From Saprospiraceae bacterium (GTDB lineage Bacteria; Bacteroidota; Bacteroidia; Chitinophagales; Saprospiraceae), in the NCBI GenBank assembly GCA_024762995.1, contig JANTGI010000020.1:1-34311 (forward strand): a DNA stretch of 34,311 bases, in the 5' to 3' direction. Below, one piece after another: positions 1-34,311 of this stretch; the first letter of the stretch is position 1; each line of letters starts with the position of its first letter. The position numbers and the translations under genes are program-made. The notes below the pieces were generated by a model, which saw only the letters and a program-made list of their open reading frames with translations, searched no databases and was not told the DNA's origin.

Positions 1-112
1 ACCCCAAAAGCAACTTGTAGCGCTCCCACCAAAAGCAGCTTGCTGCGCCCCAAAGACCAAAAGCAGCTTGCTGCGCTCCAAAGACCAAAAGCGCCACAGG
101 CGCGCCCCAAAG
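1..112. repeat. Tandem 27-29 bp hairpin repeat (four copies)
   Basis: Four head-to-tail copies lie at 1-27, 28-55, 56-83 and 84-112. Each has the frame ACCAAAAGC, stem-loop, GC-CCC-AAAG. The stem differs between copies but stays paired: GCAGC-TT-GCTGC in copies 2 and 3, GCGCC-ACA-GGCGC in copy 4, and an imperfect GCAAC-TT-GTAGC in copy 1. The array touches the window edge and may continue upstream. It is non-coding as far as I can see. Confidence 0.8.
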
Positions 113-288
113 ACCTCCTCCCCCAACACATAAAAAAATAATAAAATAAATTTTTGGAATAATATTTGTTTTACACCATACAAACTTACATACACACAAA
201 AAATTATTTCCACGCACAGACACTAGCGGACGACGGCCAAACAAAAAATAGCCGAAATCTAATAGTGACAAATTAAACACCAAATACT

Positions 289-1269
289 ATGAGTACTAGT
301 CTGAGAATTTTAATTTCGGCTACTGCTATTATTGGGTTACTTACGGTAACTGCTTTTCAGCAAAATAGCCTTATCTCCTACAAACAACTTATTGGCGTCC
401 AAAGCCAAAAGCTCAAAAAGCAAGCTCAAACCATTGAAAATCAAGCTGAAGAAATCGAAGAATTGACCATCAGCAATACTTTACTGGAAGATCAACTCCT
501 CCTAGTCAGAGACAGCATCAGCATTTTGCAGAATGATCTCGCTGCACTAAAAACGACGCTCGAAAAAAGTAAAACGAACCTTTCTGCCATTCAAAAAGAA
601 TTAAAGGTCCGTCAAAAAGAACTAGATTTTGTCAAAGCTGAATTATTGCAGAAAACTTCCAATTCGGCGAAAGTCGCTCAACTTAAAGAAAAAGTAGCCG
701 AGCTCGAAGAGCAATTAGAGCAATTGAACTACCTAAAGCAAAATGAGCAAGAAGATTTCGTCGAATATGAAACCGAAGCCCAAGACTTAGAGACAGAAGT
801 CGTTGAAAAAGAACAAACCGCCGAAAAAATGACCCAATTAAAGGCCATTTTGGAGAATACCATTATTGATTATAAAGGAATTTCCCTAAGAACAGAAAGA
901 GATGGAGACAATATCTCCAAAATAAAAAAGAACGGTAAAAATTGGAAATATACCTTTATCAACTTTGATTTGCAAAATACAAATCCCGCATTTTTGGTCG
1001 GTTCTACATTTGAATGGCGCATCATTGACATGGACAATGGCGAGCCCATCTCCTTTATAGAATCCAACCAAGTTTATCCCAAAGGAATAGATACAAAAGG
1101 ATTTTCTTTTACTTATCAAGGATATGCCCAAGAAGCCGTTTTTATCAATACCCAAGAAAAACAAGGGAGTAGCTACGAATTAAAACTATACTATCTGGAA
1201 GACGACCAAGCCTACTACGTAAATGGCAGCTCCAGACCCATTGTCTTTGACAAACATTGCATAGACTAA
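289..1269 (+). CDS. Coiled-coil membrane-anchored protein of unknown function
   Basis: I do not recognise a family. The 326-residue product has one hydrophobic segment near the N-terminus (about residues 5-23), either an uncleaved anchor or a signal peptide. A long Glu/Lys/Gln/Leu-rich heptad-like stretch (about 30-185) should form a coiled coil. A C-terminal domain of about 135 residues (190-326), rich in aromatic and beta-type sequence, ends in HCID. The layout suggests a protein anchored in the inner membrane or exported, with the coiled coil acting as a spacer or oligomeriser and the C-terminal domain in the periplasm; this is inference. ATG 289 sits in an A-rich context and is the only good start. 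I found no clear TAnnTTTG box upstream. It stands alone, followed by a strong hairpin. Confidence 0.85.
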   Translation: MSTSLRILISATAIIGLLTVTAFQQNSLISYKQLIGVQSQKLKKQAQTIENQAEEIEELTISNTLLEDQLLLVRDSISILQNDLAALKTTLEKSKTNLSAIQKELKVRQKELDFVKAELLQKTSNSAKVAQLKEKVAELEEQLEQLNYLKQNEQEDFVEYETEAQDLETEVVEKEQTAEKMTQLKAILENTIIDYKGISLRTERDGDNISKIKKNGKNWKYTFINFDLQNTNPAFLVGSTFEWRIIDMDNGEPISFIESNQVYPKGIDTKGFSFTYQGYAQEAVFINTQEKQGSSYELKLYYLEDDQAYYVNGSSRPIVFDKHCID

Positions 1270-1312
1270 AACCAACTATTTAGTCACGCCCCATTTTCTA
1301 TAAAATTCGCCT

Positions 1313-1369
1313 GTTTTGCCCAATTTTTTCTGGTAGCTCACAGCTATGAGTCAAAAAATTGGGCAAAAC
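1313..1369. terminator. Long perfect inverted repeat, probable terminator of the coiled-coil gene
   Basis: Two 17-bp arms (1313-1329 and 1353-1369) are perfect reverse complements of the form GTTTTGCCCAATTTTTT. The 23-nt loop contains a second small hairpin, TAGCT-CAC-AGCTA. The element starts 44 bp after the stop codon at 1269. A T-run sits inside the left arm and an A-run inside the right arm, so it can fold in transcripts from either strand. It is longer than a typical intrinsic terminator and could also be a remnant of a miniature repeat element. Confidence 0.6.
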
Positions 1370-1468
1370 CATTTTTAAATGAGCATCTTCAAGCTGACCC
1401 ATCCAAATATATTAGTGATTATTGACCTATTTTTTCCCCTAAAAAGCAAATGCTTTCGCAAAAAATCG

Positions 1469-1476
1469 TAATTTTG
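1469..1476 (+). promoter_or_regulatory. -7 promoter box TAATTTTG before the patatin gene
   Basis: The box matches the Bacteroidota sigma-ABfr -7 consensus TAnnTTTG exactly and lies 41 bp before ATG 1518. No clear -33 TTTG is visible at the usual spacing. Confidence 0.5.
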
Positions 1477-1517
1477 TGAAAACACCATGCAGCTTAAAAG
1501 CTTAGTCACCCAAGCTC

Positions 1518-2780
1518 ATGAATGGCTTCAACACTAATCAATTGGAAAAGTATAAAATTCTATCTTTAGACGGCGGCGGCTCTTGGGCATTAGTCCAAGC
1601 CATGACCTTAGGACGGATATTTGGAGATATTCCCGGTAGGGAAATACTCGCCCACTTTGACCTAGTCATTGCCAATTCCGGTGGAAGCATCGTAGCAGCA
1701 GGCCTTGCGGAAAACTACCGCCCAAGCCAATTGGAAGACCTATTCCTCAATGAATCTATCAGAAAAAGTATTTTTTACAATCTTGGATTTACCCAAAAAT
1801 CATTGATCACCAGAATCACCCGCTTATTTGGCATCGGCCCCAAGTATTCGGCGGAAGCCAAGTATAATGGTCTCCAAAAAGTCCTACCCGAATTAAGCAA
1901 AATCCCTTTGACCCAAGTTCCGGCCCTCATTCCCGGCAAGCGGAATACCCAATTCATGGTAACCACCTATGATTATTACCGCAATAGAGCAAGATTTTTT
2001 CGCTCCAATATGAAAAGCTTCTCCAAAACCGCCAATTTATCCAATCGAAGAAAGCGAAATGTCCCCAGAAATCCTGACCCCGCTACCTTTGTCCAAGCCA
2101 TTCATGCGGCTACCAATGCGCCCGTCAACTATTTTGACAAGCCGGCCAAAATCCAATTTGAGACATCAAGGGGCATTGTCGAAAGATTTTTTTGGGACGG
2201 AGCCGTCGGTGGCTACAACAATCCGGTTTTGGCCGGAGTCATCGAAGCCCTAAGTAATGGTATTGCCGCCGAAAACATACACATCCTTTCCATCGGTACC
2301 GGCATCAAATATCTGCCCAAGCAAGATGTCTTTCAATCGGCTTACGAAGAGCTAGTCATTCGATTTGACAAACCCACATTGACGAAAGATTTGGTCAAGA
2401 TGACCGCAAGCATTTTGAGTGACCCCCCGGATGCGGCCAGTTATACATCCTATACGATTATTGCACCGGACCTTCCGGCAAAATCCGAGCGTTTTGTTCG
2501 CCTGTGTCCGGTCATCCAGCCCAGTTTGCACCTCAAGGACAACGTACCTACTTGGGACATCCCCGACGAATATACCTTCCCTGAGTTTCGTGACCTGCTC
2601 CACTTGGAAATGGATGCCGTCGAAGACAAACACGTCAAATTAATCCAAAAAATGACCCAACTTTGGCTAGAGAATAAAACCTTGAACCAACCGATTCGAA
2701 ATGATAAATATCTACGTTGCCTTCTAGGACACAATACTTTTGGAGAAGGTTTGGAGGACTTAAAAAGTTGGCTTCCTTAA
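1518..2780 (+). CDS. Patatin-like phospholipase
   Basis: Predicted acyl hydrolase of the patatin family, cleaving ester-linked fatty acids from membrane lipids with a Ser-Asp dyad. The 420-residue product shows the oxyanion loop DGGG at residues 18-21, the nucleophile elbow ANSGG with Ser54, and the Asp motif DGAVGG with Asp227. The elbow has Ala in place of the first Gly of GxSxG. No signal peptide is visible, so a cytoplasmic location is likely. No transmembrane helix is evident. Patatins occur in anti-phage systems such as CapV of CBASS, but there is no nucleotide cyclase or other defence gene beside this one, so a general lipid role is more likely. It is convergent with the outer-membrane protein gene at 2937. 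Family assignment is secure; substrate is unknown. Confidence 0.9.
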   Translation: MNGFNTNQLEKYKILSLDGGGSWALVQAMTLGRIFGDIPGREILAHFDLVIANSGGSIVAAGLAENYRPSQLEDLFLNESIRKSIFYNLGFTQKSLITRITRLFGIGPKYSAEAKYNGLQKVLPELSKIPLTQVPALIPGKRNTQFMVTTYDYYRNRARFFRSNMKSFSKTANLSNRRKRNVPRNPDPATFVQAIHAATNAPVNYFDKPAKIQFETSRGIVERFFWDGAVGGYNNPVLAGVIEALSNGIAAENIHILSIGTGIKYLPKQDVFQSAYEELVIRFDKPTLTKDLVKMTASILSDPPDAASYTSYTIIAPDLPAKSERFVRLCPVIQPSLHLKDNVPTWDIPDEYTFPEFRDLLHLEMDAVEDKHVKLIQKMTQLWLENKTLNQPIRNDKYLRCLLGHNTFGEGLEDLKSWLP

Positions 2781-2870
2781 CTTACCGCTTCTGTACCTCG
2801 GTCAAATAGTAAAACAATACAGCGGTATCGCTCATCCCTGACTCCGTGGTTTATTGGTTAAGGGCACAGG

Positions 2871-2918
2871 GCCGAAGGCAAATAAACCTGCCCGTTGCAG
2901 GCGGGCGCCGAAGGCAAA
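2871..2918. repeat. Direct repeat flanking a GC-rich hairpin between convergent genes
   Basis: GCCGAAGGCAAA occurs at 2871-2882 and again at 2907-2918. Between them lies a GC-rich segment with two alternative stems: CCTGC-CCGTT-GCAGG, and GCCCG paired with CGGGC. It sits between the convergent ends of the patatin and outer-membrane protein genes, so it may help end transcription, but neither side has a T-tract. Confidence 0.5.
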
Positions 2919-2936
2919 CAACCCATTCCCCCCCAT

Positions 2937-3755
2937 TCACATCCCTACACTCGAATAACTAATACCAAAATTCAGCCCGGTCGATAAGCTAGAATGAAAA
3001 ACAGAACTAAAACTCAACTCTAAGCCTTTGAGCCGGTAACTCATACCGAGTGAAGGAAGAAGGTTCTTTTCCCCGACTTGGATACCAGCCAAAAAAGAAA
3101 AGGGCTTTTTAGGGCGATAATCAAAGGCCGTTTTGATAAGATACTTGGTTTGTTGTGGTTTGGAAATTTCAAAAGCGGTAGTCAGCTTGGTTATTTTCCA
3201 TATGATTCCGGCTGCAAATTCACTGTTAAAACTATAGGCAGGTTTTTCTTTTCGGTCAGGCAACGGGTTGGAGAGAAAGATGCCTGCTTGGATATTTTCC
3301 GAAAGGGGGAACTGGGTGCCTAAGTTAAAAGAAATGGTCCGAAAATCATCATAGTGATCGGCTTGCCGATTCAAAATAAGCAGGTTGCCGCCGATGGCCG
3401 TTTTTTTCGCAAGTTTTCGAGCGTAGCCCAAGGTCCATTCTTGAACAAACAGCCCATTAATCCCCAGCCTATTGACCCCCATCTGAAAACTACCGATAGA
3501 TGAAGAAGTATAAGAAGCGCCTACCGCAAAACCTTGAATATCAGTACCTAAGTATCTATTTTCGATAGAAGCAAAGGCATTCAACTTGTCGGAAAAAGCG
3601 ACTTGAGCCGGATTACCGTAATAGCCCGGAGCAAAGGAAGTGGCCTTGATATTAGCCATGGCGACTTGCTTGGCCGGCAGACTAAAACTCTGTGCTTTAG
3701 TTTTTCCGAAAGGGAGAATAAGTAGAAAAAATAGGGTCGTAATTTGGAATCGCAT
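2937..3755 (-). CDS. Outer-membrane beta-barrel protein (PorV/PorQ-like)
   Basis: The 272-residue product starts with a clear signal peptide (about residues 1-21, MRFQITTLFFLLILPFGKTKA). The mature part has alternating hydrophobic and polar beta strands throughout, as in outer-membrane barrels. A GNPAQVAF segment near the mature N-terminus resembles the NPA element of PorV/PorQ and FadL-like proteins, so I place it loosely in that group. Assignment to a named T9SS component is not supported. It is the second gene of an operon with the sirtuin gene (5 bp between them). The co-transcription may be incidental. Confidence 0.75.
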   Translation of the reverse strand: MRFQITTLFFLLILPFGKTKAQSFSLPAKQVAMANIKATSFAPGYYGNPAQVAFSDKLNAFASIENRYLGTDIQGFAVGASYTSSSIGSFQMGVNRLGINGLFVQEWTLGYARKLAKKTAIGGNLLILNRQADHYDDFRTISFNLGTQFPLSENIQAGIFLSNPLPDRKEKPAYSFNSEFAAGIIWKITKLTTAFEISKPQQTKYLIKTAFDYRPKKPFSFLAGIQVGEKNLLPSLGMSYRLKGLELSFSSVFHSSLSTGLNFGISYSSVGM

Positions 3756-3760
3756 AGGAA

Positions 3761-4465
3761 CTAAATAAAGTTTTCAAATTGGATAAGTTGATCCACTAAA
3801 GCGGGGACACCGATGGTGGCTTTTTCTTCTATAATGGATGATTTGGGGTTGGCACTAAGTTGATACGTGGGTTGAGGCTTTGGGTCAATATAGTAAATCT
3901 GGGCGTTTGGCGGAGCAAACTCAAAAAGTCCCGCAGCCGGATAAACTTGCAAGGAGGTACCTATAATCAGAACAATGTCCGCATCCGAGACTACATCGGC
4001 AGCCGTCTTTAACATCGGGACATCCTCGCTAAACCAAACAATATGGGGCCGCAATTGATTGCCCCGCTCACACAAATCCCCCCAATTAATATCCCCTTCC
4101 CAGTCATAAACCAAGGACGGATACCCCGTACTTCTTGCCTTTCGTAATTCCCCATGTAGATGAATGACCGTGCTAGAACCGGCTCTCTCATGCAAATCAT
4201 CTACATTTTGGGTGATGATGGTGACTTCAAAGGCGGATTCTAATTTTTTGAGTGCCAGATGCCCTAGATTGGGCTCGACCTCCTTCAGTTGCCGACGTCT
4301 TTCATTATAGAATTGGAGCACCAATTTTGGGTTTTTCTGCCAACCTTGTGGGGAGGCCACATCCATAATATCATGGTTTTCCCACAATCCATTAGAATCT
4401 CTGAATGTACTGATTCCGCTTTCCGCACTCATTCCGGCTCCCGTTAGGACAGCAATCTTTCGCAT
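3761..4465 (-). CDS. cobB: SIR2-family NAD-dependent protein lysine deacylase (probable desuccinylase)
   Basis: Sirtuin that removes acyl groups from lysine using NAD+. Motifs in order: GAGMSAESGISTFRD (NAD binding, residues 9-23), TQNVDDLHERAG, HLHGEL with catalytic His104, RPHIVWFSE, and GTSLQVYPAAG. Tyr53 and Arg56 in FYNERRRQL match the Y-x-x-R pair (Tyr102/Arg105 of SIRT5; Tyr92/Arg95 of E. coli CobB) that binds succinyl or malonyl lysine, so desuccinylase activity is predicted. The paired CxxC zinc cysteines are missing; only one Cys remains in that region. I chose ATG 4465 (234 residues) over 4522 because sirtuins of this type start just before the NAD motif and because a promoter lies inside the longer frame. 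First gene of an operon. Confidence 0.93.
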   Translation of the reverse strand: MRKIAVLTGAGMSAESGISTFRDSNGLWENHDIMDVASPQGWQKNPKLVLQFYNERRRQLKEVEPNLGHLALKKLESAFEVTIITQNVDDLHERAGSSTVIHLHGELRKARSTGYPSLVYDWEGDINWGDLCERGNQLRPHIVWFSEDVPMLKTAADVVSDADIVLIIGTSLQVYPAAGLFEFAPPNAQIYYIDPKPQPTYQLSANPKSSIIEEKATIGVPALVDQLIQFENFI

Positions 4466-4480
4466 AGGGTGTTTTTTCAA

Positions 4481-4514
4481 CAAATTTATGTTTTTTTTGC
4501 TTGAATTGCCCAAA
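4481..4514 (-). promoter_or_regulatory. Promoter of the sirtuin operon (TTTG-N22-TAAATTTG)
   Basis: On the minus strand a -33-like TTTG (4514-4511) is followed after 22 bp by TAAATTTG (4488-4481), an exact TAnnTTTG match. The predicted transcription start is about 10 nt before ATG 4465. The spacer is slightly long. Confidence 0.55.
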
Positions 4515-4556
4515 TTTTCCATATGTTTTTCTCATTTATAAGGGTATTTTTGAGCA

Positions 4557-4586
4557 TTTGTGACATGATTAAGTTGGTTATTTTTG
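4557..4586 (+). promoter_or_regulatory. Promoter of the lectin-like secreted protein (TTTG-N18-TATTTTTG)
   Basis: TTTG at 4557-4560, an 18-bp spacer, and TATTTTTG at 4579-4586 match the Bacteroidota promoter pattern. It is divergent from the sirtuin promoter and 49 bp before ATG 4636. Confidence 0.65.
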
Positions 4587-4635
4587 GAATATTGATGGGA
4601 AGTCTTTTCCTTTGCTCAGACAAACAAAACATCCT

Positions 4636-6705
4636 ATGAGCACTTTACGTCATCTTTACGCCCTTACCCTAATTATTTTTCTTTCCACCCATTCTTTTGC
4701 GCAAACGCCGGATGCTTGTTCTATACCGATGCCCGGATATACGAAGCTGGGAGAATTTGAAGGTCATGGTTATTATCTTTCTGACACCTTGATGAATTGG
4801 GTGGATGCAGATGCCTATACCAAAGCCAACGGTCAGTTTTTGATTTCTATTAACTCTCAAGCCGAAAATGACTTTATTCATGGACTAGTATCGGAGATGG
4901 TGCTGATTGGCTTGAATGATTTAGAGGAGGAAGGTCAACCTGTTTGGACCAATGGAGATTCGCTGGTTTACACTAATTACAGTGATTGCTCTTGGTGTTC
5001 GACCAATGACGAAAACCACAATTTTGGGGTGATGGTACCTTGGGACGGTACGTGGATTTTGGATCACTACTTTCGCTCTGCAAAGCACATCATAGAACTA
5101 CCTTGCGGAAACTTGACCAGTGAGATTGAGATGGCCTGTCCGAATGATATATGGGTAGAAATTCCGCAAGGACAATTGAGTGTACCTGTGACATGGGATT
5201 TGCCGGTAGTGAGCACGGACTGCCTAGTGAATGATACGGTTATTATTTCCCAAACCATGGGTGCAGAATCCGGGTCTGATTTTATCGAAGGAGTATATAC
5301 AATTGGATATCAAGCCGTGGATAGTTGCAGTAGCCTTGCGGAATGTACATTTACGGTGACCACAACGATGCCGCAAGATACCGGGTGTGGAGATTTGGAA
5401 GGATTTACAAAGTTGGGTGAATTTGAAGGTCACGGCTACTATATGTCTAACGAAGCTTCGACTTGGCAAGATGCCAAAGATTTTGCGGAAGCAGCGGGTG
5501 GGTATCTGGCCACAATGAATACCAAAAACGAAAATGATTTTGTTCAATTACACTTAGGCTTGGAAATGGTCTTTATCGGTTATAATGATGCCACCATTGA
5601 AGGACAAGGTGCTTGGGCAAATGGGGAGCCCGTCTCTTTGGATTTGAGCTATAGTAACGATAGCCTTTCAGATTATGCGGTGATGAATTTTTGGAATGGC
5701 CGGTGGGTCATGGTTAATCAATGGGTTTACAAAAAATATATCTTGGAAATGGATTGTGGGGGCGCATCTCCGACCAGTATCACCATGGATTGCCCGCAGA
5801 ATATGGAAGTAACCCTGCCCGAAGACAGCGCGTTTGTACAGGTCAATTGGGATTTGCCGACCGTTTCCACCACTTGCACAAACGATACGGTCCTGCTTAC
5901 GCAAACATTAGGACAGACATCCGGTGCTTATTTTGAACAAGGCAATCATACAATTGCTTATGCAGCGACGGATAGTTGCGGAAATATTGAGACTTGCTCG
6001 TTTGAAATTACCGTAAGTTCGGCAGGAGCATGTGGCCCAATAGTTGGATACACCTTATTGGGTGAATACAACGGACACGCTTATTACTTGTCAGACGAAG
6101 CCTTACACTGGGTGGATGCCCAATTTGCAGCGGCTTCCGACGGTGGCTATTTGGCGACCATAAATAGTCAGGCAGAAAATGACTTTCTGAAAGGCGTGAT
6201 TGGTCATTCCTTGCCTTTTATTGGTTATAGCGACGCGGATACTGAAGGCACAGGAACTTGGGCCAACGGCGACAGTATGACCTTGGATTTGAGCTTTAAT
6301 AATACGGACGAAAATGATTTTGCGGTCATTAATTTTTGGGCAGGTACCTGGCAAATGGTCAATCAATGGGTCACAAAAAAATATGTCATGGAAATAGAAT
6401 GCGGAGCTGCACAAGGAGGCGTCGCTCCGGCTCCGATATTGACCACTTCATCATGGAAGCCAACTATGCATGACATTTATCCCAATCCGGCAGATGATTA
6501 TATCACTGTTCGATTGACCAATCCACAAGAAAAAAATATCCAATTCAAGATTTATGATGCCCGTGGGCAGGTCTTCCTTTCGGAAAAAAGAACCTTACCA
6601 AGAGGAGCATCAGAGCTGGAATTTGAGATTACGAAACTCCCTGCGGGTATGTATTTCTTGCAATTGGGTCAAGGCGAATACCGTCGATTTGTGAAGATGG
6701 ATTAA
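4636..6705 (+). CDS. T9SS-secreted protein with three C-type lectin-like and two HYR domains
   Basis: Predicted cell-surface or secreted adhesin of 689 residues. Order: signal peptide (1-22, ending THSFA), lectin-like 1 (about 28-157), HYR 1 (166-245), lectin-like 2 (251-375), HYR 2 (385-461), lectin-like 3 (465-590), and a Por-type C-terminal sorting domain (about 615-689, starting IYPNPADDY and ending RRFVKMD). Each lectin-like unit carries GHxYYxS, W-x-D-A, NSQAENDF or similar, IGxND or IGYxD, W-x-NG and a late W-x-G-x-W, followed by a Cys. A longer frame begins at TTG 4612, but ATG 4636 gives a clean signal peptide and a suitable distance from the promoter. The sorting domain implies passage through T9SS and surface attachment or release. 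Ligand unknown; HYR modules are usual in adhesion proteins. Confidence 0.92.
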   Translation: MSTLRHLYALTLIIFLSTHSFAQTPDACSIPMPGYTKLGEFEGHGYYLSDTLMNWVDADAYTKANGQFLISINSQAENDFIHGLVSEMVLIGLNDLEEEGQPVWTNGDSLVYTNYSDCSWCSTNDENHNFGVMVPWDGTWILDHYFRSAKHIIELPCGNLTSEIEMACPNDIWVEIPQGQLSVPVTWDLPVVSTDCLVNDTVIISQTMGAESGSDFIEGVYTIGYQAVDSCSSLAECTFTVTTTMPQDTGCGDLEGFTKLGEFEGHGYYMSNEASTWQDAKDFAEAAGGYLATMNTKNENDFVQLHLGLEMVFIGYNDATIEGQGAWANGEPVSLDLSYSNDSLSDYAVMNFWNGRWVMVNQWVYKKYILEMDCGGASPTSITMDCPQNMEVTLPEDSAFVQVNWDLPTVSTTCTNDTVLLTQTLGQTSGAYFEQGNHTIAYAATDSCGNIETCSFEITVSSAGACGPIVGYTLLGEYNGHAYYLSDEALHWVDAQFAAASDGGYLATINSQAENDFLKGVIGHSLPFIGYSDADTEGTGTWANGDSMTLDLSFNNTDENDFAVINFWAGTWQMVNQWVTKKYVMEIECGAAQGGVAPAPILTTSSWKPTMHDIYPNPADDYITVRLTNPQEKNIQFKIYDARGQVFLSEKRTLPRGASELEFEITKLPAGMYFLQLGQGEYRRFVKMD

Positions 6706-6821
6706 CGGTAGAGCAATGTCACAGATTTGGGCTATTCTTAGAGCAAGAATTTGGCAAAACTTATACACAGGGATTATACGTACCCTAAATAGTGTATTTT
6801 AAGAATAAAGAAGCCTAATTC

Positions 6822-6852
6822 TTTGAGTCCGTCTCTAATTAGGGTATCTTTG
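6822..6852 (+). promoter_or_regulatory. Promoter TTTG-N19-TATCTTTG
   Basis: TTTG at 6822-6825, a 19-bp spacer and TATCTTTG at 6845-6852 match the Bacteroidota consensus in both boxes and in spacing. It is the best promoter in the window. The predicted start is near 6858, giving a 250-nt leader before ATG 7107. Confidence 0.75.
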
Positions 6853-6955
6853 TGTCAAGAAAGCCAAACATCCCTCCTAAACCCCGAGTTTCCCGATTTC
6901 CGACGGCACTGCGTGCCACCTTTGTTATTGTTCCCTTAACAACAGGAACAACCTT

Positions 6956-6979
6956 ATGACAATTATAATCTCATTATAA
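6956..6979 (+). other. Possible 7-residue leader peptide with three Ile codons
   Basis: ATG 6956 opens a tiny frame, MTIIISL, with three different Ile codons (ATT, ATA, ATC), ending 7 nt before a terminator-like hairpin. The order is that of an attenuator, but the downstream gene is not an amino-acid pathway gene. Chance is a real alternative. Confidence 0.15.
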
Positions 6980-6985
6980 ATGTTC

Positions 6986-7017
6986 TGCTCAAGGAATTGG
7001 GTAGAGCATTTTTTTTT
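6986..7017 (+). terminator. Terminator-like hairpin inside the leader
   Basis: TGCTC (6986-6990) pairs with GAGCA (7004-7008) and is followed by nine T (7009-7017). The stem is only 5 bp with a 13-nt loop, so it is weak. It lies between promoter and start codon of the LVIVD gene and could act as a conditional stop. Confidence 0.35.
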
Positions 7018-7106
7018 GGAGGTTTCTAAAAGTTTACCCAACCTTTTTTTCAGCAAACGCTGTCATGGAGTTTGAATGCTTTTATTCCGACAAAAAAATA
7101 AAAAAG

Positions 7107-8369
7107 ATGAAATCTTTTAAATTACTCCTACTTTTCTTTCTGGGAACTGTATTGATGACCACGATGTCCTGCACCAAAGATAGTTGCACGACGACAGTTA
7201 CTTACAAAAAATATTCCCCCATTTATAAGACTTTGGACGAGATGAACCAACCTGTTCAGATTCTGGAATCCAAAGAAATCAAGGAAACGGGAAAAATATT
7301 CGCATCGGGTAATTACCTGTTAATCAATGAATTGTACAAAGGAATCCATATTATAGACAATTCGACACCGACGAGTCCAAAGCAAGTAGCTTATATTGAA
7401 ATAGCAGGCAATATCGACATGGCGGTAAAAGGCAATACCCTATTTGCGGACAGCTACTTTGATTTATTGGCTTTTGACTTTTCGGATCCTTCTCATCCGG
7501 TTTTGCTCAATCGCGTCAAGCATTTATATCCTGATACCAAATATCGCTATTCAAGAGCTCAAAACGCTTATATAGTAGGACAAAAGGAAGAGTTGGTGAC
7601 CGAAGATGTCCCATGCACGGGAGCTTCTAATTTTTTGAGAATGCAAGAAGATGCGGTTTTCGCTAATAGTTTGGGAGGTAGTTTTTTGCCAAATTCCGGT
7701 TCGACAGGCCCTATCAATCTCTCCGGCTCGATGGCCAGCATGATTATAATGGGCGATTATCTATACATTATCAATGGCTCTGACTTAGCCATTTACTCTC
7801 CGGAAAACACACCGATACTCCAAAATACGGTTACAATTGGTTCTGGTATTGAGACTTTGTTTCCGTACGGGGACAAACTGTTTATCGGCTCCCGGACAGG
7901 AATGTTTATTTATGATAATTCAGACCCCTTACATCCGGTTCAACTCTCTAGGTTTATGCACTTTACTTCGTGTGACCCGGTATTTGTAAAGGATGATATT
8001 GCTTATGTAACACTTCGGGATGGTACACCTTGTCAAGGCGCTACAAATCAACTGGATGTTATTGATGTGAGTAATTTGATGCAACCGAGCCTGATAAAAA
8101 CATATCCCATGTTTAATCCGCACGGATTGTCCGTAGATGAGGACAGATTGTACCTTTGCGATGGAAATGAAGGGCTTAAAGTGTTTGGAATCAATGACTT
8201 AAATAAGATAACCGATCACTCCAAATATACTTTCCCCGGCATGGAAGCCTATGACGTACTACGAATGCCTAACAAAGAGCTACTCATCGTCATAGCCAAA
8301 GATGGTCTGTATCAATTTGACTTGAATAATGGCATCCGATTTATCAGCAAAATTGGTGCAAACAAATAA
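7107..8369 (+). CDS. LVIVD-repeat lipoprotein
   Basis: The 420-residue product starts with a lipoprotein signal (MKSFKLLLLFFLGTVLMTTMSC, lipidation Cys at residue 22) followed by CTKDSC. The rest consists of LVIVD-type repeats that should form a beta-propeller: GIHIIDNSTPTSPKQVAYI, LAFDFSDPSHPVLL, GMFIYDNSDPLHPVQL, LDVIDVSNLMQPSLI and a late LKVFGINDLNKI. LVIVD proteins are surface or periplasmic and mostly without known function. A longer frame starts at ATG 7065, but only ATG 7107 puts the signal at the N-terminus. The Lys-Asp pair just after the lipidated Cys recalls the K-D/E surface-export signal of Bacteroidota lipoproteins, so surface exposure is possible but unproven. Confidence 0.85.
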   Translation: MKSFKLLLLFFLGTVLMTTMSCTKDSCTTTVTYKKYSPIYKTLDEMNQPVQILESKEIKETGKIFASGNYLLINELYKGIHIIDNSTPTSPKQVAYIEIAGNIDMAVKGNTLFADSYFDLLAFDFSDPSHPVLLNRVKHLYPDTKYRYSRAQNAYIVGQKEELVTEDVPCTGASNFLRMQEDAVFANSLGGSFLPNSGSTGPINLSGSMASMIIMGDYLYIINGSDLAIYSPENTPILQNTVTIGSGIETLFPYGDKLFIGSRTGMFIYDNSDPLHPVQLSRFMHFTSCDPVFVKDDIAYVTLRDGTPCQGATNQLDVIDVSNLMQPSLIKTYPMFNPHGLSVDEDRLYLCDGNEGLKVFGINDLNKITDHSKYTFPGMEAYDVLRMPNKELLIVIAKDGLYQFDLNNGIRFISKIGANK

Positions 8370-8377
8370 AAAGAAAC

Positions 8378-8404
8378 GTAAATACAAGGCATGCTTGTAT
8401 CTAC
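8378..8404. repeat. GGCATGC-centred palindrome, copy 1
   Basis: Nine bases after the LVIVD stop codon, ATACAAG (8382-8388) pairs with CTTGTAT (8394-8400) around GCATG, with GTA/TAC outer pairs. It belongs to a family also found at 24352, 29006 and 31313. It may double as a weak terminator. Confidence 0.6.
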
Positions 8405-8459
8405 TTTTCTGCCTAACAAAAGGGATACCTAACAGTTACGAAGAAAACAAAATCGACTA

Positions 8460-9224
8460 ATGATGACATTAATAAAAAGTATTGGAATGATTTTCTTCCT
8501 TTGTCCGGTCTTGCTTTTTGCGCAAGCTGACCTTACGGAAAATAAGGACTATGTGCACACCCAAAAAGGGAGCGTGTTTAAAGGGCAAATAGTGGAATAT
8601 AAGCAAGGCGATTATATCCGAATCCGGATGCATAGCGGAGACACCGTCCAATTGCAAGAAAATAAAATCAAGAAGATTGTCCAGAAGGGAAAGAGCCTTT
8701 ATCTCTTTAAGGAGCGGGGATATTTTTATCATCTCCAAGGAGGTATTCAAGGAGGGCTTGGATTGTATGAGGACTTTGTGTTGGGCTTAAGTTTCGAGCA
8801 TACTTTTGGATATCAGTATAATCGTTGGTTGGGCGGTGGATTGAGCATCGGAGCAGAAAGATATTTTGATGGTCGGCAATTGATATTTATCCCTGTAAGT
8901 TTGAATATTCGCGGATACTTTTTGCCCCAAAACCGGACACCGTATTATTCATTGAATGTCGGTTATGGCTTTGCGGGGTTATTGGACAAACAGCAGTATA
9001 AAGAAGCCAGTGGCGGTTTGATGCTGAACCCATCGGTGGGCATTCGATTTGGTTCTCAAAAAGGAGCTTTTACACTGGATTTCGGGTTAAAAATGCAAAA
9101 TGCCGTGTTGACAAGAAATCCTATCGAGCCAAGTAGTTGGGGTTGGTGGGGGCCAAGATGGCTCAAAAAAGTGGAGAAAATCCGTTATATTCGAACCGGC
9201 ATCCGATTTGGGTGGCTGTTTTAA
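8460..9224 (+). CDS. Outer-membrane beta-barrel protein of unknown function
   Basis: The 254-residue product has a signal peptide (about 1-21, ending LLFA). A short domain follows (about 28-80), with KGSVFKGQIVEYKQGDYIRI and KIKKIVQKGK, a small beta module common in Bacteroidota exported proteins. From about residue 90 there are amphipathic beta strands rich in Gly and aromatic residues up to the last residues RTGIRFGWLF, which end in Phe as barrel proteins often do. Function unknown. It lies 27 bp before the proposed sigma-factor start on the same strand, with no terminator between, so the three genes 8460-10998 probably form one transcript and the barrel may be part of the same envelope-sensing unit. 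Confidence 0.75.
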   Translation: MMTLIKSIGMIFFLCPVLLFAQADLTENKDYVHTQKGSVFKGQIVEYKQGDYIRIRMHSGDTVQLQENKIKKIVQKGKSLYLFKERGYFYHLQGGIQGGLGLYEDFVLGLSFEHTFGYQYNRWLGGGLSIGAERYFDGRQLIFIPVSLNIRGYFLPQNRTPYYSLNVGYGFAGLLDKQQYKEASGGLMLNPSVGIRFGSQKGAFTLDFGLKMQNAVLTRNPIEPSSWGWWGPRWLKKVEKIRYIRTGIRFGWLF

Positions 9225-9251
9225 GGAGGGATTTTATAAAAACACCGCACA

Positions 9252-9806
9252 ATTACAAAGAAAAGATATACCGAAAAAGAGATTATCGAAGGTTGTTTGC
9301 GCAATGAACGTCTCTTTCAAGAATTGCTTTATAAGCGATACGCCCCTCCTTTGTTGCGACTGTGCTTGCGTAAAATGAAAGACAGAGATACGGCGATGAT
9401 CGTAGTGAATAACGGTTTTTTGAAAGTCTTTCAAAAACTGGATTCTTATGCTTTTACCGGCTCTTTTGAAGGTTGGATTCATCGTATTGTGTATCGGAGT
9501 ATTGCCGATTATTATCGCTCTGAATCAAGCCAAAAAAGAAGCCACACCCTCTATGTAGAGTTTGAACGAAGAGCGGGAGAACATTTATTAGATGAGTTAT
9601 ATTTTGAAGATTTATTAGGGTTAGCCAAAAAATTGCCCCCGGCGACTTACAAGGTATTTTTATTGTATTTAGTCGAGGGCTTCAAACATCAAGAAATTGC
9701 CGAACAACTAGGGATTTCTATCGGTACATCTAAATGGCATTTGGCGGAAGCCAAAAAAATGCTAAAACAAATCATTCACGCTAATACCGGGGATTATGCA
9801 CGATAA
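9252..9806 (+). CDS. ECF RNA polymerase sigma factor
   Basis: Extracytoplasmic-function sigma factor that redirects RNA polymerase to a small regulon. Region 2 is visible as VVNNGFLKVFQKLDSYAF and GSFEGWIHRIVYRSIADYYR. Region 4 is LPPATYKVFLLYLVEGFKHQ followed by EIAEQLGISIGTSKWHLAEAK. The only conventional start is TTG 9297, but the frame is open upstream and encodes TEKEIIEGCLRNE, the usual N-terminal helix of these proteins. No ATG, GTG or TTG precedes that segment; the plausible start is ATT 9252, giving MTKKRYTEKEIIEGCL and 184 residues. An AAGGAGGG run at 9223-9230 is 21 nt away, too far for normal spacing. Family certain, start uncertain. It overlaps the next gene by 11 bp. Confidence 0.88.
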   Translation: MTKKRYTEKEIIEGCLRNERLFQELLYKRYAPPLLRLCLRKMKDRDTAMIVVNNGFLKVFQKLDSYAFTGSFEGWIHRIVYRSIADYYRSESSQKRSHTLYVEFERRAGEHLLDELYFEDLLGLAKKLPPATYKVFLLYLVEGFKHQEIAEQLGISIGTSKWHLAEAKKMLKQIIHANTGDYAR

Positions 9807-10998
9807 TATGGACAATATGGAACAATTCTTTGACGATAGCTGGGAGCACATGCACGAGTTATTAGAAGAGCACCTTCCGGAAAAGGAGAAAAAGAAAAAG
9901 AGATTTTTGTTTTGGTGGTTGGGGGCGGCGGCCTTCATTATTGGGCTTGGAATTTATTTTTGGGAAGATGCCCGTTATACGCGCTTGGATCGTCCCACCG
10001 AAGTCGCCGGTAAAAACAGACCCAAAGTATCCATCCCGACCTACACACAAAAGGAAGAACGCACGCCCAAAAAGCATCCGACTACTACCCTACCCTCCAC
10101 AGGTAAAAGTCAGACCGCACCGAAGAAAATAAAACATTCTAATCAAACCATCGCCCAAAAAACCAAACATTTGCTTCCGGTGCTTTCGCAAAAAAAAGAA
10201 CCCACTATTGTTTTAGGTAAAAGCCTTACAGAGAAAAATCTTCAAAATAAACCATTGATTACCAGCCATATAGACCAAACACCCACACATCAAGCACAAA
10301 GAAAACAGGTATCTATTTTGGCTCCGATTGAAGGCTTAATGCCGACGCCGCTTGTTTTTGCGCAAGCTGAAGTCGTCCCCTTACTGACAGAAAAAAAACC
10401 TAAAAAATGGTATAGGGATTGCTACGCAGGCATCTCAGCTTCTGATATCGGAAATCTAGCGATGTTTGGAGGAATAGATGTGGGACGGTCTATCTCTTCC
10501 CGATTTGATTTAGATATTGGTTTAGGCTATCGGCGGGTACAGCTTCCTGCCGGTCATGTGGATTCCACCGGACAGTATTTTTCTACGATTTCATTCAAAG
10601 AAAATTCATGGAATACACCATCGTCCGGCTCGTTAAGTTCTACATTAGATAGAAGAAGCAGGATATCCATACATCGCGACTTAATAGAGCTTCCGCTAAA
10701 ATTGCATTATCGAATTAGTCCTAGATGGTCAGTTCATACCGGAGTGACCGGTATCTATCAATTTGCAGCGGTGCAGAAAAAAAGGGACATGGTATATTCT
10801 AACCAATCTACCAGTGCCCCCATCCAAGTCCCCAATCAAATCACCCCGATTAATAACTTGACCAATCAATTTTATACTAGTTTTGATGTGGGAATTTCTT
10901 ACAAGTGCAAGCCTTTCAACATCACTGCCGGATACAATAATTGGAATTGGTTTAAGTCCGATAATCAGCTGTATCTGAGCTTAAAATATCGATTTTAG
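9796..10998 (+). CDS. Anti-sigma-like membrane protein with C-terminal beta-barrel-like domain
   Basis: 400 residues in three parts. A short acidic N-terminus (1-35) contains DDSWEHMHELLEEHLPEKEK, like cytoplasmic anti-sigma segments of Bacteroidota. One transmembrane helix follows (about 37-56, FLFWWLGAAAFIIGLGIYFW). A Pro/Thr/Lys-rich linker (60-195) leads to a C-terminal domain (about 200-400) of beta strands ending LYLSLKYRF, resembling an outer-membrane barrel. It overlaps the sigma gene by 11 bp (ATG 9808, just after the sigma stop, is an alternative start), so the pair is translationally linked. The likely role is to hold the sigma factor at the inner membrane and release it on an envelope signal. 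A helix and a barrel in one chain would link both membranes; this is inference. No canonical zinc anti-sigma motif is present. Confidence 0.75.
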   Translation: MHDNMDNMEQFFDDSWEHMHELLEEHLPEKEKKKKRFLFWWLGAAAFIIGLGIYFWEDARYTRLDRPTEVAGKNRPKVSIPTYTQKEERTPKKHPTTTLPSTGKSQTAPKKIKHSNQTIAQKTKHLLPVLSQKKEPTIVLGKSLTEKNLQNKPLITSHIDQTPTHQAQRKQVSILAPIEGLMPTPLVFAQAEVVPLLTEKKPKKWYRDCYAGISASDIGNLAMFGGIDVGRSISSRFDLDIGLGYRRVQLPAGHVDSTGQYFSTISFKENSWNTPSSGSLSSTLDRRSRISIHRDLIELPLKLHYRISPRWSVHTGVTGIYQFAAVQKKRDMVYSNQSTSAPIQVPNQITPINNLTNQFYTSFDVGISYKCKPFNITAGYNNWNWFKSDNQLYLSLKYRF

Positions 10999-11014
10999 GT
11001 AAAAAACAGTGGCC

Positions 11015-11128
11015 ACACCGTTAAACCGTTAAACCGTTACGCCGCTACACCGTTAAACCGCCACACCGCTACACCGTTAAACCGTTACGCCGCTACACCG
11101 TTAAACCGCTACACCGTTCCACACCGTT
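11015..11128. repeat. 8-bp tandem repeat ACACCGTT (14 units)
   Basis: Thirteen contiguous 8-bp units fill 11015-11118, then CC, then one more unit at 11121-11128. The consensus is A-M-R-CCG-Y-Y: mainly ACACCGTT and AAACCGTT, with ACGCCGCT, ACACCGCT and AAACCGCC variants. The array runs up to the stop codon of the convergent 1601-residue protein gene. Shorter runs occur at 19136 and 29054. Confidence 0.9.
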
Positions 11129-14100
11129 CAAAACCCTTCTTTAATCAATGTACGAGCCAGCCCATTGGCAAAAATCATATAGGCACCATTAGGCATTTCC
11201 GCAAGGGAAATTCTAACGAGGCGATCATGTTCCGCATCCAATTCTTGCGCAAATACCATCTGGCCCAGATTATTCAAAATACGCAAGTGTACGGGTTGCT
11301 CCAAAGGTAATTCTACCATGACATAATCACTCGCCGGATTAGGGAAAATGCGAAAATCATCCGTTAGGTTTTGGTTTTCGGTGAACTGAACACCCGATGC
11401 CTGATTGAGCACAATCAATGCTTCATCATCTTCATTAGGTATTTGTGTTTGATTATTACCGGGAGAAGAATCCATATCGAGTTCATCGCATTCTGCCACT
11501 TGCGCAAACATAGGAATTGCCGTCGCCACTTTGGTAAAACCTGTGTATTCTAGGGTTAAGGATTCGTTGGGGGCGATAGAAGGAATGATCCAAGTGCCGG
11601 TCCAATCATGATACTCCGTCCCTAACGGTTCGATATAACTGGTAAAACCTAATATCGACCAGTTGGCATTATCGGACTGATTAAAGTAATCGACCACCAC
11701 GTTATTAGCCGTGGCGGACCCACTATTTTCAATGGTCAAATAGGTCGTCACAAAAGACCATTGCCCCGGATTCATGTTAGAAGCAGAAATGGACAAGCTC
11801 AAATCCACATCACCGGTTTGCCCACCACTGGAACAGGTGTTGGGGACTTGAAAACCGGAGACTGCTTGGCAATTGGTGATGTTTTGGTCAGTGACAGTGA
11901 GCGTAATAGATTGGTTCGGTGCAAACTGGCTGATATTAAACGGGCCAAAAGAAGCCCCGCTACCGGTACCACTGTGGGTAAGTCCATTGAAGGCAATCTC
12001 CCAGTCATTACTCCCTGAAATGGGGACATAAAAATTAAACAAATCATCGCTGGCATCATCCGGAGTATCGTTGTCAAAACATTGAATATTAGTGACTTGT
12101 GCTTGAATGGTACAATTATCGGGCGGGGTGCTTCCACAGTCAAATTCAAGGACATACTTACGTTCTGCCCAAGTATTGTCTAACGACCACGTCCCATCCC
12201 AAGGGAACATGGTATAATAGTCATTCTCATCTGAATTTTCGGCACACCAAGAGCAATCACTGTAATTGGTGTAAGTAGGCGCAGTATTGTTAACCCATTG
12301 GAAAATCCCTTCAGCGGCATGATCAGACAATCCGATAAAGGCAATTTCGGATAAGTGATCTTGGATAAAATCATTTTCATTTTGGTCTTCGATGATGGCG
12401 AGATGACCACCCAGATTCATCGCCATAGAAGACGCATCAGACCAAGATGCCTCTTGCTGACTGACAAAATAATGGTGATTATTATAGCTGCCTAAATAAT
12501 CAAATCCGGCCAGCGCCGTCGGGCAATCATCAGTCGGTGTCGTCGTCGTGTCGATGGTGGTAAATTGAGAGACCGCGCAGCCATCATTCTCACCATTCTC
12601 ATTATAAGGAGTCACTTTTACATAGAAGGTCGAATGATGCGGAAACGGAAATAACTGAAAACCGGTCACATCTCCTACATCAAAATTATCCAAAATATCA
12701 TGTCCGTCCGGTGTCGAACTAACGGTCAATTTATACCCATCGGCATCAGTAGCCGTCGTCCAAGCCAAAGGCGTATTTAGCGGCACATCTACGGCATTGT
12801 CCATTGGAGTCAACATTTGGCTACATCCGGGCAGGTTGCTGACGGGAATTCCCTGAATATTGACGGAATAGTCTTCAATCTCTCCAAAATCTATGTCTTC
12901 GCAAGGATCGGCAAACCCGTTTCTACTCATAATAATCCGCATGAGCGTAGGTCCTGTTTGGGCCGTTGCCGGAATGGTAATGCTGCCAAAAGTAGGATTT
13001 TCATAGGTGCCGTTAGGTGGCGCGGGCACCATTTTTTCAAAGGCGATTTCAGAAGTCTCAAAAATTTCATTTTGATTATAGTCAATCCATACTCTCCAGT
13101 ATTCGTCATGCGTATAATAACCAAATCCGGACGTTAAACTTATCCAATAGGTTTGATTTTGCTCGACATCCGCAGAATGGAAGGAAAAATCCGAATAAGG
13201 CTTTCGGTAGGAAGTATTGTCAATAGTCCCAAATTTGACGTGATTTATCCACTCTCCCCAAGGGTTTTGGCTGGCCGGAATGCAATAATTCTTTGTATCC
13301 ACTCCCTGAAAATTGGAGCAGTGGGGCGGCGGAATAATATAAGTACTGACTTGGCATCCGGGCTCATTGGCATCATAAAAGTAAGCCGTAAATTCATTGT
13401 CATGAATCACATAAGGGCCAAAATCAATCGGCTCGTTATAAGGCCCGGTGATGGTTTGGCCGTTGATATTGGCTACCCAATTGCCACTCGAATTTAGCCC
13501 GTTGACAGTCATCGAAATGGAAAATTCATCATCCCAACCATAGATAGGTGTGCCCATATCGTCACAATAGGATTCGTGTTGGTTGACATACAAGATACAA
13601 TCATCTTGCCCCCCTTCTCCGACAATCGTCACCGAATAATCTTCCACTTCTCCATTATCAAGCGACGTACAGGGCCCCACAGGATAATCATCCAAACTAA
13701 ACATGATACGCATGCGCGTTTTTCCCGAAAGGGCGGTAGTCGGGATATGAAATGAAGTATAAAGACTGCCTTGTTGCGAATTGGTTTTTCCTTGGAAGGC
13801 AATTTCATTTTCGGCATAGCTCCCGTCTTGATTATAGTCAATCCATGCCCTAAAAAAACCATTTTTATTGACACTTTGCTGGGCAGTCAATTTGACGGAA
13901 GTCTCCTCCGCTCGGTCAATCGTAAAATTAAAATCCGTAAAATCGTTATAGACTTTTTTACCGGAGTACTTGGTTAGATATTTGAGCCGAACCGAGGTAA
14001 TCCAAGCATAAGTTACATTACCTTTGGGCTGGCAATATTTGTACACCATATTTAGCGGAAGCGTCGGCACATTATCCTGTTGTGCATTATCTTTTGCGCT

Positions 14101-15933
14101 GCCTTGCGGCAAATTAATCGTTATGGGCCCGCTATGAATAGGTGTGACTTTGACGCTGTAAGTAGTGCCGTTGCCGGAAAAATCAGATAGGTGACCATTC
14201 GTTACCACAAAGTCATCAATCGTCATCCCGGTTACGTCTTCGTTAAAAGTAGCCGTGACTATAAATGGCTCTGTTACAATGAGTTGCGGAGTTGACAAGG
14301 TCGCTTCGGGCGGCAAATCCACCTTCGCAATTTCTGTAAAGAAAGAAGGACTACCCGTCAAAGGAATGTCCGTGGCATCAACCGTAAAAGACTGCTGAGT
14401 ATCCGAATAATCCCAATTGTAACGAGTCAAACTACCCATCTTCAAACCTGCCGGAAAAGAATAGGTCTTGGAGGCTACTTCAGAGTTATCTATTAAAGTT
14501 TTGGCCCACAGAGCATAGACATAGGTGCCATTTAGTTTTTTGAAAGCATAGCCTTTGACGCCTTGCGGCAAATTTAATGCGGCGGTTCGATTAGGATCAT
14601 AAGTGGTTTCAGTAATAAAATCTGCCGTGGTTTTATAGCCAATAGCAGACGGATGACGTACTTGGCTTTGGGGGCTTTCATTGGTGAATTTTTTGTAAAA
14701 ACCCATACACTGAAACTCATTGACAATATCACTTTCATATTCTAGATCATCGATGGAGTAAACATGCATTTGGAGTACATCATTGACCTTATTGGTCATC
14801 GCCGCTTTCATCAAAAAATTGGTCTGTCCTTCTACGGAAGCCAAGGATTCGTTGGTAAATTTTATTCGGGGAACATTGGTTTCAGTAATGGTACGCAATT
14901 TTTTGGGATAGATTTCGCCATTATAGCCGTAGGTACTCAGCACATCTTCATAGATAGCAAATCGATTATTGATGACTTGTTTAGCGGCTTCATCGGAATT
15001 ACGCATATAGGCCCAATCTTGGATATTATCGTCCCAATGCCTAAGACTTCCATCAATACTCGGATAGGAATGAATGCCTAAAACATCAAAATAAGCCCCG
15101 CCCTTGTGGGGATATTGTTCGGTGACAGAACCGTCGATGGGATTATCCGTATTGCGCAATAATACATCCAAAAAAGACGGAAAACCTAATCCGGCCACCA
15201 CCACATAATCGTCCGGCGAAACATATTTGATGACTTCATAAGCAATACGAAGCGTGCGCAAATAATGAAAAACAGGAGCTCTCAATTTGTAGTCGCAAGG
15301 ATCCGGATTATTTTCCCAATAATTGCCCGGATAGCCCGGTGGGCGCCAACCTTTATCCGTATAAGTATAGCCGGGTTCGTTCCATATCTCCCAAAATTTG
15401 ACATAATTGTCATATTTGGTGACTAGGCCGTACATATAAGCCGCAAAATAATTATTATCATTGATGGGAGTGCCGTTTTCGCCATTATCCCAGATGGGCT
15501 CATATAGATTTTTGAACATGGTGCTTTGATGACCGGGACAATATTCGGTGGTATCACGCAAGGCATCCGACGGTTCGCCCACAAATGCCGTCAAATCGTT
15601 CATCCCGAGATTAAAATAATACTCAAAAGGCTCTAATTCAATCTCATCCCCAAATTGTTCTAAGACATAAGACGCGAGCGACGGACGAAGTGAACGAGCC
15701 CCCACACCGGGAATGCCTTTGGCAGGGTTACCCGCCAATAAATCCGCAGCCGTCTGATTGCTCCAACCTAGGGGCAAAAAACCCATATTGCTACCGGGCC
15801 GAAAGTGTCCGGAATAAGCGGGGATACCATCATTAGCGGTGAAGTTCACTTGCGTAAAACCGCTAAAAGACCAAGAAAAAACGCACAGAAATAGCGCTAC
15901 TCTAAGGAACTTAGGATAATAAAAGTGTTGCAT
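11128..15933 (-). CDS. Giant T9SS-secreted glycoside hydrolase with GEVED and lectin-like modules
   Basis: 1601 residues. Order: signal peptide (1-28); a glycoside hydrolase-like TIM barrel (about 30-500); an Ig-like domain (540-624); GEVED 1 (633-768, NGEVEDYSV); Ig-like repeat A (775-875); GEVED 2 (881-1030, FGEIEDYSV); an FN3-like domain (1034-1129); a C-type lectin-like domain (1136-1264); Ig-like repeat B (1268-1370), similar to repeat A; a CARDB-like domain (1376-1487); and a T9SS sorting domain (1525-1601, starting DFRIFPNPASDYV). In the catalytic part, WEIWNEP supplies a clan GH-A-type acid/base Glu186, and TITETN supplies a probable nucleophile Glu351. The 165-residue gap fits a (beta/alpha)8 barrel. 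The GH family is not identifiable by eye; GH39 or GH5-like are candidates. Predicted to degrade polysaccharide outside the cell. Monocistronic. Confidence 0.92.
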   Translation of the reverse strand: MQHFYYPKFLRVALFLCVFSWSFSGFTQVNFTANDGIPAYSGHFRPGSNMGFLPLGWSNQTAADLLAGNPAKGIPGVGARSLRPSLASYVLEQFGDEIELEPFEYYFNLGMNDLTAFVGEPSDALRDTTEYCPGHQSTMFKNLYEPIWDNGENGTPINDNNYFAAYMYGLVTKYDNYVKFWEIWNEPGYTYTDKGWRPPGYPGNYWENNPDPCDYKLRAPVFHYLRTLRIAYEVIKYVSPDDYVVVAGLGFPSFLDVLLRNTDNPIDGSVTEQYPHKGGAYFDVLGIHSYPSIDGSLRHWDDNIQDWAYMRNSDEAAKQVINNRFAIYEDVLSTYGYNGEIYPKKLRTITETNVPRIKFTNESLASVEGQTNFLMKAAMTNKVNDVLQMHVYSIDDLEYESDIVNEFQCMGFYKKFTNESPQSQVRHPSAIGYKTTADFITETTYDPNRTAALNLPQGVKGYAFKKLNGTYVYALWAKTLIDNSEVASKTYSFPAGLKMGSLTRYNWDYSDTQQSFTVDATDIPLTGSPSFFTEIAKVDLPPEATLSTPQLIVTEPFIVTATFNEDVTGMTIDDFVVTNGHLSDFSGNGTTYSVKVTPIHSGPITINLPQGSAKDNAQQDNVPTLPLNMVYKYCQPKGNVTYAWITSVRLKYLTKYSGKKVYNDFTDFNFTIDRAEETSVKLTAQQSVNKNGFFRAWIDYNQDGSYAENEIAFQGKTNSQQGSLYTSFHIPTTALSGKTRMRIMFSLDDYPVGPCTSLDNGEVEDYSVTIVGEGGQDDCILYVNQHESYCDDMGTPIYGWDDEFSISMTVNGLNSSGNWVANINGQTITGPYNEPIDFGPYVIHDNEFTAYFYDANEPGCQVSTYIIPPPHCSNFQGVDTKNYCIPASQNPWGEWINHVKFGTIDNTSYRKPYSDFSFHSADVEQNQTYWISLTSGFGYYTHDEYWRVWIDYNQNEIFETSEIAFEKMVPAPPNGTYENPTFGSITIPATAQTGPTLMRIIMSRNGFADPCEDIDFGEIEDYSVNIQGIPVSNLPGCSQMLTPMDNAVDVPLNTPLAWTTATDADGYKLTVSSTPDGHDILDNFDVGDVTGFQLFPFPHHSTFYVKVTPYNENGENDGCAVSQFTTIDTTTTPTDDCPTALAGFDYLGSYNNHHYFVSQQEASWSDASSMAMNLGGHLAIIEDQNENDFIQDHLSEIAFIGLSDHAAEGIFQWVNNTAPTYTNYSDCSWCAENSDENDYYTMFPWDGTWSLDNTWAERKYVLEFDCGSTPPDNCTIQAQVTNIQCFDNDTPDDASDDLFNFYVPISGSNDWEIAFNGLTHSGTGSGASFGPFNISQFAPNQSITLTVTDQNITNCQAVSGFQVPNTCSSGGQTGDVDLSLSISASNMNPGQWSFVTTYLTIENSGSATANNVVVDYFNQSDNANWSILGFTSYIEPLGTEYHDWTGTWIIPSIAPNESLTLEYTGFTKVATAIPMFAQVAECDELDMDSSPGNNQTQIPNEDDEALIVLNQASGVQFTENQNLTDDFRIFPNPASDYVMVELPLEQPVHLRILNNLGQMVFAQELDAEHDRLVRISLAEMPNGAYMIFANGLARTLIKEGF

Positions 15934-16475
15934 GAGTGTACTTTTTTGGGCGGTTATTTTTTGGGCAAAACGGAGAAGCTTTCATGGTTATCAAACCCTA
16001 TTTGGAGCTATCTAAAAAGCGAAAGACTCCCAATGATTTAACTCCTAAACTTCCCGGCTTGACTTGAATAACAACCGGTTTAAGATAAAACTAGGTAAGT
16101 GGATGCATCAAAATGGCACCTGTATTTAGACTGTTTCGGCTTCTGTCAAGGGAAAAAAAACATAACCACCATCATGGCCGTAATTTTCAACAAAGCAGAA
16201 GGCAAAGCAGCCGACACCATTAAAACGTGTCCACGTACTTTACAATATAAACCACTGATAATCATTTAGTTAAGATACTTTTGGGAAGATTGCCTAAACT
16301 ATTATTATCGGTGTAAAAACTAAAATAAATCGGTAATTGGGTCTGTAAATCGGTATAAATCTTAGAAATTCAACCAAGAAAAAAGGACGTTTTTCTAAGA
16401 TAAGCTTTCTTTGGCAGGAGGGATAACTCCAATGTAGTGATAATCCACGCCAATTACGAATAGATATAAAAAAAC

Positions 16476-16528
16476 CCTACAATATTAAATAAAAATACCA
16501 TTTTTATAGTAGGTCTTATATTTTTTTT
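16476..16528. terminator. Bidirectional intrinsic terminator
   Basis: The stem is formed by CCTAC (16476-16480) with GTAGG (16509-16513) and ATAAAAAT (16489-16496) with ATTTTTAT (16500-16507). An A7 run at 16468-16474 gives a U-tract on the minus strand, and T8 at 16521-16528 gives one on the plus strand after a short gap. Confidence 0.6.
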
Positions 16529-16535
16529 AACTGCT

Positions 16536-16598
16536 TAGGTGGCCATAGATCGAATCCGGGCAAGTCTCGACACATTCCGGCTCGTATCGGCCTACCTA
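16536..16598. repeat. Imperfect inverted repeat of about 23-bp arms
   Basis: TAGGTGGCC at 16536-16544 and CCGG at 16556-16559 pair with CCGG at 16577-16580 and GGCCTACCTA at 16589-16598. The central stem is interrupted by small bulges and the loop is about 17 nt. It is G+C-rich compared with its flanks. It lies between two minus-strand terminators and may be the body of a small RNA. Confidence 0.5.
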
Positions 16599-16635
16599 CC
16601 GTTGCGGAGCAAGCAAAGTCCGTCTGCCTCCCCAC

Positions 16636-16671
16636 AAAAAAAAGCCCTGTCAAGGAACAAACTCGACAGGG
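16636..16671 (-). terminator. Intrinsic terminator, minus strand
   Basis: Read on the minus strand, CCCTGTC (16671-16665), a 13-nt loop and GACAGGG (16651-16645) form a 7-bp stem, followed by C and eight U (16643-16636). This is a classic rho-independent terminator. Confidence 0.75.
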
Positions 16672-16703
16672 ACAAAACAAAAAACAAACACTATGAACAA
16701 ACA
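16672..16703. repeat. Duplicated sequence beside terminator, copy 1
   Basis: ACAAAACAAAAA, then a 7-nt insertion ACAAACA, then CTATGAACAAACA. The two flanking blocks recur without the insertion at 16820-16844, also directly beside a terminator. On the plus strand each copy contains an ATG in an A-rich context opening a short frame MNKH. Confidence 0.7.
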
Positions 16704-16764
16704 TCTTACTCTTTTCCGAAAGGGAAAAGGATTATATCTTCTTGGGAAATGGGTTTATAACTAG
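16693..16764 (+). other. Possible 23-residue reading frame MNKHLTLFRKGKG...
   Basis: ATG 16693 lies in an A-rich context typical of Bacteroidota starts and opens a frame of 23 codons ending at TAG 16762. The second duplicated unit opens a frame of 8 codons (MNKHSPSI, 16834-16860). The shared MNKH start comes from the duplicated sequence itself. No homology or conservation can be judged here, so coding is doubtful. Confidence 0.15.
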
Positions 16765-16788
16765 GGGAAAGGGGCAAGAAAAAGAAGG

Positions 16789-16820
16789 AAAAAAATCCCC
16801 CAGCATTTTATTCTGGGGGA
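16789..16820 (-). terminator. Intrinsic terminator, minus strand, upstream copy
   Basis: On the minus strand, TCCCCCAG (16820-16813), a 9-nt loop and CTGGGGGA (16803-16796) form an 8-bp stem followed by seven U (16795-16789). It lies 278 bp after the TetR stop codon and could end the msrA-tetR transcript or a separate small RNA. Confidence 0.75.
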
Positions 16821-16844
16821 CAAAACAAAAACTATGAACAAACA
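16820..16844. repeat. Duplicated sequence beside terminator, copy 2
   Basis: ACAAAACAAAAA followed directly by CTATGAACAAACA, identical to the two blocks of copy 1 at 16672-16703 apart from the missing 7-nt insertion. Confidence 0.7.
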
Positions 16845-17097
16845 CTCACCCTCAATTTAGGGAAGACAACTTCGACGATTTTTATCGTTCATTGGTCGCT
16901 GTCTTCGATAACCATAAATGCAAGTACCTTGCCAAACTTAGATAACGACTAATTTTTTTTGTGAAACAGCCGAAATCCCCCCAGACTTAATGGATTGAAA
17001 AATATAACCGCTTAGGTGCCCGGATTTTTGGGCAGATTTACGAAAGAAAATAAGGACATTCAGAAAAAAACTCGACTATACCCCTAAAACAAAATCA

Positions 17098-17694
17098 TCA
17101 AATAGCCAAATCATCAATATATTTCTCCAGATGATCAACAATGTCAACGAGATACGAACTATCCTTCATGGTCAAGGACAAAAACACACTGCCCTGAATC
17201 ATAGAAAAGATATTTTTAGTGGACTTTTCTATGTCGATACCGGCATCCAATTCACCTTCTTCGACTGCTTCTTGGAGAAGCTCCACAATGGAAGAGAGCA
17301 GGCGGTTGATGATTTCTTGCACTCTGGCAAATAATACCGGATCCCTATGATTAGCATCTACCCCAATGTTTAGGACAGGACACCCGCCGGCTAGCATAGT
17401 TTGGTCATAATACTCCCGGTAGAACTCAAAAATCTTACGAAGCCGCCCAAGGGGAGACGATGCTTCTTCCATTTTTTCCGTAATCTTCTGTAAGATAGAC
17501 TTCACATTGTAGTCAAAAGCCTTGACGGCCAGTTCCTCCTTATCCTTAAAATTACCGTAAATAGCTCCTTTGGTGAGACCGGTTGCCGCCGTTATATCGG
17601 TAAGTGTAGTACCTACATAGCCATTTCGGTTAAAAATAGGGGCTACCTTTTCTAAGATAAATAACTTAGTCTTATCAGCTTTCGTCGCCATCAA
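17098..17694 (-). CDS. TetR/AcrR-family transcriptional regulator
   Basis: 198 residues. The N-terminal TetR DNA-binding domain covers about residues 8-55, with the helix-turn-helix TTLTDITAATGLTKGAIYGNF and the usual FKDKEEL after it. The C-terminal ligand-binding domain (60-198) includes GGCPVLNIGVDANH, found in the YxaF/LmrA-like branch, but I cannot name a ligand. It is the second gene after msrA (38 bp between them, same strand), so the two are probably co-transcribed, and the regulator may control the operon, perhaps in response to an oxidant or toxic compound. No operator palindrome was identified. It is followed by a region with three minus-strand terminators. Confidence 0.9.
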   Translation of the reverse strand: MMATKADKTKLFILEKVAPIFNRNGYVGTTLTDITAATGLTKGAIYGNFKDKEELAVKAFDYNVKSILQKITEKMEEASSPLGRLRKIFEFYREYYDQTMLAGGCPVLNIGVDANHRDPVLFARVQEIINRLLSSIVELLQEAVEEGELDAGIDIEKSTKNIFSMIQGSVFLSLTMKDSSYLVDIVDHLEKYIDDLAI

Positions 17695-17732
17695 TGATGT
17701 ATTTCTTCCGTAAAAGTAGCGGTTTTTTGGGA

Positions 17733-18356
17733 TTATTGTTTTTTTAATAAGTGTAGGTAATGGCTTCTAAATTTTTGAACTTTAGGTGCGATCACAGCTC
17801 TACAATAGGGTTGATCGGGATGCTCATTATAATAATTCTGATGATACTGCTCGGCCGGGTAATAATTACCGTTTAATGGTTCAATAGCCGTAACGATAGG
17901 CTTATCATAAATCTTTTTGGTTTCAAATTCTTCCTTTATCCGTATGGCTGTCTGATGCTGCTCTTCATTTTCATAAAATATCACAGATCGATATTGAGTA
18001 CCAACGTCATTCCCTTGTCGATTTAGGGTCGTCGGGTCGTGCACCACAAACAAAACACGCACTAAATCAGCAAATGTAATTACGGCAGGGTCAAATTTGA
18101 TACGAATTACTTCTACATGCCCACTTAAACCCGTCGAAACAGCTTCATAGCTTGGATTTTCTAATTTGCCACCGGCATATCCGGATTCGACTGACAGGAC
18201 ACCTTTTAAGTCTTGAAATATGGCTTCTACACACCAAAAACATCCGGCACCAAAGGTGGCTTCTTCATACTTTTTTGTCATTTGACTAGGGTTGTTATTT
18301 CCGACCAATAAGGCGGCAAAACTAAACATAAAAATCATACTGTGCAGTACTTTCAT
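17733..18356 (-). CDS. msrA: Peptide methionine (S)-S-oxide reductase
   Basis: Repairs oxidised protein methionine by reducing methionine-S-sulfoxide. The GCFWC motif has catalytic Cys39; further family landmarks are SGYAGG, GHVEVIRIKFDP, HDPTTLNRQGNDVGTQYRS and NYYPAEQYHQNYY. An extra N-terminus of about 27 residues (MKVLHSMIFMFSFAALLVGN) looks like a signal peptide, which would place the enzyme in the periplasm; this is inference. If ATG at codon 26 (MTKKYEEATF) were used instead, the protein would be cytoplasmic. No MsrB domain is fused and no msrB lies beside it. First gene of an operon with a TetR regulator. Confidence 0.95.
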   Translation of the reverse strand: MKVLHSMIFMFSFAALLVGNNNPSQMTKKYEEATFGAGCFWCVEAIFQDLKGVLSVESGYAGGKLENPSYEAVSTGLSGHVEVIRIKFDPAVITFADLVRVLFVVHDPTTLNRQGNDVGTQYRSVIFYENEEQHQTAIRIKEEFETKKIYDKPIVTAIEPLNGNYYPAEQYHQNYYNEHPDQPYCRAVIAPKVQKFRSHYLHLLKKQ

Positions 18357-18512
18357 TCGGTTATTTTTTTGACAAATGATTAGGTGCCTGTTTTTAGGGG
18401 GTAAAACGGCTTTTTATGGCCTTAATTCACAGATAACTAAACCGTTACATATTTAAAATTTATCCAAAAATGATAAAATTAGGCCCATCGTTAAGTAATC
18501 AACGTCCTCTTT

Positions 18513-18905
18513 TCACTGCTTGGTATTTTGGCGCAAGCCATAAACCATAAGTAGCACCCAGCCGACAATTAAGCTCAATCCTCCAAGTGGAGTAATAGGC
18601 CCCAACCATTTCCAATTGGTCAATCCCAAAATCTCATGCGTACTTAATAAATACAAAGAACCCGAAAACAGAATAATCCCAAGCGTAAACGCCCAAAATG
18701 CACTATTTATAAGCTTGCTTTGATGTGCCCCTAGCAAGCTAAGCACTAGCAACACAACGACATGGAGCATTTGATAACTGACACCTGTCTTGTAATTGGC
18801 CAGATCATGCACAGAAAGTAAAGGTTTTAGCCCATGTGCGCCAAACGCTCCCAATCCTATTCCTAAAGCGCCCAATAAGCCCGCTATAACGATTTTTTTG
18901 TTCAT
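18513..18905 (-). CDS. DUF423 family small membrane protein
   Basis: 130 residues with four hydrophobic segments (about 5-23, 45-62, 67-85 and 98-122). The N-terminal GLLGALGIGLGAFGAHGLK is the hallmark of DUF423 (YgdD-type) proteins, which also share the NYKTGVSYQMLH segment and PLGG in the last helix pair. It sits in the inner membrane; function unknown in the family. Length is normal. It is separate from msrA (156 bp) and from the SixA-like gene (269 bp), all on the minus strand. In the 269-bp gap I see only a short 8-bp-repeat run. Confidence 0.9.
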   Translation of the reverse strand: MNKKIVIAGLLGALGIGLGAFGAHGLKPLLSVHDLANYKTGVSYQMLHVVVLLVLSLLGAHQSKLINSAFWAFTLGIILFSGSLYLLSTHEILGLTNWKWLGPITPLGGLSLIVGWVLLMVYGLRQNTKQ

Positions 18906-19135
18906 CTTTTCTTTATTTGCAACAATGGTGTACTAATTTGTACCTTGCGGAAAAAGTATCTAACAAATTTGCGGGTGGAAGGTTCCCAAAATTCGCATCG
19001 ATTAGAGAGCCATTTACTTACATTTTCGGCAGGAAAAATCTCACCTGGCTATTCGGTTAGAACAAAAGAAAAGCATAAAAGCTTATCAAAGCTTCCCTAA
19101 GAAAATCACCCATTCCACAAAGTCAATAAAGAGCG

Positions 19136-19159
19136 ACACCGCTAAACCGCTATACCGAA
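19136..19159. repeat. 8-bp repeat, three units
   Basis: ACACCGCT, AAACCGCT and ATACCGAA lie in tandem, sharing phase and variants with the array at 11015. It lies 16 bp past the end of the SixA-like gene. Confidence 0.65.
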
Positions 19160-19174
19160 GTCCCCCAACTCAAA

Positions 19175-19669
19175 TCATTTAATTTCTTTCGGGAAATAAT
19201 GCCCAACAACCCGAGCCGTACTTCCCGTAAACATCGTCCAAGAAGACACTTCCCCGGCAATCTCCACCACCCCACATGTGGGCAGATTATCTATCCAATT
19301 CTCTCCCCAAAACTCATTCGCAAAATAGGTAAATCCCGGATTATGCCCAAATAACAGAATCGTATCATATTCGTCCGGTACGGCACAGACAACATCCAAA
19401 ATTTCTAACATAGAAGCATGGTACAATTCTTTTGTTTCCCACTGCATACTTTTGGGGATATCTAATGCTTGCGCAAAAAATTGAGACGTCAACTTAGCAC
19501 GTGCTGCCGAACTGGTTATCAATAAATCAGGGCGCACTCCTTTCTGCTTCAAATACGCCGCCATTCTTGGAGCATCTCGTAAGCCACGCGGATTTAACGG
19601 GCGATCAAAATCAGGCTGCCCGGTTTCCCAACTGGACTTTGCATGACGAATGAGATAAAGTGTCTTCAT
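19175..19669 (-). CDS. SixA-like histidine phosphatase
   Basis: 164 residues of the histidine phosphatase (phosphoglycerate mutase-like) superfamily. The N-terminal LIRHAKSSW carries the RHG/RHA catalytic His9; SSAARAKLTSQFFA and LLFGHNPGF supply the other active-site Arg and His. Proteins of this size and the RHAKSSW start group with SixA-type phosphohistidine phosphatases. The target protein is not known, and no His-phosphotransfer protein is nearby. It is 53 bp downstream of rlmH on the same strand, so it is likely in an operon with it. Broad family is certain; substrate is not. Confidence 0.9.
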   Translation of the reverse strand: MKTLYLIRHAKSSWETGQPDFDRPLNPRGLRDAPRMAAYLKQKGVRPDLLITSSAARAKLTSQFFAQALDIPKSMQWETKELYHASMLEILDVVCAVPDEYDTILLFGHNPGFTYFANEFWGENWIDNLPTCGVVEIAGEVSSWTMFTGSTARVVGHYFPKEIK

Positions 19670-19722
19670 AAGTTTGTTTTATTGGGGACATAAGGCGCGC
19701 CTATTATCTACTCATCGAAATT

Positions 19723-20196
19723 TTATTCATGGTGATAAGGCCCACCTTTCAAAATCGAAAAAGCTCTATAAAGTTGTTCCAAAAATACAACTCTAATAAT
19801 TTGATGAGAAAAGGTCATCGCCGAAAGAGAAATCTTCGCATCCGCTCGTTGATACACCGCTTCCGAAAAACCATAAGCCCCGCCAATGAGAAAGACTAAA
19901 TTCTTGGAAGAATAATTCTGCTTCTCCTTGATGTATTGGGCAAATTCCAAAGAGGTATAAGTTTTCCCCTTATCATCCAACAAAACCAAATAGTCTTTTT
20001 GACTGACCTTTTGCAATATCATCTCCCCTTCTTTTTTGCGTATATCCACTTCACTTAACTTATTGCTTTTCTTTAGATTAGGTATCGTCACCTGCTCAAA
20101 TTTCGTAAACCGACGAATCCGATCCCCATATATCTTCTCACCCTCCTGAACAAAAGAGAAACTAGTTTTTCCTATCTGATAGAGTTGTATTTTCAT
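19723..20196 (-). CDS. rlmH: 23S rRNA (pseudouridine1915-N3)-methyltransferase
   Basis: SPOUT-class enzyme that methylates pseudouridine 1915 in helix 69 of 23S rRNA, in the assembled ribosome, with S-adenosylmethionine. The knot region shows LVFLIGGAYGF and the C-terminal SHQIIRVVFLEQLYRAF and GGPYHHE of the family. I chose ATG 20196, giving 157 residues, the normal family length starting MKIQLYQIG. A frame from 20289 would add 31 unrelated residues and would start upstream of the promoter box at 20202-20209. First gene of a pair with the SixA-like gene; divergent from malQ. Confidence 0.95.
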   Translation of the reverse strand: MKIQLYQIGKTSFSFVQEGEKIYGDRIRRFTKFEQVTIPNLKKSNKLSEVDIRKKEGEMILQKVSQKDYLVLLDDKGKTYTSLEFAQYIKEKQNYSSKNLVFLIGGAYGFSEAVYQRADAKISLSAMTFSHQIIRVVFLEQLYRAFSILKGGPYHHE

Positions 20197-20201
20197 CGGG
20201 A

Positions 20202-20209
20202 CAAATGTA
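20202..20209 (-). promoter_or_regulatory. -7 box TACATTTG before rlmH
   Basis: An exact TAnnTTTG match on the minus strand, ending 6 bp before ATG 20196, so the transcript would be nearly leaderless. No clear -33 TTTG. Confidence 0.45.
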
Positions 20210-20371
20210 GGTATTTCTACCCATTTCTTTGCTTTTTTTATCAGGAACATCTTTGTACCGGCTAAAACCTTAGAACTTACAAAAACCAACTATCCTCCTG
20301 CCTCAGTACTTTTTTCACCATTCAAAAATAAACCTCCCCAAAAAAAAGCCGCAGCAGTGACAAAGAATCCC

Positions 20372-20379
20372 TATTTTTG
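20372..20379 (+). promoter_or_regulatory. -7 box TATTTTTG before malQ
   Basis: An exact TAnnTTTG match, 94 bp before ATG 20474. It lies inside a longer open frame beginning at 20357, which argues against that earlier start. Confidence 0.45.
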
Positions 20380-20473
20380 CCCACTTAAAACATTCTTTTC
20401 TCAAAAAAGAAACCGTAGCAAGAGAATTTGCCTGACTCTGTGCACAAACATACCGAAAACTAAAAAAACATCC

Positions 20474-21946
20474 ATGTATCAAAGAAGTAGCGGAATACTC
20501 ATGCACATCACCTCCTTACCAAGCAAGCATGGTATTGGTGATTTGGGAAAAAAAGCTTTTGATTTTGTTCGTTTTCTGGACAAATCGGGTCAAAGTTTTT
20601 GGCAGATTTTACCGATAGGGCCCACCGGATATGGGGATTCTCCCTATCAATCCTTATCGACCTTCGCAGGAAATACCTTGCTCATTGATTTAAAGCAGCT
20701 ACAAAAAGAAAAACTTCTCCGCCCAAAGGACTTTAAAAACAGGGATTTTGGCCAAGATCCCGAAGTGGTCGATTTTCAAAAAGTCCGCAAAGAAAAAACA
20801 GAACTCCTACGAATCGCTTTTTCCCGGACCAAAAATTCCTATAAAAAAGAATTAAGCATTTTTGCGAAAGCCAACAAATCTTGGCTGGATGACTACTCCC
20901 TTTTTATGGCGCTAAAACATCATCACGATTTAAAATCATGGCAGGAATGGCCCAAAGCGCTTCGAGATCGACAACCTAAAGCCCTACAAAAAGCTAAAAA
21001 GAAATATGCCGACGAAATCCTTTTTTGGATCTTTGCTCAATTTATTTTTTTCCGGCAATGGAATGCACTAAAAAATTTCGCCAATGAAAAAGGTATTCAA
21101 ATTATTGGCGACATTCCGATTTATGTGGCTGAAGACAGCGCAGACGTTTGGGCAAATCCCAAATTATTCTTGCTAGACAAAACGAATAAACCAATCTGTG
21201 TGTCCGGCTGCCCACCGGATGCCTTTTCGGCGGACGGACAACTTTGGGGCAACCCTATTTATAACTGGAAGCGGATGGAAAAACAAGGGTTCAAATGGTG
21301 GATTAATAGAATTAAAGCATCCTTTACCTTGTTTGATGTGGTCAGAATCGACCATTTTCGGGGATTTGAAGCCTATTGGTCCATACCGGGAGATGCCGAA
21401 ACGGCGGCCAAAGGAGAATGGGTCAAAGGCCCGGCCATCAAGCTATTTGATGCCGTCAAAAAGGAATTAGGAGATTTAAGAGTCATTGCGGAAGATTTAG
21501 GATTCTTGACCCAAGAAGTCATTGACTTTAAGAATGAAACCGGATTTCCGGGTATGAAGATATTAGAATTTGCTTTTGACAGCAAAGAAGAAAGCAATTA
21601 TCTGCCCCATACTTACGACAAAAACTGCATCGTCTATACCGGGACTCATGACAACGATACGGTCATGGGCTGGTTTGAACATACGCCGGAAGCTGACGTA
21701 AAAAAAGCTAAGGAATATCTCCGTCTGACCAAAAAAGAAGGTTATAACTGGGGATTTATCCGGGGTGCATGGTCTTCTGTCGCCGTCGTGGCCATCGCTC
21801 AAATGCAGGATTTCCTTGGGATTGATAATCGTATGAATACGCCATCTACTTTTGGCGGCAACTGGGAATGGCGCATGAAACCCCGTAAATTAACCAAAAA
21901 ATTAACCGTTAAAACAAAAAAAATTACTCGTCTCTATGGCCGATAA
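20474..21946 (+). CDS. malQ: 4-alpha-glucanotransferase (amylomaltase, GH77)
   Basis: Transfers alpha-1,4-glucan segments between maltodextrins, in the cytoplasm. Family motifs: SLPSKHGIGDLG near the start, GPTGYGDSPYQS, VRIDHFRGFEAYW with nucleophile Asp293, VIAEDLGFL with acid/base Glu340, and GTHDNDT with Asp393. The first two have the same numbers as in Thermus aquaticus amylomaltase (Asp293, Glu340; third residue Asp395). Length 490 residues is normal for the short bacterial form with no added domains. ATG 20474 is chosen because the conserved MYQRSSGILMHITSLPS begins there. It overlaps glgP by 11 bp, so the two are translationally coupled and act together in glycogen and maltodextrin breakdown. 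Confidence 0.97.
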   Translation: MYQRSSGILMHITSLPSKHGIGDLGKKAFDFVRFLDKSGQSFWQILPIGPTGYGDSPYQSLSTFAGNTLLIDLKQLQKEKLLRPKDFKNRDFGQDPEVVDFQKVRKEKTELLRIAFSRTKNSYKKELSIFAKANKSWLDDYSLFMALKHHHDLKSWQEWPKALRDRQPKALQKAKKKYADEILFWIFAQFIFFRQWNALKNFANEKGIQIIGDIPIYVAEDSADVWANPKLFLLDKTNKPICVSGCPPDAFSADGQLWGNPIYNWKRMEKQGFKWWINRIKASFTLFDVVRIDHFRGFEAYWSIPGDAETAAKGEWVKGPAIKLFDAVKKELGDLRVIAEDLGFLTQEVIDFKNETGFPGMKILEFAFDSKEESNYLPHTYDKNCIVYTGTHDNDTVMGWFEHTPEADVKKAKEYLRLTKKEGYNWGFIRGAWSSVAVVAIAQMQDFLGIDNRMNTPSTFGGNWEWRMKPRKLTKKLTVKTKKITRLYGR

Positions 21947-24338
21947 ATCCAACCACTCTTTCGATGAAAAACAATTCATGACGCTGATTGCAGATGTCAC
22001 GAGAATGAAATACGGCAAACCCTTTGAGAAAGCCCAAAAACACGAACAATTCTATGCCGTTGCTTCCGTAGCGATGGATTTACTTGCACCGAATTGGGCA
22101 AAAACCACTAAAGCTTACCAACAGAAAAAACAAGCCGCTTACTTGTCTGCGGAGTACCTGATGGGACGTGCCCTAGGCAACAACTTGCTCAATCTCGGTC
22201 TCTACAAAGATGTCAAAAAGGCGCTGGATAAAATAGGTTTTGACCTAAATGCCATTGAAGAAGCAGAAGAAGATGCCGGCTTAGGGAATGGGGGTTTAGG
22301 TCGTTTAGCAGCTTGTTTTATGGATTCTGCCGCTACCGAAAATATTCCTTTGACAGGCTATGGTATCCGGTATGATTATGGGATTTTCAAGCAAAAATTT
22401 GTCGATGGAAGACAGGTCGAACTCGTCGATAACTGGCTAAAATATGGCGACCCTTGGTCTATCCGAAAGGACGAAGACAAAAAAATCATTTCGTTTGCTG
22501 ACGAACAGGTTGTAGCCGTCCCTTATGACACTCCAATCATTGGCTATAACACCAAGAATATCAATACTTTACGACTATGGAAGGCGGAGCCGTTGGAGCC
22601 TTTTGATTTTGCTGCTTTTAATGAACAGCACTATGATGAAGCGGTGAAATTAAAAAATTCAGCGGAAGATATTTCCAGGGTATTGTATCCAAATGACTCC
22701 ACCAATGCGGGTAAGATACTCCGTCTCAAGCAGCAGTATTTTTTCGTGTCGGCTTCGCTTCAGGACATGATTCAAAAATTCAAGAAGAAGTACAAAGGCA
22801 AGCCCAATTTCAAGCAATTTCCCAAGCACTACTCTATCCAGCTCAATGATACTCATCCTGCAGTAGCCATCCCTGAGATGATGCGCCTGCTTACGCAAAA
22901 AGAAAAGTGCTCTTGGAAGGAGGCTTGGCAGATAGTTGTCCAAACCTTTTCTTATACCAACCATACTATTTTGGCGGAAGCCCTGGAGCAATGGTGGAAA
23001 GGTTTTTATCAAGAAGTCCTTCCGGAAATCTATAAGATTATTAAGAAAATTGACAAGCAATTTGTTGCCGAGCTCAAAAGCTTGGACTACTCCAAATCGA
23101 AGATTAAATCCATGCGTATTATTTCGGGAGACATGATTAAAATGGCTTGGCTGTCCATCTATGGGACTCATGCCATCAATGGAGTTGCCTTCCTGCATAC
23201 CGAATTACTCAAAAGCACCGAGCTCAAAGATTGGTACCGACTATACCCACAAAAATTTCAAAATAAAACCAATGGGATTACCCAGCGCAGATGGATGGCG
23301 CTAGCCAATCCCGAATTATCAAATTATGTCACCAAATTACTGGGTAACAACCACTGGATCAGTGACTTAACGGAGATTAAAGCCTTAGAAAAATACGCCG
23401 ATGACGACAAGGTTTTGAAAAAATTTATGGCCATCAAACATCAAAAAAAGGAACAGCTTGCGGCCTATATTTTGGAGCATGAAGGCATTGAGATTGATCC
23501 TAATTCCCTATTTGACATACAAGTCAAGAGATTGCACGAATACAAGCGTCAACTCATGAATGCTTTTCATATTTTGGATCTTTATTATCGCCTAAAGGAA
23601 AATCCCAAGCTGGATATTGTCAAACGTACCTTTATTTTTGGGGCCAAAGCCGCACCCGGTTATGCACGTGCCAAAGCCATCATCAAATTCATCAATGACA
23701 TCGCCCAATTAGTCAATAATGACAAGGATGTGGATGGTAGGATTAAGGTCGTTTTTGTGCAAAATTATAGAGTGTCTTACGCCGAAAAAATATTCCCGGC
23801 GGCGGATCTTTCAGAACAAATATCCACCGCAGGAAAAGAAGCTTCCGGCACCGGAAATATGAAATTTATGCTCAATGGCACACCCACCATCGGCACCTTA
23901 GATGGAGCCAATGTAGAAATTGTCGAAGAAGCGGGCTTAAACAACAATTTTATTTTTGGTCTGACCGTCGATGAAATTGCCAAACTCAAAAAGAAGTATC
24001 AACCTAAAAAAGAATACCTTTCTGTGCCCGGATTAAAAAGGGTTGTTGATGCACTTATTGACATGACGTTTGGCTATACCGGAGACGAAAGCATGCAAGA
24101 ACTTTACACATCATTACTCCAAGGTGCTTCTTGGCACCAAGCTGATAACTACTTCATTCTCAAAGACTTCGATGCTTATCGCAAAAAGCAGATGGAAGTT
24201 GATAAAGCCTTCAGAGACCAAAAAGCATGGGCTAGAATGTGTTGGATTAATATGTGCAATGCCGCCAAGTTTAGCAGCGACCGAACCATTTTGGAATACG
24301 CAAAAGATATTTGGAAAGTGGAAAAAAATGACATCTAA
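21936..24338 (+). CDS. glgP: Glycogen/maltodextrin phosphorylase
   Basis: Pyridoxal-phosphate enzyme releasing glucose-1-phosphate from alpha-1,4-glucan ends. The 800-residue length is typical. Landmarks: SAEYLMGRALGNNLLNLG, DAGLGNGGLGRLAACFMDS, GYGIRYDYGIFKQ, and the PLP segment EASGTGNMKFMLNG with Lys643, followed by TIGTLDGANVEI. No N-terminal regulatory extension is present, as in bacterial enzymes without phosphorylation control. The start lies inside the end of malQ. MalQ makes longer chains that the phosphorylase can use, so the pair converts short maltodextrins and glycogen to glucose and glucose-1-phosphate. Confidence 0.97.
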   Translation: MADKSNHSFDEKQFMTLIADVTRMKYGKPFEKAQKHEQFYAVASVAMDLLAPNWAKTTKAYQQKKQAAYLSAEYLMGRALGNNLLNLGLYKDVKKALDKIGFDLNAIEEAEEDAGLGNGGLGRLAACFMDSAATENIPLTGYGIRYDYGIFKQKFVDGRQVELVDNWLKYGDPWSIRKDEDKKIISFADEQVVAVPYDTPIIGYNTKNINTLRLWKAEPLEPFDFAAFNEQHYDEAVKLKNSAEDISRVLYPNDSTNAGKILRLKQQYFFVSASLQDMIQKFKKKYKGKPNFKQFPKHYSIQLNDTHPAVAIPEMMRLLTQKEKCSWKEAWQIVVQTFSYTNHTILAEALEQWWKGFYQEVLPEIYKIIKKIDKQFVAELKSLDYSKSKIKSMRIISGDMIKMAWLSIYGTHAINGVAFLHTELLKSTELKDWYRLYPQKFQNKTNGITQRRWMALANPELSNYVTKLLGNNHWISDLTEIKALEKYADDDKVLKKFMAIKHQKKEQLAAYILEHEGIEIDPNSLFDIQVKRLHEYKRQLMNAFHILDLYYRLKENPKLDIVKRTFIFGAKAAPGYARAKAIIKFINDIAQLVNNDKDVDGRIKVVFVQNYRVSYAEKIFPAADLSEQISTAGKEASGTGNMKFMLNGTPTIGTLDGANVEIVEEAGLNNNFIFGLTVDEIAKLKKKYQPKKEYLSVPGLKRVVDALIDMTFGYTGDESMQELYTSLLQGASWHQADNYFILKDFDAYRKKQMEVDKAFRDQKAWARMCWINMCNAAKFSSDRTILEYAKDIWKVEKNDI

Positions 24339-24351
24339 CAAAGACCCCGTA

Positions 24352-24373
24352 GAGACAAGGCACACCTTGTCTC
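24352..24373. repeat. GACAAGG-centred palindrome, copy 2
   Basis: GAGACAAGG (24352-24360), loop CACA, and CCTTGTCTC (24365-24373) form a 9-bp stem 13 bp after the glgP stop codon. The same core as the palindromes at 8378, 29006 and 31313. No T-tract follows, so it would not be a strong intrinsic terminator. Confidence 0.7.
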
Positions 24374-24393
24374 AAAATAAAAAATAAAACAAC

Positions 24394-24750
24394 ATGGAAA
24401 TTTTCAAAGAATTTACATTTGATTCAGCGCATTATTTGCCCAATGTACCGGACGGGCACAAGTGCTATCACATGCACGGACACACCTATAAGGTCAAAAT
24501 TGTTGTATCCGGTGATGTTGACCCACATTATGGATGGGTCATTGATTTTGGGGACATCAAAGCCGCCTTCAAACCCATCATGGAACAAATGGACCACCAT
24601 GTCCTAAATGACATCAAAGGCTTAGAAAATCCCACCGCCGAAAACATCGCCAAATGGATTTGGAATCAGCTAAAACCATCCGTACCGATGCTTTCCCGGA
24701 TTGAAATTTATGAAACACCTACTTCGGGATGCGCTTATACCGGAGATTAG
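24394..24750 (+). CDS. queD: 6-carboxy-5,6,7,8-tetrahydropterin synthase (QueD/PTPS family)
   Basis: Makes the pterin precursor of 7-deazaguanine from dihydroneopterin triphosphate, leading to queuosine in tRNA. 118 residues. Zinc ligands are His13 (FDSAHYLP) and His28/His30 (HMHGHTY), with catalytic Cys24 four residues before the HxH. Further marks are DFGDIK, DHHVLND, PTAENIAKWIW and IYETPTSGCAY. The Cys-x3-HGH spacing fits QueD rather than eukaryotic-type PTPS. It follows glgP by 55 bp but is unrelated in function, so it may have its own promoter, not recognised here. No other queuosine gene lies nearby. The stop codon interlocks with that of the convergent cysteine synthase gene. Confidence 0.95.
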   Translation: MEIFKEFTFDSAHYLPNVPDGHKCYHMHGHTYKVKIVVSGDVDPHYGWVIDFGDIKAAFKPIMEQMDHHVLNDIKGLENPTAENIAKWIWNQLKPSVPMLSRIEIYETPTSGCAYTGD

Positions 24751-25643
24751 CTCGACTGAAAAACGCCACTACTCAAATAACGATCACCCCGATCCGGACA
24801 AATAAATACCACCACACCCTTTTCTATCTCTCCAACCACCTTCTTAGCAACCGCAAAGGCCCCACCGGCACTCAACCCCGTAAAGATAGAGTATTTTTGC
24901 GCAAGCTCCTTCATGGATGCAATGGCTTCTTCACGGGAGACATCCATCGTTCTATCCACCCGATGCGGGTCAAATATAGCAGGTACAAACTCCGGACTCC
25001 AACGACGAATCCCGGGAATAGAAGAACCTTCGGTCGGTTGAGCCCCGATTATTTGAATTTCATCTACTTTGCCCTTCAAATATCGAGAAACCCCCATGAT
25101 GGTTCCCGTCGTACCCATGGCAGAAACAAAATGGGTCACTCGCCCGCCGGTAGCTTTCCATATCTCCGGGCCGGTGGTTTTATAATGTCCCCGCCAATTA
25201 TCCACATTAGCAAATTGATTGAGCAGATAATAACCCTTTTCAGTGACAAGGTTTTCGGCATAAACCCGTGAATATTCAATACTTTTCTCCGAAGGAGTCA
25301 ATACCACTTCCGCTCCAAAAGCACGCATCGTATCAATACGCTCCTGCGTCGCATGATCCGGCATCACTAAGGTCATTTTAACATCAAATTGCCGCGCAAT
25401 CATGGCCAAAGCGATACCGGTGTTTCCGCTGGTGGCTTCTACGACATGACTGCCGGGCTGTATGTCTCCACGCTGCAGTGCCCCTTCTAACATCGACAAG
25501 GCAGCCCGATCTTTGACACTACCGCCGGGATTTTGTCCTTCTAATTTAGCATAAAGTTGGATGTCCGGGTTATCGGTGACACCTTGCAATTGAACAATAG
25601 GTGTATGGCCGATTAATTCTAAGACATTATGAAAAGTCATCAT
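24747..25643 (-). CDS. cysM: Cysteine synthase (O-acetylserine sulfhydrylase, CysM/CysK family)
   Basis: PLP enzyme forming cysteine from O-acetylserine and sulfide or thiosulfate. 298 residues. Landmarks: GHTPIVQL, the PLP lysine in NPGGSVKDRAA (Lys44), EATSGNTGIALA, and AMGTTGTIMGVSRYL for phosphate binding. ATHATQER-type wording (PDHATQERIDTMRAFGAEV) is seen in CysM-like members; hence the gene symbol is a preference and CysK cannot be excluded. Start is ATG 25643, or ATG 25640 directly after it. It is convergent with queD, and the two stop codons share bases 24747-24750 (TTAG), which leaves no room for a terminator between them. Confidence 0.93.
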   Translation of the reverse strand: MMTFHNVLELIGHTPIVQLQGVTDNPDIQLYAKLEGQNPGGSVKDRAALSMLEGALQRGDIQPGSHVVEATSGNTGIALAMIARQFDVKMTLVMPDHATQERIDTMRAFGAEVVLTPSEKSIEYSRVYAENLVTEKGYYLLNQFANVDNWRGHYKTTGPEIWKATGGRVTHFVSAMGTTGTIMGVSRYLKGKVDEIQIIGAQPTEGSSIPGIRRWSPEFVPAIFDPHRVDRTMDVSREEAIASMKELAQKYSIFTGLSAGGAFAVAKKVVGEIEKGVVVFICPDRGDRYLSSGVFQSS

Positions 25644-25810
25644 CTATTTATTTTCTGTAACTATTTGAGTTTTGCCTTTTTTTTCACATAGTCGGCTTTT
25701 CAATAAGCCATAGTTGTTCCACGCCTAAAAAGCATTCACAAAACGAGCCGCAAGATACGTCACTTCACAATTAAATGAAGGTAAAAAGCAGCTACTTTCG
25801 TAAAAATCAC

Positions 25811-25818
25811 TAGTTTTG
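25811..25818 (+). promoter_or_regulatory. -7 box TAGTTTTG before the TonB-dependent receptor
   Basis: An exact TAnnTTTG match followed by TCCC, 16 bp before ATG 25835, predicting a very short leader. No -33 TTTG at the usual distance. Confidence 0.5.
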
Positions 25819-25834
25819 TCCCAAAATCGTACAG

Positions 25835-27631
25835 ATGAGATTCATTTTACTTTTTATGGGCTTGCTTTTTAGTCAAATGCTTACCGCCCAAGACAGTATC
25901 AGCACCCGGCAGCTCACGGAAATCAACGTCACCGACAACCGTCTATCCATCCCCTTTCGGGAAAGCGCACACGCCATCATTGTGATTCGCCAAGAACAGA
26001 TACAAGCCTATCCGGCCCACAGCACGGTCGAACTCCTCCAGCATTTTGCCGGTATTGATGTCCGCCAAAGAGGCGTGCACGGTGTACAGGCGGATATTAG
26101 TCTTCGAGGGAGTAGCTTTGAGCAAGTATTGATTTTGATGGATGGGATTCCTTTGATAGACCCGCAGACGGGACATCACAGCCTTAATTTACCCATCTCC
26201 AAAGAATCCATCCAACGCATTGAAATCATCAAAGGCCCCGCTGCCAGAATCTATGGCCCCAACGCTTTTGCCGGTGCCATTAACATCGTGACGAAACCCA
26301 CCAAAAAACACCAAGTATCTGCGACCTTCGAAGCCGGAGACTTTGGACTATGGAAAGGTCAAGTCTATGCGTCGTTGCCCAAATCCGGGACTTCCATCTC
26401 CTTAAGCACGCAAGAATCAAACGGTTACAAATATAATACAGACTATCAATTGACCAACGGTTTTATCCGGCAAGATTGGCATACGAAACAGGCACATTGG
26501 AAATTGTTGGGCGGGATGACCAGCCGCAAATTTGGAGCAAACGGTTTTTACGCCAGCCCCAAATTCAAGGATCAATACGAAGAAATCCAAACCAGCGTGG
26601 TGGCACTCCAAATGACCACTAAACGGGGAAAATGGGATTTTTCTCCAAGGCTTTATTGGCGAAGAAATCAGGATATGTATCTCTTCATCCGCCTAAAACC
26701 CGAAGTCTATCGCAATATGCACATTAGCCAAAACTTTGGCGCAGAATTAAATACCAAATACAAACATCATCATTGGACTACCGGCATAGGCCTTTCGGCC
26801 AATCGGTATCTAATTCAAAGCAATAACCTAGGCCCGCACGAAAGAACCGCGCTTGGATTGTTTTTAGAAGAAAGGATACAACTATTTGATAATCAGCTAG
26901 ATATTATACCCGGATTAAACCTTCACTATTACAGTGATTTCGGGGCAAGGCTTTTTCCCGGCTTAGATATTGGTTGGCGACCAAATAAGGCTTGGAAAGC
27001 TTATGCAAATATTGGATACACCTGGCGCACACCTTCCTATACCGACTTATTTTACGAAAGTCAAGCCAATATCGGCAACCCGAATCTGGCACCGGAATCG
27101 GCCTTAACCATAGAAGCCGGCACCAAATATCATCAAAAAAATTGGAGCGCAAGCCTAGCCATTTTTCATCGGGACGGAAAAAACATCATCGACTGGACCA
27201 AAAGCGTAGATACGGCGAAGTGGCAACCCAATAATTTCAATCAAGTAATTGCCGATGGCCTGGAGACGGAGATAAGTTTTCATCCTTCGGCACTCCCCTT
27301 CCGCCTTTCGGCCAATTATACCTACATCCAAACCGACCTGACAACCACCGAATCCGTCCTTTCGCGCTACGCCTTGAATAACTTAAAACACCAATTCAAT
27401 AGCGATTTTGATTTCCGATTTGCCCAAAAAGGCCGCCTGAATATTTCCTATCGCTATTTAGACCGTGTCACGCTTCCTGATTATGATTTGTGGGATGCAA
27501 AAATTTCTTGGACATTCTCTTCTTTTGCCATTTTTGCGCAAGCGAATAACCTACTCAACGAGTCCTATACGGAGACCAATTTAGTACAGATGCCCGGTCG
27601 ATGGTTTGTAGCCGGTATCCGTTTTCAATAG
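25835..27631 (+). CDS. TonB-dependent outer-membrane receptor (BtuB-like size)
   Basis: 598 residues. Signal peptide about 1-18 (MRFILLFMGLLFSQMLTA). A plug domain follows (about 35-155), with AHSTVELLQHFAGIDVRQRG, ISLRGSSFEQVLILMDGIPL and RIEIIKGPAARIYGPNAFAG. The rest is a 22-strand-type barrel ending RWFVAGIRFQ. It lacks the N-terminal carboxypeptidase-like domain of SusC-type receptors and has no SusD partner, so polysaccharide import is unlikely; size and plug resemble BtuB and siderophore receptors. No cobalamin riboswitch or iron-box was recognised in the 190-bp upstream region, so the ligand stays open. Neighbours on both sides are minus-strand genes. Confidence 0.92.
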   Translation: MRFILLFMGLLFSQMLTAQDSISTRQLTEINVTDNRLSIPFRESAHAIIVIRQEQIQAYPAHSTVELLQHFAGIDVRQRGVHGVQADISLRGSSFEQVLILMDGIPLIDPQTGHHSLNLPISKESIQRIEIIKGPAARIYGPNAFAGAINIVTKPTKKHQVSATFEAGDFGLWKGQVYASLPKSGTSISLSTQESNGYKYNTDYQLTNGFIRQDWHTKQAHWKLLGGMTSRKFGANGFYASPKFKDQYEEIQTSVVALQMTTKRGKWDFSPRLYWRRNQDMYLFIRLKPEVYRNMHISQNFGAELNTKYKHHHWTTGIGLSANRYLIQSNNLGPHERTALGLFLEERIQLFDNQLDIIPGLNLHYYSDFGARLFPGLDIGWRPNKAWKAYANIGYTWRTPSYTDLFYESQANIGNPNLAPESALTIEAGTKYHQKNWSASLAIFHRDGKNIIDWTKSVDTAKWQPNNFNQVIADGLETEISFHPSALPFRLSANYTYIQTDLTTTESVLSRYALNNLKHQFNSDFDFRFAQKGRLNISYRYLDRVTLPDYDLWDAKISWTFSSFAIFAQANNLLNESYTETNLVQMPGRWFVAGIRFQ

Positions 27632-27642
27632 GCAGCCCATCT

Positions 27643-28947
27643 TCAAAAATGTCGTTGATAAAAATCCAAAACAGCATCATCGACAATCACATCCCGCATG
27701 GTAATACGCTCCTTCAAGACAATGCCTTCGAGCGTCCGACATCGACTAAGTGCGACGTATAACTGCCCATGTGCAAAGGCACCGCGCCCCATATCGATAA
27801 TGGTTTTGTCAAAGGTTTTGCCCTGACTTTTATGAATCGTTATTGCCCAAGCAGGACGTAGTGGAAACTGTGTAAAGGTGCCAAGCACTTCATTTTCAAT
27901 TTTATTCGGATTTTTTTCATCCACCTTATACTTAATAATTTCCCAAACCAATTGGGGGACATCAATCTGCCGGATTTGATTATTTTCTTTGACTTCTACG
28001 ATAATTTTCTCGGAAGAGAGAGAGACAATACGCCCAATCGTGCCATTGTAAAACCGTTTTTCCACATCATTGCGCAAAAACATCACCTGCGCCCCTTCCT
28101 TCAAGGCAAGAATCTGCTCCGTCGGAAAAAGTCGATGATCAAACTTCCCTTCAATCTTAGCGAAATAATTAAATACGGGCATAGTCAACTTATCCATCTG
28201 TTTTTGATTGATACGATTGACTGTTGCATTCCTTGCGGAAAGAGTAATATAAAAGGCTTCCGCTTCAAACTTAGGCAAATACCGACTATTCAAATCTTCT
28301 AAATCATCATAATCCACTCGACCATTGCGAACGGCATCCAGCAGACGCAAAAAAAGTCGGTTTTCCTGCCGATAAATCTTCCGAAATTCCAAATACTCTA
28401 GGTGAAAACCATCTTCAAAGACCTTGGCAGAAAAGAAAAAAGGAGTTTCATAATGACTTTCCATAAAATATTTCTCCTCCGCTGAAGCAACTACCGGCGG
28501 AAGCTGAAACATATCGCCGACCAAAACCACCTGAACCCCGCCAAAAGGTAGCGGATTGTCTCTATTTATCCTTAAAAACCGATCCACATTGTCCAACATA
28601 TCGGCCCGAACCATAGAGATTTCGTCAATGACCAAAATCTCCATATTTTGGTAAAGGGCTCGTTTTTTCTTAGAGGCCGGTTTGAGATCACGGATGGTCA
28701 TCAACCGCGGCGGAAACCCAAAAAAGGAATGGATGGTTTGCCCTTTGACATTAATGGCCGCGACACCGGTGGGCGCCAAAACGACCATTTGCTTACGCGT
28801 GGCATCCCGCAGGAGGTTAAGAAAGGTACTCTTACCGGTTCCTGCTTTTCCGGTAATAAAGAAATTTTCTCCTTGCTGCTCAATGGCATTCAGGGCATAT
28901 CTAAAATCATCATTCAGCTCTAAGGCTTTGAAAGGCTTTTTTTCCAC
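27643..28947 (-). CDS. Pif1/Dda-like SF1 DNA helicase
   Basis: ATP-driven 5'-3' helicase of superfamily 1B. Walker A is GKAGTGKSTFL, Walker B is VIDEISMVRADM, with VVLVGDMFQLPPV and a C-terminal AWAITIHKSQGKTFD and YVALSRCRTLEG. There is no nuclease or RecD N-terminal domain. About 434 residues, compact for the family. The longest frame opens at ATG 28974, but a TAnnTTTG promoter box (28959-28952) lies inside it. GTG 28947, just after the box, gives VEKKPFKALELNDDF as the N-terminus and a nearly leaderless transcript. The start is therefore uncertain. Expected roles: displacing G-quadruplexes or R-loops and aiding replication or repair. No partner gene adjoins it. Confidence 0.9.
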   Translation of the reverse strand: MEKKPFKALELNDDFRYALNAIEQQGENFFITGKAGTGKSTFLNLLRDATRKQMVVLAPTGVAAINVKGQTIHSFFGFPPRLMTIRDLKPASKKKRALYQNMEILVIDEISMVRADMLDNVDRFLRINRDNPLPFGGVQVVLVGDMFQLPPVVASAEEKYFMESHYETPFFFSAKVFEDGFHLEYLEFRKIYRQENRLFLRLLDAVRNGRVDYDDLEDLNSRYLPKFEAEAFYITLSARNATVNRINQKQMDKLTMPVFNYFAKIEGKFDHRLFPTEQILALKEGAQVMFLRNDVEKRFYNGTIGRIVSLSSEKIIVEVKENNQIRQIDVPQLVWEIIKYKVDEKNPNKIENEVLGTFTQFPLRPAWAITIHKSQGKTFDKTIIDMGRGAFAHGQLYVALSRCRTLEGIVLKERITMRDVIVDDAVLDFYQRHF

Positions 28948-28951
28948 ACAG

Positions 28952-28959
28952 CAAAGATA
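28952..28959 (-). promoter_or_regulatory. -7 box TATCTTTG before the helicase gene
   Basis: An exact TAnnTTTG match on the minus strand, five bases before the GTG at 28947. It falls within the first nine codons of the longest frame. Confidence 0.45.
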
Positions 28960-29005
28960 AGAAAGACACCCCACTTAAAAGAAACTTTAATCTAACTTGA
29001 CCAGA

Positions 29006-29053
29006 AACGATACGAGTAAAGACAAGGCATGCCTTGTCTTTACTCGTATCGTT
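29006..29053. repeat. 48-bp perfect palindrome, copy 3 of the GGCATGCC family
   Basis: Bases 29006-29053 are their own reverse complement without a mismatch, centred on GACAAGGCATGCCTTGTC. It lies between the cdd 3' end (29073) and the upstream end of the helicase gene (28974). It is the longest member of the family and is followed at once by ACACCGTT units. As a transcript it would fold into a 22-bp stem; no long T-tract follows on either strand. Confidence 0.85.
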
Positions 29054-29069
29054 ACACCGTTACACCGTT
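29054..29069. repeat. 8-bp repeat ACACCGTT, two units
   Basis: Two perfect ACACCGTT units directly follow the palindrome at 29006-29053 and end 3 bp before the cdd stop codon. Same unit as the array at 11015. Confidence 0.65.
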
Positions 29070-29072
29070 ACA

Positions 29073-29558
29073 TTACCTCCCTGCCAAGGCATCCCCATCA
29101 AAGCCAAAAGGAAGTAAAGAGCGACCTTCCGGAATCACCAACACATCGCCCTTTTCAGCTTGAAGGATAATTTCCATCGGTTGACGCTGTTTATTTTCCG
29201 TCTCCAAAATAACCTGACGACAAGCGCCACAAGGCGCAGCCGGTTTCAATTGCGGATGTTCTTTACTTTTTACGGTAACAGCCATGCGTAGGATCTTTAC
29301 ATTCGGAAATTGTGCGGCAGCGGCGGCCAAAGCCACTCTTTCGGCACACAGACATAAAGGATAGGCTGCATTTTCATAATTGGCACCGGAAATAATCTCT
29401 CCATTAGCCAGTTCAATAGCCGCGGCCACTTGGAAGCCGGAATAAGGAGAATAAGATTTTTTTAGGGCTTTCTTGGCTTCTTTCAGGACAACACGCTGCA
29501 TATCAGTCAATTTTCTAGTTGACTTGTGTTGTTCATATCTAAAAATATGTTCTTTCAT
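29073..29558 (-). CDS. cdd: Cytidine deaminase
   Basis: Zinc enzyme converting cytidine and deoxycytidine to uridine forms in pyrimidine salvage. Landmarks: SYSPYSGFQVAAAIELANGE, NYENAAYPLCLCAERVAL with Cys71 and catalytic Glu73, and APCGACRQV with Cys110 and Cys113. These are the three zinc Cys of the tetrameric-type enzyme. ATG 29558 gives 161 residues, normal for Bacteroidota enzymes, starting MKEHIFRYEQHKSTRKLTDMQ. The longer frame from 29624 adds 22 residues without family resemblance. Stands alone on the minus strand; the 3' side carries a palindrome and repeat units. Confidence 0.95.
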   Translation of the reverse strand: MKEHIFRYEQHKSTRKLTDMQRVVLKEAKKALKKSYSPYSGFQVAAAIELANGEIISGANYENAAYPLCLCAERVALAAAAAQFPNVKILRMAVTVKSKEHPQLKPAAPCGACRQVILETENKQRQPMEIILQAEKGDVLVIPEGRSLLPFGFDGDALAGR

Positions 29559-29925
29559 AATAGAAAAATTTAGGGAATCTTCCATACCAACACCGTTTTT
29601 CTCTATCACATTCCCAACGCACACTTCCCAATCAAAAGCTATAAACCATTCATTTTAGTGCATACTTGCTCCAATAGAAATGAAATTTAAATTATTTGAA
29701 ACAAATATTGTGCAAATGATAGGATTTAACCAAAATTTACTCAATATTTGCGTTTGGGAACAAGGTAACAGATTTAGGCTCATCTTGTTTATTTTTCACA
29801 GATCGAAAACCAAGACAATCGCCACGTTAGTGATTCTCCTTGGTTTTTAAAAAAATCGTAACGTTGAAGTCATCGCAGGATTTTGTCAAAAACAGACAGA
29901 CTAAAGCGTTACAAAAAATCAAAGC
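29559..29925. other. Divergent intergenic region with a long hairpin
   Basis: No gene is visible. An AT-rich stretch (29640-29760) precedes a hairpin at 29806-29847. GTAACG near 29857 and CGTTAC near 29911 form a further inverted pair around the start region of the plus-strand gene at 29926. No exact TAnnTTTG box was found for either gene. Confidence 0.5.
29806..29847. promoter_or_regulatory. Three-tier hairpin in the leader of the saccharopine dehydrogenase-like gene
   Basis: AAAACCAAG (29806-29814) pairs with CTTGGTTTT (29839-29847). Inside, AATC/GATT and CAC-GTTA-GTG extend the stem with small internal loops. The 3' side runs into T5-A7. It lies between divergent genes, where a terminator is not expected, so a leader or regulatory structure is more likely. 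Function unknown. Confidence 0.4.
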
Positions 29926-31263
29926 ATGAACAAAATACTAGTTTTGGGTGCAGGAAGATCAGCTACCGCACTAATCAATTACCTTCTAGATGAAGCGTGT
30001 AAAAATAGTTGGTTTGTAACAGTCGCAGACTCCAATTTGGAAGCCGCGCAGCAAAAGGTCAATGACCACTCCTGTGGTCGGGCGATATGGCTCAATGTCA
30101 CCAATGTAGAAGATAGAAAAGCAGTCATTGCGAAAACAGATTTAGTCATTTCGCTTCTTCCCCCATTTTTGCATACACTGGTGGCAGAAGATTGTTTGCT
30201 CTTAGGCAAGCATCTGTTAACGGCATCGTATGTCAGCCAAGGATTTTATAGTAAAGCGGATGAAGTACGTGAAAAAGCCTTAATTTTTATGGGCGAATTG
30301 GGTTTGGACCCCGGTCTTGACCACATGTCCGCGATGCAAAAAATCAACGAAATAAGAGAAGGGGGCGGCAAGTTAACCGCCTTTCGCTCCTTCACCGGTG
30401 GCCTGGTCGCTCCCGAAAGCGATGACAACCCTTGGCATTACAAAATCAGCTGGAATCCCCGTAACGTCGTACTCGCCGGCCAAGGTACTGCCCAATACAT
30501 CAAAGATGGCAAATATAAGTTTGTACCCTATCACCGACTGTTTTCTCAAGCCGTTCCTATTGATATTCAAGGAATGGGCACCTATGAAGTCTATGCCAAT
30601 CGGGACTCCTTACTCTATCGGAGCAGCTATGGTCTTGATGACATCCCCCAATTAATTCGTGGGACTATTCGCTATCCGGGCTATTCCAGAGCTTGGAACG
30701 CACTCATTAAAATCGGCTATACTAATGCTGATTTTCCAATAATGAATTCGGAGGATTTGACCTACTATCAACTCACCGAAGCTTTTTTGGGAAATAATAA
30801 CAGAGCCAGCACCCTAAAAGAATGCATTGCTGACCTAATCAATGAAGATGTTGACTCCGATGTCATGCACAAACTGGAATGGCTGGGAATCTTCAGTCGC
30901 AAAAAAATCAATCTCAAAGATGCCACCCCGGCAAAAATACTTGAAGAGCTACTACTCAAAAAATGGAAGTTGAAAAAGAATGACAAAGACATGGTCATTA
31001 TGCAGCATGAGTTTGAATACACCCAAAATGGGAAAAACTACTTGCTGACCTCTACTTTAGTGATGAAAGGTGAAGACAGCCAACACACCGCCATGTCCAA
31101 ACTGGTGGGACTACCTTTAGGCATTACTGCCAAAATGGTCATGGCCGGCAAACTAACCACTCCCGGCGTAAACATCCCCGTACTAAAAGAAGTCTATACT
31201 CTGGTTTTGGATGAACTCGAAAAAATGGGCATCGTATTTCAAGATAGCTTGGTGGAAATTTAA
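29926..31263 (+). CDS. Saccharopine dehydrogenase-like oxidoreductase
   Basis: 445 residues. The N-terminus MNKILVLGAGRSATALINYL is a Rossmann nucleotide-binding loop (GAGRSA), followed by VADSNLEAAQ and LVISLLPPFLHTLVAEDCL. ELGLDPGLDHMSAM and the C-terminal half match the glutamate-forming saccharopine dehydrogenase group (yeast Lys9-type). That reaction interconverts saccharopine with aminoadipate semialdehyde and glutamate, in lysine breakdown in many bacteria. The reading frame is intact. No lysine-ketoglutarate reductase gene lies beside it, so the direct substrate is inferred from family only; related enzymes acting on carboxynorspermidine are an alternative. Immediately after the stop, CCGGA/TCCGG (31267-31285) forms a small hairpin. 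Confidence 0.85.
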   Translation: MNKILVLGAGRSATALINYLLDEACKNSWFVTVADSNLEAAQQKVNDHSCGRAIWLNVTNVEDRKAVIAKTDLVISLLPPFLHTLVAEDCLLLGKHLLTASYVSQGFYSKADEVREKALIFMGELGLDPGLDHMSAMQKINEIREGGGKLTAFRSFTGGLVAPESDDNPWHYKISWNPRNVVLAGQGTAQYIKDGKYKFVPYHRLFSQAVPIDIQGMGTYEVYANRDSLLYRSSYGLDDIPQLIRGTIRYPGYSRAWNALIKIGYTNADFPIMNSEDLTYYQLTEAFLGNNNRASTLKECIADLINEDVDSDVMHKLEWLGIFSRKKINLKDATPAKILEELLLKKWKLKKNDKDMVIMQHEFEYTQNGKNYLLTSTLVMKGEDSQHTAMSKLVGLPLGITAKMVMAGKLTTPGVNIPVLKEVYTLVLDELEKMGIVFQDSLVEI

Positions 31264-31312
31264 AGACCGGAATGATTTAATCCGGAAGACCATTGGGGAT
31301 ATAAGCGGAAGA

Positions 31313-31331
31313 TACAAAGCATGACTTTGTG
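31313..31331. repeat. ACAAAG-CATGA-CTTTGT palindrome, copy 4
   Basis: ACAAAG (31314-31319) pairs with CTTTGT (31325-31330) around CATGA, 50 bp after the saccharopine dehydrogenase-like gene. It is a diverged member of the GGCATGCC family; the arms differ in sequence from other copies yet still pair. Confidence 0.5.
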
Positions 31332-31433
31332 TGGCGCGAGCTTGTATTAAATTGGAAAAAGCTCAAATTAATTGAGTTTATAGGTGTTTGTAGCTAAAAA
31401 AATGCCCAAACCATTGATTTATGCAAATCGCTT

Positions 31434-32909
31434 TTAAAACGATACTCCATCAAACCACTCGTCCACCAAATCCGCCTCAAGACTTGGCTTCAATCGGTGA
31501 TAAAACTCATTTTTGTGCAAGTCATAGACATAATCCGTTGACCATTCCTTATAATTTTCCGCAAGGGCTTCCAATGCTTCTGCAATATAGATAATTTCGT
31601 CATTGCTCATCGTGGGATGGATGGACAAACGCACCCAACCGGGCTTTTGAGAATAATCACCATGGCTGATCCTGTTGACGATTTTACGAGACTTCTGATA
31701 GGAGACTTCCAATAAATAATGGCCGTAAGTACCCGCACAAGAGCAACCGCCACGAGTCTGAATACCAAATCGGTCATTGAGTATTTTTACCGCAAGGTTG
31801 TAATGAATATCCTCATAGTAAAAAGAAATAACACCCAACCGATCCGGATGATTATCGGCCAACAAATGCAAACCTTTTATGGCCTTCATTCGATTCCACA
31901 AAATTGCTAATTGCTCGTGCTCCCTTTCCAATATCTGCTTGACCCCCATTTTTTCCTTCAACTGAATGCTCAATGCCGCCCGCATCGTCTGCAAAAAACT
32001 CGGGGTGCCTCCATCTTCTCTTGCTTCAATCTCTTCGATATAACTGTGCTCGCCCCAAGGATTGGTCCAATTGACCGTCCCGCCCCCCGGATTATCAGGC
32101 ACTCTGTTTTTATATAATTCCGCCTTAAAAATCAGCACGCCGGATGACCCGGGCCCTCCCAAAAACTTATGCGGAGAAAAATAAATCGCATCCAATCTCT
32201 CCAAAGGATTCGCCGGATTCATATCGATATCAATATAAGGCGCCGAACAGGCAAAGTCCACAAAACAAAGCCCTTCATGTTGGTGCATCACTTTCGCAAT
32301 TTCATGGTACGGAGTGATAATTCCGGTGACATTGGAGCAAGAAGTAACCGCCGCAATTTTGGTACGATTTGGATAGCTTTCCACCAACTCGACCAAATTA
32401 TCAAGATCAACCAACCCATCCTCCGTGGCCTTAATAACAACCACATCGGCAATCGTTTCGAGCCAAGAAGTCTGATTAGAATGATGTTCCATATGCGTCA
32501 CCAGTACCAGCGGGCGATCTTTTTCGTCAATATTTACTAAGGAACTAAAGCGCTCGTGCAGCTTTAAGCCCAAGATCCGCTGAAACTTATTAATCACACC
32601 GGTCATCCCCGAATTGGACGAAATAATCACATCAGACTCCGCAGCATGGACATGATTTTTGATGATGTTTTTAGCTCGATGATAGGCTTTTGTCATAGCT
32701 GTTCCGGTCGTGGATGTTTCGGTGTGGGTATTCCCTACAAAAACTCCTATATCATGGCTAATCCGCTCTTCAATCGGTCCATAAAGCCGCCCGCTCGCTG
32801 TCCAATCCGCATAAATCAAAGGCTTCTGCCCATAAGGGGAGACAAATTTTTCATGAGCACCTATAATGTTTTCCCGAAAGGGGGCAAAATGTTTTTCCAG
32901 TTTTGTCAT
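31434..32909 (-). CDS. Class V aminotransferase / cysteine desulfurase-like PLP enzyme
   Basis: PLP enzyme of fold type I. Landmarks: YADWTASGRLYGPIEERI, NTHTETSTTGTAMT, VTHMEHHSNQTSW, and the Schiff-base lysine in FSPHKFLGGPGSSG (248 in this numbering). A Cys-rich RGGCSCAGTYGHYLL near the C-terminal third resembles the reactive-Cys loop of cysteine desulfurases. With about 491 residues it is longer than SufS/IscS (about 400), with an added C-terminal tail, and it forms a distinct subgroup of unknown substrate. Starts: ATG 32957, 32921 or 32909; I favour 32909 because MTKLEKHFAPFRE looks like the true N-terminus, but the promoter box at 32971-32978 would allow any of them. No suf or isc genes nearby. 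Confidence 0.85.
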   Translation of the reverse strand: MTKLEKHFAPFRENIIGAHEKFVSPYGQKPLIYADWTASGRLYGPIEERISHDIGVFVGNTHTETSTTGTAMTKAYHRAKNIIKNHVHAAESDVIISSNSGMTGVINKFQRILGLKLHERFSSLVNIDEKDRPLVLVTHMEHHSNQTSWLETIADVVVIKATEDGLVDLDNLVELVESYPNRTKIAAVTSCSNVTGIITPYHEIAKVMHQHEGLCFVDFACSAPYIDIDMNPANPLERLDAIYFSPHKFLGGPGSSGVLIFKAELYKNRVPDNPGGGTVNWTNPWGEHSYIEEIEAREDGGTPSFLQTMRAALSIQLKEKMGVKQILEREHEQLAILWNRMKAIKGLHLLADNHPDRLGVISFYYEDIHYNLAVKILNDRFGIQTRGGCSCAGTYGHYLLEVSYQKSRKIVNRISHGDYSQKPGWVRLSIHPTMSNDEIIYIAEALEALAENYKEWSTDYVYDLHKNEFYHRLKPSLEADLVDEWFDGVSF

Positions 32910-32970
32910 CGTTTTAATCATGGACTCAAGCGATAAAAGGGTGAAGCCTTTCGGCAAAATAGTCTTGCGA

Positions 32971-32978
32971 CAAAAATA
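32971..32978 (-). promoter_or_regulatory. -7 box TATTTTTG before the class V aminotransferase gene
   Basis: An exact TAnnTTTG match on the minus strand, 14 bp before ATG 32957 and 62 bp before ATG 32909. No -33 TTTG at the usual spacing. Confidence 0.45.
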
Positions 32979-33150
32979 GGTTATTTTTTTGGGAACACGT
33001 AAATTAGGGCAAGGTATTTCGTCTCAATTTATGGCAGTGTATAACATATTGCACCTTTTTGAAGATTTCTGTCCATTCAAGCTCCATTGGAGTGACATCT
33101 TTTTAGCACGCAACGTAGTAGCGGGATACAAGCATAACCCAACTGCAAGT

Positions 33151-33164
33151 CATAGCAAGCTATG
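33151..33164. repeat. CATAGC-AA-GCTATG palindrome, copy 1
   Basis: Perfect 6-bp arms with an AA loop, inside an outer CCAAC/GTTGG pair. Shares its core with 33271 and 34287. Confidence 0.6.
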
Positions 33165-33270
33165 TTGGAAAAACCAACGCAGAGTAAGGGAAAATTTGAA
33201 TTATTTAATTACTGTTATTGTCTAAAAATTAGACTTCAAATTTTTTCTTAATCAAGGCGGATTTTGGAGG

Positions 33271-33284
33271 CATAGCAGGTTATG
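33271..33284. repeat. CATAGC-AG-GTTATG palindrome, copy 2
   Basis: The arms pair with one G-T wobble. Preceded by GGAGG, whereas the copy at 34287 is preceded by GAAGG; both follow AT-rich sequence. Confidence 0.55.
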
Positions 33285-33393
33285 ACGACCACTTGCATAG
33301 TCTAAATATTGTTTTTGTTCAATCTGTTATACACACAATTTATGGGGCTAGGTCTCTTTAAACCCCAAAATTCCTTAGATTTACCCTTAAAAA

Positions 33394-34113
33394 ATGAAAA
33401 ACCGGATTTTTCCTTTTCTATTCCTACTCTTACCCTCCATCTTTTTTGCGCAAGCAGACACCTTGCGGCAAAAAAGACACCATCTACTCAAAAAATCCAT
33501 CCTGCCTGCGACACTCATTGTCAGCGGAAGCCTAATTTCCGGCTCTGCGATGGAAATAAAGCTCCGTGACTATACCATCCAGAAGGTCGGTGCCAACGAC
33601 AGATTCCCCATAGACGACTACTTACAAGCCGCTCCAATCGCTGAATTGTATCTCGCTGATTTACTGGGAGTTAAAGCCAAAAACCACTGGTTTGATCAAT
33701 CCAAAAACTTACTAATGACCGCCGTCCTTAACCAAATCCTTGTCGTCTCTCTCAAACGAACCATCAACAAAACAAGACCCAATGGCGCAAATCATGCGTT
33801 TCCGTCGGGACACACGTCTTTTGCTTTCGCCAACGCCACCGTTTTATATGAAGAATTTAAAGAAACAAATCCCTTTTTGGCTTATAGCGGATTTGGGTTT
33901 GCGACAGTGACCGGCAGCTTACGAGTCGCCAATAATCGTCACTGGTTATCAGATGTTTTGGCCGGAGCGGGTATTGGCCTGTTGTCCGCGACCCTTATCT
34001 ATCATTTTGAGCCGCTAAAAAACTGGAATCCGTTTTTAAGAAAGCAACACTTAGTCATCCGTCCGCAAATCTCCGCTAACTCCTGGTCCGTGCGCGGTCA
34101 ATGGATATTCTGA
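33394..34113 (+). CDS. PAP2-family phosphatase, exported
   Basis: Phosphatidic acid phosphatase type 2 superfamily; removes phosphate from lipid phosphates such as undecaprenyl or phosphatidylglycerol phosphate. 239 residues. The three motifs are present: KRTINKTRP, PSGHT (His140) and RVANNRHWLSD (His183, Asp187). An N-terminal signal (MKNRIFPFLFLLLPSIFFA) precedes the domain, followed by a few hydrophobic helices (about 36-52, 113-122, 144-152, 160-175 and 187-202). The last 20 residues (VIRPQISANSWSVRGQWIF) read as beta-strand with a terminal Phe, unusual for this family. Only a partial promoter (TAGATTTA) is seen upstream. Substrate unknown. Confidence 0.9.
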   Translation: MKNRIFPFLFLLLPSIFFAQADTLRQKRHHLLKKSILPATLIVSGSLISGSAMEIKLRDYTIQKVGANDRFPIDDYLQAAPIAELYLADLLGVKAKNHWFDQSKNLLMTAVLNQILVVSLKRTINKTRPNGANHAFPSGHTSFAFANATVLYEEFKETNPFLAYSGFGFATVTGSLRVANNRHWLSDVLAGAGIGLLSATLIYHFEPLKNWNPFLRKQHLVIRPQISANSWSVRGQWIF

Positions 34114-34175
34114 GCCTTTCTCCCCTTTATATCAAACACTCCGGCAATCACCGGGCATTTATCCATGCAAATTGA

Positions 34176-34195
34176 TATTTTTGCACGTAACTTTG
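34176..34195 (+). promoter_or_regulatory. Two closely spaced -7 boxes near the window end
   Basis: TATTTTTG (34176-34183) and TAACTTTG followed by TCCC (34188-34195) both fit TAnnTTTG on the plus strand. They should drive a gene beyond the window edge. Confidence 0.45.
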
Positions 34196-34286
34196 TCCCG
34201 CAAGATTGCATAACAACCTGAGTTCGATTAAAGATTTGAGATTCAGTTTTCTAAAATTTTTCATTTTCAATTTAATTTTTTGAAGG

Positions 34287-34300
34287 CATAGCGGGCTATG
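34287..34300. repeat. CATAGC-GG-GCTATG palindrome, copy 3
   Basis: Perfect 6-bp arms around GG, preceded by AAGG and a long AT-rich run. Third copy of the element seen at 33151 and 33271, here flanking the PAP2 gene on its other side. Confidence 0.6.
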
Positions 34301-34311
34301 GCAAAGAAAAT

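Follow-up and report, generated by a model that had tools for sequence, protein, structure and literature searches.

The window analysed here is a 34,311-nucleotide stretch of a Saprospiraceae genome. It holds a four-gene operon for an LVIVD lipoprotein, a barrel-type outer-membrane protein (OMP), an ECF sigma factor and a probable Dma-type anti-sigma protein, with the following features:

7036..7064, + strand: predicted ECF promoter at the operon head, ACCCAACC-TTTTTTTCAGCAAACGCT-GTC (-35 CAACC, spacer 18, -10 GTC)
7107..8369, + strand: LVIVD-repeat beta-propeller lipoprotein (PF08309, E 1.2e-12)
8460..9224, + strand: outer-membrane protein, 254 aa (AlphaFold2), conserved upstream of sigma and found after LVIVD elsewhere
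9252..9806, + strand: ECF sigma factor (Pfam Sigma70 domains)
9796-10998, + strand: full anti-sigma gene, 400 aa (ORF)
9796..9903, + strand: predicted cytoplasmic anti-sigma segment, residues 1-36, with KKKKR ahead of the helix (conserved residues)
9904..9960, + strand: predicted single inner-membrane helix, residues 37-55 (hydropathy; positive residues on its N-side)
9961..10410, + strand: predicted disordered T/K/P-rich periplasmic linker, residues 56-205, 150 aa (linker lengths in relatives)
10411..10998, + strand: predicted C-terminal 8-stranded outer-membrane barrel, residues 206-400, ending LYLSLKYRF (predicted fold, Pfam in relatives)

The original prediction described a three-gene cassette of barrel protein, ECF sigma factor and anti-sigma-like protein. 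All three open reading frames lie at the place and on the strand given there, but the operon starts further upstream, with the promoter and the LVIVD gene (7036-8369). Neither this fourth gene nor the promoter and regulon formed part of that prediction. Two apparent motifs close to the OMP gene, TATCAGTTTGA and CTTACGAT, were rejected because they belong to the LVIVD gene, at its 3' end, and it was through them that the fourth operon gene was recognised.

The LVIVD protein passes the curated cut-off of PF08309 (47.4 bits against 20.2) and carries a lipoprotein signal peptide ending in MTTMSC. Its likely start is 7107; the alternative ATG at 7065 touches the promoter. The AlphaFold2 model of the OMP (pLDDT 82.7, pTM 0.64, from a 10-row alignment) consists of a signal-peptide-like helix, a small beta domain (residues 30-74, labelled 'SH3-like' by eye only) and an 8-stranded barrel (87-253), and a fold search with residues 82-254 matches known barrels at Z 15-18. 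The sigma factor has Pfam domains Sigma70_r2 (E 3.8e-10) and Sigma70_r4_2 (E 2.6e-12) and 20 relatives that are 40-78% identical; its best NCBIfam match, TIGR02985, scores 75.7 bits, below the cut-off of 126.4. Translation probably starts at ATT 9252 and not at TTG 9297, and this ATT stands 27 bp after the OMP gene, as does the GTG start in L138, the closest relative.

The anti-sigma protein

Only one hydrophobic segment of the anti-sigma protein exceeds the customary threshold of 1.6 (residues 37-55, KD 1.96; next best 1.23 at residue 172), and an acidic N-terminal stretch ending in KEKKKKR lies ahead of it, a pattern from which a single inner-membrane crossing is predicted. Residues 59-195 are rich in threonine, lysine and proline (18, 17 and 15 residues); among 71 proteins, including that of the window, the linker has a median length of 168 and a minimum of 125. 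Structure prediction gives residues 198-400 eight strands (pLDDT 78.7, pTM 0.73), with OmpA (1bxw) as the top structural match (Z 16.5, rmsd 3.2, 153 aligned), and 19 of the 24 aligned members match the Pfam family OMP_b-brl_2 (PF13568) at E<=0.01, the window protein not being one of these 19. We therefore predict that the C-terminus forms an outer-membrane barrel; with these matches, a soluble beta fold, the alternative that had been named for this domain, is unlikely. The layout proposed originally (acidic segment, one transmembrane helix, long linker, barrel-like end) is borne out by hydropathy and structure prediction. Together with the OmpA match they also support the idea that one chain combines inner-membrane sigma control with an outer-membrane barrel, predicted to reach from inside the cell out to the outer membrane.

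Among the 24 aligned anti-sigma sequences, including that of the window, no column but W16, M19 and L23 is invariant; in a wider set of 33, M1 alone is invariant and W16 alone is kept in at least 90%. A contig scan with the anti-sigma protein as query gave no matches and was redone with the sigma alignment. An ORF of at least 150 aa follows the sigma end (gap -120 to 200) in 78 of 80 named relatives, and these 78 ORFs have an N-terminal transmembrane segment in 73 cases, two such segments in none and a barrel profile in 46. The anti-sigma gene adjoins the sigma gene in 57 of the 58 family loci containing the latter. In the window the two share 10 bases.

The hydrophobic segment might instead be a cleaved signal peptide; the protein would then be a plain OMP behind a long leader and have no part in sigma control. 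Such a reading would account for how the barrel reaches the outer membrane, and yet we hold it to be very unlikely: the segment is preceded by 36 residues, mostly acidic and conserved at certain positions, which is longer than a usual n-region, and the gene follows sigma in those 78 of 80 relatives, with the same 10-base overlap in 44 of 135 pairs.

The FecI-FecR-FecA system comprises three proteins, including a TonB-dependent receptor, and its ECF sigma factor is controlled from the outer membrane. The Saprospiraceae cassette would be like it in placing an ECF sigma factor under outer-membrane control and differs in being a single chain with no such receptor. A relay of the FecIRA type, with the OMP as receptor signalling across the periplasm to a distinct anti-sigma protein with a periplasmic C-terminal domain, would fit the adjacency of the OMP gene to the sigma and anti-sigma genes. 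It is nevertheless extremely improbable, since the 254-aa OMP is predicted to fold as an 8-stranded barrel, neither it nor nine relatives match a TonB receptor in Pfam, and the anti-sigma C-terminus is itself a predicted outer-membrane barrel. FecR likewise has no Pfam match in the window anti-sigma protein (E up to 1) or in the 24 members scanned (E up to 0.01), and the OMP is absent from the stretch read at 29 of the 72 closer sigma genes (6 of these in short stretches).

Promoter motif and candidate regulon

The motif CAACC-N17/18-GTC, which was derived from this sigma family and tested within the same family only, occurs at 28 of 39 distinct operon heads including the window (27 of 38 without it), against 2 of 144 control ORFs; the remaining 11 heads lack the strict form. 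Neolewinella aurantiaca (L083) carries the complete set of four genes with no strict motif ahead of them, and Saprospira grandis DSM 2844 (L078) carries just the sigma and anti-sigma genes. The spacer is 17 in 6 heads and 18 in 22, any other length from 12 to 23 is found in one, and the reverse strand of the heads has no match. Where LVIVD and OMP are missing, the motif lies within 400 bp of sigma at 18 of 29 closer and 3 of 75 remoter sigma genes. Because it then stands ahead of sigma itself, this factor likely autoregulates its operon.

Within its own genome, the window site is one of two perfect ACCCAACCNNTTN14GTC matches. The second is 26 bp ahead of a gene for a 103-aa lipoprotein, which has a homologue among the motif-bearing targets of another genus. 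Taken alone, this genome shows no enrichment of the motif (2 matches against 3 for the control; 6 against 4 with up to one mismatch) and has no site for the strict GTCT pattern; a spacer-17 pattern, which leaves out the spacer-18 window site, gives 6 against 2. The window itself has 4 matches with one mismatch where 1.2 are expected, a count reached in 5 of 100 shuffles. Site C9:22839 was set aside as a chance match within a receptor-like ORF.

Across 100 genomes, the strict motif has 90 sites in 40 genomes, compared with 3 for the reversed pattern, mostly ahead of genes for exported lipoproteins, OMPs, LVIVD proteins or sigma. A gene begins within 150 bp of the site in 72 of the 86 stretches read (85 distinct sites), and 40 of these 72 encode lipoproteins by a crude rule that marks 95 of 979 control genes. 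Strict sites occur in 34 of 50 genomes with a close sigma and in 6 of 50 without, kinship being ignored in this count; the other 16 genomes with a close sigma have none. In the closed genome G062, the motif stands ahead of both an LVIVD-OMP unit at 3.26 Mb and an OMP-sigma unit at 6.29 Mb. When LVIVD-OMP units off sigma were picked regardless of motif, 4 of 12 had it upstream. As further candidate targets, G062 has a serpin and a di-haem cytochrome c peroxidase, G058 has a META-domain lipoprotein, and several genomes have small lipoproteins.

The motif could belong to another regulator or a sigma paralogue. The genome of the window has 19 Sigma70_r2 matches in all and two close sigma genes, C20 and C152 (the second), with similar motif sites, so that either sigma might read a given site. 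We consider this unlikely, as most of the relatives examined have the motif at the head of the operon that contains this sigma gene, and the motif shifts with gene order and is rare in genomes without a close sigma (the 6 of 50 above).

The LVIVD-OMP module

The OMP gene lies upstream of sigma at 43 of the 72 closer sigma genes, so the expected co-occurrence in related genomes is supported; LVIVD is present too in 31. Among remoter sigma genes this holds for 1 of 76 (L137, which is closely related and whose sigma ORF is shortened). An LVIVD homologue is directly upstream of the OMP gene in 32 of 44 OMP-sigma loci, and the order LVIVD-OMP-sigma-Dma is kept in 32 loci. Taken by themselves, all 44 of these loci had suggested that the OMP family is confined to the neighbourhood of this sigma, a misleading impression because each locus had been retrieved by way of a sigma or anti-sigma gene. 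It was discarded after the whole-genome scan of the 100 genomes, where at least 42 of 86 OMP matches lie upstream of a listed sigma and 44 lie away from one. An LVIVD gene precedes the OMP in all 16 examined of these 44; since the two stay together away from sigma, they probably act as a pair. We conclude that LVIVD-OMP is a module that joined the sigma-Dma pair in many genomes and is at least its target. This agrees with the earlier suggestion of the OMP as a target: it shares the operon behind the promoter, and LVIVD-OMP units occur elsewhere, some with the same promoter.

That LVIVD and OMP are sensory partners as well, joining the Dma barrel in an outer-membrane surface complex and so gating the release of sigma, is a real possibility, if clearly a minority one. 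It would suit the gene order kept in 32 loci and the pairing of LVIVD and OMP in 16 of 16 cases off sigma. Of the 32 LVIVD proteins looked at, 15 have a rule-found lipobox, and 13 of these carry aspartate at +4, perhaps a surface-export signal. However, the module often occurs without sigma (44 of 86 OMP matches), and it is missing from the stretches read around 29 of the 72 closer sigma genes (6 of these stretches being short), so such a partnership is not obligatory.

Proposed switch and known systems

The reading that we consider quite probable is a Dma-type dual-membrane anti-sigma switch in an autoregulated four-gene operon, with a sigma regulon at CAACC-N17/18-GTC. The N-terminal 36 residues would hold the ECF sigma factor at the inner membrane, in a chain with one predicted inner-membrane crossing, a disordered periplasmic tether and an OmpA-like outer-membrane barrel. 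Sigma would be freed, by proteolysis or pulling, when something changes at the outer membrane, with envelope damage or a surface ligand as the likeliest trigger. Freed sigma would transcribe from CAACC-N17/18-GTC promoters, a pairing suggested by linkage. The 7036-7064 promoter would drive its own operon in a positive feedback limited by the co-produced anti-sigma protein, and the others, judging from the cross-genome comparison, would drive further exported lipoproteins and OMPs. More speculatively, and in our view improbably, the system could be a physical envelope gauge: the tether would join the sigma trap to the barrel on which LVIVD-OMP docks, and outer-membrane disorder or a surface ligand would pull or expose the chain, freeing sigma to rebuild the lipoprotein layer. 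Overall, a Dma system that senses the envelope and has a regulon that can be defined is the most likely reading of the locus.

The single chain was at first taken for a novelty, a claim ruled out by precedents in the accessible parts of two reports: the same two-membrane architecture was described for P. vulgatus in 2022 (PMC9308784), and such anti-sigma proteins of B. thetaiotaomicron have been named Dma (PMC13088901). In the former, as far as that text goes, the pair M0N98_03761/03760 is likely triggered by envelope stress, its sigma gene rises 33-fold on toxin exposure, NigD genes rise, and EcfO of B. fragilis is cited (PMC9308784). The corresponding text on gut Bacteroides has Dma switches controlling vesicle production, with the sensed signal unknown, and reports das2 up 4.5 log2 on dma2 deletion (PMC13088901). 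The literature matches listed, which covered few subscription papers, held nothing on point for an LVIVD-sigma link, the EcfO promoter or Saprospira ECF/anti-sigma pairs.

As is predicted for the window, Dma1-Das1 and Dma2-Das2 set an ECF sigma factor beside a single-chain anti-sigma protein spanning outer membrane to cytosol; their sigma gene rises on anti-sigma loss and envelope genes are affected, according to the accessible text (PMC13088901). The neighbours of dma2 are BT_1555-1557, whereas the Saprospiraceae operon has LVIVD and a barrel OMP; that text gives no promoter motif, and the likeness is one of description, not sequence (PMC13088901). M0N98_03761/03760 and EcfO, likened by description too, belong to gut Bacteroidales, with no LVIVD-OMP module mentioned in the part of the source at hand (PMC9308784). 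When five Bacteroidales-type relatives were compared with the window group by profile, the barrel aligned (probability 98.1, E 1.1e-13) and the anti-sigma segment did not. The switch type is thus known from gut Bacteroides, and what is added here is a four-gene operon, a recognisable promoter and predicted, mostly exported targets. This other branch of the phylum has an operon that is likely autoregulated, a promoter readable from sequence, a linked LVIVD-OMP module and few candidate targets per genome, so that what a two-membrane anti-sigma protein senses and controls becomes directly testable.

The LVIVD-OMP-sigma-Dma operon

The original prediction described a three-gene cassette of an outer-membrane barrel protein (OMP), an ECF sigma factor and an anti-sigma-like protein of 400 aa, and an ORF listing confirmed their positions. 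Their co-occurrence holds in relatives, but the cassette was incomplete, as a fourth gene, encoding an LVIVD lipoprotein, heads the operon.

7036-7064, + strand: predicted promoter (CAACC-N17/18-GTC match in the window)
7107-8369, + strand: LVIVD lipoprotein
8460-9224, + strand: OMP
9252-9806, + strand: sigma factor (9252 being its probable start)
9796-10998, + strand: Dma-type anti-sigma protein

A profile of the window OMP gave 44 matches in comparison loci L039-L196 (E≤1e-5, window excluded; 42 distinct sequences), 40 of them within 600 bp upstream of sigma; L143, L147, L150 and L180 account for the remainder, where the OMP likewise lies before sigma and in the same orientation. These loci were sampled around sigma or anti-sigma genes, and the count is silent on OMPs at other places. 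An LVIVD homologue lies directly upstream of the OMP in 32/44 loci (gaps -14 to 421 bp), and two of 34 LVIVD matches are placed otherwise (a second copy in L157; L093). The OMP accompanies 43/72 closer sigma genes (E<1e-60), with LVIVD too in 31, versus 1/76 remoter ones (L137). Mapping OMP presence onto a quick 72-row sigma tree takes 13 changes versus 22.9 with shuffled labels; the linkage is thus clustered, yet often lost or gained.

As a control for this linkage, the OMP alignment was run on 100 whole genomes. It yielded 86 matches (E≤1e-10) in 68 genomes, at least 42 upstream of sigma and 44 away from the sigma genes listed. All 16 of these 44 that were fetched (L299-L314) have an LVIVD gene directly upstream and no sigma gene in the stretch. 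These two counts argue, at the level of gene neighborhoods, that LVIVD-OMP is a module in its own right, joined to sigma-Dma in about half its occurrences. AlphaFold2 models the OMP as a small beta domain (residues 30-74) followed by an 8-stranded barrel, and its structural matches (Legionella porin, OmpA, NspA, OmpW; Z 15-18) span the barrel only.

Both regions 2 and 4 of the sigma factor were matched in a domain search, and its named relatives are by title from Saprospiraceae or other Bacteroidota, with one titled "bacterium" only. Within 9240-9299, its frame lacks ATG, GTG and TTG ahead of TTG 9297. Conservation begins 15 codons before that TTG, and the relatives' starts line up with ATT 9252, which lies 27 bp past the OMP, the same distance as in L138, the closest relative, which starts with GTG. 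Starting from the rare ATT codon may hold the sigma level low. The cassette lies between genes for large secreted proteins (4612-6705 and 11128-15933) that carry C-type lectin domains as well as T9SS sorting tails. The gap at 11000-11125, which separates the Dma gene from the T9SS-type gene running towards it, is occupied by short degenerate repeats such as ACACCGTTAAACCG.

Architecture and conservation of the anti-sigma protein

The 400-aa protein begins with an acidic segment ending in KKKKR, followed by a single helix (37-55), a T/K/P-rich linker of about 150 residues and a C-terminal domain. The barrel fold proposed for this domain was supported by an AlphaFold2 model of residues 198-400 (alignment including 31 relatives), which predicts eight strands (mean pLDDT 78.7, pTM 0.73; some loops low-confidence). 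A second look with VIA-align 2 matched it to 1bxw (OmpA; Z 16.5, rmsd 3.2, 153 residues); OprF, NspA and a designed TM barrel scored almost as well, to within about 1. A soluble C-terminal domain is unlikely on this model. The OMP_b-brl_2 profile matched 19/24 aligned Dma members at E≤0.01, unlike the window protein, which gave no match at that threshold. The anti-sigma frame of one locus (L010, G069:C86) carries one in-frame TAA in its barrel part, reflecting a broken gene or a sequence error.

Matches to this protein occur in 76/199 family genomes drawn from a larger group, own genome counted (E≤0.001). The N-terminal segment contains all three invariant columns of a 24-sequence alignment (W16, M19, L23); among 33 more diverse sequences, M1 alone is invariant and W16 nearly so. 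In 80 named loci, the best of at least 582 relatives found with a 21-row sigma alignment, an ORF of at least 150 aa lies at the sigma end in 78, with an N-terminal hydrophobic helix in 73 and two helices in none; the barrel profile (E≤0.01) matched 46, and 43 have both helix and barrel. Sixty family loci fetched by place gave 58 sigma genes and 57 downstream ORFs (helix in 54, barrel profile in 50). Among 71 complete Dma proteins including the window's (complete ORF ≥350 aa, TM score >1.2, barrel start ≥50 residues past the helix), the linker has a median length of 168 (minimum 125, maximum 520; window 150), and in 27 proteins of loci below L057 a mean of 166 (SD 19).

The own genome (3.68 Mb, with the window as its contig C20) holds at least three further sigma/Dma-like pairs with barrel-profile matches: L039 (C123), L047 (C14) and L056 (C152). 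None of the three has an OMP upstream, and only C152 has CAACC-N17-GTC within 2,500 bp upstream of the pair (C152:2379).

A candidate promoter motif and its predicted targets

Enriched words just upstream of the OMP were rejected as a motif, since they are the 3' end of the LVIVD gene. CAACC-N17/18-GTC precedes 28 of 39 distinct operon heads (spacer 17 in 6, 18 in 22; 27/38 minus the window) versus 2/144 control ORFs of the same loci, counts to be read with the motif having been picked after inspecting these upstream sequences and with discovery and test lying within one family. Other spacers from 12 to 23 occur at 1 of the 39 heads, and the reverse strand of these heads has no motif. By head type, it precedes 21/31 LVIVD and 7/8 OMP genes; where both are absent, it lies within 400 bp before sigma in 18/29 closer versus 3/75 remoter sigma genes. 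Since the GTC of the window motif abuts ATG 7065, ATG 7107 is the most likely start of the LVIVD gene, and the protein read from there carries a signal peptide and lipobox.

The own genome has two perfect ACCCAACCNNTTN14GTC sites, one in the window and one at C36:16794, 26 bp upstream of a 103-aa lipoprotein gene (weak, sub-threshold DUF6970 match, E 0.007); a homologue in another genus (G067) lies 27 bp behind a motif site. Counts in the own genome show no enrichment of the motif (6 versus 4 in the control with ≤1 mismatch, 2 versus 3, and 6 versus 2 with spacer 17). Across 100 family genomes, ACCCAACCNTTN15GTCT has 90 sites in 40 genomes versus 3 for the reversed pattern, and none in the own genome. 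Two of the 86 stretches read (covering 85 of the 90 sites, as L230 and L256 are one) have the site inside a long ORF. By a crude rule, the gene within 150 bp behind it encodes a lipoprotein in 40, another signal-like protein in 23 and another product in 9, with no gene in 14; the same rule sorts 979 control genes of these loci into 95, 346 and 538. Recurring targets are LVIVD (15), sigma (8), lipoproteins of 163-179 aa (4) and OMP (2), and one family of 63-75 aa lipoprotein-like genes lies directly behind the motif in five genomes (L216, L226, L234, L261, L275). Gene order, motif and target class are shown by sequence comparison.

The motif may instead be the promoter of another regulator or a sigma paralogue, a reading that gained a little from the whole-genome OMP scan and is still improbable. 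LVIVD-OMP units retain the motif away from sigma: in G062, where one contig carries LVIVD-OMP at 3.26 Mb and OMP-sigma at 6.29 Mb, in G014, G015 and G029 with the closest sigma on a different contig, and in 4/12 off-sigma units not picked for the motif. Motif sites occur in 34/50 genomes with a close sigma versus 6/50 others (Fisher p 1.2e-8, kinship ignored), and the own genome has two close sigma genes, either of which may read a given site. In G062, the motif also precedes genes for a barrel OMP, a PPDK_N protein, a di-haem cytochrome c peroxidase and a secreted serpin lipoprotein (PF00079, E 2e-120), the last of these 23 bp behind a perfect motif (L290, G062:C1:4691079).

Proposed switch and known Dma systems

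An envelope-sensing Dma switch is the most economical reading and a probable one, slightly less so after the whole-genome OMP scan. Residues 1-36 would bind sigma, a signal and release step would free it, and sigma would raise its own operon in positive feedback. The LVIVD lipoprotein and OMP appear to be at least targets and perhaps partners. That they are sensory partners of the Dma barrel beyond being targets is doubtful, and a physical envelope gauge, in which the LVIVD-OMP pair docks on the barrel of the single chain, is distinctly improbable; the same scan lowered both.

The single-chain idea of the original prediction is correct in outline, as far as the predicted topology and barrel go, and is not new: PMC9308784 already describes such a sigma/anti-sigma architecture in P. 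vulgatus, and cites EcfO of B. fragilis. We liken the window protein by architecture to Dma of B. thetaiotaomicron, following the description of Dma1 and Dma2; in a profile comparison with Bacteroidales-type relatives, the barrel alone aligned. According to PMC13088901, which names the class, loss of Dma1 or Dma2 in that species increases vesiculation via the cognate sigma factor, and das2 rises by 4.5 log2 in the dma2 mutant.
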